Below, piece after piece: positions 1 to 64,000 of a stretch of DNA of 64,000 bases. Each line of letters starts with the position of its first letter. Position 1 is the first letter of the stretch. This stretch comes from Elephas maximus indicus (taxonomy: Eukaryota; Chordata; Mammalia; Proboscidea; Elephantidae): NCBI RefSeq assembly GCF_024166365.1, contig NC_064831.1, positions 25,968,768 to 26,032,767 of the forward strand. The letters are read 5' to 3'. Under the pieces are notes generated by a model that had not been told where the DNA came from, searched no databases, and saw only the letters and a list, made by a program, of their open reading frames with translations. The position numbers and the translations under genes are program-made.

Positions 1-117
1 CAGTTAGTTGGCCAGGAAACTGTCTTCCATAATTCTTGGCATAGGCGAGTGAGCACCTCCAGCACTGCATCTGTGATTTGAAACATCTCAGCTGATATTC
101 CATCAATTTCTGGAGCC
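1..117 (-). mobile_element. RTE-type LINE ORF2 fragment (reverse transcriptase)
   Basis: Read on the minus strand, one frame is open and contains EIDGISAEMF followed by a leucine-rich helix and ELWKTVSWP. This is the early reverse-transcriptase block of RTE/BovB-type LINE ORF2, where P-G-x-D-G-I precedes a helix and a W-P pair. RTE elements are abundant in Afrotheria. Both ends are cut: the window edge on one side and the telomere-like array at about 118 on the other. It is therefore a dead fragment lying distal to the repeat array. Confidence 0.75.
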
Positions 118-3100
118 TAGACCTTACCCTAAAACTAACGCCAACACCAATTCAAACCCCTAAATGCTAAACATAATGCTGAAACTAACCCTAAGACTAA
201 CCCTAACCCTCTAACCCTAACCCCCTGCCCTAACCCTAACCCTAAACCTAACCCTGACCCCTAAACACTAACCAAAACCCTAACCCTTTAACCCCTAAAC
301 ACTAACCCTAACACCAATCCCAATCACAACCTCTACTACACCCCAAACACAGCTCCAGCACAAGCTCCAGCCAAAGCCCCAGCTCCATTCTAGCCACTAA
401 CCCTGATCCTAGCCTGAACCTAAACATAATCCCTAACACCTAATGCCAACCCTAACCCTAACCACAACCCCAACACTAACCGAAAACTTAACTCTAAAAC
501 CTAACTATAAAACTGGACCATAAACCTAACCCACAATCCCTAACCCTACCCTAACATTAACAGGATAACCTTAACCCTAACCCTAGACCTAACCTTAACG
601 ATAACCCTACCTTAACACCATAACCCTAAAACTATCCCTAACCCTAATCCTCTAACCCTAACCATCGAACCTTAGCCTTCTAACCCTAACTCTCTAACAC
701 TAACCCTCTAACCCTAACGCTAACCCTAAACCCTAAGCCTGACCTTAACCCTAACCCTAAACCTAACAGTAACCCTAATCCTCTAATCCAAACCCCTTAA
801 CGCTAACCCTAACTGAAACCATAACACATAACACTAACTCTAACCCTAACCCTAATCTTAACAGGAGCCCAAAAACTAACCCTAACCTGAAATTGAACAC
901 GAACACAAACCTGTACCTGAAACCTAACGCTAAACTAACCCTAACATTGACCGCAAACCCGAACCCTAACCATATCCCTAAAACCAAGCCCCTAACCCTA
1001 ACGCCATAACCCTAGCACCCTAACCTTAACCCTATCCCTAACCTTAACCCTAACACTGTAACCCTCTAATCTTAACCCTAACCCTAAACCAACCATAAAC
1101 TTAACCCCCAAATCTAATTCTAGCCCCAACCCTAACACAAGCCCCAGCTCTAACCAAAACCCCAGCCCCAATCCCAACCTCAATCGGAACACCAACACCA
1201 ACCTCAACACCAAACCAACTCCAACTTAAACCTAACCCTAGCCCTAACCCTAATATTAACCCTAAACACTAAACTCTAAACCCTAACCCTGACATTAACT
1301 CTAACCCCAACCATAAAAATAAACCTAAACCTGACCTGCACCCGAACCCTAATCCTAACATTAACCCTCAACCTCACCCTAACCCTAGTTCTCACACACA
1401 CCTTAACGCTAACCCTAACCTTCTAACCTCACTCCTCTAATACTTACCCTAATACTAAGCCTAATCACTAACCCTAACCCTAACTCTAACCCCAAGACCA
1501 ACCCAACCCTAAACCTAAACCTTAACCCTAAACCTAACCTAACCTCTAACCCTAACCCTGTAACACTACCCTAACCCTAACCTCTAAACCCTAACCCTAA
1601 CCCTGTAACACTACCTTAACCCTAACCCCTAAACCCTAACCCTAACCTCAACCACAACCCCAAAGCCTACCGCAGCCCCAGCCCCAGACCCAGCACAAGC
1701 CCCAGCACAAGCTCCAGCCCCAGCCGCAGCCCGAATACTAGCCCCTAACCTTAACACAAACCCTAAACCAAACCCCTAAACCTAACCCCTACCACAACCA
1801 CAATCCCAACAGTAACCCCAACCCTAAACACTAACTCTAAACACGAACCCTAACCCTAAACTCCATCCCTAACCGTAACCATAAGCACTAATCCTAACTC
1901 TAAGTCTAACCTGAACCACAATCCCAACCACAACCTCAACCTCAATCCCAACCCTAAGCTCTAACCCTAACCTTAAATCCTAAATCCTAATGCCTAAAGG
2001 CTAACTATAAAGCTAACCCTCACCCTAACCCTCTAACCCTAACTCTCTACCCTAACCCTAACACCTAACACCTAACCCCTAACCCTAGCCCTAACCCTAA
2101 ATGTAACACCAGCACTAACCCTAAACCATGAATTAAAGCCTAACCCTAACCTTATCCCTAAACCCAAACCCTAAACCTAACACTAAACCCTAACACTAAC
2201 CCTAAACCTAACCCTAACACTAATCCTATAACAGATACCTTCTAACCCTAGCCTTCTAACACTTACCCCCAACCCTAACCCTCTAAACCTAACCTTCTAA
2301 CCCTAACCCTCAAACCCTAACACTAAACCAAACCCTAACCCTAAACCCTTACCCTGACCTTCACACCAACACTAACCCGAACGCTAACACTACACCTAAC
2401 CTTAACCCTATCCCTAATCTTCTAACTCTAACCCCAGAACCCTAACACTAACAGAAAACATAATCCTTAATCCGAACCCTATGCAAACCTTAACACTAAC
2501 GGTAACCCTATACTGAACACAAACCCGAACCCGAACATGAACCTGAATCCGAACCCGAAAACCAAACCTAACCTTAACCCTAACCCTAGCACCAAACCCT
2601 AAGAATAACAATAATCCTAAACCTGATCCTAACCCTAACCCTAAACACTAATCTCTAAACCCTAAAACCTAACAATAACATTAACCCTAACCAGAGCACT
2701 AACACTAACCCTAGCCCTAAACCTAACCCTAAACACTAAAACCAAAACCCTAAACCCTAACCATAACATTAACCCAAATGTTAACCATAAACCTAACCAT
2801 CACAGTCACCGTAACCCTAACCCTCACTCTAAACCTCACCCTAAACCTCAATCTCACCCTAACCCTCACCCTCAACCTCACCCTAACCCAACCCTCACCC
2901 TCACATTCATCCTAACCTAACCCTAATACTCACTCTCAACCTAACACTAAAACTCACCCTCACCCTAACCCTAATCCTCACCCTCAAACTAACCCTAACC
3001 CTCACAAATGCCCTAACGCTAAACCTCACCCTAACCCTAACTCTTACCCGAACTCTTAAGTCTAACCCTGACCTACCCTTAACGCTAACCCTAAACCTAA

Positions 3101-6100
3101 CCCTAATGCTAACTCTAACCCTAGCCCTAATCCTAACCCCTAATCCTAACCCTAACCTCAACCATAACACAAACCCCAAACCCTGACCATGACCCTAACA
3201 CTAAAACTAACCCCTTAACCCTAACCTTAACCATAATACTAACCCTAACCCTGTCACTAAACCTAACCCTAAACCAAACCTGAACCTGAGCCGTTAAGCC
3301 TAAAACTAACCTAACCCTAATGGTAACAATAACCCTAATCCCTGACCCTAACCCTGACCCTAACATTAACACAAACAATTACCATTAAACCTAACCCTAA
3401 ACATAACGGTTAACGCTAACCCTAACACTAACCCTGAGCCTCAACCCCTAACTCTAGCCCTAACCCCAAGCCCTAAACCCTAACCACTAGCGCTAGCCCT
3501 AGACCTAGCCCTAAACCTAACGCCAACACTAACCCTCTAACACTAACAATCTGCCTAACCCCTAACCACTACACCTAACCCTAGCCCCAACCACTACACC
3601 TAACCCTAACCCCTAACCCTAACACCAACCCCAAACACAACCCCTACCACAGCCAAAATCTCAACACAATCTCCACACCAGCCCCAGCCCCAACCCTAGC
3701 TACTAACTTTAACCCAACCCTAACCCTATCACTAAACCTAACCCCTAACACCTAACCCCTAAATCTAACCCTAAAACCAACCTCAACCCTTACCCTAAAC
3801 ACTAACTCTAAAGCCGAACCCTAACCCTAACCCTAACTCTAAACCTAACACTAAACCCTAATCCTATAAGTCTAACCGTCTAACCCTAACCCTCTAATCC
3901 TAACCCTAACCATAACCCTAAACTCTTACCTTGTCCCTAACACTAACCCAAACCCTAACCCAAAAAAGAACTCAAACATGAACCCCAAACTGAAACCTAA
4001 GCCTAACTTTAACCCTAACCCAAACCAAAACCCTAACAATAACCCTAACCATAAAATTAACAACCTAACCCTAACCCTAATCCTAATCCCCTAGCCCTAA
4101 CACCCTAACTCTATCTCTAACCCTAACCTTAAGCCAACAGTAACCTTAACCCCAACACTATTCCTAGCCCCTGACCTAACCCCAACCCCAGCCCCAACAC
4201 AAACACCAACCCGAAATCCAACCCCGAACACAGCCCAACCCTTAACCCTAAGCCTAACAGTTAACCCTAACACTAATCCTAACCCTAACCCTAAACACAA
4301 CTGTGACTGCAACCCCAACCCCATCCCCAACATCAACACCAACCCTAACCCCAAAACTATCCCCCAAATTAACCGAACCCTCGCCCTAACCCTAACATTG
4401 ACCCTAACGCTAAACACTAAACTGTAAGCGCTAAAGCCTAACCATAACATTAACCCTAATGCTAACCAGAAAACTAATCCTAAGCCTCACATTCACACTA
4501 ACCATAACCCTAACTCTAAACACTAAACTCTAAACCCTAACCTTGACATTAACCCTAACACTAATCCTAAAACGAACACTAACCCCCAACCCCTAACTAT
4601 AACTCCAACCCCTAAGCCCTAACGCTAAACACTAGCACTAGCCTTAGCCCTAGAACTAGCCCTAAACTTAAAACTAACCCTAACCCTAAACCTAACCCTA
4701 ACCCTCTAACCCTGACCCTCTAACCCTAACCCTAAACCTAACCCTAACCCTTACTCCTAAACACTAATCCCTAACCGTAACACCAACCCCAATCCGTACC
4801 GCTGCCCAAGCCCCAACACAAGCTCCACCCCAGCCCCACCCCACCCCAACCCTAGTTACTAACCCTAACCCTATCCCTAAACCTAAACCCTAATACCTAA
4901 CCCCTAACGCTAACCCTAACCATAACGGCAACCCCAACACTAACTCTAAACCCTAACCCTAAACCCTAACTCTAAAGCCGAATCCTAATGCTAACCCTAA
5001 ACCTAAATCTCACCTTAACCCTCAAGCTCACCCTAACATTCACAATCACCCTAACACTCATCCTACCCCTCACCCTAAACCTAACCCTAAATCTCACCCT
5101 CACCCTAATTCTAACACACCCTGAAACTAACCCTAAACCTCACACACACCCTAACGCTAACCTTAACCTTCTAACCCCAACCCCTAAAGCTTTCCCGAAC
5201 CCTAACCCCAACCCCAACCCCCTAACGCTTGCCTAACCCTAGCCCTAACCCAACCCAAAGCCCTAACCATAACCTAACACTAACCCTAGCCCTAACACTA
5301 ACTCTAACCCCCGGCCCCTAACTCTAACCCTAACCCCAACCCCCAAACCCAAAATCTAAGCACTAGCGTTAGCCCTAGCCCTAGAACTAGACCTAAACAT
5401 AACCCTAACCTTAACCCTCTAACCCTAACCCTCTAATCCTAACTCTCTGCCCTAAATCTAACCCTAAATACGAACCACTAATCCTAACCCTAACATCTAA
5501 ACAATAACCCCTATACCTAACACCAACCCAACCGCAACCCCTGACCTAACACTAACCCTATCCCTAAACCCTAACCCCTAAACCCTAGCCCTAACCCTAA
5601 CCCTCTAACCGTATCCCAATAACCCTAACCCTTTATCCCTAACCCTAACCCCTACCCTAACATGAACTCCAACACCAACCCCTACCACAACCCCAGGCCC
5701 AGCCCCAGCACAAGCTCCAGCCCCACTCCCAGCCCCAACACTAGACCCTAACCCTAAACCTAACCCTAACTCTAACCCGAACCCCAATCCCAACCCATTC
5801 TCAACCCCAATCCCAAACCTAAGCCCTAACCCTAACCTTAAACCCTAAATCCTGATCCCTAAATGCTAACTCTAAAGCTAACCCTAAACCTAACCCTAAT
5901 CCTCTAGCCCTAACCCCCCTGCTCTACAATAACCATAAACCTAACCCTAACCCCTAACCACTAACCCTAACCCTTAAACACGAACTCCTAACCCTAATAC
6001 CAACCCCAACACAACCCCTACCACATCACAAGGCTAATACTAACCCTAAACCCTAACCCCTGACATCTAACCCTATCCCTAACACCTAAACTGTAACCCA

Positions 6101-9100
6101 AACCCTAAACGTAACCCAACATCAACACTAACCCTAAACCTTAAATCTAAACCAGAACTCTAACAGTAACACCCTATCCCGAACCCTCACCCTAATGCTC
6201 ACCCTCATCCTAACAATAGCCCTAACTCTCACCCTAACCCTCATCCTCACCATAACCCTAACCCTGTCCCTTACCCTATCCCTAATCCTAACCCTAACAC
6301 GAGCCCTGAACACTAAGCTCTAAACTATAACCATAATCCTAATATTACGCTAAGCATAATTCAAACCCCAACCCTAACTCTATCACTAAACCTAACCCTA
6401 ACCTTAACCTTAACCTGAACCCGAACCTGAAGCCTAAAAATAGCCTATCCCTAACCATAAAACTAACCCTAACTCTAACCATTAATCCTAACTCTTACGG
6501 TTAACCCTAACCCTTAACGCTAACCCAAACCCAAAACACCTAACTCTAACCTTAACCCCAAACCCTAAACCCTAACCCTAACCACTAGCACTAATCCTAG
6601 CCCTAGAATTAGCCCTAAACCTAACTCTAACCCCAACCCTCTGCCCAAACCCTCTAACCCTGACCCTCTTCCCTAACCCTCACCCCTAAACACCAACCCT
6701 AACCCCTAAACTCTAACTGCTAACCCTAAGAAAAACCACAATCCCACCCCATACCTCAGTCCAAGCCCCAAAACAAGCTCCACCTCAGCCCCAGACCCAA
6801 CCAAAGCTACTAACCCTAACCCTAAACCCTTACCTTGACTGTAACACTAACCCTATTCCTAACCCTCTAACCCTAACCCCATAACCCTAAACCTAACTGA
6901 AACCATAACCCCTAACCCTAACCCCAACCCTAACATGAACCCTAACACTAGCCCTAACCCTAAAATTAACAACCTAACCCTAACCCTAATCCTAAAGCCC
7001 TAACTCTAACACCCCAACCCTATCCCTACCCCAACCCTACTTTAGCCAACCATAACCTTAATCCAAAACACTATTCCTAGCCCCAACCCTAACCACAATA
7101 CCAACCAAAATCCTAACCCCTAACCATAAGCTTAAGCCTAACACTAACCCTAAACCGATCTCTAAATGGAACGCCTACCACAAACCCAACACCAACAGTA
7201 ACCCCAACTAAAACCCAACACCAACCCCAAACATAAACATAACCTTAGCCCTAACACTAGCCATAACCCTAACCCTAAACACTAGACTTTAAACACTAAA
7301 CCCTAATCATAATAGTAACCCAAATGCTAACCATAAACCTGACCCTAAGTTTCACATTCACCCTAAATCTAACCCTTACCAGAACCTTTAAGTCTAATGC
7401 TAAACTACCCCAACACTAACCCTAACCCTAAACCCTAAAGCTAACTCTAACCCAGCCCTAACACTAACCCCTAACCCTACCACTAACCCTAAAACGAATC
7501 CACTAACCCTAACCCTAACACTGTAACCCTATCACCCTAACCCTAACACCCTAACCTTATCCTTATCCCTAACCCTACCACTAACCCTAACCCTAACTAG
7601 CCCAAACGCTCACACACACCCTAAAGCTAAAACTCACCCTAACAATAACCCTAACCCTTACCCAAACCTTTAAGCCTAACCCTAACCTACAACTAACACT
7701 AACCCTAACCCTAACACTAACCCTAAAACTAACCCCCAAACCCTAACCCTAAACTTAACCTTAACCCTAGCACCCTAACCCTAACACTCTAACCCTCTAA
7801 CCTTAACCCTAAATCTAAAGAAACCGTACACCTAAACCACAACTCTAATCCTAGCACCAGCCCTAACACCAACCCCAGCCATAACCAAAACCCCAGCCAC
7901 AGTCCCAACCACAACCCCAAACCCAAACCCAACCCAAACACCAACGCCAACACAAAACTCAACCCTAACCCCTAACCCTAAGCCAAACATTTAAACCTAA
8001 CCCTAAGCCTAACGCTAACACTAACACCAACTCTAACTGCATCACAACCACAACCCCGAGCCCAAACCCAAGACCAACCCCAACACCAACCCCAAACCAA
8101 AACCTAACCCTAACCCTAAACACTAAACTCTAAAGCCTAAACCTAAACCTCACATTAACACTAACCCTAACCATAAACTTAACCCTAACCCTCATCTTCA
8201 TACTAACCCTCACCCTCACCCTAACCCTAATCCTCACCCTTACCCTAACCCTAAAACTCACCCTCACCCTAACTCTAATGCTTGCCTTCATACTAATCCT
8301 AACACTCACACACACCCTAACGTTCACCCTCACACTAGCCCTAACCCTAGCTACTAACCTAACCCTAACTCTATCTCTAAACCTAATCCCTAACACCTAA
8401 CCCCTAACCCTAACCCTAACCCAAACCGCAAGCCCAACACTAACCCTGAACCTTAGCCCTAAACCCTAACTAAAGCCAAACCCTAACACCAATGCTAACC
8501 CTAACCCTAACACCCTACCCCTAACGCTAAACCCAGACCCTAAACCTAACTCTAACCACTAATCCTAACTCTAACCCTATAAGTCTAACTGTCTAACCAT
8601 AACCTCCCAACCCTAAGCTTCTAACCCTAACTGTAACAATAACCCTAACCTTAAACTAAACCCTTACCTTGACCCTAACCCTAACCCTATCACTAACCCT
8701 CTACCCCTAACCACATACCCTAACCCTAAGTGAAACCGTAACACCTAAACCTAACCCTAACACTAACCCTCACCCGAACAAGAAAACAAACATCAAACCG
8801 AAACGTAGCCCTACTTTAACCCTAACCCTAACACCAAACCCTAACAATAACCCTAAAACTAACAACCTAACCCTAATCTTAACCCTAACTCCCTAACCCT
8901 AACAACCTAACGCTATCCCTAACCCTAACTAAAGCCAACCATAACCATAACCCCCAACACTACTCCTAGCCCCAGCCCTAACCCAAACACCAACACCAAC
9001 CCCAATCCCAACTCCAAACCCAACACCAACCCTAGCCCTAAGCCTAACCCGTAACCCTACATCTAACACTAACCCTAAACCCAACTCTAAAGAACCCCAA

Positions 9101-10850
9101 TCCCAACCCCAACACCAACCCGAACCCCAAATCCAGCCCCAACCCCAAACCTAACCTTAACATTAATCCTAACCCTAGCCCTAATTCTAACCCAAACTCT
9201 AAACACTAAACTCTAAACCCGAAATGCTAACCATAACATTAACCCTAATGCTAACCATAAACCTAGCCCTAACCCTCACATTCATCCTAACCCTAATGCT
9301 CAACCTCATCCTCACCCTAACCATAACCTTCACACTCAACTTCGCCATCACATTCACCCTCACCCTCAGCCTCAGCCTAACCCTCACCCTTACACAAACC
9401 CTCACCCTCACCCTAACCCTGATCTTCACCCACATCATAAACCTAACACACACCTGCACACTAGCCCTGACATTCACCCTCAAACTAACCCTAACCCTCA
9501 CACACACCCTAACGGTAAAACTCACCCTAACCCCTACCCTTACCCAAACCCCTAGGTCTAACCCTAAACTACCCATAACCCTGCCCCTAAACCCTAATGC
9601 TAACTCTAACCCAAGCCCTAAGCCAAACCCCAACCCTAACCCTAACGTAACCCCAAACCATAAACCTAACCCTAAAACTAACCCTCAATCCTGACTCTAA
9701 CCCTAACCCAAACACGAACAGAAACATGAACCCTAACCTGAAACCTAACCCTAACCTTAACCCTAACACTAATCCCAAACACTTACAATAACCCTAACCC
9801 TAAAACTAACAACCTAACACTAACCCTAGCCCTAACCCTATTCCTAACGCCCTAACAGAAACACCCTAACACTATCCCTAACCCTAACCTTAACCCTGAC
9901 CCTAAACTTAAACCGACCATAACACTAACTCCCAACCTTATTACTAGCCCCAGCCCTAACCCCAACCCAAACCACAACCCCAACACAATCCCTAACCCTA
10001 AGCCTAACCCTAACCCTAAATCTAACCACAACTCCAACCTCAACCCCAACGCCAACACCAAACCCAAAACCAACCCCAACCCCAAACATAACCCTAACCT
10101 TAACCCTCACCCTAACCCTAACCCAAACGCAAACCATAACCCTAAACACTAAACTTTACACACTAAACCCTAACCGTAACATTAACCCAACGATAACCAT
10201 AAACCTAACCCTAACCCTCACATTCACTTTAACCCTAACCCTAACTCTAACCCTAACCCTCACCTTCATCCTAAACCTTATCCTCACCCTGAAACTAACC
10301 CTGGCCCTCACACACACCCTAACACTAAAACGCACCCTAACCCTAACCTAAACCCTTAAGTCGAATGCTAACCTACCACCAACACTAACCCTAAGCCCTA
10401 ATGCTAAGTCTAACCCTAGCCCTAATGCTAATACTTACTCTAACCCTAACACTAACCCCAATCCCTAACCCTAACCCTAACTCTAACCCTAACCCTAACA
10501 CTCTAACCCTCTAAGCTTAACCCTGACCCTAAACCAAACATACACCTAACCCCCAAATCTAATCCTAACCCCAGCCCTAAAACCAGCCTCAGCTCTATCA
10601 CAAACCCAGCCCAGCCCCAACACAAACCCCAAACCAGCCCCAACCCCAACCCAAAGCCAAACCCCAAATCCAAGCCCAAACCCAAACCCAACCCCTAAAC
10701 CTAAGCCTAACCGTTAACCCTAAACCTAAAGCTAACCCTAACTCAAACTCTAACCGCAACCCCAACCCAAACCCCAATCCCAAGTGCAAGCTCAACCCCA
10801 AACCCAACCACAAAACTAACCCTAATCCTAAACACTAAACCCTAAACCTA
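118..10850. repeat. Degenerate telomere-like array, zone A
   Basis: The plus strand is a continuous run of CCCTAA-like hexamers with most units mutated or changed in length (ccctaa, ccttaa, cactaa, ccccaa, ccctca). Perfect runs rarely exceed three or four units. Zone A is marked by interspersed CCAGCCC-rich blocks (near 345-395, 1665-1735, 3640-3710, 4800-4850, 5680-5740, 6750-6810, 10570-10640) and by ccctcaccctcac-rich blocks (near 2780-3060, 5000-5160, 6180-6280, 8150-8360, 9240-9560, 10200-10350). The phrase aaacactaaactctaaaccc recurs irregularly. Open frames on either strand give only low-complexity VRVRVRV, LGLGLG or LTLTLT peptides and are not genes. C-strand on the left agrees with a chromosome end to the left. 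Confidence 0.93.
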
Positions 10851-12899
10851 ACCCTAAAATTAACCCTAACCCTAACTTAAACCTAAGCCTAACAATAACC
10901 TGAACGCCTAAGCCCTAACGATAACCCTAACCCTAAACCAAACCCTAACCCCTAACACCAAAGCCTAACCCAAACCTTAACTCTCTCACCCTAACTCTAA
11001 CACTAACCCTAAACCTAATCATAAACCTAACCCTAACCATAAACCAAACCTAACCATGACCAGAACCACAATGCATAACCAGAACCCTCACCCAAACCCT
11101 AACCCTAAACTACTTCTCTAACCCCTAGCACCTTACCATAAACATAATCCTATCCCTACCCAAACCTAACCCTAAACCTAACCCTCATCCTTGCCACAAT
11201 GCCTAACACAAACCTTAACCAACCGTAACTGGAACACTAAAGTTAACACTAACCTAAAATCTAGCCCTAACCCTAAAACTAAACAGAACCCGTAAACTTA
11301 ACCCTAACCCTAAACATAACCTTAACACTAAGCTGAAAATGAACCCAAACATTAGCCAAAACACTAACCCTAAGCCACACCTTATCTTAAACTTCACCCT
11401 ATCCCTAACCTAAAACTAACCCTAACTTTAACCCTAAACCTACCCCTAAACCTAACCTTAACCTTGGCCCACCTGTAACCCTAAACCTAACCCTTACAAT
11501 AACTCTGACCCTAACTCTCACCCTAAACCTAATCCTAATCCTAACCCTGACCCTAACCCTAACCTAACCTTAACCCTAACTTTAACCCTACCATAAACTT
11601 AAACCTAACCCTAAACCCTAACCCTAACTCTAACCCTAACCCTAAACCTAACTCTAACTGTAACACTTACCCAAAACCCTCACCTTAACTGTAAACGTAA
11701 CTCTAACTCTTACCCTAAAACTAAACTTAACCCTAATATAACCATAGCCTAAACATAACCAAAACACTAACCCCTAACCATAACTCTAGCACTAATCCTT
11801 AGCCTAAACCTAACCTTAACCTTAAACCTGACCTAGCCACTAACCCTAAGTCTAAATCTAACCCTAACCTTAAACTGAACCTTTACGCATAACCAAAATT
11901 TCACCCTAACCATAACCGTAAACCTACCCTAACTTCATTCAAACCTGAAACCTAACCAAAACTAAAACTAACCCTAAACCTAACCCTACCACTAAAACTA
12001 AACCTAACACTAACCCTGACCGTAACCTGAACTGTATGTAACCCCTAACCCTAACCCCAACCCTAACTCTCATGCTTAACATAAACTTCACCCTAACCCT
12101 AACCTTGAAACTAAACATAACACTAAATCTCCCCCAACCCTGACCCTAACGCTAATCCTAACCATAATCCTAACCCTAACCCTAAAATTAACCCTAACAC
12201 TGACTGTAACTCTAACTCTAACCCTAATCCTAACCCTAAAACTTACCGTACACACTCAGCTTAAATGGAAACCTAGCACTAACCCTCACCCTAACATCTA
12301 AACCTAATCCAACCCTTATCCTAACTATATCTCTAACCTTAACCTAGCCCTAACCCTAACCGTGACTTAACCCTAACACTTACCCTAACCAAACCTTAAG
12401 CTCAACCCTCACACTTAACTTAAACTTCACCCTAACTCTAACCCTAAATCGAACCCTAACCCTAACCCTAAACCTGAACCTAAACCTGACCCAAACATTA
12501 ACCCAAACACCTAACCTGAACCCTAACACTAACCCTAACCGTAAACCTAACCCTAACCTGACCCTAACCTTAACCCAAACACCTAACCCTAACACTAACC
12601 CTAACCCTCATCCTTAACCTAAACTTCACCCTAAACCTAAGCCTAACCCTAACCCTAAAACTAAACTTAACCCTAAACTATCTCCTCACTCTAGCCCTAA
12701 CCCTAAACCTAACCCTAACTCTAACCCCAACATGAACCGTAACACCCTAAAACATCAGCTTAACTGTAATGCTAACACTAACCCTCACACGAACCCCTAA
12801 CCCTTTCCCTTCCCCTAACCCTATCCCTACATCTAACTTTAACCCTGACCTAAACCTATCCCTTAGGCTAACCCTACAATTAACCCTAACCTTAACTCT

Positions 12900-12920
12900 A
12901 AAAAAAAAAAAAAATTTTTT
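12900..12920. repeat. A-run followed by T-run inside the telomere-like array
   Basis: A run of about 14 A followed by about 6 T interrupts the hexamers. It is the only such A-to-T block in the array. It may be replication slippage or the scar of a retrotransposition tail; no flanking duplication is obvious. Confidence 0.7.
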
Positions 12921-15126
12921 TAACTCTACCCTAAACCTAACAATACCTCTATACCTGACCCTAACCCTAGCACTAACTCTAACTCTAAACCTACCCTATC
13001 CCGAACCTAGCCCTACCCTTTACCGTAAACCTAGCCTTAACCCTAACCTTACCCCATCCTAACCCTAACTCTAAAGCTAACTCTAACCACTAACCCTAAC
13101 TCTAACCCTCACGCTTAAGAGAAACTTCACACTAACCCTAACCCTAAAACTAAACATAATGCTAAATCTCCCCCAAACCTTACCCTAACCCTAATCCTAA
13201 CCATAAACCTAACCCTAACCCTAAACTTAACCCTAACCCAGACCCTAACTCTAATTGTAACCTGAATCCTAACCCTAAAACATACCCTACACACTCAGCT
13301 TAACTGGAAAACTAGCACTAACCCTCACCCTAACATCTAAACCTAACCCCAACCCTTAACCAAACCCTACCTATAACCATAACCTAGCCCTAGGCTTACC
13401 ATGACTTAACCCTAACTCTTAACCTAAACCTAACCCTAACCTTAAACCTAAACCTAATCCTAAGTTTAAACCTAACCCAAACCTAAGTTCAATACTCACC
13501 CTTAACTTAAACTTCACCCTAACCCTAACCCTAAACAAAACCCTAAACCTGACCCTAACATTAACCCAAACACCTAACCCTAACCCTAAAACTAACCCTA
13601 ACCTAACCCCAACATTAACCCAAACACCTAAACCTAACACTAACCCTAACCCTCACCTAACCCATAACCGTATCCCAAATCTTAAACCTAACGCTATCGC
13701 CAACCGTATAGCTAACCCTAACACAAACAGTAACCCTAATCTAATCCTAAACCTAACATGAACCCTAAACTTAACCCTACCCTAACCATAAACCTAAACC
13801 TAACACCCTAAACCTAACCTCTAACACTAAGAATAATCCTAACCCTAACCCTTAGCCTAACCCTCAACCTTAACCTAAACTTCACACTAACCCTAAACCT
13901 AAAACTAACCCTAGTCCTAAACATAACCCCTAACCCTAACCAGAACCCTAAACCTAACCTTAACACTAACCCGAACACAAAATCAAACTCCAGTCCTAAC
14001 CCTAAAAATGACTCTCACCCGACCCTAAACTTCATCTAAACCCTAACCCTAACCTTAACACTAAACCTAAACCTAACCCAAACCCTAACCTTAAACCTAA
14101 CTCTAACCATAGTGCTAGTCCACCTGCAAACCTAAACCTAACCCTTACGATAGCCCTGAACCTAACCCTAAACCTAATCCTAATCCTATCCCTAGACCTA
14201 ATCCTAACCCTAACCATAACTCTAACCTTGACCTTAAATAGAACACTAACTCTAACCCTAAACCTGAACCTAAATCTTACCCTACACCTAACCCTAATCC
14301 TAAACCTAACCCTAACTCCAACCTTAATCATAACACTTAACCTCAAACCTCAGCTTAACTGTAAAACTAACCATAACCCTCACCCTAACCCCTAACTGTA
14401 CGCCCAACCCTAACCCTAATGCTATCCCGAACACTAACCCTAGGCCTAACACTAACCTGAACCCCTAAGCCCTAGTGATAACCCAAACCCTAACCTCTAA
14501 CACCAAAGCCTAACCCAAACCTTAACCCTAACTCTCACTCTAACTCTAAACCTAATCATAAATCTAACCCTAACCCTAAACCAAATCTAACCATGACCAG
14601 AACCACAATGCATAACCAGAACCCTCACCCAAACATTAACCTTAACCCTAACCCGAACCCTAACCCTAAACTACATCTCTAACCCCTAACACCTTACCAT
14701 AACCATAATCCTATCCCTACCCAACCCTAACCCTAAACCTAACCCTCATCCTTGCCACAACGCCTAACACAAACCCTAACTGTAACTCTAAACTTAACAC
14801 TAACCTAAAATCTAAACCTAACCCTAAAACTAAACAGAACCTGTAAACTTAACCCTAACCCTAAACATAACCTTAACACTAAGCTCAAAACGAACCCAAA
14901 CCTTAGCCATAACCCTAACCCTAAGCCACACCTTATCTTAAACTTCACCCTATCCCTAACCTAAAACTAACCCTAAACCTACCCCTAAACCTAACCCTAA
15001 CCTTAACCTTGGCCCACCTGTAACCCTAAACCTAACCCTTACAATAACTCTGACACTAACTCTCACCCTAAACCTAATCCTTATCCTAACCCCGACCCTA
15101 ACCCTAAACTAACCTTAACCCTCACT

Positions 15127-15138
15127 TAAAAAAAAAAA
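15127..15138. repeat. Short A-run inside the telomere-like array
   Basis: About 12 consecutive A between cactt and ctttaaccct. The paralogous position one higher-order unit earlier (near 11,580) reads ctaactttaaccc without the run, so it arose after that duplication. Confidence 0.6.
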
Positions 15139-18100
15139 ACTTTAACCCTACCATAAACTTAAACCTAACCCCAAACCCTAACCCTAAATCTAACCCTAAC
15201 CCTAAACCTAACTCTAACCGTAACACTTACCCAAAACCCTCACCTTAACTGTAAACATAACTTTAACTCTTGCCCTAAACCTAAACTTAACCCTAATATA
15301 ACCCTACCTTAAACATAATCGAAACACTAACCCCTAACCCTAACTCTAGCCCTAATCCTTAGCCTAAACCTAACCTTAACCTTAAACCTGACCCTAACCA
15401 CTAACCCTAAGTCTAACTCTAACCATAACCTTAAACCGAACCCTTACCCTTAACCAAAATTTCACCCTAACCATACCCTAAACCTACCCTAACTTCATTC
15501 AAACCCAAAACCTAACCAAAAGTAAAACTAAACCTAAACCTAACCCTACACCTAAACATAAACCTAACACTAACCCTGACCGTAACCTGAACTGTAACCC
15601 TTAATCCTAACCCAACCCTAACTCTTACGCTTAACATAAACTTCACCCTAACACTAACCCTAAAACTAAACATAACACAAAATCTCCCTAAAACCTGACC
15701 CTAACCCTAATCCTAACCATAAACCTAACCCTAACCCTAAACTTAATCCTAACCCTGCCCCTAACTCTAACCCTAATCCTAACCCTAAAACTTACCCTAG
15801 ACGCTCAGCTTAAATGGAAACCTAGCACTAACCCTCACCCTAACATCTAAACCTAATCCCAACCCTTATCCTAACTATATCTCTAACCTTAACCTAGCCC
15901 TAACCCTAACCATGACTTAACCCTAACACTTACCCTAACCAAACCCTACCCCTAACCTTAAACCTAACCCTAACCTTAAGCTCAACCCTAACCCTTAACT
16001 TAAACTTCACCCTAACGCTAACCCTAAATCGAACCCTAACCCTAAATCTAAAACTGACCCAAACATTAAACCAAACACCTAACCCTAACCCTAACACTAA
16101 CCTTAACCCTAAACCTAACCCTAACCTGATCCTAAACTTAACCCAAACACCTAACCCTAACACTAACCCTAAACCTCATCCTTAACCTAAACTTCACCCT
16201 AAACCTAAGCCTAACCCTAAAACTAAGCTTAACCCTAAACTATCCCCTCACTCTAGCCCTAACCCTAAACCTAACCCTAACCCTAACTCTAACCCTATCC
16301 CTAACCGTAACACCCTAAAACCTGACCCAAACTTTAACCCAAACACCTAACCCAAACCCTAACACTAACCCTAATCCTAAACCTAACCCTAACCTGACCC
16401 TAACCTAACCCAAACACCTAACCATAACACTAAACCTAACCCTCATCCTTAACCTAAACTTCACCCTAAACCTAAGCCTAACCCTAACCATAAAACAAAA
16501 CAACCCTAAAGTATCCCCTCACTCTAGCCCTAAACCTAAACCTAAGTCTAACCCTATCCCTAACCATAACACCCTAAAACATCAGCTTAACTGTAAACCT
16601 AACACTAATCCTCACACGAACCCCTAACCCGTTCCCTTACCCTAAACTTATCCCCACACCTAACTTTAACCCTGACCTAAACCTAACCCTTACCCTAACC
16701 CTAACCCTAAAATTAACCTTAACCTTAACTCTACCCTAAACCTAACCGTAAATCTAACAATACCTCTATACTTGACCCGAACCCTAACCCTAAACCCTAG
16801 CACTAACTCTAACTCTAAACCTACCCTAACCCTAACTTAGCCTTACCCTTTACCGTAAAACTAGCCTTAACCCTAACCTTACCCCACCCTAACCCTAAAG
16901 TGAACCCTAACCACTAACCCTAACTTTAACCCTAACCCTAACCCTAACCCTCACGCTTAACAAAAACTTCACCCTAACCCTAACCCTAAAACTAAATATA
17001 ACACTAAATCTCCCCCATCTCTTACTCTAACCCTAATCCTAACCATAAAACAAAATGTAACCCTAAACTTAACCCTAACCCAGACCGTAAATCTAATTTT
17101 AACCCTAATCCTAACCCTAAAACACACCCTAAACACTCAGCTTAACTAGAAAACTAGCACTAACCCTCACACGAACATCTAAACCTAACCCCAACCCTTA
17201 ACCTAACCCTACCCCTAACCATAACCTAGCCCTAGCCTAACCATGACTTAACCCTAATTCTTAACCTAAACCTAACCCTAACCAAAACTTTAAACCTAAA
17301 CGTAATTCTAACCTAAAACCTAACCCAACCCTAAGTTCAACACTCACCCTTAACTTAAACTTCACCCGAACCCTAACCCTAAACCGAACCCTAACTCTAA
17401 CTCTAAACCAAACCCTAAACCTGACCCTAACATTAATGCAAACACCTAACCCTAACCCTAACACTAACCCTAACCCTAACCCTAAACCTAAACCTAACCC
17501 TAACCTGACCCCAACATTAACCCAAACACCTAACCCTAACACTAACCCTAACCCTCATCCTTAACCTAAACTTCACCCTACAGCTAAGCCTAACCCTAAC
17601 CCTAAAACTAAAGCTAATCCTAAACTATCCCCTCACTCTAGCCCTAACCCTAAACCTAACCCTAACACTAACTCTAGCCATAACCCTAACCATAACACCC
17701 TAAAACCTCAGCTTTACTGTTAACCTAACCCTAACCCTCATCCTAACCCATAACTGTATACCCAATCCTAAGCCTAACGCTATCCCCAACCTTATACCTA
17801 ACCCTAACACGAACAGTAACCTTAATCTAACCCTAAACCTAATATTACCCTTAAACTTAACCGTACCCTAACCATAAACCTAACCCTAACACCCTAAACC
17901 TAACCTCTAACACTAAGTATAATTCTAACCCTAATCCTAAACCTTATCCTAACCGTCACCCTTAACCTAAACTTCACACTAACCCTAAACTTAAACCTAA
18001 CCCTAATCCTAAACATAACACCTAATCTTAACCAGAACAAAAAACCTAACCTTAACACTAACCCGAACACAAACTCAAACTCCAGTCCTAACACTAAAAA

Positions 18101-21100
18101 TGACCCTCACCCTACCCTAAACTTCATCCAAACCCTAACCCTAACCTTAACCCTAAACCTAAACTGAACCCAAACCCTAACCTTAAACCTAACACTAACC
18201 ATAGCACTAGTCCACCTGCAACCCTAAACCTAACCCTTACAATAGCCCTGAACCTTACCCTAAACCTAATCCTAATCCTAACCCTAGACCTAATCCTAAC
18301 CCTAACCATAACTCTAACCTTGACCCTAAATAGAACACTAACTCTAACCCTAAACCTGACCCTAAACCTAAATCTTACCCTACACCTAACCCTAACCCTA
18401 ACCATAACTATAACCTTAATCATAACACTTACTCTCAAACCACAGCTTAACTGTAAAACTAACCATAACCCTCACCCTAACCCCTAATCGTATCCCCAAC
18501 CCTAAACCTAATGCTATCCCGAACCCTAACCATAAGCCTAACACTAACCTGAACCCCTAAGCCCTAACGATAACCCTAACCCTGACCCCTAACACCAAAG
18601 CCTAACCCAAACCTTAACCCTAACTCTCACCCTAACTCTAACACTAACGCTAAACCTAATCATAAACCTACCCCTAACCCTAAACCTAACCCTAAACCTG
18701 ACCCTAACGTTAACCCAAACACCTAACCCTAACCCTAACACTGACCCTAACCCTAAACCTAACCCTAACGTGACCCTATCCTTAAACCAAACACCTAACC
18801 CTAACACTAACCCTAACCCTCATCCTTAACCTAAACTTCACCCTAAACCTAGGCCTAACCTGAACCCTAAAACTAAACCTAACCCTAAACTCTCCCCTCA
18901 TTCTAGCCCTAACCCTAAACCTAACCCTAACTCTAAACCTAACTGTAACACCTTTAACATCAGCTTAATTGTAAACCTAACACTAACCCTCACACGAACC
19001 CCTAACCTTTCCCTAATCCTAAAACTATTCCTAATCCTAACCCTGAACCTGACCTAAACCGAACCCTTACCCTAACCCTAACATTAACTCTAACCTTACC
19101 CTAACCCTAAACCTAACAATAACTCTAAACCTAAGCCTAACCCTAAACCTAAACCCTAGCACTAACTCTAACCCTAACCCTAACATAGCCTGACCCTTTA
19201 CAGTCAATCTAGCCTTAACCCTAACCTTACCCCTACTCTAACCCTAACCCTAAGATTAATCCTAACACTAGCCTTAACCCTAATGCTAACCTTAACCCTA
19301 ACCCTTACCCTAATCTTCACTATTAACTGAAACTTCACAATAACCCTAACATTAACTCTAACTCTAACCCTAACCATAATACTTACCCTAAACCCTCACT
19401 TTAACTGTAAACCTAACCCTGACCCTGACCCTAACCCCTAACCATATCCTCAACCCTAAACCTAATGCTATCACTAAACGTATTGCTAACCCTAACAGGA
19501 ACAGTAACCCTAATCTAGCCCTAACCCTAACATTAACCCTAAACTTAACCCTACCCTAACCAGAAGCCTTAACCTAACAACCTAAAAGTAACCTCTAACA
19601 CTAACTATAATCCTAACCCTAATCCTAACCCTTATCCTAACCCTCACCCTTAACCTAAACTTCACACTAACCCTAAACCTAAACGTAACCCTAACCCTAA
19701 ACATAACCACGAACCCTAACCCAAACCCTAAACCTAATCTGAACACAAACCCAAACTCTAGCCCTAACCCTAAATATAACCCTAACCCTAACCGAAACTT
19801 CGTCCAAACCCTAACCCTAAGCTTAACCCTAAACCTAAACCTAAGCCAAACCCTAACCTTAAACCTAACTCTAATCATAATGCTAGTCCACCTATAACAC
19901 TAAACCTAACCCTTACAATAGCCCTGAACCTAAACCTAAAACTAATCCTAATCCTAACCCTAGACCTAATCCTAAACCTAACCCTAATTCTAACCTTGAC
20001 CTAAATAGAACACTAACTCTAACCCTAAACCTGAACATACACCTAACCCTAATCCTAAACCTAACCCTAACTCTAACGCTAACCCTAATCATAACACTTA
20101 CCATAAACCCTAATATTAACTGTAAAACTAACCGTAACCCTCAACCTAACACCTAACCGCATCCCACAACCCTAAACCTAATGGTATCCCTAACCCTAAC
20201 CCTAACACTAACCTGAACCCCTAAGCCCAAATGATAACCCTAACCCTAACCCAAACCCTAACCCCTAACACCAAAGCCTAACCAAAACCTTAACCCTAAC
20301 TCTCACCCTAACTCTAACACTAACTCTAAACCTAATCATAAACCTAAACCTAACCCTAACCCAAACCTAACCATGCCCAGAACCACAATGCCTAACGGGA
20401 ACACTCTCCCAAACCCTAACCCTAAACTATACCTCTAACACCTAAAACCTTACCATAACCATAACCCTAACCCTAACCAACCCTAACCCTAAATCTAACC
20501 CTCACTCCAACCACAACGCCTAACACACACCCTAACCCTAACTGTAACAGTAAACTTAACCCTAACCTAAGATCTAACCCTAACCCTAAACTAAACAGGA
20601 CGTGTAAACTTAACCCTAGCCCTAAACATAACCTTGACACTAACCTGAAAACTAACGCAAACCTTAGCCATAACCCTTACCCTAACCCTCACCTTATCTT
20701 AAACTTCACCCTATCCCTAACCTAAAGCTAACCCTAACTTTAACCCTAACCCTACCCCAAACCTAACCCTAACCCTAACCTTGGCCCATCTGTAACCCTA
20801 AACCTAACCCTTACAATAACTCTGACTCTAACCCTCACCCTAAACCTAATCCTAACCCTGACCCTAACTCTAACTCTAACCTAACCCAAACCCTACCATA
20901 AACTTAAACCTAACCCTAACCCCTAATGCTAACTCTAACCCTAACCCTAGCCCTAACCCTAACCCTAATCCTAATCGTAACACTTACCCAAAACACTCAC
21001 CTTAACTATAAATGTTACTCTCTTACCCTAACCCTAAACTTAACCTTAAAGATAACCCTACCATAAACCTAACCGAAACACTAACTCCTAACCCTAATCC

Positions 21101-23720
21101 TAAGCCTAAACCTAACCTTAACCCTAAACCTAAACCAAACCACTAACCCTAACTCTAACCCTAACCGTAACACTAAACTGAACCCTCACCCTTAACCAAA
21201 ATTTCACCCTATCCATAACCCTAAACCTACCGAAAATTCATTCAAACCCTAACCCTAAAGAAAACTAAACCAAAACCTAAACCTAAGCCTAACTCTAACC
21301 CTAACCCAAAACCTAAAACTAACCCTAACCCTGACTCTACCCTAAACCCTAACCCCTAGCCCTTACCCTAACTTTCACGCCTAACATAAACTTCACCCTA
21401 ACCCTAACCCTAAAACTAAACATAACACTAAATCTCCACCTAACCCTGACCCTAACCCTAATCCTAACCATAAACCTAATACTAACCCGAAACTTAGCCC
21501 TAAGCCTGGCCCTAACTCTAACTCTAACCCTAATCTTAACCCTAAAACTTACCCTACACACTCAGCTTAAACGGAAACCCAGCAATAACACTCACCCTAA
21601 CATCTAAACCATACCCCAACACTTAACCTAACCCTATGTCTAACCTTAACCCAGCCCTAACCCTAACCATGACTTAACCCTAACACTTATCCTAACCCTA
21701 ACCCTAAACCTAACATTAACTCTAAACCTAATCCTAACCTTAACCCTAACCCTAACCCTAAGCTCAACCTTCACCCTTAACTTAAACTTCACCCTAACCC
21801 TAAACCAAACCCTAAACCTAACCCTGAACCTGACCCTAATATTAATCCAAACACATAACCCTAAAACTAACCCTACCCCTAAAACTCATCCTTAACCGAA
21901 GCTTCACTGTAAACCTAAGCCTAACCCTAACGCTAAAACTAAACCTAACCCTAAACTGTCCCCTAACTCTAGCCTTAACCCTAAACCTAAACCTAATCCT
22001 AACTCTAACCCTAACCCTAACCGTAACACCCTAAAACATCAGCTTAAGTGTAAACCTAACACTAACCCTCACACGAACCCCTAACCCTTTCCCTAACCCT
22101 AACCCTATCCCTACTCCTAACCCTATCCCTGACCTAAACCTAACCCTTACCCTAACCCTAAACTTAACCATAACCTTAATTCTACACTAACCGTAACCCT
22201 AAAACTAACAATAACTCTAAACCTGACCCTTACCCTAACCCTAAACCCTAGCACTAACTCAAAATAACCCTAACCTAGCCCTACACTTTACCATAAACCT
22301 AGCCTTACCCCTAACCTTACCCCTACCCTAACCCTAACCCTAAGCATAACCGTAACTCTAACCTTAACCCTAACTATAACCTTAACCCTAACCCTTACCC
22401 TAACCTTATTAACTGAAACTTCACCCTAACTATAACTCTAACCCTAACCATAACACTTGCCCTAAACTCTCACCTTAACTGAAAAGCTATCCCTAACCCT
22501 CACCCTAACCCCTAAACGTATCCCCAACCCTAAACCTAATGCTATCCCTAACCTTATCCCTAACCCTAACCTTAACACGAACAGTAACCCTAATGTAACC
22601 CTAACCCTAAAGTTCACCCTAAACCTACCCCAAACCATAACCTTAAACCTAAATCTAACCATAATGCTAGTCCACCTGGAACCCTAAACCTAACCCTTAC
22701 AATAGCCCTGAACCTAACCCTAAACCTAATCCTAAAGCTAACCCTAGACCTAATCCTAACCCTAACCCTAACTCTAACCTTGACCCTAAATAGAACACTA
22801 ACTCTAACCCTGAACCTGAACCTAAACCTAAATCTTACCCTACACCTAAACCTTACCCTGACTCTAACCCTAATCATAACACTTAAACCTGAACCCTAAA
22901 CCCTCAGCTTAACCGAAAACTAACCATAACCCTCACCCTAACCCCTAACTGTATCCCTCAACCCTAACCCTAATGCTATCCCAAACCCTAACCCTAACAC
23001 TAACCTGAACACCTAAGCTCTAACGATAACCCTAACCATAACCGAAATCCTAACCCCTAACACCAAAGCCTAACCCAAACCTTAAACCTAACTTTCACCT
23101 TAAATCTAACACTAACCCTAAACCTAATCATAAACCTAACCCTAACCCAAACCTAACCATGACCAGAACCACAATATCTAACCAGAACCCTCACCCAAAC
23201 CCTAAACCTAAACTACACCTCTAACCCCTAATACCTTACCATAACCATAATCCTAACCCTACCCAAACCTAACCCTAAACCTACCCTCACCCCAACCATG
23301 CCTAACACAAACTGAAAGCCTAACCCTAACCCTAACACTAAACTTAACCCTAACCTAAAATCTAACTCTAACACTAAAACTAAACAGAACCCGTAAACTT
23401 AACCCTAACCCTAAACATAACCTTAACACTAACCTGAAAACTAACCCAAACTTTAGCCATAACCTTAACCCTAACCCTCACCATATTTTAAACTTCAGCG
23501 TATCCCTAACCTAAAGATAACCCTAACTTTAACCCTAGCCCTACCCCTGAACCTAACCCTAACCATAAACTTGGCCCACCTGTAACCCTAAACCTAACCC
23601 TTACAAGAGCTCTGAACCTAACCCTAACCCTAAACCTAACCCTACACCTACCCCTAACGCAAACCCGAACCCGAACCCGAACCCTAACCCAAACACGAAC
23701 CCGAACCCAACCCGAACCCA

Positions 23721-24313
23721 AACCCGAACCCTAAACCCTAACCCTAACCCTACACCTAGACCTAGCCCTAGCCTTAACCCTAGCCCTAGCCCTAAACCCT
23801 AACCCTAGCCCTAGCCCTAGTCCTAACGCTAACACTAACCCTAGCCCCTAACAATAACACTAACCCTAACCCTAAACCCTAATCCTAAGAGTAACCGAAA
23901 CCCTAACCCAAAACCTAACCTAAACCCTAATCCTAACCCTAAACCCTAGCCCTGAAGCCCTAGGCCTAGCCCTAGCCCTAACCCCAAGCCCTAGCCCTGG
24001 CCCTAGCCCTAGCCCTAGCCCTAACACTAACCCTAGTCCCTAACAATAACACTAACCCTAAACCCTAACCCTACCCTAAGAGTAACCCAAACCCTAACCC
24101 AAAACCTACCCTAAACCCTAACCCTAACCCTACCCTAAGATTAACCCAAACCCTAACCCAAAACCTACCCTAAACCCTAACCCTAACCCCAAACCCTAAC
24201 CATAACCCTAAACCCTATCCCTAACCAGAACCCTAAACCATAACCCTAAACCCTAACCCTAAACCGTAACCCTAACCCTAAACCCTAAACCATAAACCTT
24301 AACCCTAACCATA

Positions 24314-24352
<39 letters not shown>

Positions 24353-24812
24353 ACCCTAGCCCTAGCCCTAACCCTAACCCTAGCCCCTAACCCCTAACCC
24401 TAACCCTAACCCTAGCCCTAAACCCAAACCCTAAACCTAACCCTGACCCTAAACCCTAACCCTGACCCTAAACACTGACCATGACCCTAAACACTGACCA
24501 TGACCCTAAACCTGACTATGAACCTAACCCTAACCCTAAACCCTGACCCTAAACCCTGACCGTGACACTAAACACTGACCCTGACCCTGAACTCTAACAC
24601 TAAAAACTAAACCCTAACCCCTAGCCCGAACCCGTAGCCCTAACCTTACCCCTAACCCTAATACCTAACCCTAAACCCTAAACTCTAACCCTAAACCCTA
24701 GAACATAATCCTAATCCTAACCCTGAACCCTAAAACCTAATCTTAACCCCTAAATCCTAACCCTAACCATAACTCTAAGACTAAACTAAGCCCTAAACCC
24801 TAACCCAAACCC
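23721..24812. repeat. Proximal edge of the telomere-like array (CCCTAG and CCCTGA variants)
   Basis: The last kilobase changes texture: runs of ccctagccctagccct (23,755-24,040), tandem blocks of about 60 bp with ccctaccctaagagtaaccc and ccctaccctaagattaaccc (24,065-24,190), and a ccctgaccatgaccctaaac block (24,430-24,600). It ends abruptly at about 24,812, where ccctaacc runs straight into tgtgtagggagtgagg, the first unit of the minisatellite. No gene is seen. Confidence 0.88.
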
Positions 24813-27800
24813 TAACCTGTGTAGGGAGTGAGGAGGTGGGAGGGACTAGGCTGGGCCCTGTGAAGGGAGTCAGGAGGTGGGAGAGACCCTGCAGAGCCCT
24901 ATACAGGGAGTGAGAGACCAGGCAGGGCCCTTTAAAGGGAGTAAGATGGTGGGACAGAACAGACAGAAACCTGCGTAGGGAGTGAAGGGGTGAGAGACCA
25001 GACATGGACCTTTGCAGGGACTGAGGAGGTGGGTGAGACCAGGCAGGGCCCTGTGTAGGGAGTGAGGAGGTGGGAGATACCAGGCAGGGCCCTGAGTATG
25101 GAGAGAGGAGATGGAAGAGACCAGGCAGGGACAGGTGTAGGAAGTGAGGAGGTGGGAGGGACCTGAAGGGCCCTGTGTAGGGAGTGAGGATGTGGAAGAG
25201 AACAGGCAGAGAACTGTGTAGGGAGTAAGGAGGTGGGAGAGACCAGGCAGAGGAGGTACGAGAGAACAGGCAGGGCCCTGATTAGGGGGTGAGGAGGTGG
25301 AATATACCAGTCAGGGCCCTGTGTAGGGAGTGAGGAGATGCGAGAGAAGAGACAGAGACATCTGTAGGGAGTAAGCAGATGGGAGACACCAGGCAGGGCC
25401 CTCTCTAGGTAGTGAGGAGGTGGCACAAACCAGGCAGGGTTCTGTGTAGGGAGTCAGGAGGTGGGAGAGACCAGGCAGGGCACTCTATAGAGAGTGAGGA
25501 TAAGGGAGAGAACAGACAGAGACCTGTGTAGGGATTGAGGAGGTGGGAGAGACCAGGCAGAGCCCTGTGCAGGGAGTGAGGACGGGGGAGAGAACAGGCA
25601 GGGCCCTGTATAAGGAGTGAGGAGGTGGCAGATGAGGCAGGGCTCTGTGTAGGCAGTGAGGAGGTGGGAGAGGAGGCAGGGCCCAGTATAGGGGTTGAGG
25701 ATATGGGAGACAAAAGTCAGAGACCTGAGTAGGGTGTAAGGAGGTGGGAGAGACCAGGCAGGGCACTCTGTAGAGAGTGAGGATAAGGGAGAGAACAGAC
25801 AGAGACCTGTGTAGGGATTGAGGAGGTGGGAGAGACCAGGCAGAGCCCTGTCTAGGGAGTGAGGAGGTGGGAGAGGACAGGCAGAGCCCTGTGTAGGGAG
25901 TGAGGATGTGGGAAGACAAGGCAGAGCCCTATGTAGGGATTGAGGATGTGGGAAGACAAGGCAGAGCCCTATGTAGGGAATGAGGAGGTGGGAGAGACAA
26001 GGCAGGGCCCTGTGTAGGAATTGAGGAGGTGGGAGAGACCAGGCAGGGCCCTGTGTAGGGAAGGAGGAGGTGGGAGAGACCAGGCAGGGCCATGTGTAAG
26101 GAGTGAGGAGCTGGGAGGGAGCAGTCAGAGACATGTGTAGGGAGTGAGGAGGAGGGCGGGAGCAGTCAGAGACTTGTGTATGGAGTAAGGAGGTGGGAGA
26201 GAATAGGCAGAAACTTGTGTAGGGAGTAAGAAGATGGGAGACAGCAGGCAGGGCCCTATGTATGGAGTGAAGAGGTGGGAGAACAATTCAGAGACCTGAA
26301 TAGGGAGTGAGGAGGTGGGAGAGACCAGGCAGGGAGCTGTGTAGGGAGTGAGGAGTCCAGAGCTCAGGCAAGTCCCTTTGTATGGAGTAAGGATGTGGGA
26401 TAGACCAGGCAGGGCCCTGTGCAGGGAATGAGGAGGGGGAGAGAACAGGCGGAGAACAGTGTAGGGAGTGAAGAGATGGGAGAGACCAGGCAAGGACCTG
26501 TGTAAGGAGTGAGGAGGCGGGAGGGAGCATTCAGAGACCTGTGTAGGGAGTGAAGAGATGGGAGAGACCAGGCAGGGCCCTGTCTAGGCAGTGAGGAGTT
26601 GGGAGAGACCAGGCAGAGACCTGTGTAGGGAGTGAGAAGATGGGAGACAGCAGGCTGGGCCCTGTGTAGGGACTGAGGATGTGGGAGAGGCAAGGCAGGG
26701 CCCTGTGTAGGGAGAGAGGATGTGGGAGAGACCAGGCAGGGCCCTGTGTAGGGAGTAAAGAGGTGGAGAGACTAGGACGTGGCTTGTTTAGGGAGTGAGC
26801 AGGTGCGAGAGACCATCGGGGCCCTGTGTAGTGAGAGAGGAGGTGGGAGAAAACAGGCTGACACCTGTGTAGGTAGTAAGGAGGTGGGAGAGACCACCCA
26901 GAGACCTGTGTAGGGATTGAGGAGGTGGAAGAGACCAGGCAGGGCCCTGTGTAGGGAGTGAGTAGGTAGGAGAGACCAGGCAGGGCTCTGTGTAAGGAGT
27001 GATGAGGTGGGAGAGACCAGGCAGGGCCCTGTGTAGGGAGTGAGGTGTTGAGAGAGACCAGGCAGGGCCCTGTGTAGGGAGTGAGGATGTGGGCCAGACC
27101 AGACAAGGCCCTGTGTAAGGAATGAGGAGGTGGGAGGGATCAGTCAGAGACCTAGGTAGGGAGTGAAGAGATAGGAGAAACTAGGCAGGGCCCAGTCTAG
27201 GGAGTAAGGAGTTGAGAGAGATCCTGCAGAGACCTGTGTAGGGAGCCAGGAGGTGGGAGAGAACAGGCAGAAACCTGTGTAGGGAGTGAGAAGATGGGAG
27301 ACAGCAGGCAGGGCCCTGTGTAGGGAGTGAAGAGGTGGAAGATCCATTTAGAGACCTGCATAGGGAGTGAGGAGGTGGGAGAGACTATGCAGGGCCCTGA
27401 GTAGGGAGTGAGGAGGTGGGAGAGAACAGGCAGAGACACATGTGGAGAATGAGGAGGTGGGAGAAACCATGCAGAGACCTGTGTAGGGATGGAGGAGGTG
27501 GGAGGGACCAGGTAGGGCCCTGTGGAGGGAGTAAGGAGGTGGAGAGTCCAGGCAGTGGCTTTTTTAGGGAGTGAGCAGGTGCAAGAGACCATCAGAGCCC
27601 TGTATAGTGAGTGAGGAGGTGGGAGAAAACAGGCTAACACCTGTGTAGGTAGTAAGGAGGTGGGAGAGACCACCCAGAGAAGTGTGTAGGGATTGAGGAA
27701 TGGGAGAGAACAGGCAGAGCCTTGTGTAGGGAGTGAGGAGTTTGGAGAGACCAGGCAGGGCCCTGTATAAGGAGTGAAGAGGTGGGAGAGACCAGCCAGA

Positions 27801-30800
27801 GACCTGAGTAGGGACTGAGGAGGTGGGAGAGAACAGGCAGAGCCTGGTGTAGGGAGTGAGGAGTTGGGAGAGACCAGGCAGGGCCCTGTGTAGGGATTGA
27901 GGAGATGGGACAGACCAGGTAGGGCCCTGTAAAGTGAGTGAGGTGGTGGGAGAGACAAGGCAGGGCCCTGTCAAGGGAGTGAGGAGGTGTGAGAGACCAG
28001 GCAGAGACCTGTGTAGGTAGTGAGGAGGTGGGAGAGACCAGGCAGGGGCCTGTGTAGGGAGTAAGGAGGTTGAAGAGACCAGGCAGGGCCCTGTGTAGGG
28101 AGTGAGGAGGCCATAGAGACCAGGCAGGGGCCTGTTTAGGGAGTGAGGATGTGGGAGAGATCACCCAGATACCTGTGTGTGGAGTGAAGAGGTGGGAGAG
28201 AACATGCAGGGCCCTCCATAGGGAGTAAGGAGGTGGGAAAGGCCAGGCAGGGCCCTGTGTAGGGAGTGAGGATGTGGGAAAAACCAGGCAGGGTCCTGTG
28301 TAAGGAGTCAGGAGGTGGGAGGGAGCAGTCAAAGACCTGTGTAGGGTTGAGGAGGTGGGAGAGATCAGGCAGGGCCCTGTCTAGGGAGTGAGGAGTTGGG
28401 AGAGACCAGGCAGAGACCTGTATAGGGAGTAAGGAGGTTAGAAATACCAGGCAGGGCCCTGAGTAGGGAGTGAGGAGTTGCGAGAGAACAGGGAGAGACC
28501 CTTGTAGGGAATGAGGAGGTGGGAGAAACCATGCAGAGACCTGTGTAGGGATGGAGGAGGTGGGAGGGACCAGTTAGGGCCCTGTGTATGTAGTCAGAAT
28601 GTGAGAGAGAGGAGGCAGGGCCCTGTGTAGACATTTAGCATGTGTGAGAGGTCAGGCAGGGCCCTGTGTAGACATTAAGCATGTGTGAGAGGTCAGGCAG
28701 GGCCCTGTGCAGGGAGTGAGGATGTGGGAGAGACCAGGCAGGGCCCTGTGTAGGGAGTGAGGAGGTGTAGAGACCAGGCAGTGCCCTGTTAAGGGATTGA
28801 GCAGGTGCAAGAGACCATAAGGGCCCTGTGTATGGAGTGAGGAGGTGGGAGAGAACAGGCAGAAACCTGTGTATGGAGTGAGAAGATGGGAGACAACAGA
28901 CAGGGCCCCGTGTAGGGAGTGAAGAGGTGGAGAACCAGGCAGGGCCCTGTCTAGGGAGGGAGGAGGTGGGAGATAACATCCAGAGAACAGTGTAGGGAGT
29001 GAGGAGGTGGGAGAAACAAGGCAGGGCTCTGTGTGGGGGGTGAGGAGATAGAAGAGACCAGGCAGGGCCCTATAATGTGAGTGAGGTGGTGGGAAAGACG
29101 AAGCAAGGCCCTGTGTAGGGAGTGAGGAGGTGGCAGAGACCAGGCTGGGCCCTGTGTAGGGAGTGTGGGGGTGGGAGAGACCAGGCTGGGCCCTGGGTAG
29201 GGAGTGAGTAGATGGGAGAGAATAGGCAGAAACCTGTGTAGGGAGTGAGAAGATGGGAGACAGCAGGCAGGGCCCTGTGTAGGGAGCGAAGAGGTGGGAG
29301 AAGCATTCAGAGACCTTCATAGGGAGTGAGGATATGGGAGAGACCAGGCAGGGCCCTGTGTAGGGAGTGAGGAGGCCAGAGATCAGGCAGGTCCCTGTGT
29401 ATGGAGTAAGGGATGTGGGAGAGACCTGACAGGGCCCTGTGCAGGGATTGAGGAGGTGGGAAAGAGGAGGCAGGGCCCTGTGTAGGGAGTGAGTAGGTGG
29501 GAGAGAGGAGGCAGGGCCTTGTGTAGGGAGTGAGGAGGTGGGAGAGACCAGGCAGGGCCCCGTGTAGGAAGTGAGGACCTGGGAGAGAACAGACAGATAC
29601 CTGTGTATGGAGTGAGAAGATGGGAGACACCAGACAGGGCCCAGTGTAGGGAATGAAAAGGTGGGAGAACCAGGCAGAGACCTTCATAGGGAGTGAGGAG
29701 GTGAGTGAGACCAGGCAGGGCTCTGTGTAGGGAGTGAGGCTGTGGGATAGACCAGGCAGGGCCCTGTGTAGGGAGTGAGGAGGTGGAGGACAGCAGGCAG
29801 GGCCCTCAGTAGGGAGCAAGGATATGGCAGCAACCAGGCAGGGCCCTGTGTAGGGAGTGAGGAGCTGGAAGAGAACAGGTGGGGCACTGTAGGAAGTGAG
29901 GACATGGGAGAGAACAGGCAGGGCCCTGTCTAGGGAGTGAGGAGGTGGAGAGACCAGGCAGAGCTCTGTGTAGGGAGTGAGGAGTGGGCTAGACCAGGCA
30001 GTGCCCTGTGTAGGGAGTGAGGAGGTGGGAGAGAACAGGCAGACACCTGTGTAGGGAGTGAGGAGGTGGGAGAGACCAGGCAGGGCCCTGTGTAGGGAGT
30101 GAGGCTGTGGGATAGACCAGGCACGGCCCTGTGTAGGGAATGAAGAGGTGGAGGAGACCAGGCAGAGCCCTCAGTAGTGAGTAAGGATATGGGAGAGACC
30201 AAGCAGGGCCCTGTGTACGGAGTGAGTAGTTGGGAGAGAACAGGCAGAGACCCTTGTAGGGAATGAGGATGTGGGAGAAACCAGGCAGAGACCTGTGTAG
30301 GGAGTGAGGAGGTGGTAGAGACCAGGCAGAGCCTTGTGTAGGGAGTCAGGATGTGGGCGAGACCAGGCAGGGCCCTGTGTAGGGAGTGAGGAGGTGGGAG
30401 AGACCAGGCAGGGCCCTGTGTATGTAGTAAGGACATGGAGAGACCAGGCAATGCCCTGTTAAAGGATTGAGCAGGTGGGAGAAACCATCAGGGCCCTGTG
30501 TAGGGAGTGAGGAGGTGGGAGAGAACAGTCAGACACATGTGTATTTAGTGAGGAGGTGTGAAAGACGACCCAGAGACCTGTGTAGGGACTGAGGAGGTGG
30601 GAGAGAACAGTCAGGGCACTGTGTACGGAGGGAGGAGGTGGGATAGACAAGGCAGGGCCCTGTCTAGGGAGTGAGGAGGTGGGAGAGACCAGGCAGGGCA
30701 CTGTGTTGGGAGTGAGGAGATGGGAGAGACCAGGCAGGGCCCTGTAAAGTGAGTGAGGTGGTGGGAGAGATCAGGCAGAGACCTGTGTAGGTAGTCAGGA

Positions 30801-31258
30801 TGTGGGAGAGACCAGTAAGGGCTCTGTGTAAGGAGTGATGAGGTGGGAGAGACCAGGCTGGGCCCTGTGTAGGGAATGAAGTGGTGGAACAGACCAGGCA
30901 AGGCCCTGTGTAGGGAGTGAGGTTGTGGGAGAAACCAGGCAGGGCTCTGTGTAAGGAGTGATGAGGTGGGAGAGACCAGCCAGGACCCTGTGTAGGGCGT
31001 GAGGAGGTGGGAGAGACCAGGCTGGGCCCTGATAGGGTCTCAGGAGGTGGGAGAGACCAGGCAGGGCCCTGTGTAGGGAGTGAGGATTTAGGAGAGACCA
31101 GGCAGGGCCCTGTGTAGGGAGTGAGGATTTAGGAGATACCAGGCAGGGCCATGTGTAGGGAGTAAGGATGTGGGAGAGATCATTCAGGACCCTGTGTAGG
31201 GAGTGAGGAGGTGGGAGAGACCAGGCAGAGACCTCTGTAGGGAGTGAGGAGGTGTGAC
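24813..31258. repeat. 41-bp GC-rich subtelomeric minisatellite, about 157 copies
   Basis: The unit reads approximately gggccctgtgtagggagtga then ggaggtgggagagaccaggc plus one a. Units vary at a few positions (gggccctg or agagacctg; agaccagg or agaacagg). Higher-order structure is visible: a variant with gaagatgggagaca recurs at about 26,229, 26,637, 27,291, 28,882, 29,250 and 29,606, mostly at near-multiples of 41 bp. On the minus strand the unit has no stop in any frame and 41 is not divisible by three, so long artefactual open frames (SLPPPHSLHRALPG-like) cycle through three frames. No start context, splice structure or codon bias supports a protein. Confidence 0.95.
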
Positions 31259-31535
31259 CGATCAGGAGAAGGCTCAGGTGTGTAGAGTTAAGGACTAAGT
31301 GGCTCTGTTGGAATAGACTTGATGGCACCTAACAACAACTGTTAAAAAACAATGAAATAAAATACAACGAGTGGTACGAGAAAGGTGAATAGAAATTTAA
31401 AAACATGAACTTATCTGTATCTCAAATGAATCTCATAATCACACTGGAGAATGACCAAACGAAAAAGAATCAGTCCATGTAAATTGAAATACAATACCTT
31501 GGTTATATATATATATATATATCAGGCCATAGATT
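31259..31535 (+). other. Array-edge sequence with a SINE 3' tail and a TA-repeat
   Basis: After the last minisatellite unit, 31,296-31,335 resembles the 3' end of an AfroSINE (ggaatagacttgatggcacc then taacaacaac). The remainder is AT-rich with (TA)n at 31,504-31,522. No gene is seen. Confidence 0.6.
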
Positions 31536-31686
31536 AAAACCAAACACTTCACCGTCAGGTTGATTCCAACTCATAGTGATCCCATAGGGCAGAGTAGAAC
31601 TGTTTCCAAGGAGCACCTGGTGGATTTGAACTGCCAAACTTTTGGTTAGCAGCTGAAATCTTAACCACTATGCTACCAGGATTTCC
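31536..31686 (-). mobile_element. AfroSINE, minus strand
   Basis: The SINE core (ggcagagtagaactgtttcc, then the tRNA-like head ttggttagcagctgaaatct) ends with the complement of the 5' head at 31,686. The flanks carry a direct repeat ccatagattaaaac at 31,527-31,540 and 31,685-31,698, a target-site duplication of 14 bp. Confidence 0.9.
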
Positions 31687-31788
31687 ATAGATTAAAACAG
31701 CTAGCTGCAAAGAATGTTTAAATCTATTTAGGTATGAATGTAAAAATTCTGAAAGTGTTTTTGTGTGTATTATAGAACTAAGAAACAC

Positions 31789-31990
31789 AGGTGGCACAAC
31801 AGTTAAGTGCTCCGCTGCTAACTGAAAGGTCAGGGGTTAGAACCCATCATCCAGTCCACAGGAGAAAGATGTAGCAGCCAGCTTCCATAAAGAATACAGC
31901 CTTGGGAATCCTATGGGGTGGTTCTACTCTGTCCTATACGGTTGCTAGGAGTCAGAGTCCACTTGAAGGCAACAGGTTTCATTTTTTTGT
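31789..31990 (+). mobile_element. AfroSINE, plus strand, long subtype
   Basis: It begins with a tRNA-like head (ggtggcacaacagttaagtg), has the extra middle block containing taaagaatacagccttggga, then ggttctactctgtcctatac and the tail before a T-rich end. The middle block makes this the longer subtype; 58,958-59,166 carries the same block in reverse. Confidence 0.85.
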
Positions 31991-32117
31991 TTTTTGGTTA
32001 TTATATCACTATTGAAATTACTGATACCTAGAGTTTTCCCTCCTGGAGAAAGGAGATACAGATCCTTAAGGGGAGAGGACAGTCGCCAGGGTCTTAGATT
32101 AGAATTACAGTTATTAG

Positions 32118-32612
32118 CACCTCTTACGGATTGAATCGTGTCCCCCCAAATTTGTGTCAACTTGGCTAGTCCATGATTCCCAGTATTGTATGCTTGTCCA
32201 CCATCTTGTCATCTGATCTGATTGTCTTATGGGTTGCAAATCCTACTTGTATGATGTTAATGGGGCAAGACTCAATCTACAAGATGAGGTTGGGTTTTAA
32301 GTCAATTTCTTTTGAGATATAAAAGAGAGAAGCAAGCGGAGAGACAGGGGGACCTCATACACCAAGAAAGTAGTGCCAGGAGCAGAGCATGTCCTCTGGA
32401 CCCGGGGTCTCTGTGCTGAGAAGCTCCTAGTCCAGGGCCAGATTGATGACAAGGACCATCCTCCACAGCCAACAGAGAGAGAAAGCCTTCCCATGGAGCT
32501 GATGTCCTGAATCTGGACTTCTAGCCTACTAGACTATAAGAGAAAACTCTGTTTGTTGAAGCCATCCACCTGTGGTATTTCTGTTATAGCAGCACTAGGA
32601 AACTAAGACAGC
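32118..32612 (+). mobile_element. Solo LTR-like element, possibly MaLR/ERVL type
   Basis: The span starts with ggattgaatcgtgtcccccc and ends with tttctgttatagcagcacta then ggaaactaagaca, a layout like mammalian MaLR LTRs. A related minus-strand 3' end is present at 48,838-48,976, supporting a dispersed family. The internal phrase gtctctgtgctgagaagctc is shared with the ERVL-type LTRs at 35.4 and 55.1 kb. Exact borders and family name are uncertain. Confidence 0.55.
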
Positions 32613-32815
32613 ATCTATTCACAATGTGCACATATAGAAAACAAAAATCTTCAAAACCAGGCCCATAAACAGCATCATGATAAATGGTGAAGAAACTGAA
32701 GTTTTCATACTAGCATAGTGGTGAACGTTTTGCAATATATTAAAATAGTAATTAGTTTAAATAAGCAGGTACAGTATAGTGAATTACTAATATATGGTCC
32801 TTCTAGCCATGGTCT
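32613..32815. other. Short stretch without recognised features
   Basis: AT-rich sequence with no open frame or repeat that I recognise. Confidence 0.5.
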
Positions 32816-33224
32816 CCTAGCTCTCATAAAAGGATTCGGTGGGAATATGCAAATGAGGTGCTTGTAGCCCACCGAGATTGGAAAGCTTGCTAATAACATA
32901 AATAAGGTGCACGGAACCCTTGCAGGGGTGGGGGAGGGGTGGGACCATGCAAAGGAAGATTTATGGAACCATAATGAGGGGATTGGTCAGTTTTGTCACC
33001 CAGCTGTGCTTAAAGGGAGCTAATATAATACCACATCAGAAGGGAGACTTCACTACCATCAAGAAGAGTCAGGAATGGAGCTTGTCCTTTGGAACTTAAG
33101 AAGTTCCCCAGCAAACACCTAAGCATTATCTCTTTTCTGTCAGCTAAATAAGCAGAATTTATTTAGACTTTGCTAACTAATGATCAGTTCTGTATTCAAA
33201 GCTTCCAATTCAGTTGGACCAGCT
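32816..33224 (+). mobile_element. ERVL-like LTR fragment, left of the L1 insertion
   Basis: Phrases such as gggaccatgcaaaggaagat, ggtcagttttgtcacccagc and ggagcttgtcctttgg match the U3/R part of the LTRs at 35,416 and 55,134. The fragment is interrupted by the L1 at 33,225 and its flank resumes at 35,096. Similarity fades beyond about 33,110, so the right border is uncertain. Confidence 0.5.
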
Positions 33225-33387
33225 GGGGCGGGGCCAAGATGGCTGACTAGGTAGAAGCTACCTCGGATCCCTCTCGCAACAAAGACTCGGAAAAACAAGT
33301 GAATGGATCACGTACATGACAATCTACAAACCCTGACCATCAAACACAGATCTAGGGAGTTGACCTGAGTGACAGAGACCGAGAACA

Positions 33388-33840
33388 AGCAACCACGGGG
33401 AAGCAGTGACTGTTTTTGGAGCCTGGAGCCAGCGTCCCAGTCAGAAAACCTTGGCGCCAGGCTTTGGACTGTGCGCAGGGGAGCTGAGCATGGCATCCTG
33501 AGACGGCGCAAACACGGGATGCAGCCCTAGCCCCCAGAAGTGGCCTCGGGGGAAGCCCAGCCAGTGCATGCAGGCAGCGCAATGAAGCAGCTGACAGGAG
33601 GGGAGAAGTCACCGGGAGGCAGCGACTGGTTTTGGAGCCTAGAGTGTTTGGAGCCTGGAGTGCGGCGTCCCAGCCGGGGAACCTTGGCGCTGGGCTTTGG
33701 ACTGGGAGTGGAGGAACTGACCACGGCTTCTGAGACAGCACAAGCACAGAACGCGGGCCTGACCCTAGGGGGCAATCTTGACCCAGCCAACACACACAGG
33801 CTACACACCCCTCGGGAATCTCAGATAAAACAGTCATCAC
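33388..33840 (+). repeat. Two diverged tandem monomers in the L1 5' UTR
   Basis: Two similar blocks sit in tandem, offset by about 220-235 bp. The first contains cagtgactgtttttggagcc and ccttggcgccaggctttgga; the second has cagcgactggttttggagcc and ccttggcgctgggctttgga. Monomeric promoters of this type are known in some L1 lineages, including mouse. CpG-rich sequence fits promoter function. Confidence 0.7.
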
Positions 33841-34818
33841 CAAGCAAGATAAGTAACTTTGTCTATATTCCTGGGTGCTACTCTCTCCTTTTTTTAACTC
33901 TCTCCTATTTGATCCCTCCCCTCCCCTTCCCAGACGGCTTCATTAACATTGGAATTTCCTGGGCCAGAGAGTGAAGTGCTCTGTGGTTTTTTTTTTTGTT
34001 TGTTTGTTTTCTTTGTTTTGTCTTTTCCTAACCCATTCTCCTGGCCTGAGAGGAGCAGCTACAAAAAACCCAGGGACCAAAAATCCTTCCCTGACTTCCC
34101 GAAATTGGACTAAAAATACAGAACCAGCTCCAGCCAAGCATATGAGATCCACAGTCTTGGGCTTTCATCCCTATAGGGAACAAGGTGGCTATTATAATGC
34201 AAAGGCATTTCTGATAGGGATCTGACTGCAATTGTTTTAGGGGATTACTGGAAAGACAAGTTTCCCAGGTCTGATATCTCTACCTATTAAACAGAGCCCT
34301 CACTGACCCACAACAGGGAACAGAGGGCTGAAGCTCCACCCAAACCACCTAGCCTCCTGCCATAGAGGTCTGAGGATAGTGACATCTACCAATCTGTAGA
34401 GGTACATGAATTGGGTGCCTAAGGTACAGCTGCAGAGCCCACCCACCAAAGTGCTTTAGGAATAGAGACACACCTACCTCACTGGCACTTGGAGGAAGCC
34501 TGTCAGCATCCTGCCCCCCCTGCTACTAGAATATGGTGCACACAACTATCACCACTACTCCTCTAAGTGAATAGGTGACAGTCTACACCACACACTTAGT
34601 GACTCAAAATCAGATTCTACTCAAGAATATTGAATGGACTCTTAGGCTTATATATCTGGTAACAGCCCAAACCACCTGGTAATAGGACATAAGTGATTCA
34701 AAGGCTACAACAATCAAGACAGCGCAATCTAGTAGCCCATCTACATATATTGAAAGAGAACAAAACGAGATAAGACTCAGTGAGCAAATATAAAATAAAT
34801 CATTACAATATCTTATAG

Positions 34819-35095
34819 ATGGCTCGGAGACAGCAGTCGATATCAAACCACATAAAGAAGCAGACCATGATTGCTTCTACAACTCCCCAAATTAAAGAAT
34901 CAAAATCTTTCCCAAATGAAGATACAATCCTGGAATTGCCAGATGCAGAATATAAAAAACTAATTTACAGAATGCTTCATGACATCAGGGATGACCTCAT
35001 AAATGAAATAAGGCAATCTACAGAAAAAGCCAAGGAACACACTGATAAAGCAGTTGAAGAAATCAAAAAGATTATTCAAGAACATAGTGGAAAAA
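34819..35095 (+). pseudogene. L1 ORF1 N-terminal fragment
   Basis: The frame starts MARRQQSISNHIKKQ and continues through a charged, helical region with EDTILELPDAEYKKLIYRML and repeated K/E heptads. This matches the leader and start of the coiled coil of an L1 ORF1 protein, the RNA-binding chaperone of retrotransposition. About 92 residues belong to the element; the last few residues of the frame are read from flanking DNA after the target-site duplication and end at a stop near 35,124. The RRM and C-terminal domains are absent, so the product cannot function. Confidence 0.75.
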
Positions 35096-35415
35096 AGTTG
35101 GACCAGCTGCAAACACTTCACTAAATTTTCATGTCAAAATTGTTTACACTTTTTGTTTTAGAAATACTGCCTTAGTTAGATTGTATCAAGTATGAGAGAT
35201 TTATGTGAGACTAGAAACTGACAAAAAGAAAGTTTCACAGTTAATTGCCAGCCTTGCAAATCTCACCTCCTTTCCTGCCATTGCTTTCATGTGAAGCCAT
35301 CTCTATGTTTTGTTAAATATGTCTTTGTTTTGCCTGAAAGGCCTGCAAGCCAGCTGAATTCATGCTCTCCCACAGCTCTTTCCTTCAATAAATTAAATTT
35401 GTTTAAATACCAGAG
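35096..35415 (+). other. Right flank of the L1 insertion, LTR-like
   Basis: This continues the sequence broken at 33,224. It ends with cttcaataaattaaatttgt, a polyadenylation-like AATAAA context, which suggests it is the end of an LTR. No coding frame is convincing. Confidence 0.4.
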
Positions 35416-36039
35416 TGTTGGTCCAGCAACTTCACTAGGACAAACTCCCACCCAAGTGTTTGGGTGGGACTATGCAAATAGGGTAATTGTAGCCCACCAA
35501 GAGGACTGGTCAGCTTTGCCATCCTGCTAGGCTTGAAATAAGCCACCTTGGAGGTGGGAAAGGGAGGATTGTACAATCACCAAGGAAGAATAGCCAGGAG
35601 TCCAGAGTGTGGCCTTTGGACCTAGGATACCTGCACTGAGAAGCTCCTGGAACCAGGAGACAGAGAGCGAGCTGTAACCCTGAAGCCGGTGAAAAGAGGT
35701 GGCAGGAGAGACTGACAGGAGACCCTGCAGTGGGCTTGCAAGCCCATGGAAAAAGAAAGTTGAGTGCCTGGGGTGCCTCTGGGGACTGATTGGCAGGAGC
35801 TAAAGGAGCTTTGTAACACTTGCCTGAGAGAGGCAGAGGCCTAGGGCCAAAGAGAAGTACGCCGGCGAGCACAGCTGAAAAGAGGCTGTCCTGATGGAAG
35901 AACTGTCTGCTGAGTGTTCCTGAGCCTGGACTGTAACCTGTTACTTACCTAATAAACCCCATAATTGTCAGTACCTGTGGCCATTGCAATGAATTCTTGA
36001 ACCCAAGAGAGAAGTAGAGAGTGCCGCCAGAGGGATGGT
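35416..36039 (+). mobile_element. ERVL-type LTR, plus strand
   Basis: This is a 624-bp LTR containing gagaagctcctggaaccagg, a polyadenylation signal in ttacttacctaataaacccc and an R/U5 tail. A tRNA-Leu-type primer site follows immediately. A homologous copy lies on the minus strand at 55,134-55,929. The left border at tgttgg is inferred from that alignment. Confidence 0.75.
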
Positions 36040-36175
36040 TGGTGTCAGAATTGGTAAAGACGGCAGAAGGAGGAGGCGTGTCTGACCTCCACCTCGTATG
36101 AATCAGCCTGGGGCTGATGTTGATCTTGATTCTCTCTCCTCCCCTTTATGAAGTTAGTGGAGGACTGACACCACC
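36040..36175 (+). mobile_element. Primer binding site and leader of the ERVL-type element
   Basis: Directly after the LTR, tggtgtcagaattgg resembles the complement of a leucine tRNA 3' end, the primer that gives ERVL its name. About 120 bp of leader follows, including gctgatgttgatcttgattc. The same leader is present beside the copy at 55.1 kb and stops at nearly the same point. No gag or pol follows. Confidence 0.65.
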
Positions 36176-36225
36176 AGCCCATTTAGGCAGCAGGGTTTTG
36201 TGCAACCTATTTATGCCACTGTGCA

Positions 36226-36917
36226 GCAACACGCACTCAGGAAAACTACCTCAGGAAAACTCCACTGAGGTAGCCCTGTTCTCGAAGAGGAACAAGTATG
36301 CAGTGTTAGTGTTAAGGGATTGTGAAAGCACATTGTTGTCCAGGGAAAACAATGCGCATGGTGAAATCCTAACAAGCCCAAGTGCCTCTCCACAGTTCAA
36401 AGTGTGTAACTACACACTCTTTTCCAAGTAGGACAGCTCAGAGGCAACATCACCCTGCATGTTTCTCAGCGAAAGGAAGAACTCCCTGACTTCATCGAGT
36501 CCTCTGACGAAAGCAGTCAGAATGAGAAAACCAGCATTTGTTTTCTCTTCCCTGCAATGAGCTCAGCAGATTTGATCCTTGCAAAAGCGAGGTTTTCCCA
36601 GGAAAACTCCATTGCGGTAGCACTGTTCTTGAATGGGAACAGGTATGTAGTGTTACCGCTAAGGGATTGTGAAAGCACGTTGTTGACCAGGAAAAACAAA
36701 GTGCATGGTGAAACCCTAACAAAGCCAATTGCCATTCCTCAGTTCAAAGTGTGTAACTACACTCTGTTCCAGGTAAGAGAGCACAGAGGCAACATCAGCC
36801 TGCATGTTTATCAGTGAAAGAAAGCACTCTCTGACTTCCTCCAATCCTCTGACGAAAGCAGTCAGAATGAGAAAACCGTCATTTGGTTTCTCTTTCCTGC
36901 AATAAGCTCGGCAAATT
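36226..36917. repeat. 345-bp satellite, left part
   Basis: Two units. Diagnostic phrases are ctcaggaaaactccattgtg-like, gattgtgaaagcacgttg (near 36,319 and 36,666), ccacagttcaaagtgtgtaa and gcaatgagctcggcaaat at the unit border (near 36,554 and 36,898). The array is cut at 36,917 by an ERV and resumes in register at 45,015. Short open frames in it are artefacts. Confidence 0.92.
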
Positions 36918-37721
36918 TGTTACCGCAGATTGTGGGTTTGAGCCACCTGCTGCAAAGCCAATACTGAGACAGGAGGAGGTAAGCAGTAAAGGCTTTATTG
37001 AATACCTGTATTCAAGGGACAGAGCGGGTTAAATTTCGCCCAAATTTTGTCTGCCCTAAAGGGTTGATGGGAGGGTTTTATACGCGAAAGATCAGGGTTA
37101 CCAAATGTTTTGAGCGTGTAGTCCACAGATGGCCTTATAGGTCACAAAACAACTATAAAAACTCTTTATTAAACTAAAGATAAACATGTCAGGCACCTTG
37201 GACTCTAATCAGCATATTTATAACAGGATGAAAAAGCTCTCATAAGCATCTCTCGGCTAGTGGGGCTGTTTTGCCAAGTCCACTGTGGCTGAGATAGGGA
37301 GCAAGAAAGAAAGCCTTCTTGTCGGTTTCCAGGCCGAAGGCCATTTCTCAAGAAAACAAACAAAGGAGAAAAGAGACCAAGGCCACAGGAGCTGAGATAG
37401 CTCTGTACCTCTTTGGAAGAGACTGGTGCACCCGGTGCAATTAAAAAAAAGTTTAGAGATTACTTACAGCATCATTATGGCGTTAGTCATGTCAAGCTCT
37501 CAATCACCTGTTTCGAATAGGGGAAAATATGTTGTAAGATATTAGGGTGTTTATTATGTTTAAGAGCGGAACAGGCTGCTCAGCTATATTTTGAACAGAG
37601 CCTGCACCATTTTCCAAGGACTAGAGATTAATCACAGCTTATACAGTTATATTAAAACAAATGAGAAAACATATTCTCCCTAATATTAAAACACTAAAGA
37701 AAATGCATTTTCACTACTTCA
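36918..37721 (-). repeat. 3' LTR of the class I ERV
   Basis: This is 804 bp with TG...CA ends read on the minus strand (tgaagtagtgaaaatgcatt at the start, ggtaaca at the end). The sequence gctttattgaatac on the plus strand is the complement of an AATAAA polyadenylation signal. It pairs with 44,222-45,014. Confidence 0.92.
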
Positions 37722-37736
37722 ATCCCCCCTTTTTCT
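37722..37736 (-). other. Polypurine tract
   Basis: Minus strand agaaaaaggggggat directly abuts the 3' LTR. This is the plus-strand primer for retroviral DNA synthesis and fixes the provirus orientation. Confidence 0.88.
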
Positions 37737-37759
37737 GAAAGTTTCACGATCTTGGGAAA

Positions 37760-38425
37760 CAGGGCAGCACTCAATCTGGCTACTTCCTGCTGAAGAGGGG
37801 CATGAAGTCGGGGAATATTTATTTAGGGTGGGGGTTAGAAGTAGAGTTAGCATGAGAGGCAATAGCATCTAAGTGAACCAAATGGTGAGCATCTCCTTGG
37901 TTGACTGGAGAATTCTCTCAGCCAACTAGGGTAAAAATATTCCCTGCCTTTAAGGCAGTCCTAGTTCCTTTGAGAAAGATTTTTAGAAAACATGGAACAC
38001 AAATACACACTATTAAAATTATAATTCCCAAGGTGACGAGAGGGACCAACCAAGATCTTATGGATGGGAACAGATTCAAAATCCCATCCCATGGTCCACC
38101 TGGCCGTGCTAGGGGATCTGTCCACTCAGTAATTTTATGGATCGCTTTTAATTCAACGTCCACTTCCCCTGAAGTGTTAATCCAGGTACAACGAGCCTTA
38201 TTAATTATGGCACAAACACCCCCTGATTTTGCCAACAAGAAGTCCAATGCAATCCTGTTGTCTAAGACCACACCAACCAGGGAATTTAAGGAGGCTTGTT
38301 GGGCCTTTTTTTTTTTTTTTGTTGGGCCTTTAGGGCTCTGTCAGTACCCAGGGCTAATAAATGGATTGTATCTGAAAGGTTTTTAATAGACATTTCCATA
38401 TGATATATTCCTAGTCCGGGAATTA
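37760..38425 (-). pseudogene. ERV env, transmembrane subunit (broken)
   Basis: One open frame (37,918-38,271) carries the hallmark core VLDNRIALDFLLAKSGG followed by a cysteine pair spaced by seven residues (GVCAIINKARC), an N-x-S site, a basic/aromatic pre-membrane segment and a hydrophobic span with GIIILIVCICVPCFL. This matches the immunosuppressive-like and membrane-anchor region of gamma-type envelopes. The N-terminal heptad region is recognisable further upstream but in another frame. A 15-T run flanked by gttgggcc repeats (38,301-38,330) breaks the reading frame. The usual second cysteine of the CX6CC motif is not seen (R-C-T), which may be decay. Confidence 0.82.
38301..38330 (-). mobile_element. 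Poly(A)-only insertion with short direct repeats in env
   Basis: On the plus strand gttgggcc, a run of 15 T, then gttgggcc again. A bare A-tail flanked by a duplication of 8-10 bp on the minus strand looks like an extremely truncated LINE-machinery insertion; simple slippage would not duplicate the flank. Confidence 0.5.
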
Positions 38426-38439
38426 TGGTCCTCAGAAAC

Positions 38440-39100
38440 CACTAACACTGGGTTATATCCATCATCCTGGGTTTTTAATGTAACATGATTTACAGAAAAA
38501 ACATCTTGCTTTTTCCTTGATGGATGTGGAATGCTGGTGGTGGAATGGACTTGGGTGGGAAAGACTAGGAACCCTAAGATGCACTGGCCAATGAAGTGGA
38601 TCCCATTTAAGCACTGGATGGCCCAAGTCCAGGGCGAGTTGAATGAGTTGGGTGACTAGCTATTGGGGTATGGCTTGCCCCCACACAGGAAAGTATAACC
38701 TAGTGGGGCACAAAAAGACAAACATTCATTCGGGACATTTGGGATGCTTGAATTAAAATGTAACAAAGAGGGGTTGACAAGAGAGCCATTGCATGAAGAG
38801 AGAAGTTGAAAATTTCTGAAAATTTGTTGATCTATTCGTACTAGGGGTACTTGGAACTTTAATCCCCAATTTCCTTTTTCACTATGGTTATACAGATTAG
38901 AGAGGAAGAAGCAAGGGACAGAAGAAGGATATTGCACAGAGCACGGTGCATTAACACACCCTCAGACATAATTTTATCGTAGTTGAAAACTGGAGCAGTC
39001 ACAAGACTTAGGGGGGCACTAGATCCTGGCAAATGGTGGCACACCCAGCAACTGCTGAGATTCCCTCCCTTAGCCACAGCTTGGTGGACCTGGTAACTAG
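38440..39100 (-). pseudogene. ERV env, surface subunit (broken)
   Basis: Two overlapping frames (38,859-39,077 and 38,656-38,937) share one gene with a frameshift between them. The first contains NLSSCWVCHHLP; the CWVC motif at 39,039-39,050 is the disulfide-exchange motif of gamma-type surface subunits. The second continues with several N-x-S/T sites and cysteines (NECLSFCAPLGY, FLCGG). The cleavage site and fusion peptide are not clearly readable. A further frame change separates this part from the Ig-like domain upstream, so several indels have accumulated. Confidence 0.75.
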
Positions 39101-39149
39101 ACCATTAGATGACCAGTCCCAGCCATCTGGGAGGTGAGATGGTTCTTTT

Positions 39150-39581
39150 TTCCCAATAATAATCACATAAGTCCCCTGCCCCCGGCTGATTTCAATATCC
39201 ATGGGGGATCCTTTCTTATATTTTACACAGAAATATGTCCCTGCATTAGACAGAGTAACATTCTGAATAATAATAGAAAAATCACGATTTTTAAACTGAG
39301 TAGCGTCAGCCATAAGGGAAACTTGAGGAAAATCTCCAGTCGATTTCCAAACTACAGAGTGCTCTTCCCCTGGAGATTCTCGAATCCTCTTAATAGAACC
39401 TACAGGGGTTAAAGAAAAGCTAATACAAGGGAGAGTCAGGGAGTGTCCCACTTGTAAAGTCAAGGTGCCTCTCGACTGGAGAATAGTAGGAGCCTGGCTT
39501 GACTCTTTCTTGGCTGAGGCAGGCCCGACCTGGAATAGAAAAACAATAAGGATTAGGAAAAAAAAAAAGGATTAGAGTCAT
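39150..39581 (-). pseudogene. ERV env N-terminus: signal-like segment plus SIRP-like Ig V domain
   Basis: An ATG lies at 39,581, two bases after the pol stop. A hydrophobic stretch follows, then an immunoglobulin V-type domain. Visible marks: B-strand cysteine in SLTLPC (codon near 39,425), D/E-strand FSIIIQNVTL, F-strand AGTYFCVKYKKGSP (cysteine codon near 39,227) and G-strand RGQGTY. The two cysteines are 66 residues apart, normal for an Ig V fold. The phrases VKYKKGSP, SLTPVGSI and FKNRDFSI are those of the N-terminal domain of the SIRP family, host receptors that bind CD47. The usual C-strand tryptophan is not at its expected place. An 11-T run puts the ATG out of frame, and another frame change separates the domain from the surface subunit. 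Capture of a host SIRP exon by the virus is inferred. Confidence 0.75.
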
Positions 39582-39583
39582 GT

Positions 39584-40600
39584 TTAAATCTTTGAGAATC
39601 TGTACTTTAGGTCTTGAACTGGGGTGCAGGTATATGAGGATTCTTCAGTCTTCTTGCTAGGTTCTTCTCGAGGCGGTGGGGCCGGTTTTACTCTAGTATG
39701 ATGCACCCGTGCAGTTACTCCGGCCAGTTTCAGAGAGGGATGAGTAGTTAGAAGGACTTCATATGATCCCAGCCAGATGGGGGCCAGGTGATCTTCTGGA
39801 TGTTGATCCTTCCAAGCTTTTAACAAGACCCGATCTCCTGGCTTGAACCTATGAAGAGGCACATCGGAGGGGAAGGGCAAACGAGAAGAAGCATATTTGT
39901 TAATAGTACTTATAACTACTCCTAAGGACCGGACCCAATTTCTCTTTTCAACTTCCGTCATGACGGAGGTGGGGAAAGTTGACTGTTTCAGGAATGGCCT
40001 CCCATGTGTAAGTTCATAAGGACTTAAGCCCACTTCGAGGGGCCCCCCGAATCCTAGGCAGGGCAATTGGTAATACCTGTAACCAAGTGAAGTGGGTTTT
40101 TTGGCAAAGGTTAGCAACAGCCCCTTTTAAAGTATGGTTCATCTTTTCAGTCTTTCCAGTAGGTTGTGGCCTCCACGACGAGTGCAGCTTCCAGCTGATG
40201 TCCAAGGCCTTGTTAAGCTTGTTGATTTACCTGGGCCACAAAAGCTCCCCAATTATCACTCTAAATTGAGAGTGGCAAACCAAATAGGGGAATAACCTCT
40301 TCAAGTAATGCCTTAGTCACTCCTCGAGCATGTTCAGTCTGGCAAGGAAAATTCTCTACCCACCCAGAGTACGTGTCTACAAACACTAGTATATACCTGA
40401 AGTTTCCAGGTGCTCGAAGCATCACCGTAAAATCCACTTGCCAATCTTCTCCCATGTTTGTTCCTCCGTGTTGTATCCTTTGCTCCGCTGGGTGTGGCAC
40501 TGTCTTTGGGTTGTTTTTAACACACAACGGGCATCTTTTAGTGACCTCACGTACTGTCTTGAGGATCTTTGGTCCTGTGGCTGTTTGCTGAATTCATTCC
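39584..40600 (-). pseudogene. ERV pol, integrase (broken)
   Basis: Three frames cover it. 40,261-40,527 contains RCPLCVKNNPKTVPHP-like zinc-finger end sequence (in part from upstream), then GEDWQVDFTV with the first catalytic aspartate and FVDTYSGWVENFPC. 40,014-40,205 has TGKTEKMN, the glutamate of the DDE triad. 39,584-40,117 is 177 residues of integrase C-terminus with FKPGDRVLLKAW, the beta-barrel DNA-binding domain, and ends at a stop just before env. Frameshifts separate the parts and the segment around the second aspartate (DNWGAF, near 40,250) is followed by a stop. Class I (gamma-type) by these motifs. Confidence 0.85.
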
Positions 40601-40711
40601 AGAATTCGCGTCCCTCCCATAATGCGTGCTTTCATGCAGAGCTGATACTGTGTTATAAACTAAAAGTTTTTAATAGATGGCAATGAACACTAGGAAGACT
40701 CATCAGGCCTC

Positions 40712-41455
40712 TTTTTTTTTTTTTTTTAGGGGATAATAAATCACATAAAATCCTTTTTAATCTTAGTTTTACAGCTGTAAAATCTTTATTAAGAGCGAGG
40801 CACTGGAGAAATACTTGGTGGTCAGGCCCTTTCAGTAGAGCCCCTGTTGTAGTAGCTCTTTAAACCGGCCGGCCGCCCAGGCCATCTCTCTCAGGCTCGG
40901 AAACTACTTTTCTGTTAGGTGGTTGAGGAGGACGCTGGTCTTGCGACAGCGGCCAGCAGGCGGGCCCAGCAGAGGCGGCAGTAGCTGTGGCCACAGGGCA
41001 TGGTCACCAGTTCACTCAGGAAGCCGGGCAGCCCAGGCAGTTCAGGAGCTCGGCGGCACCAGTGTGGGCGCCCAGCCGGGTCGCGCTCCAACTAGTCAGT
41101 CTATCAAGGTGCGGAGGTGCTCGGGCTGTCAGAGGGGCCACAGCACAGTGCCGCTGTGTCTCTAGCGCTTTCTTTAGGTGGCCACGCAGCACCAGCAGCT
41201 CACCATGGCGCAGCTGCAGCTCTAGGCGCTCTAGCCAGTCGCCGCTGTCGCAGTCCACTGTCCACCTCCGGGGGGCCATTTCTCGGCTCCCTCCCAGGGC
41301 GCTTCTCGCCACCGCGGGAGAAGCAGACAAAGCCCGCGGAGGACTGCTGCTCTGTCGCCCCCGCCCCGCTCTCGGAGCCTCCGGGGCGCGCCGCTCTGCA
41401 CGCGGCCCGCCTTAAGCCAGAACCCCCCCAACCCCTTTTGTTTTAAGAGAGGAAG
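40712..41455 (-). pseudogene. LONRF1: LONRF1-like processed retrocopy inside ERV pol
   Basis: A CpG-rich segment unlike its surroundings reads on the minus strand as a gene 5' end. The frame 41,016-41,330 has PAVARSALGGSREMAP, then LRHGELLVLRGHLKKALE; just downstream, in shifted frame, comes VTMPCGHSYCRLC, a RING-finger core. Further on are VLNHL and KELLQQG, and near the end QCLALNKDFTA and RILCDLLSP, which resemble TPR parts of the LON-domain RING protein LONRF1. It ends in a run of 16 A (plus-strand T-run 40,712-40,727). Distant exons are joined, so it derives from spliced mRNA, with internal deletions and frameshifts. The flanking pol is missing the end of RNase H and the start of integrase. 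No clear target-site duplication was found. Gene identity rests on remembered family motifs. Confidence 0.6.
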
Positions 41456-41490
41456 AGCTGTGTTGGGGTGTTGGGATATTCACAGTCATT

Positions 41491-41508
41491 TTTTTTTTTT
41501 TTTTTGGC
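41491..41508 (-). repeat. Second A-run (plus-strand T-run) upstream of the retrocopy
   Basis: About 17 T on the plus strand between cagtca and ggccgagtgtg. Pol homology stops just to its right. It may mark a separate retro-insertion or a boundary of the LONRF1-like segment. Confidence 0.6.
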
Positions 41509-41519
41509 CGAGTGTGAAT

Positions 41520-42449
41520 TTTTCGGCTTCTTGGGGTAAGTCTCAGGTTGCAGCCACTGCCCACAAACGCGGTCGCCATCTCCTAGTCACGGTGTCTAAT
41601 TGCTTTGAGAAGTATGTCACGGGACGCCTGGCGGAGCCCAAAGTCTGTGTCAGAACTCTCATAGCGATATCTTTCTCCTGTGCAAACAGTTCAAAAGACT
41701 TTTGTAAATCAAGCAGTCCCAAAGCTGGGGCCGTCATCAACGTACGTTTAATATTTTAAAAGCTTGTTAACATTCTCTTTCTTCCCCCTTTCAGGGCTTC
41801 ATAAAAGTGTTTTGCCAAGACTCTAAACCTGAGGATTCCGATTTGACAAAACCCAGCCATCCTTAGGAATCCTCTTAGCTGTGGCTTTTGGGCTGTCACC
41901 ATCATGATTGCTTCCCTTCAATCTGGGAGAAGGTCTCACTGTCTGAGAAATCTGGAGTCTCAAATATTTAACTTGTGGGAGAGAAATTTGTGTCTTTTTC
42001 TCAGATACCCGGTACTCGCACTCTGCCAAGTGCTTTGAAACTAATACAGTATTTTGGTTACAGTCTTTAGTTTTACTACTAGCCACCAAAATTTCATCAA
42101 CATATTATAAAATCAGACCTCGATTCAGCTTTTATAACCTGAAATCCCTTGTCAAATTTTTCTAAAAATGGAGAATTTTTAAATGCCTGGATGAGGACTT
42201 GTCATGTAAGATGTTGTTTCACCCCAGTAGCTGTTATCATTCAAAAGCAAATAGTTGTTGAGACTCAGGATGTAAGAGGATGTGAAACAATGCATCTTTC
42301 AGACCTAGCACTGAAAACCATTTATATTGGCTGGGTATGGTGGCAAGGAGGTTGTAGGGATCTGGAACTACTGGATGTACATTTTCTACTATTTGGTTAA
42401 TTTTCCTCAGATCTTGTACAAAACAGTATTCTTTTGTTCTTGGTTTCAC
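41520..42449 (-). pseudogene. ERV pol, reverse transcriptase and start of RNase H (broken)
   Basis: 42,237-42,449 contains FVQDLRKINQIVENVHP and SVLGLKDALFHILLHP, the finger and palm motifs of gamma-type RT. 41,823-42,089 has KHLAECEYRVSEKKTQISL and QVKYL, the thumb. 41,543-41,740 has [17 protein letters not shown] and [12 protein letters not shown], the connection and RNase H start. The catalytic motif at 42,093-42,104 reads YVDE instead of YxDD and is preceded by a stop codon, so the enzyme is dead. The N-terminal part of RT and all of protease are missing by deletion. Confidence 0.88.
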
Positions 42450-43200
42450 ACTGTTCTTTTCTTCACATTCTCTGTCTCTCTTCTCACACCCTTACTTTTT
42501 AGAATTCTCTCCAGTTTTACATGTCTCTCTCTCTCACTCATTCTCTTCTCCTCTAGCCCCCCGTATCACTTTCTCATCAATCTTTTTATTTTTGTTGGTT
42601 GGTCTTCATTATTGAAGACCTTAAAGGCAACTAGCATCTGTCTTTGTGGTCGCCCCTTAGTGTTTACTCTGGCTGGAACTTTTCTCAAGGGATATTGCCC
42701 TGCCTGGTTTTTGGGGGCTCCCTCACCAAAAACTGTACCCTGTCGGGTACGAGAAGGGAAAACCATACCTGAAGCTGCGTCTCCACTGTCCGTCTCTTCC
42801 GTGTCTCTCCCTTTTGTTCTGCACGATGGACCCATACTAGAGTCCAGTCCCAACTCTGGTGGGAAGTGTGTATTCTCATCCTCTGCCCTGTCCTCTCCCA
42901 GCAGTGGCACCACCGCCACAATAAGGAGGAGGAGGAGCCATAGCTGAAACCAGAGTCCATCCCTCCAGCAAGGGGTCCTTTCTGGAAGAATCGGGAAGCA
43001 CTTTTGGCTCCTCTTCACCTTGAAAACGAACTTGGTTAGAGGGGTTTATATTGATATGGTGATATAAATGCTTGAACATAGGGGACTTCAGCTCATTTTT
43101 TTGTCTTTTACAAAACAAATTAAGCTGAAAGACCATACCAAAAATCAAGGAACCATACTGTGGCCAATGTCCCTGATTTTTTAGCTTGTATTTATGTCAA
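42450..43200 (-). pseudogene. ERV gag remnant (matrix end, PPPY region, capsid end)
   Basis: Minus-strand frames near 43,060-43,200 have GHWPQYGS and FGMVFQLNLF, matrix-like. Near 42,921-42,935 comes PPPPY in MAPPPPYCGGG, a late-domain motif that recruits host NEDD4-type ligases for budding. Around 42,470-42,660 a charged EKRMSERERD-type stretch resembles the end of capsid. Most of capsid and all of nucleocapsid are deleted, and RT follows immediately. Several stops and frame changes occur, and no frame exceeds 150 residues. Confidence 0.65.
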
Positions 43201-44198
43201 ACATTATTGTATAAAAACTTATTATTATTATTATTAATCATGAGTTCATAGTTCTACCTTTTCTAGTTTGTTAGGATGCACCTCAGGAGGGATTTAGCAG
43301 GGATTTATGAGTCCTCCCCCCCCGCCCGATCTCTTTTCAAATGTTTAGTAGTTATTGATGGGCCGATTCTTCTCTTTTGAACCTGATCATGGTGAATTGC
43401 ATGGTCTACCTGGAAGTCCACTTTTTTCTAATTAAGCTTAATTCAGCCTTATCTCTTAGACGCTGGTCTAAGGCACCTTGGGCATAGTAGACTTCCGATA
43501 ACCTATGTGACCAATTGTCACAATTAAAGAACTGGGACTAAAAATATTTATGAATTTGACAACAGGTTTTGTATAAATAGGGGTTAGCATAATGACAAAG
43601 AAGACACGAGATCTCTTCAGTTTCACATGGACAATTCTACTGGTAGGCACACAGATCACACATATACACACTCAGCTACTTGGCCAGACTCACGCTCACC
43701 CTTGGCAGCCTCAACCTCTCAGACAATCCCTAGGATGACAGAGGTAATCCTGACAGCCTCAGCAGCCTCAACCTCTCAGGCAATCCCTAGGATGACAGAG
43801 GCAATCTTGACTGCCTCATTCACACACCAAAAACCAAAACCAAGACTCTAGAACCACCAGGAGTCCTTTATGCGAGCCTACTCAGAGGGTAAGTCATCTG
43901 AAGCAACACTGGCTTCAGAAACCAAGAGTCTAAGCCTCCGTTGGGGTTGCTCTATCTGCCCTGGCCCTGAGTGCAACAGGGACAGGAATGGTGGACTCAC
44001 CCCGGGGTTTTTCTCTTAGCCTGTCTTGTTCTCTGCTTAACTGATTTCTCTGCGGTTAGGGACCAGCGGTGCCGTGGCAAGAATAGGGATCAGGCAATGT
44101 TTCCCTTTGGAGGAAAAAAAACCTCCAGCGGCCACTTAAGGGTTAATTTGCCAGTCCGAGCCCCATCTGGGGCAGCCACATCTCAAGCAGCAAAAACA
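43201..44198 (-). other. ERV leader region, with a 57-bp direct duplication
   Basis: Untranslated leader between the primer site and gag, about 1 kb. Two copies of a 57-bp block with gcctcaacctctcagacaat and atccctaggatgacagagg stand at 43,705-43,761 and 43,762-43,818. The 5' portion of gag may lie in its left end, but frames are too short to assign. Confidence 0.55.
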
Positions 44199-44216
44199 GC
44201 CCCACGTTGGGCACCA
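44199..44216 (-). other. Primer binding site, lysine tRNA type
   Basis: Minus strand tggtgcccaacgtggggc, five bases after the end of the 5' LTR, is one base from the complement of the tRNA-Lys(1,2) 3' end. This primer is typical of betaretrovirus-like elements, while pol and env here are gamma-like. Confidence 0.85.
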
Positions 44217-44221
44217 GAATT

Positions 44222-45014
44222 TGTTATTGCAAATTGCGGGTTCAAGCCACCTGCCGCAAAGCCAATACTGAGGCAGGAAAAGGTAAACAGTAAGAAGGCT
44301 TTATTGAATACTGGTATTCAAGAGACAGAGGGGGTTAAATTTCTCCCAAATTCTGTCTGTCCTAAAGGGTTTATGGGAGGTTATAATACAGGCTTACCTA
44401 ATGTTTTGAGCACATAGTCCACAGATGGTCTTATACATCACAAAAGAATTATACAAAATCTTTATTAAACTAAGATAAACATGTCAGGCACCTTGGACTC
44501 TAATCAGTATATTTGTAACAGGCTGAAAAAGCTCTCATAAGCATCTCTCGGCTAGTGAGGCTGTTTTGCCAAGTCCACCGTGGCTGAGATAGGGAGCAAG
44601 AACGAAAGCCTTCTTGTCGGTTTCCAGGCCGAAGGCCATTTCTAAAGAGAACAAACAAAGGGGAAGAGAGATCAAGGCCACAGGAGCTGAGATAGCTCCA
44701 CACCCTTTTGGAGGAAACCAGTGCAGCTGGTGCAATTAAAAAAATGTTTAGAAATTACTTAGAGCATCATAAAGGCGTTAGCCATGTCAAGCTCTCAATC
44801 ACCTATTTCAAATAAGGGAAAATATGTTGTAAGGTATTAGAGTGTTTATGTTTAAGAGCAGAACAGACTGCTCAGTTATATTTTGAACAGAGCCTGCACC
44901 ATTTTCCAAGGACTAGAGATTAATTACAGCTTATACAGCTATATTAAAACAAATGAGAAAATATATTCTCCCTAAATATTAAAACACTAAAGAGAATGCA
45001 TTTTCACTACTTCA
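44222..45014 (-). repeat. 5' LTR of the class I ERV
   Basis: 793 bp, TG...CA ended on the minus strand, colinear with the LTR at 36,918-37,721 with scattered substitutions and small indels. It is adjacent to the primer site on its inner side and to the satellite on its outer side. Confidence 0.92.
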
Positions 45015-47797
45015 AATCTGGCCCTTGCAAACACAAGGTTTCCTCAAGGAAACTACACTGTGGTAGCCCTGTTCTTGAAGAGGAACAAGTATGTAGTGTT
45101 ATGGTTAAGAGATTGTGAAAGCAGGTTGATGCCCAGGAAAAACTATGTGCATGGTGAAATCCTAACAAACCCAAGTGCCTTTCCACAGTTTAAAGCGTGT
45201 AACTCCAAACTGTTCCAAATAAGAGGCAACAGCAGCCTGCATGTTTCTCAGTGAAAGGAAGAACTCCCTGACTTCATCCAGTCCTCTGAGCAAAGCAGGC
45301 ATAATGACAGAAACTGTCTTTTCTTTACTCTTTCCTGCAACAACGCAGTAATTGGCTCTTGCGAATACGCATACAAAGGAGTAACTTCATAGTGTTAGCG
45401 TTAAGAGATTGTGAAAGCACCCTGATGCCCAGAGAGACAAAGGCTTTTTGTATTCTCTTTCCTGCCTGAACTTCATATACTTTCACTTGTAAAAGCAAGG
45501 TTTCCCAGCACAAACTGCAAACCAGTAACCTCTCTCCTTGCAGAGAAACTAATAGGTAGTATTGCGGTGAAGACATAATGAGAGCACACTGAGGCCCAGG
45601 GAAAATCCGAGCAACGCCCTGTCTTTCCCCACTTGAATGCATGTCAATTTAGATTATTTGCAAAGAACATAGCTAAGAGGCAACATCAGCTTTTGTGTTT
45701 CTCAGTGAAACGAACAATTTTCTGACTTCAACCAGACCTCTGACGAAAGCAGTCAGAAGGAGAAAATCATCATTTGATTTCTCTTTCCTGCAATGAGCTT
45801 GGCAAATCTGGCCCTAGCAAACGCAAGGTTTCCTCAGGAAAACTACATTGTGGTACCCTGTTCTGTAAGTGGAACAAGAACGTAGAGTTAGCTTTAAGAG
45901 ATTGTGAAAGCACGTTGCTGCCCAGGAAAAACAAACTGCATGGTGAAATCCTAACAAACCCAAGTGTCTTTCCACAGTTCAAAGTATATAACTATACGCT
46001 CTTTTCCAAATAAGAGAGCGCACAGGCAACATCAGTCTACATATTTCTCAGTGAAAGAAAGAATTCCATGATGTCATCCACTCCTCTGAGAAAAGCAGGT
46101 ATTGTGAGAGACTGTCTATTCTTTTCTCTTTCCTGCAATGAGCTCAGAAAATCTGGCCCTTGCAAACGCAAACTTTCCTCAGGAAAACTCCATTGTGGTA
46201 TCTCTGTAGCTGAAGTGAAAAAAGTATTTAGTGTTAGCGTTCAGAGATTGTGAAAACACGTTGTTGCCCAGGGAAAAAAAGTGTATGGTGAAATCCTAAC
46301 GAACCCAAGAGCCTTTCCACAGTTCAAAGTGTGTAACTACACACTCTTTTCAAAGTAAGAGAGCGCAGAGGCGACATCACCTTGCATATTTCTCAGTGAA
46401 ACAAAGAACTCTCTAACTTCATCTAGTTCTCTCACCAAAGCAGTCAGAATGAGAAAAACGCCATTTGGTTTCTGTTTCTTGCAAATGAGCTGGCAAATCT
46501 GGCCCTGGCAAACGCAAGGTTTCCTCAGAAAAACTCCATTGTGTAGCCCTTTTCTTGAAGTGGAACAAGTATACTGCATTAGCCTTTAGATATTGTAAAG
46601 GCACGTTTTTGCCAAGGGAAAACAAATTGCCTGGTGAAATCCTAACAAACCCCGGTGCCTTTCCACATTGCAAAGTGTGTAACTACACATCCTTTTCCAA
46701 ATAAGAGAGCAGAGGCAACATCAGCCTGCATGTTTCTCAGTGAAAGGGAGAACTCCCTGACTTCATCCAGTCCTCTGAGCAAAGCAGGCATAATGAGAGA
46801 AACTTTTTTTTCCTTCCTCTTTCCTGCAAAGAATTCCTCCTTTGCTCTTGCAAACACAAGGCTTCTTCTGAAAAACTACATTGCTGTGGATTTATTTTTC
46901 CAGACGAGCAACTAAAAAGTCTTAGCTTTGAGAGATCGTGAAAGCACCCTGACCCAGGGAGAAAAAGGCCTTTTGTATTCTCTTTCCTGCCTGAACTGGG
47001 TCAATTTGCACTTGCGAAGGCAAGGTTTCCTAGCACAAACTGCAAAGCAGTAACCTCTCTCCTGGCAGAGTAAATCCTATGTAGTGTTGCCCTGAAGAGA
47101 TACTGTGAGCACAGTGAGGCCCAGAGAAAACAGAGTGCATAGTGAAATCCTAGCAAAGCCATGTCTTTCCCCACTTGAATGCATGTCATTTTCAGTTCTT
47201 TGCCAAGAACAGAGCTCAAAGGCAACATCAGATTTTGTGTATCTCAGTGAAAGAAAGAACACTCTGACTTCATCCATTCCTCTGACGAAAGCAGTTAGGA
47301 TGAGAAAACTGTCATTTGGTTTCAATTTCCTGCAATGAGCTCGGCAAATCTGCCCTTCCGGGAGGGAAGGTTTCCTCCGGAGAACTCCCTTGCGGTAGCT
47401 GTGTTCTGGAAGTGGAACTAGTATGCAGTGTTAGTGTTAAGCTATTGTGAAGGCTCGTTTTTGCCCAGGGAAAACAAAGCGCCTGGTGAACTCCTAACAA
47501 ACCCTGGTGCCTTTCCACAGTTCAAAGTGTGTAACTACAGGCTCTTTTCCGAATAAGACAGTGCAGAGGCAATAGCAGTCTGCAATTTTCTCAGTGAGAG
47601 GGAGACCTCCCTAACTTCATCCAGTCCTCTGAGCAAAGCGGGCATAATGAGAGATACTTTTCTTTCCTGCAATGAATTCCTCATTTGCTCTGGCAAACGC
47701 AAGGTTTCTTCTGAAAAACTACATCGCAGTGGATTTATCCTTCCAGAGGAGCAACTACATAGTCTTAGCTTTAAAAGATTGTGAAAGCACATAACCC
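45015..47797. repeat. 345-bp satellite, right part, with longer composite units
   Basis: Unit borders (gcaatgagctcgg-like) lie near 45,341, 45,790, 46,135, 46,479, 46,825, 47,331 and 47,670. Spacings of 345, 344, 346 and 339 bp are regular. Two longer spacings (449 and 506 bp) contain an extra shortened unit joined to a diverged one through ttttgtattctctttcctgc. The array ends mid-unit at 47,797, directly against telomere-like repeat. Frames of 60-100 codons in it shift from unit to unit and are not genes. Confidence 0.92.
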
Positions 47798-48353
47798 TAG
47801 CCCTAAACCAAACCTTACCATGACCAGAACCACAATGCCTAACTGGAACCCTCACCCAAACCCGAACCCTAAGCTACACCTCTTACCCCTAACACCTTAC
47901 CATAACCATAATCCTAACCCTACCCAACCCTAACCCTAAACCTAACCCTTACTCCAACCACAACGCCTAACACAAACCGTAACCCTAACCGTAACACTAA
48001 ACCTAACCCTAACCTAAAATCTAACCCTAACCCTAAAACTAAACAGAACCTGTAACTTAACCCTAACCCTAAACATAACCTTAACACTAACCTAAAAACT
48101 AACCCAAACCTTAGCCATAACCCTAACCCTAACCCTCACCCTATCTTAAACTTCACCCTATCCCTAACCTAAAGCTAACCCTAACTTTAACCCTAACCCT
48201 ACCCCTAAACCTAACCCTAACCTTAACCTTGGCCCACCTGTAACCATAAACCTAACGCTTACAATAACTCTTACCCTAACCCTCACCCTAAACCTAATCC
48301 TAATCCTAACCCTGACCCTAACCGTAACCTAACCTTAACCCTAACTTTAGCCC
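47798..48353. repeat. Interstitial telomere-like island
   Basis: 556 bp of CCCTAA-derived sequence with the same landmark order as the main array: atgaccagaaccacaatgcc (47,820), then taaacagaacctgtaactta, then ggcccacctgtaaccataaa (48,230). It is colinear with about 20,360-20,930 and 23,145-23,700. It lies between satellite and a SINE, so it is a transferred block of the array, not an independent telomere seed. Confidence 0.93.
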
Positions 48354-48420
48354 TACCAGCTGGAGGATTCCAACTGCAAACCTTTCGGTTAGCAGCAGAA
48401 TGCTTAACCACTGCACCACA
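48354..48420 (-). mobile_element. AfroSINE fragment (tRNA-like head)
   Basis: The sequence gctggaggattccaactgca, then cggttagcagcagaatgctt and aaccactgcaccac, is the reverse of the SINE 5' half. It starts exactly where the telomere-like island ends. Confidence 0.8.
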
Positions 48421-48429
48421 ATTTGCTCA

Positions 48430-48836
48430 ACCTACTGTTAAATATTTAAAAAAATATTTAGGGCAGCTTATTTGAGCTGAAAGTATTTTTGAAGATTCAA
48501 GAAGAAAGGAAACTATGTTAACTTTTCCTTTGCCTACCACAAAGAAACAATTAAGAGGGTTTTAAGTCTTTGTGGATATTGTTGAAATTGGAGTCCAAAT
48601 TTTTCCTTGTTATCCCAACCCTTATATCACTATCTAAAAAAATAAGTAACTTATCCATTTTCCATTCTGAAGAAGGTATATGAGTGATACACACACTTCA
48701 ATAAGCCCTTCTAAATATTCCCACTTTGGGGTTCTCAAATTATGCCTTGAGATTTTCCTTGTATGTTAATGAACAAAATGGAAATGCCTGTGGTGTTTTA
48801 ACTCAGAAACATGGGAATCATCAGAGACCTGAATGG
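48430..48836 (+). pseudogene. ERV pol fragment (RT thumb to RNase H)
   Basis: Plus-strand frames show LPTTKKQLRGFLSLCGY, the conserved RT connection motif of class I ERVs, then decayed sequence with stops and a piece resembling the RNase H start. It is cut at 48,837 by an LTR fragment. The neighbouring ERV at 49,434-51,790 lacks exactly this part and lies on the other strand. Confidence 0.7.
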
Positions 48837-48837
48837 C

Positions 48838-48976
48838 AGTGTCATAGTTATCTAGTGCTGCTATAACAGAAATATCACAAGTGATTGGCTTTAACACAGA
48901 GAAATTTATTCTCTCACAGCTTGGTAGGCTAGAAGTCTGAATTTAGGGTGCCAGCTCCAGGGGAAAGCTTTCTTTC
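48838..48976 (-). mobile_element. LTR 3' end, same family as 32,118-32,612
   Basis: On the minus strand it ends with atttctgttatagcagcact, and contains agacttctagcctaccaag, both shared with 32.5 kb. It inserted into the pol fragment or marks a rearrangement. Confidence 0.65.
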
Positions 48977-49062
48977 TCTGCCCTATGGGGCAGTCCTACT
49001 CTGTCCTATAGGGTTACTATGAGTTGGAATCATCTCTGTGGCAATGGGTTTGGTTTTTGCTT
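48977..49062 (+). mobile_element. AfroSINE 3' fragment
   Basis: The sequence ctatggggcagtcctactct, then gttggaatcatctctgtggc and aatgggtttggttttt, is a SINE tail joined directly to the LTR fragment. Confidence 0.8.
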
Positions 49063-49194
49063 TTGAGCAAATTGTGATTTTTCTTTGGAAGCCTTATGCC
49101 CTCTAGTGGCTAAATGTTGTGATAATAAAATACTGTACAGAGGTAGAAAAAAATCATCTATGTATTGCAATAACACTGATCCATATTAAAACTG

Positions 49195-49345
49195 GGCCCT
49201 GGTGGGTGCAGTGGTTATGAGCTAGGCTGCTAACCAAAAGGTTGACAGTTCGAATCCACTACCCACACCTTGGAAAACCTATGGGGAAGTTCTACTCTGT
49301 CCTGTAGTATCGCTATGGGTCAGAATAGATGACTTTTTTTTTTTT
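49195..49345 (+). mobile_element. AfroSINE, plus strand
   Basis: Head ggtgggtgcagtggttatga, core ccaaaaggttgacagttcga and the tail up to a T-run. The interval 49,063-49,194 on its left holds nothing I recognise. Confidence 0.85.
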
Positions 49346-49433
49346 TAATTTAAATTAAAATAGAACGAAATCTGAATGTAATACTTGTGAAAACTAAGCT
49401 TGACTTCATTTAACCCTTGGGGGAAAACTGTCC

Positions 49434-49880
49434 TCATATTTTTTTCTTTCTAGGTGAAAGCAAGTATTGACTATCCAGACATACAGGGGTACAAAAAAAA
49501 GTGCCACAGAGATCAATAACTGTAAAGAATATATCATCACTTAGTACCTGGGCTAAGTAAGGATTGAGAACCACAGGGGACCTAAGTATTGCAATCTTAT
49601 TTATAGCTTTCAAATCTTGTACAAATCTCCTCCCTCTATTGTTTGGTATTTTTACTGGAGAAATAGGAGTGTTGCAAGGATTAGTCCACGGTATAATTAA
49701 AGTTTGATGCAGAAAATTTTGGAATATAAGTTCTAACCCCACTAAAGCTTCAGGCTTTAGTGGATACTGAGCTATTTTAGTTAGGGGTTTAGAAATGTCT
49801 ATCTGAACCTGAATAAGTTCAGCTGACAAGACTTTTCCTACATCTGTGGTTGTTCTTGCCTAGAGTTCACTAGGCATTAT
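49434..49880 (-). pseudogene. Second ERV, pol: RT N-terminal half
   Basis: One frame of about 131 residues has IAQYPLKPEALVGLELIFQN, then NPCNTPISPVKIPNNRGRRF and VQDLKAINKIAI, the finger region of class I RT, ending at DLCGTFFCTPV in the palm. It stops where the element is broken; the matching downstream part is on the plus strand at 48,430. Key aspartates of the catalytic motif are not in this piece. The frame is open at its N-terminus toward protease, with stops between. Confidence 0.8.
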
Positions 49881-50350
49881 TCTAATTCCTTTTCTTCTCC
49901 CTGAGTTTGTTCCACAGTTGTCTACTTCATACCCTTGAATAAAGTATAGAGCATGTTCTACGTTTTTTTCAGTAAAGGACTCATCTAATGGAGGAAAGTT
50001 TAATAGAGTTTCTCCACTGTCAGTAAACTGTATATGGCATCACCATTGGGATAATAAATCTCGCCCTAATAAATCACCAAAATATCATTGCTGAGGAGGA
50101 AAAGATGTAAATCTTCAGTAGATTCTAGAAATATTGGTACTGGCTCTGAGTGGAGCAAAATTTGTTGTTCATTTGAAATTCCCACAATTTTAGAAGTTTT
50201 GTTACTCCAAGGAAGAGGTTTTCGTAAACACATGAGATTTATGCTGACATGGTTACCCCGAGTCAATCAGGAAGGCGCAAGCCTCCCCATTTACATGGAG
50301 TGTTGTCTCCCCCTGACTGTTGAGAGGAACCACGGTGAAACCCCTCAATT
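49881..50350 (-). pseudogene. Second ERV, protease region
   Basis: A frame at 50,066-50,266 reads HVSINLMCLRKPLPWSNKTS and ends in an isoleucine/leucine-rich flap-like stretch (LLSNDILVIY), followed by GRDLLSQW-like sequence. This order, between a zinc-knuckle gag and RT, is that of a class I protease. The catalytic D-T/S-G is not clearly seen. Confidence 0.55.
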
Positions 50351-51780
50351 CTTGAAGCACTATCTCTGTGAAGGTAGTGGGGATGCTGAAGAAGTAACCC
50401 TTTGTTTATTCTTAAGTTTTAAACAAGCCCACTTAATATGTCTGGGCTTCTTACAGTAGCTACAAACTAGCTCATTTGGGGGCATATTTGTTTGAGTCTG
50501 TCCCTTGGTCAGCGTTCTATCGTTACCACCTCTACTTTGCAGCTGTTGCAACCAGAAAGCCATCAATTTATTTTTGGGCTTTCTAGTTTTTATCTCACTT
50601 TCTGTATTTTTTTTTTTTCTTCTTCTTCAGTTGCAGCTAATTTGTAAGCCACTGCAACCAGTTCTGAAGGATTTACATTTTCCCAATTTAAAGTGTATCT
50701 TTTTATCAAACCTGCTAGGTCAGGCAATAACACCCCTAACTGTAACATAGGCTGATGTTCTTTTGTAATTCGCTTAAGCCTGATTGTTCTTAAAATATTT
50801 TGGAGAAATGATCTATAAAAGTATATACGTTTTCTCATTTTCCCCGTTTGCAAGCCTAAATTTTTGTGCAGTTAGCCTTCTTTTGAAAAACTTTGGGAAA
50901 TGCACTTATTAATTCTTTAACCAAACCTTGAACCTCAACTCTTAGTTCCTTTCTGTTAACTCCAGTCTAACTAAACTTGCTTCTGGGTCCTTCCACTTAG
51001 CCTCAGCCATCCATCTAGCTTGCCTCCTGAATGTAGTAGCATATGAAACAAATGATGTAAATACGAAGGACCTGGCTCATAGGTACCAGTTAAGATAGAA
51101 AATGTGTGTAAAATTTTCTGAGGATTTTCATGAGGATCAGGAAAATCTTTTATAATTGCCCTAATTTCTGATTTAGACCAAGGGTTTACTGTTACTTCCA
51201 CCAGTCCTTCTATTAATTTGGATTGCTTAGCTACTAAAGACATCAGAGGAGATGGAAACTCAGATTCAAACATATCACCAGAATGAAAAGGCAATTCAGC
51301 AAAAAGGGAACTAGAGTTGAAATCAAGATAAATAGAAGCAGGTTTTTATTTTTCCTATTTTATTCTTCTGAGTTTTTTTTTCTGTTTTCTCTAACATTAA
51401 TATGAGTTTTATGCATTATTGAATCTAACAATGCTACTGGACCCTTTCATAATGCCAAAATTTGTTTTGGTTGTTTAGCAATATTTTCCTTGACTCAAGC
51501 AAAAGTAATCATTTTCTGACTCTGGAGGATTCAAAGTACCAATTAAAAAATACTTCCCATTGATTTTGGTTTATTTAAGATCCTTTTGCTTCTAACTTAC
51601 ACCTCAAAAAGACTAACTTAACGAATTCAAAATTTCCCATGTAGGCCATTGTAGAGAAATCATGCAATTTTTCTAAATATCGTGTTGAATTAGGTTCAAA
51701 GTTTTTTACTATATAGGCCTCAGGTGTGCCGGATAGTGGGCTGTTAATTTTACTCTTTTCCTGGTTATTTCTCATCTTTA
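50351..51780 (-). pseudogene. Second ERV, gag (broken)
   Basis: From 5' to 3' on the minus strand: a start-like region MRNNQEKSKINSPLSG near 51,775; a capsid segment at 50,971-51,294 with VTVNPWSKSEIRAIIKDFP and FSILTGTYEPGPSYLH; a capsid end at 50,590-50,853; and a single CCHC zinc knuckle CSYCKKPRHIKWAC at about 50,426-50,467. One knuckle and this layout fit a class I (gamma- or epsilon-like) gag. Several stops and frame changes break it. Confidence 0.7.
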
Positions 51781-52470
51781 AATTAAAAAGGAAGAAAAGT
51801 TTTAAGACAAAGCGCAATTTTGCAGATTTTCCCCGGTTCAAAAAGAAACCTAAAGAAGAGGGCCGCAGGGTCTGGACGGTGTTTTGCTTGGACCAATGTT
51901 TACCTTCACTGCGTGAGAGTTTGCTCGTGAGCGGCAGGCAGCCTATTGCTCTGGCCTGTCTTGTGACCAATTTATCCTGTCATAGGAGTCTCTAACGCCC
52001 ATGATGAGTGCTGGCGACTACCCTAACGGCGATTACTGATCAACGTCTGCCTGGATTTTGTGACTTATAGTGACTCAGAGAGTTTTGAAAATAGAATTAA
52101 CTCTAACTTTTTATCGAAATGTCCAAATTTAGATACGAAGTTGCAGTTTACCAAAAGCATTGCTAGGTGTCAATCTTAGCCAAATGATCAAGCAAAAATC
52201 TAAGACAGATTCTCCTTCAACAAGACAACTTGTTTTCAAAACCATATACCAAACAAAAGCTAAGAAATAGTGAAAAACAGAGAGGGGGAAAAAAAAGAAT
52301 AAGCAAAGGCTTTTTTTTTCATTTTCTGAGAGCACTTACCCCATCAATGTTGAAGGGATGTGGAGTACGAATGCATGGGGTCTAGAAGACAGGACCTGTG
52401 TTTGCTGGCTTCTGCTTTGCAGTCCAGGTCTCAGGGTTGAATGAGTTCTTTGCTTCAGAAAATCCTACCA
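51781..52470 (-). other. Second ERV, leader region
   Basis: This lies between gag and an LTR-like end. No convincing frame. A primer site could not be fixed with confidence. Confidence 0.4.
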
Positions 52471-52840
52471 TCACGACTAAAATTATTGTCCTTGGGTAAA
52501 ATTACCACAAAGTTATAGTAAAGTGAGAAGAAAGATTTTATTCAGCACATGTTTCAAAAGACAAAAGTGAGGAACAGGCAAGTATGCCGCCAGAGCTATA
52601 GGTCTGCCTGAGTCTGAAAAATGTTACAGAATCATGAATACGTATGGACATTACAAATGTGTAGGATCATTAAAAGATTCACGTTTTCACAGATGAGCTA
52701 AAAACTGCTAAATCACTGTGATTCTGCATTTTGAGTTGTTTACCTTAATAATCATTGGTACAAGCTTCGGCAATAACAGGAGGGTCTTCACTGGTCCAAC
52801 AAATCTCACTATTTACTAAATGCTAAGGGAAAAAGATAAG
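52471..52840 (-). mobile_element. Second ERV, probable LTR (R/U5 side)
   Basis: The minus strand has a polyadenylation signal in gctgaataaaatctttcttc (near 52,530), followed by sequence typical of R/U5. No second LTR was found on the other side, so the identity rests on position and the signal only. Confidence 0.4.
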
Positions 52841-53084
52841 AGTGAAAAATAGGTGGCTCTTACTTGCTTTAAGTATCTTGTTTGTGTGAAAGACTTCCTA
52901 AAAGATGTTTACCGAGATTGTCTTAGCTGTTGTTTTTATGGCTTAGGGCCCAGTTGGTGTGTCCTTGTTGCTCTAGCTGAGCCACATTCCTTATATGCAC
53001 AGGCAGAAGATGCCAATTTTTATTTCCTAAGTCAGTTGTAATATGATATTGCAGTTTTAATATACATTTAATGAGTTTGAGTTT
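52841..53084. other. No recognised feature
   Basis: Short frames only; no motif seen. Confidence 0.5.
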
Positions 53085-53257
53085 GAGTTTTTGAGACGTT
53101 AATGATGATGAGCAACTTTGCATATGTTTCAATGTCATACATTCATATATTTTTTGAAAAATGTATTTTCAAATCTTTTGTTTATTTTCGATGCATTGTC
53201 TGCCTTTTAATTGTTGAGTTTTAAGTATTCTTTATAAATCTAATTACAAGTCATTTA

Positions 53258-53417
53258 TTAGATATAATCCATTGCCATCGACTTGATTCTGACTCATAGC
53301 AACTGTATAGGACAGAGTAGAACTGCCCCATAGGGTTTCCAAGGAGCGCCTGGTAGATTCAAACTGCCAACTTTTGGTTGGCAGCCAAATTCTTAACCAC
53401 TGTGCCACCAGGGTTTC
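53258..53417 (-). mobile_element. AfroSINE, minus strand
   Basis: Complete SINE core with ggacagagtagaactgcccc and the reversed head gtgccaccagggtttcc. A ttattaga-like flank is shared with the next copy. Confidence 0.92.
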
Positions 53418-53586
53418 CTTATTAGACATAAAACCCACTGCCGTTGAGTCAATTCTGACTCATAGCGACCCTATAGGACAGAGTAGAACTGCCCCATAGA
53501 GTTTCCAAGGAGCACCGGGCAGATTTGAACCTCTGACCTCTTGGTTAGCAGCCGTAGCGCTTACCCACTACACCACCAGGGTTTCC
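53418..53586 (-). mobile_element. AfroSINE, minus strand
   Basis: Tandem neighbour of the previous SINE, with the same orientation and ggacagagtagaactgcccc. It ends in cactacaccaccagggtttc. Confidence 0.92.
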
Positions 53587-53664
53587 TTATTAGATATAGG
53601 TTCTGCAAATCCTTTTCCAGTCTGTTGTCTTTGTTTTCCTTTTCTTGACATGCCTATTTTTATG

Positions 53665-53802
53665 CCAATGACACATGACTCATAGCAACTCTATAGGACA
53701 GAGTAGAACTGTCCCACGGAGTTTCCAAGGAGCGCCTAGATGGATTTGAACTGCCGACCCTTTGGTTAGCAGCCGTAGCACTTGAAACCACCAGGGTTTC
53801 AA
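53665..53802 (-). mobile_element. AfroSINE, minus strand
   Basis: Core ggacagagtagaactgtccc and reversed head, with a small deletion near cacttgaaaccaccagggtt. Confidence 0.88.
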
Positions 53803-54237
53803 ATGAAGCTATATAATAAATCTTAAAATCATATAATGTGTATTATCTGACTTTATTTTTAATTTTCAAAATTGCTTTGATTTTTCTCGATCCTTTGCAA
53901 CTCCATGTACACGTTAGAGTGAAAAATAAATAAACAAATAAACAGACAAACAAATAAATAAATAAATAAATAAAGCATACTGAGGGTTTTGGAGGATTGC
54001 CGTGTTCTTGACTGGAAGTTTCCTAGTGAAAAATTCTCTCTATTCCTTCTTCTCTTCCCCAAATTTTTTTAAGGTAAATTAAAAAAAAAAATACAACTGA
54101 GGATATCAGAATAAAGTTATAAAAACTAAAGAAAAATAGAAAAAAAATTGAAAGCACTCAATGGAAAAAAATTCAGCTATATGCAGTCATAATAATAAAG
54201 ACTATGGGAATTTTTTTTTTTTTTTTTTTATGGACTA
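53803..54237. repeat. AT-rich stretch with simple repeats
   Basis: It includes an aaata/aaaca repeat at about 53,920-53,975, A-rich sequence at 54,080-54,170 and a T-run at about 54,210-54,229. No gene is seen. Confidence 0.75.
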
Positions 54238-54960
54238 TGGACTAACGCCACCACATATCTATCAGTTTTTCATACCATGGAGGCTCGCGTGCTGCTCCGG
54301 TGCTGGCAGCTGAGCTGTATTTCCAGTACCTCCGTGGTCACCCATGATGGACAGGATTCAGTGCAGCTTCCAAGCTAAGACAGACTGGGAGGAAAGACCT
54401 GGTGATCCACTCACGAGAGTGAGGAGCTGAGACAGACGGGGAGGAAAGACCTGGTGATCCACTCACGGGAATGAGGAGCTGAGACAGACTGGGAGGAAAG
54501 ACCCAGTGATCCACTCACGAGAATGAGGAGCTGAGGGAGACTGGGAGGAAAGACCTGGTGATCCACTCACGAGAGTGAGGAGCTGAGACAGACTGGGAGG
54601 AAAGACCTGGTGATCCACTCACGAGAATGAGGAGCTGAGACAGACTGGGAGGAAAGACCTGGTGATCCACTCACGAGAATGAGTCAGTGAAACCCTCACA
54701 GATCACAGAAGAGCCTGGTGCTACCTGCCTCGTTAGATACGTCATTGGAGGGATCAACCGAGGGAGAAGGACGTCATGTTTTCTGAAGCAGAGAGTCAAC
54801 AGGGGGAGGGAGATCCCTGGTGAGACAGACGGACACGACAGCTGCCGTGATAGACTCAGACATGCCGGTTACCTTGAGGATGACCCCAGAGCGGGCAATG
54901 TTGTTTTCTGTTGTACATAAGGTACATCACGGGTAACCACATTGTTGCTGTGGGTAGCAA
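54238..54960 (+). mobile_element. RTE LINE 5'-end-like element with internal VNTR
   Basis: The phrases ccaccacatatctatcagtt, cacccatgatggacaggatt and aagacagactgggaggaaag are those of a dispersed elephant element that I associate with the 5' end of the afrotherian RTE. The end resembles a SINE head (attgttgctgtgggtagcaa then tcaattcgatggcagg). No long frame covers it. The family name is from memory. Confidence 0.5.
54378..54690. repeat. 52-bp VNTR, six copies
   Basis: The unit gagacagactgggaggaaag, acctggtgatccactcacga, gaatgaggagct repeats every 52 bp (cagact near 54,381, 54,433, 54,485, 54,537, 54,590 and 54,641). Copies differ at only one to three sites, so the expansion is recent compared with the element that holds it. 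Confidence 0.95.
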
Positions 54961-54989
54961 TCAATTCGATGGCAGGGATCTGTATCTGT

Positions 54990-55133
54990 AAAAGTGGTGT
55001 GAAGGTGGTGTCTGACCTCCTCTAGTTTTAAGAGAGAGAAGGAGAATCAAGATCAATAGCCCAAGGCTGATTTCTATGAGGAGGAGTTCAGAAATGCCTC
55101 CTCTCTCCACCATCTTTATCAGTTCTGACACCA
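54990..55133 (-). mobile_element. ERVL-type leader and primer binding site, minus strand
   Basis: The minus strand reads tggtgtcagaactgataaag (from 55,133), a leucine-tRNA-type primer site, then the same leader as at 36,054-36,175 (caatagcccaaggctgattt on the plus strand). It stops at about the same point as that copy. Confidence 0.65.
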
Positions 55134-55929
55134 GCCGTCCTTCCCACAGCACTCTCTACTTATCCACTGAGTTTGAGAATTCATTGTAATGGCCACACAA
55201 AACTCACAGACAATACAATCATGGGGTTTATGAAGGAAGTGACAGGTTACAGTTCAGGTTCAGGAACACTCAGGATACAGATCTTCCATCAGGGCAGCCT
55301 CTCCTCAGCTGTGCCTGAAAGTCTGCTTTTCTCTGGGCTCCTTGGCCTCTGCCCTGTCCAGGGAAGTGTTACACAGCTCTCTCAGCCTTGTCTGGAAGTG
55401 CCCAAAGGCACCCTACTCCTCCATTACCTTCAGCCCAAAGGCGATTGGCTCTTGCTCTGTGAGTCAGCAAACCTAGCTCCATCAAGTGCCCAGAGGCACC
55501 CACTCCTCCGGCAACCCTCCTCCCCAAGGGTCCTCAGCTTTCTCACTCTGCGGGCCGTGAAGCCCACTGCACCATCTTTTGCTGGTCTCTCCTCCCAGAC
55601 TCGCTTGCTACCATTTCTCTGCCACCGCTTCTCACTGTCTGCAGTGTTACCGCCCTGTCTCGGTCTCCTGGTTCCAGGAGTTTCTCGGTGCAGAGACCCC
55701 AGATCCAAAGGACATGTTAAGCTCTTGGCTCTTCTTCCTTGGTGGTGGTGAGATCCTCTCATTCCCGCCTCTGAGTTGGCTCATTTTAAGCCCAACAGGG
55801 TGACAAAACTGGCTGATTCCTTTGTTAGTGTTTCATAGACCTTGTTTGCATGATCCCCACCAGTTGCTTGGGTGAGAGTTACTAGACCATGGGGAGGAAG
55901 CCCACACCAAAGTGATCCATCGCACCACA
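55134..55929 (-). mobile_element. ERVL-type LTR, minus strand
   Basis: About 796 bp, starting tgtggtgcgatggatcactt on the minus strand. It shares gagaaactcctggaaccagg, the cataaaccccatgattgt polyadenylation area and the R/U5 end with 35,416-36,039. Short frames in it, such as 55,173-55,751, are in LTR sequence and not genes. Confidence 0.78.
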
Positions 55930-56690
55930 CTATCTATATGTAATATAGATAGTTTCAATTATATTGTTAGAAATAAAATAAAATAACATGAATTAAATAA
56001 CTAAACAAATTTGAGTGAAAGGTATCTGGTGATTGGAAGAAGATGGTTTATATAGCTTTGAGTTTTCTGTTAATGAGGCCAGGGAACCTTCCTTAGGAAA
56101 GCTGTGCCTGAGGGCATGCCCTGAAGGAAGAGCATCACAGCCTGATAGCTGGGGCAGGGAATAGGCAGCAAGTGCAAAGGCTTATAGGGGGGTGGGCATG
56201 GCAGGGATATAGTGGTAAGGCAATCTAGTTTGGCTTTTGGTCTGACACCAAGACAGAGCATGGAGATAAGAGAAGGCGAGGCCAGGCAGGTTTTCTAGGT
56301 TGAGATGAGCAATTTAATTTTATTCTTAAAGCAAGGCAGAAACGTTGATATTTTCTAAGCAGAAACAAGGTATGATCTGATGTACAGTGTAAAAGTTTCC
56401 CTCTGGTTATGGCCTGAAGGACTATTTTGGAAGGTGTCATGAGAGTAAATGGGCAGACCCTTGAGAAAACACCGTGGTATCCCAAATACTGATGTGCATA
56501 GAGGGCCTTGCAGTATTGGCTTTGAAGATGGAAGTATATTGATGCATCACAAAAGAAGTTGGTAGCAAAAATAAGAGCTGGTGATGGATTTGCTATGAAG
56601 AGCAATGGAGTAGGAGATGTCATGGTAGTCTAAGACGCCTGGCTTTCCAACATAAATGGATACAGAACCATTACGTAATAGTACTTTTTT
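55930..56690. other. Probable old dispersed repeat, family not named
   Basis: From about 56,090 to 56,640 the order agcaagtgcaaaggcttata, gagggccttgcagtattggc, ttttattcttaaagcaaggc and atgatctgatgtacagtg resembles a widely dispersed ancient mammalian repeat, partly in rearranged order. The first 150 bp are AT-rich and unremarkable. Confidence 0.35.
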
Positions 56691-57997
56691 AGGGATGGTA
56701 AAATAAAGCTGAATTTAAATTTATATATGATGAGTTTTACTGCTAAATCTTGTTTTCACAAGCAAATAACCAGTGATACAGATACTTTACATGGAAATTC
56801 ATTACAACTGCATTTTCAATAACACATGAACACAAATTTACATTCAAAATATAAATACCATTTATTTTAATAAATTTACCGAATAATATATGTACAAACA
56901 AATCAAATATATGTTGTTTTAATTACTAACATGTTAAGTTGCTTAAATACTCATAAAAGGTAACTTTACATACATAGTCATCCCAGCTGATGAAAATGTA
57001 TGTATTGAAGTATTGTCAAGATTTAGAAAACAGCCTGTAAATAAAATTGTCCTCTTTAAAAATTATCTCCTGTCCTCTTTATATTTTTCAAATTTACTTC
57101 AAGTACTGTCCTAGTTTTATAATCAAATGAAAGAAAATGTTCTCTGACACTGCTTTGACTCCCATTGTCATCAGAGTTTTTTCATTGACTAGTGTTTGCA
57201 TTTTGCTTCTTGCTGCTATTTTATGGCGATCTCCAGCAGCATGCATTCTGCCATTCAGGATTTTCTGCAGTAATACAGCCTGCCTATAAAAATATGATAA
57301 TTATTGTCGTTACCACATTTACCTCTTTCTAGGAAAATCACTCACATCATATTTATTGCATTTTTAATATGGATCTAAGAATTTTCAAAAATAAAATATC
57401 AGGACTAAATGAATGAATGGGACAACCATGTTTATTTACTCAAAACCACCCACACTCAAAACTACCCACATGATTAGTTTTTTCCCTCGCCAAGAAGGAA
57501 AACCAGTTACAGGTTTGGGAACGATGGAGTGACAAAAGGAAGTCTGAGTTAGATATGCATACATTAAAATACTTCTTCCAAGGATTCAGATTTTTGAAAA
57601 ATCACTGCCATTTATGAGTTAAGAAAAGTTCCCTTTATTTGGAAAAGCACGCGGAAAATGCTGTGCTCTGAAAGAGAGTACTTCACTATTATTGTAATAT
57701 TTTGTAGATACCTTTGAAATTCTGATGGAAGTGGAGGGATTAGGAAAGATGTCACATGGTGTAGTTTCACAATGACATGTAAAGATAATTTTGAGAAGAG
57801 CATCCATGAATGTGTATCACTTTAAAAATAGAAACCAATTAGGAACTCAGTAAAGTTTTGTATTTTAGTTTTCATGTGTTCCAGAGAATCACATGCCAAA
57901 ATTTAAACTCAGAAAATTTTCCAAATATTGGCAGGCTCTTGATTTCATTGTATTCTCTTGTCATTAAAAAATAATACTTAAAATATTCATTGCTTAA
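56691..57997. other. AT-rich intergenic sequence, no recognised feature
   Basis: Open frames are short and lack motifs. No repeat family was identified. Confidence 0.6.
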
Positions 57998-58185
57998 AGT
58001 ACTGCTTCTCACAATTTAACGTGCATGCCAATCACCTGGGGATATCTTTTAAATGTAGGTTCTCAATCAGCGAGAATGAGGAGGTTTGGGTGAGGCTTGA
58101 GGTTGCACTTTCTAACAAGTTCCCAGATGATGCTAAGGATGCTGGTCCAAGGATCACAACTTGAACAGCAGAAGGTTTAGGAGGC
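57998..58185 (+). mobile_element. MER5A-like hAT MITE
   Basis: The sequence ccaatcacctggggatatct, then ggttctcaatcagcgagaat and ttctaacaagttcccagatg, atgctgg then ccaaggatcacaacttgaac, follows the standard order of MER5A, a non-autonomous Charlie-type DNA transposon old enough to predate placental radiation. Confidence 0.8.
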
Positions 58186-58207
58186 AATCAAGTGGAAATA
58201 TTCTTCC

Positions 58208-58283
58208 CTAAACTACCAAACTCATAGGGTCACTATGAGTCGGAATCGACTCGACGGCAGTGGGTTTGGTTTTTTTTTTTGTA
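58208..58283 (+). mobile_element. AfroSINE 3' fragment
   Basis: The sequence gtcactatgagtcggaatcg, then actcgacggcagtgggtttg and a T-run: the 3' end of a young-looking SINE without its head. Confidence 0.9.
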
Positions 58284-58549
58284 AACTACCAAAATGCATT
58301 GAAAAGGTTAAAGCTTCTTTCATATAGGAAGGGGGCACTTAGCAATGGAAAACCAGTTGTAGTTGTTTTTTGTTTTGTTTTGTTTTTCCTCTAAGTTAAT
58401 TCATTTCTGTTGAATTAATTGGCTACTCAGGTATTGTATAGGAATGTAAGTGTATTCATGTTAATTTTACCACGTTAGTTAGATATCCCATTCTTGTACT
58501 ACCGTGTTTTAAGTTTTTTTTCTCTTTTTTCCTCACTTATTAACCGTAT

Positions 58550-58722
58550 TGGAAATCCCGGTGGCATAGTGGTTAAGAGCTACGTCTGCTACCCAAAAGG
58601 TCAACAGTTCGAATCCACCAGGCGCTCCTTGGAAACTCTATGTGGCAGTTCTACTCTGTCCTATAGGGTTTCTATGAGTTGCAATTGACTTGACTGCAAC
58701 GGGTTTGGTTTTCGTTTTTATT
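58550..58722 (+). mobile_element. AfroSINE, full length, plus strand
   Basis: Head ggtggcatagtggttaagag, B-box-like aggtcaacagttcgaatcca, then ggcagttctactctgtccta and the tail gcaacgggtttggtttt. The head is tRNA-derived, so it can be mistaken for a tRNA gene. Confidence 0.95.
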
Positions 58723-58957
58723 AACCATATTACCCTTGCTAACATGGAAATCCATCATAGGAGCTCACTTATTCATGGTTGCATATTACCCTGAAAAATC
58801 CAGAATATCTGATATTTTAAAAATTATTTGTCTAATAAACCCCTTCGTTCATTTAGTCCTGATATTTTATTTTTGAAAATTCTTAGATCCATATCAAAAA
58901 TGCAATAAATACGGTATTTACATTTATAATTAAATCAAAATTAACACCTAAGAATAA

Positions 58958-59166
58958 ACCAAACCCAACCCTTTGCTGTCAAGTCGATTCTGACTCATAG
59001 TGACACCGTAGGACAACTAGATCTGCCCCATAGGGTTTCCAAGTCTGTAATCTTTAAGAAAGCAGACAGCCACTTCTTTCTCCCACAGAGCAGCTGGTGG
59101 ATTTGAGCAGCAGAAATTTTGGTTAACAGTCGAGAGCTTTAACCACTGCACCACCAGGGCACCTAT
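58958..59166 (-). mobile_element. AfroSINE, minus strand, long subtype
   Basis: It contains the reversed tail (ccctttgctgtcaagtcgat), the extra middle block (gtaatctttaagaaagcaga) and the reversed head (aaccactgcaccaccagggc). Confidence 0.9.
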
Positions 59167-59626
59167 GCCTGAAAATAGTGCTCCATACATTTTTATTGGG
59201 TAAGTACAGTTTTGAGGTACAAAGTGGTTAGCTTTTATTAGCCCATCTACCAGATGGAGGAACACCATTTCATATAGCAGAATTTTTCTTTTTTTTTTTT
59301 GGTACATGGTTACTATTAAGGTGTAAATTATGCAAACATTAAACTTATATATTATATGGAAGTATTCCAGTCTGTTTTTCAATTGTGAGTGCCTTGTGCA
59401 GGGACATTGCATTATAGCATTCTTAAACACAGTAAGAATAGAATATCTGTTTGAATGCCATTCAACGTATAACCTAAAGCTTGGAGAGCTGTTCATTTTA
59501 TATAGTAACCATTTCATAATATATTGTCAGTATTTACAATTTACAAATGTATTTTTAGAATTTGTTCTCAATTGCTCACTTTGAAAACTAAAAATCTTGC
59601 ATGTTTCTGGCCCAGAGCAATCTCTT
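59167..59626. other. Region downstream of the olfactory receptor
   Basis: AT-rich sequence with a T-run at about 59,289-59,300. No polyadenylation site can be assigned with confidence. Confidence 0.5.
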
Positions 59627-60540
59627 TCATGCTAGAGTTGTCCTGAAAGCTTTCTTCACATCTTTGTTTCTCAGTGTGTAGATGAAGGGATTTACCAATG
59701 GGGTGACCACACAGTAGAATACTGACACCACTTTGCCGATGGTGAAGTTGTACTTGGCTGGAGGGTGAACATAGGCAAAGATGATGGTGCCATAATAGAT
59801 AGAGACCACAGTGAGGTGGGAGGCACAGGTAGAAAAAGTTTTCTTCTGAGCCTCCCGGGAAGACAGTCTGATTATTGTGAACACAATGTGTCCATAGGAC
59901 ATAGTGAGAAGCAAAGAACTTAGAATCACGACAGAGGTACATGTGTAGCCCAAGGCCTCCATCAAGAATGTATCTGAGCAAGACAGTTTGAAAATGGGAT
60001 CTGAGTCATAGAAGAAATGATTGATCTTCTGGGGGCCACAAAAGTTAAGAGATGAGTATGGTAGGTAGGAGTGGGGCAATGAAGCCTCCAATCCAAGATC
60101 CAGCTGAAAAACCATAGGCAAATCTGAAGACTCATGAGGAGTGAGTAGCGAAGAGGGTTGCATGTTGCCAGGTACCTGTCATAGGCCATCACTGCCAGCA
60201 GGATGCACTCAGTAGCCCCCATGGAGAAAAAGAAGTAGTACTGGGTTATACAACCAGAAATGGAGATGGTCACAACCTGTGAAAGGCAGGCAGCCAAAAG
60301 TTTAGGTATGGTTGCCGTAGTGTACCAGATCTCCAGGAAGGATAAGTTTCCTAAGAAAATGTACATGGGTGTCTGGAGTGTGGAATCCAACAGAACAATG
60401 AAAATGATGAGTGTATTTCCCACGAGGGAGAGTAGGTACATAATGAGAAACACGACAAATAATGTGAGCCGCAGTTGGGGAACAGCAGAAAACCCAAGAA
60501 AGATGAACTCCCTTACTGTCATCTGGTTTGTCACATCCAT
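59627..60540 (-). pseudogene. Olfactory receptor, family 6-like, one frameshift
   Basis: A single-exon seven-transmembrane odorant receptor, class II, read from ATG at 60,540 to a stop at 59,627 (914 bp, one base off a multiple of three; about 304 residues expected). First frame: FIFLGFSAVPQLRL, TM1 GNTLIIFIVLL, the loop QTPMYIFLGNLSFLEIWYT, and MAYDRYLATCNPLRY at the end of TM3. Second frame: FCGPQKINHFFYDSDP in extracellular loop 2, TFSTCASHLTVVS in TM6 and PFIYTLRNKDVKKAF at the C-terminus. The NLSFLEIWYTT phrase points to family 6. The frame changes between about 60,083 and 60,105, at TM4, by a single base. The N-terminus reads TNQMT, lacking the usual N-x-S/T glycosylation site. Everything else looks intact, so the gene is a recent pseudogene, a segregating null allele or carries a sequencing error. 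Confidence 0.92.
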
Positions 60541-60654
60541 ATTTCATCTTCTCTCATCTGGAATGAATTAACAAGCCCAGGAGGTGGAAGATGAGCAGGA
60601 GTAAGACTCAGATCTTCTCTTATCTAACAATGATAATTAAAACAAACAAACAAA

Positions 60655-60847
60655 AAAGTCAAGTCAATTCTAACTCACGGCAACCCATGTGTGCCACGGG
60701 AGAACTGGGCTCCACAGGATTTTCAGTGGCTGATTTTTCAGAAGTAGACAGTCAGACTTTTCATGTGAGGTACCTTTGGGTAGATTCAAACCAACAACCT
60801 TTCAATAGTAGCCAAGTGCTTAATCATTTTCGCCACCCAGTGACTCC
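60655..60847 (-). mobile_element. Old AfroSINE-related element, minus strand
   Basis: A diverged SINE: aagtcaattctaactcacgg, ggctccacaggattttcagt and a reversed head ending cgccacccagtgactcc. More mutated than the others here. Confidence 0.75.
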
Positions 60848-60859
60848 TCAAATTTTAAT

Positions 60860-61075
60860 AAAACCAAACCAAACTCACTGTAGAGTTGATCCTAACTCAT
60901 GATGACCCCATATGTACAGAGTAGAACTGCTCCACAGAGTTTTCTTAGTTGTAACCTTTATGTAAGCAGATTTCCAGGAGTTTCTTTCACAGAATTGGGG
61001 AGTGGGTTTGAACCTTCACACCCTCAGTTAGCAGTCAAGGGCAAACGGTTTTTGCCATCCAGAGACCTCCCCCAA
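60860..61075 (-). mobile_element. AfroSINE, minus strand, long and old subtype
   Basis: Reversed tail actgtagagttgatcctaac, core gtacagagtagaactgctcc, middle block ttgtaacctttatgtaagca and a diverged head. Confidence 0.8.
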
Positions 61076-61139
61076 TGGTAGTAGACCCCTACTAGTAACA
61101 GAAAATAATGGCTGACAAAAAATGATTGGTGCTTTTATA

Positions 61140-61325
61140 AACATTTTACATGGATTATCTTGCTTTCTTTTCAAAATAAAGCTACCAGGTAAATATGCAT
61201 GAAGAATATAAGGAAGAAACTGAGGGAGTATGTAGCTTTACCACAGTTATATCGCTGTAAAGTTGGTGTGCCAAGTTTTGAATCCAGACAGGTTGATTTA
61301 AAAATCACAGTCCAAGCTGATACAT
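61140..61325 (+). mobile_element. MIR-like element
   Basis: The order aaactgagggagtatgtagc, accacagttatatcgctgta, ggtgtgccaagttttgaatc, cagacagg follows the MIR core (maintained across mammals), strongly mutated. Confidence 0.6.
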
Positions 61326-63656
61326 AAAATGTGGTTAGGTGGAAGAAAATGGCATTGTCCCGTTACTGAGAAATTCTGGTCTGAGAGATTAGAAGATTAC
61401 AGAGAAATCAACAGCACCATGCAGATTGAAAACCAGTGGAGTGGGGGCCTCCCAGGCTGGAGTGTCTCAGTTACACAAGATACTGTGTTGAAACAAAGGC
61501 GTACTTGCCATTTTAACTTCATAACCCTTGATTTATGTCATCACTTACATTTTAGAGGGTGATCCATACATGGATAAATACTATTTCTAGAAAACCAAAT
61601 AGAGAGTAAGATTCAAAATCCGTGTGAAAGGTATTTTGTTTTTACATATTCTGTTAACTTCCCTAATATTCCGCTTGTTTGGTTTTAGAACTAATATGAA
61701 CAGTCAGACAAAAAATGTTAAAAAAAGTGTCAGAAATCTTGTCATTAGAGAAAGCATGAATTCTCACTGGATGTTTTACAATAAGTATGCTTTTGTGTCA
61801 AAATATTCACATAATAAGTGTAAAGTGAAAACTTTTCTTGACATTCATAACAGAAATGTCTGTAGAGATGTAAAATATTTTTAATATATATATATTTTTA
61901 AATCCTACAATAGAGACATAAACCTGAAATCATCTCTATTACAATGGAAAGAACATCTGAATAAAACATTGATTCAATTGTGTTCACACCTACGCATTTC
62001 CAGATTTAAACTTTATGGAGGTTTTAAATCATAAAACTCTATTAAGGGAAAAAAATATAGGTATCATACCAAAATATCTATATTCCCTGTTGTGTACTTT
62101 CGATAAATCAGGAAAATTTCAAGATACATGTCTCAGAAATTATTAGTTACATCTCATTAAAATGTCAAGTAATGTTAGTGTGGTCAGGAGACATTTTGGT
62201 TGTATCACAAGACCAACGTTTAGGTATTAATTGCTTTAAAATACTAGGGATTTTACAATATTTCTCTGAGTAACAAAAATAAAATTGTACCTTTTGCTGT
62301 CAATACCTCTATTCAAAACAGATTTTGAAGAATACTATGACTAGCATTCTACATAGAATTTATAACTTAAGAAAACTGCTTGCATAAAACAGCTTGGACG
62401 GTATTTTAAAAATATTTTCCTGATTTGATATCTGGTTTCTTAAGAAAGAAACATTCATGTTTATGTTATTCATGTAACACCAAGGATCCAAGTTGTTTCT
62501 TACTTCCGTTATGAAAGGACTGCCACGTGGTTACTTTTCTCCTAAGATTAAAAAAAAAAAAGCAACTTTAAATATTTGGGAACACTACAACTAGAGCTGT
62601 GAAACAGGTTCACATCTCTATCACCACAAAGAGACTCTCCCTACTTTTTTTCTAAGACATCATGTTTTCCTAATTCTGTCTTTGTCAGAATTAGTTATAG
62701 GCTCTGTAACCATGTTTACCAAAAAAAAAAAAAACATAAAAAATGCACAAGCTTACAATAATTTGTATGTATTTTGCGGGTTTAATTTTAAAATTATAAT
62801 AATTCTCTCTATATGCCAAAGTGAATGTCTGAGGATATACATTATACCAGATTACAGAACTTATAAATGCTGTTGTGTAATTATTTGGCTTACCCTTCCA
62901 TTACTCTCTAAAAAAAACTCTCTAGACAAGTGCAAAACAGCAGGGATAATATCTTCCCAGGTATACTTACAGCCTATATTCTGTTTTGTTATACGTCCGA
63001 AATGAAATGTTATTAGTTAAATTTCCTTACAAACTCTTCTTTTCAGGAAGGCTGGGTATTGAAGCTTGAACTGCATTCCATTGAATCATAAGGGATACAA
63101 ACTATTTCCCACCACTAGTTGCTGCATATCCTTTAATGTTGATGCTATGACATTGGCTGTCACGTGGCAGCTATGCTGTAAAAAAACACCAAATTACCTG
63201 TTTTTCTTTCAGACATTTAATGTTTCCTTTGGCCGGAGTACAGGAAATCACAGCCTGAGATCCCCTTGTGAGGGGTGTGTTTATAATTTCATCATCTTGG
63301 AGCCCTGGAAAGCTGACCTGTACCTGGAGACACCCATTCTAGCTCCCTGAAGACTTTTTTTTTTTTTGGCAAGGATCAGAGAGCTCCCCCCAGGACTAAA
63401 GGAAGAGCAAAGAGACTGTGGGAGGTATTAGCAATGTCTCCACAGCAACAGAAGGAACATCCTAGGGGGCTTCATTAGCTACCACTGTCCACAGTGTTTA
63501 CCTTTAAAAACAATAAGTTTGTAGAATAGTATCCTTCAGTATTCAGCCACTGCAAGCACAGCCAGAGAACTGCAGTCATTAACGTATCAGGTACAAACTG
63601 GATCATCATTGTAAAGTCTTTGTTTACAATAATAGAGCTACAAATGCATTAAAAAA
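61326..63656. other. AT-rich intergenic sequence, no recognised feature
   Basis: Frames up to about 107 codons (for example 62,682-63,005) show no motif, no codon bias and A- or T-rich runs. No repeat family was identified. Confidence 0.6.
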
Positions 63657-63737
63657 AAAAAATCCTGGTGGATTCAAACTGCCAACCTTTTGATTAGCAG
63701 CTGCAGCACTTAACCAGTATGCCACCAGGGTTTCCGC
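63657..63737 (-). mobile_element. AfroSINE fragment (tRNA-like head)
   Basis: The sequence tcctggtggattcaaactgc, then ttttgattagcagctgcagc and ccagtatgccaccagggttt. The tail is missing after an A-run at 63,650. AT-rich simple sequence follows to about 63,790. Confidence 0.88.
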
Positions 63738-64000
63738 AAATACATATGTATCATAAATATATACATATTTATATTTATATGCACACATATCATCTCCATG
63801 CTGGATTGTCACCATTTATAACAAAGAACTAAGAAAGCATTTACTGAGATCTCCCTGTGTGTGGAGAGCAAGGCTGCACACTATAGTAGATACCAAAGTC
63901 GAGCTGTTAAACAAAGGGTTTATATCCAGGAGCACAGTGAATATGTGGAGTGCATGAAAAACCAATAGACTTTATTATCAGCTTAAGGGAGATAACGACA

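What the first reader, a model, noticed from the sequence alone, without database searches (positions are those of the whole stretch)
39150..39581. SIRP-like immunoglobulin domain built into a retroviral envelope gene
Between the pol stop and the CWVC-bearing surface subunit, where an env signal peptide and N-terminus belong, the sequence encodes an Ig V domain with cysteines 66 residues apart, AGTYFCVKYKKGSP and a GxGT strand. These phrases are those of host SIRP proteins, the CD47 receptors. The order is signal-like stretch, Ig domain, surface subunit, transmembrane subunit on one strand, with no sign of introns. The inference is that an exon or mRNA of a SIRP gene was captured by an exogenous ancestor, perhaps to use CD47 as receptor or to blunt phagocytosis. 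I do not know of a described retroviral envelope of this kind. This copy is broken by an 11-T run, frameshifts and stops.
Basis: partly seen in the sequence, partly recalled or inferred. Interest (0 to 1): 0.92.

Follow-up and report, generated by a model that had tools for sequence, protein, structure and literature searches.

The report
Retroviral envelope carrying host SIRP domain
An old family of retroviruses, preserved as fossils in this mammal's genome, carried a piece of a host immune-cell surface protein (a SIRP) at the tip of its own envelope protein, which may have given it a new way to attach to cells or to disturb immune recognition.

Summary
Confirmed, and larger than first seen. 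On the minus strand an old provirus (36918-45014; LTR K2P 0.101) has, between the pol end and the CWVC-bearing surface subunit, an Ig V domain whose 19 best solved relatives are all SIRPs (E 2e-22 to 2e-18; next Ig 3e-6). It is not private: outside a SIRP gene cluster the window's genome gave 107 merged loci with the domain; in 50 of 50 examined it follows integrase on the same strand, in 49 with the transmembrane subunit after it. Pairwise dN/dS of the domain falls from 0.98 between near copies to about 0.18 between lineages (near saturation), like integrase, SU and TM, so it was a working envelope part. Viral V domains form one side of a tree against SIRPs (100/99). Distant relatives lack it (transmembrane identity under 45%: 0 of 38); one has the CXXC position at residue 41, an uninterrupted Ig-bearing env at residue 171. 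So one SIRP V domain was inserted between signal peptide and SU. CD47 use is plausible, not shown: FG-loop lysines kept, Arg69 and most C'D contacts lost. Ten searches of an open-access library found no such envelope.

The parts
45015..45018 (-). target-site duplication, 5' side (GATT on the minus strand)
   Evidence: both flanks align to three units of the ~345-bp host array in one register with a 4-base overlap; the other side reads AATT (one mismatch)
44222..45014 (-). 5' LTR (TG...CA)
   Evidence: direct repeat with 36918-37721, 90.6% identical over 790 aligned bases, K2P 0.101
44199..44216 (-). primer binding site, looks one base from a lysine-1,2 type (type recalled)
   Evidence: sequence read; tRNA assignment from memory
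42237..42491 (-). reverse transcriptase remnant
   Evidence: RVT_1 E 0.0015, below the curated cut-off
41543..41755 (-). RNase H remnant
   Evidence: RT_RNaseH_2 E 7e-6, below the curated cut-off
40261..40593 (-). integrase core
   Evidence: rve E 2.3e-8
39584..40126 (-). integrase C-terminal domain, end of pol
   Evidence: MLVIN_C E 6.4e-11
39491..39581 (-). env start codon (39581-39579) and hydrophobic leader; frame change at an 11-T run (39558-39568)
   Evidence: a similar leader precedes the domain in relatives
39152..39490 (-). SIRP-like Ig V domain
38383..39104 (-). surface-subunit pieces in shifted frames; CWVC at 39050-39039
37918..38340 (-). transmembrane subunit
   Evidence: TLV_coat E 5.4e-11; Syncytin-2 E 6e-12, Syncytin-1 E 3.7e-9
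37722..37735 (-). polypurine tract next to the 3' LTR
   Evidence: read directly
36918..37721 (-). 3' LTR
36914..36917 (-). target-site duplication, 3' side (AATT on the minus strand)

Best explanation
A class I (gamma-type) retrovirus with a short envelope whose CXXC lies near the SU N-terminus acquired, apparently once, the V domain of a host SIRP and placed it between its signal peptide and the mature surface subunit. The virus kept replicating and diversified with this chimeric envelope and left about a hundred loci in this genome; the window copy is one old, broken member. Shown here: homology to SIRP, position, presence across the family, one viral clade, purifying selection, insertion site relative to an Ig-less relative. 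Inferred: the V domain sat outermost on the envelope and bound a cell-surface protein; the likeliest single ligand is CD47, used as attachment factor or receptor while SU and TM kept the disulphide-switched fusion machinery (CD47 step about 0.4).
For: SIRP homology. Position in 50 of 50 examined loci, all of them chosen by their Ig match. From the TM side, without that choice: TM identity 50% or more, 81 of 94 merged loci have an Ig match upstream; 45-49%, 3 of 16; below 45%, 0 of 38. One side of the V-domain tree, 100/99, 49 viral rows against 12 SIRP rows. In an integrase tree the distant Ig-less L072, L073, L076 are parted by 98/97 from 44 Ig-bearing rows and three deletion copies; in a TM tree all five distant Ig-less rows are parted from the rest, weakly (73/89). 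Median pairwise dN/dS of the domain 0.98 at pS below 0.12 (110 pairs), 0.18 at pS 0.55-0.75 (603 pairs; uncorrected pN/pS 0.40); integrase 0.69 to 0.17, SU2 0.86 to 0.17, SU3 0.59 to 0.18, TM 0.87 to 0.13. Insertion site: in L074 the signal peptide is followed directly by the SU segment, CXXC position at residue 41; L012 has CWVC at residue 171; host SIRP V exons are 372 nt in five genes and 351 nt in L039. CD47: over 41 dereplicated viral domains L30 41/41, G34 36/40, D65 37/39, T67 35/39, D73 37/41, K93 38/39, K96 39/41, G97 32/41 are as in human SIRPA 4cmm (contact list from PMC9457805).
Against: Y50, Q52, E54, H56, S64, L66, R69 and N70 match human SIRPA in none of the viral domains, D100 in 1 of 41. 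Contact sites are not more conserved within the viral family than other sites (0.72 against 0.74; 63% of random site sets reach it). The reference 4cmm differs from the paper's construct at contact sites 65, 66 and 70. The window copy has lost the strand-C Trp (R), as have others: 28 of 50 copies have W, 10 R, 7 a stop. Synonymous sites are near saturation in the deep pairs, pairs are not independent, and one mid-range SU2 bin is off the trend (0.48, 26 pairs). Everything is from one genome.
Confidence: 0.9

Rival explanations
1. The domain is an immune modulator rather than a receptor-binding part: on particles or infected cells it engages CD47 in place of host SIRP and alters phagocytosis or T-cell adhesion, while SU itself binds a different entry receptor.
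For: SU remains downstream of the insertion, and TM is closest to syncytin-2, whose receptor-binding region lies after its N-terminal CXXC (PMC9967133, passages), so the Ig could be an add-on. FG-loop contacts are kept.
Against: No test here separates the two. Blocking CD47 would be expected to increase, not reduce, uptake of infected cells (inference).
Confidence: 0.3
2. The domain came from SIRP but in the virus binds another ligand than CD47.
For: C'D-loop contacts other than K53 (15/39) and Arg69 are lost throughout; S98 is kept in 22 of 41; D100 in 1 of 41.
Against: BC- and FG-loop contacts are kept in nearly all copies. The host's own SIRP V exons also differ from human SIRPA at Q52, E54, H56, S64, L66 (0 of 10 each) and D100 (1 of 9), so part of the difference may follow the host's CD47.
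Confidence: 0.35
3. A SIRP fragment inserted into this single provirus after integration.
For: None found.
Against: 50 of 50 examined loci on many contigs carry it in the same place; 107 merged loci.
Confidence: 0.01
4. A chance or non-SIRP Ig-like stretch.
For: Ig V domains share a fold, and non-SIRP Ig chains match from 2.8e-6 on.
Against: Twelve to sixteen orders of magnitude lie between the 19 SIRP chains and the next Ig family.
Confidence: 0.01
5. A passenger: the captured domain hitch-hiked without function.
For: Near copies show dN/dS near 1, but SU2 (0.86) and TM (0.87) are similar there, which fits decay after integration.
Against: dN/dS 0.18 between deep lineages, as in SU2 and integrase (0.17 each); C25 in 36 of 41 and the FG-loop lysines in 38/39 and 39/41.
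Confidence: 0.05

Closest known systems
Crocodilian CrocERV31 with captured nectin3 (PMC4299795, passages read)
   Same: An endogenous retrovirus lineage that captured a host immunoglobulin-superfamily surface protein at the env position, with purifying selection reported
   Different: There a whole three-Ig-domain mRNA replaces env; here one V domain is joined in frame to an env that keeps SU and TM
CrocERV29 with captured KIT ligand (same paper, passages)
   Same: Host gene gained without loss of a viral domain, downstream of pol
   Different: An additional reading frame, not a chimeric envelope
Syncytin-2 / HERV-FRD, gamma-type Env (PMC9967133 passages)
   Same: TM is the best solved relative; CXXC near the SU N-terminus (positions 43-46 in syncytin-2; residue 41 in the Ig-less relative L074)
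   Different: L074 has no Ig domain before CXXC, and syncytin-2's CXXC position leaves no room for one
Host SIRP alpha/beta/gamma
   Same: V domain 45 of 109 identical to human SIRPA (4cmm) and 42 of 110 to SIRPB1; FG phrase VKxxKGSP
   Different: No C1 domains and no SIRP membrane part follow; fused to viral SU and TM

Membership tests
Gamma-type (class I) retroviral envelope | TM subunit homologous to TLV_coat / syncytin TM | tested here: met
Gamma-type (class I) retroviral envelope | CXXC motif in SU | tested here: met
   CWVC in the window and in L012
Gamma-type (class I) retroviral envelope | CX6CC in TM | tested here: met
   read in L012 and L074; in the window copy one Cys is replaced
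Gamma-type (class I) retroviral envelope | furin-type site between SU and TM | tested here: inconclusive
   L074 reads RNKR; what I take for the equivalent place in the window and L012 reads SRKK; other copies not checked
SIRP family | V domain closest to SIRP rather than other Ig families | tested here: met
   (PDB sequences only)
SIRP family | C1 domains and a membrane part of its own after the V domain | tested here: not met
   the V domain is followed by viral SU and TM
SIRP family | CD47 contact residues | tested here: inconclusive
   BC, FG and part of DE kept; most of C'D and Arg69 lost
SIRP family | binding to CD47 | not testable with these tools
   needs an experiment
Retroviral host-gene capture | host-derived segment shared by several proviruses of one family | tested here: met
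Retroviral host-gene capture | segment under purifying selection during viral replication | tested here: met
   (pairwise; deep pairs near saturation)
Retroviral host-gene capture | source was spliced mRNA | tested here: inconclusive
   similarity ends about the V-exon boundary Gly; the next residues resemble the following host exon only weakly

The most novel reading that the evidence does not exclude
A retroviral lineage changed its cell attachment by taking the CD47-binding V domain of a host phagocyte receptor as the outermost domain of its envelope, and spread with it in what looks like an afrotherian lineage: a natural change of viral receptor use by capture of a host recognition domain.
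Probability: 0.4. Interest if true: 0.95.

Novelty: new variant of a known kind. Interest (0 to 1): 0.88.

Why it matters
Retroviruses are known to take up whole host genes, usually at the cost of env and of autonomy (PMC4299795, passages). Here a single host recognition domain was built into a functional envelope and kept under selection across a diversified family. It shows that envelope N-termini can gain host receptor domains in nature, offers a datable fossil series for asking how such a chimera evolved and whether host SIRP and CD47 answered it, and bears on how retroviruses change receptors.

Tried and rejected
No help: protein library search with the domain (17 candidates, none E<=0.001); viral-contig scans with the V domain, TM and integrase end (no relative); NCBIfam; Rfam and tRNA scans; PDB search with two SU pieces (nothing meaningful); single-sequence AlphaFold model of the V domain (mean pLDDT 35.4), so I made no fold search. 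I did not hand in an alignment of the relatives for folding, because loci from the genome search are not in the list that the tool says it accepts.

The position-wise table showed the matches running on out of frame, at chance identity, beyond a point. L057 (short) was left out of the second tree: 49 of 50 rows.

Tested without a clear result: whether the uninterrupted L012 frame is host-maintained. Private changes: 7 synonymous, 15 nonsynonymous, 0 stops; neutral site ratio N/S 3.29; four siblings 8.8/31.2, 8.2/25.8, 11/30 and 6/47. Lower N/S than the siblings, but too few changes to claim constraint. Also the CD47 contact-site test, and the source as exon or mRNA.

I added trees of single best integrase and TM pieces, which put L072-L076 apart and L066-L071 among the Ig-bearing copies.

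Full report
1. What is there. The region is the env of an old provirus on the minus strand. Two LTRs (44222-45014 and 36918-37721) are 90.6% identical over 790 aligned bases, K2P 0.101. They begin TG and end CA; a primer binding site follows the 5' LTR and a polypurine tract precedes the 3' LTR. The provirus sits inside a host tandem array of about 345-bp units; both flanks align to three array units in one register with a 4-base overlap, GATT against AATT, so the empty site is visible and the insertion is an ordinary retroviral integration. Pol remnants are RT and RNase H (both below Pfam's cut-offs), integrase core and the MLV-type integrase C-terminal domain. The pol frame ends at 39584 and an ATG lies at 39581.

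2. The Ig domain. The minus-strand frame 39571-39008 encodes a hydrophobic leader and a V-set domain. The 19 best PDB matches are SIRP chains, E 2.2e-22 to 2.1e-18, and the first non-SIRP Ig chain is at 2.8e-6. Identity is 45 of 109 with human SIRPA (4cmm) and 42 of 110 with SIRPB1. Downstream come CWVC (39050-39039) and SU pieces in shifted frames (no Pfam match), then a TM whose best solved relative is syncytin-2 (6e-12), then syncytin-1. The copy is broken: a frame change at an 11-T run before the V domain, further frame changes between V domain and CWVC and within SU, and one TM cysteine of the CX6CC replaced.

3. It is a family trait. The window's own genome (3.40 Gb, 64 contigs) gave 150 scored matches of 195 candidates. 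Twelve lie in one gene cluster on C34 whose V exons read as SIRP and group with human SIRPs; the other 138 merge to 107 loci, 84 of them with a listed TM match within 4 kb. A few of the 107 may be double counts or not viral: 57 were not examined. I examined 50: the 30 best matches and 20 that I chose, mainly for long Ig matches. In 50 of 50 the order integrase end, V domain, then the SU/TM pieces present holds on one strand; SU is missing in L017 and nearly so in L027, TM in L027. From the other side, a TM search scored 150 of 1703 candidates, so distant relatives are under-counted. Grouped by TM identity to the window copy, 81 of 94 merged loci at 50% or more have an Ig match upstream, 3 of 16 at 45-49%, and 0 of 38 below 45%.

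4. The exceptions. Of the 13 loci at 50% or more without a listed Ig match, seven were read. L068-L070 have the integrase end joined to the end of SU, a deletion; L066, L067 and L071 lack both the integrase end and the first part of SU in the 2.7 kb read. In trees of single best pieces these six lie among Ig-bearing copies (TM; L068-L070 also by integrase), so they look like later losses. L072 (TM 50%, integrase 39%) falls outside with the distant Ig-less relatives L073-L076: by integrase L072, L073 and L076 are parted from all Ig-bearing rows at 98/97; by TM L072-L076 are parted, only weakly (73/89). None of L066-L076 has an Ig match at E<=0.05. The other six exceptions were not read.

5. Where it was inserted. 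The Ig-less L074 (TM 42%) has an open env frame in which a signal peptide is followed directly by W-K-D-N...Q-A-V-A...G-N-L-K-D-x-W-I-C, the CXXC position being residue 41 (its first Cys is replaced in this copy). L012, an uninterrupted 586-codon Ig-bearing env, has a signal peptide, the V domain, then W-D-W-S-S-N...Q-A-V-A...G-N-L-S-D-C-W-V-C, with CWVC at residue 171. The 130 extra residues are about one SIRP V exon: 372 nt in five host genes (L031, L032, L034, L035, L036) and 351 nt in L039, with G split at both ends (the automatic boundary failed for L033, is doubtful for L040, and was not tried on L037, L038, L041, L042). The insertion point is thus between signal peptide and mature SU. 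Only this one Ig-less N-terminus was aligned. Whether an exon or an mRNA was the source is not settled: similarity ends about the exon-boundary Gly, and the next residues resemble the following host exon only weakly.

6. One capture, then selection. In a protein tree of 49 viral V domains, ten host SIRP V exons and two human SIRPs, the viral rows are one side of one branch, 100/99 (unrooted, few columns, long branches, bootstrap not settled). This fits one capture; it does not tell which SIRP was the source. Mean identity of the viral domains is 38.7% to the nearest host gene (L031) and 37.8% to human SIRPA (first pass). Median pairwise dN/dS of the V domain is 0.98 for pS below 0.12 and 0.18 for pS 0.55-0.75, beside integrase (0.69, 0.17), SU2 (0.86, 0.17), SU3 (0.59, 0.18) and TM (0.87, 0.13) (pairs with under 45 shared codons or pS of 0.75 or more left out). 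Uncorrected pN/pS in the deep bin is 0.40 for the V domain, 0.31 integrase, 0.37 SU2, 0.31 TM. The first values are decay after integration; the second say that the domain was held by selection while the virus replicated, a little less tightly than TM and integrase (median pN 0.278, 0.222, 0.194). SU2 has one bin off the trend (0.48, 26 pairs).

7. How it may work. The likeliest reading is that the V domain, at the free end of SU, binds a cell-surface partner. CD47 is the first candidate. Contact residues come from the tables of PMC9457805 (passages read); the reference 4cmm differs from that construct at 65, 66 and 70. Over 41 viral domains dereplicated at 90%, L30 41/41, G34 36/40, D65 37/39, T67 35/39, D73 37/41, K93 38/39, K96 39/41 and G97 32/41 agree with 4cmm; S98 22/41, K53 15/39; Y50, Q52, E54, H56, S64, L66, R69 and N70 in none; D100 in 1 of 41. 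Contact sites agree with human SIRPA in 333 of 747 cells against 1284 of 3613 elsewhere, while in the host's own SIRPs it is 102 of 189 against 565 of 909. Rows are related, so this is suggestive only, and within-family conservation of contact sites is not raised. In the window copy itself contacts are kept at 9 of 19 sites against 36 of 90 elsewhere. I put CD47 use at 0.4.

8. L012. Its LTRs are 94.1% identical over 564 bases (K2P 0.062) with CAAC on both flanks. A full open env at that age is notable, but its private changes (7 synonymous, 15 nonsynonymous) do not show constraint. It is described, not proposed for use.

9. Host and age. With a recalled mammalian rate of about 2.2e-9 per site and year the window copy would be about 23 and L012 about 14 million years old; slower rates make them older.

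10. Literature. Ten searches of the open PMC library, nine of them aimed at retroviral envelopes with Ig or SIRP parts or at captured host genes (sought the CD47 interface), listed no paper that I could recognise from title and abstract start as describing a retroviral envelope with a SIRP or other captured Ig domain. Passages read: PMC4299795 (nectin3 and KIT ligand capture), PMC13297096 (no SIRP, no immunoglobulin), PMC9967133, PMC9457805, PMC10536682 (no SIRP, no immunoglobulin), PMC11287128, PMC10072453, PMC10152393. Subscription papers and preprints are not covered.

Noticed in passing
L012 (G000:C3:147247782-147248198 and flanks): A natural, uninterrupted 586-codon env frame with the Ig domain, in a provirus with 94.1% identical LTRs and a perfect 4-bp duplication; selection test inconclusive.
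   Followed up: partly
window 40700-41490: GC-rich insert in pol between two A-runs that reads like a processed pseudogene with a RING-type phrase (MPCGHSYC), perhaps LONRF-like (recalled).
   Followed up: no
window 113-24817: About 24.7 kb of degenerate CCCTAA-like repeats with GC skew near -0.8, followed by a minisatellite at 24815-31266; looks telomere-like, yet the window lies about 26 Mb inside contig C17.
   Followed up: no
window 36249-36919 and 45013-47790: Host tandem array with about 345-bp units into which the provirus integrated.
   Followed up: partly
G000:C2:177985245-178015894: Five Ig-bearing ERV matches at an even spacing of about 7.3 kb, a tandem amplification.
   Followed up: no
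G000:C29:59486722-60182601: A further cluster of Ig-bearing copies whose V-domain matches split at about the same place, apparently segmental duplicates; only L058 was examined.
   Followed up: partly
L031-L038 (G000:C34, 39.6-40.3 Mb): The host SIRP cluster is expanded, and its V exons L031-L038 carry about six extra residues (such as LDRVRL) in the C'D region, next to the CD47 contact loop; L039 and the window's viral domain lack them.
   Followed up: no
window 38383-38655, L012, L074: At what I take for the SU-TM junction the window and L012 read SRKK where the Ig-less L074 reads RNKR, so cleavage may differ.
   Followed up: no
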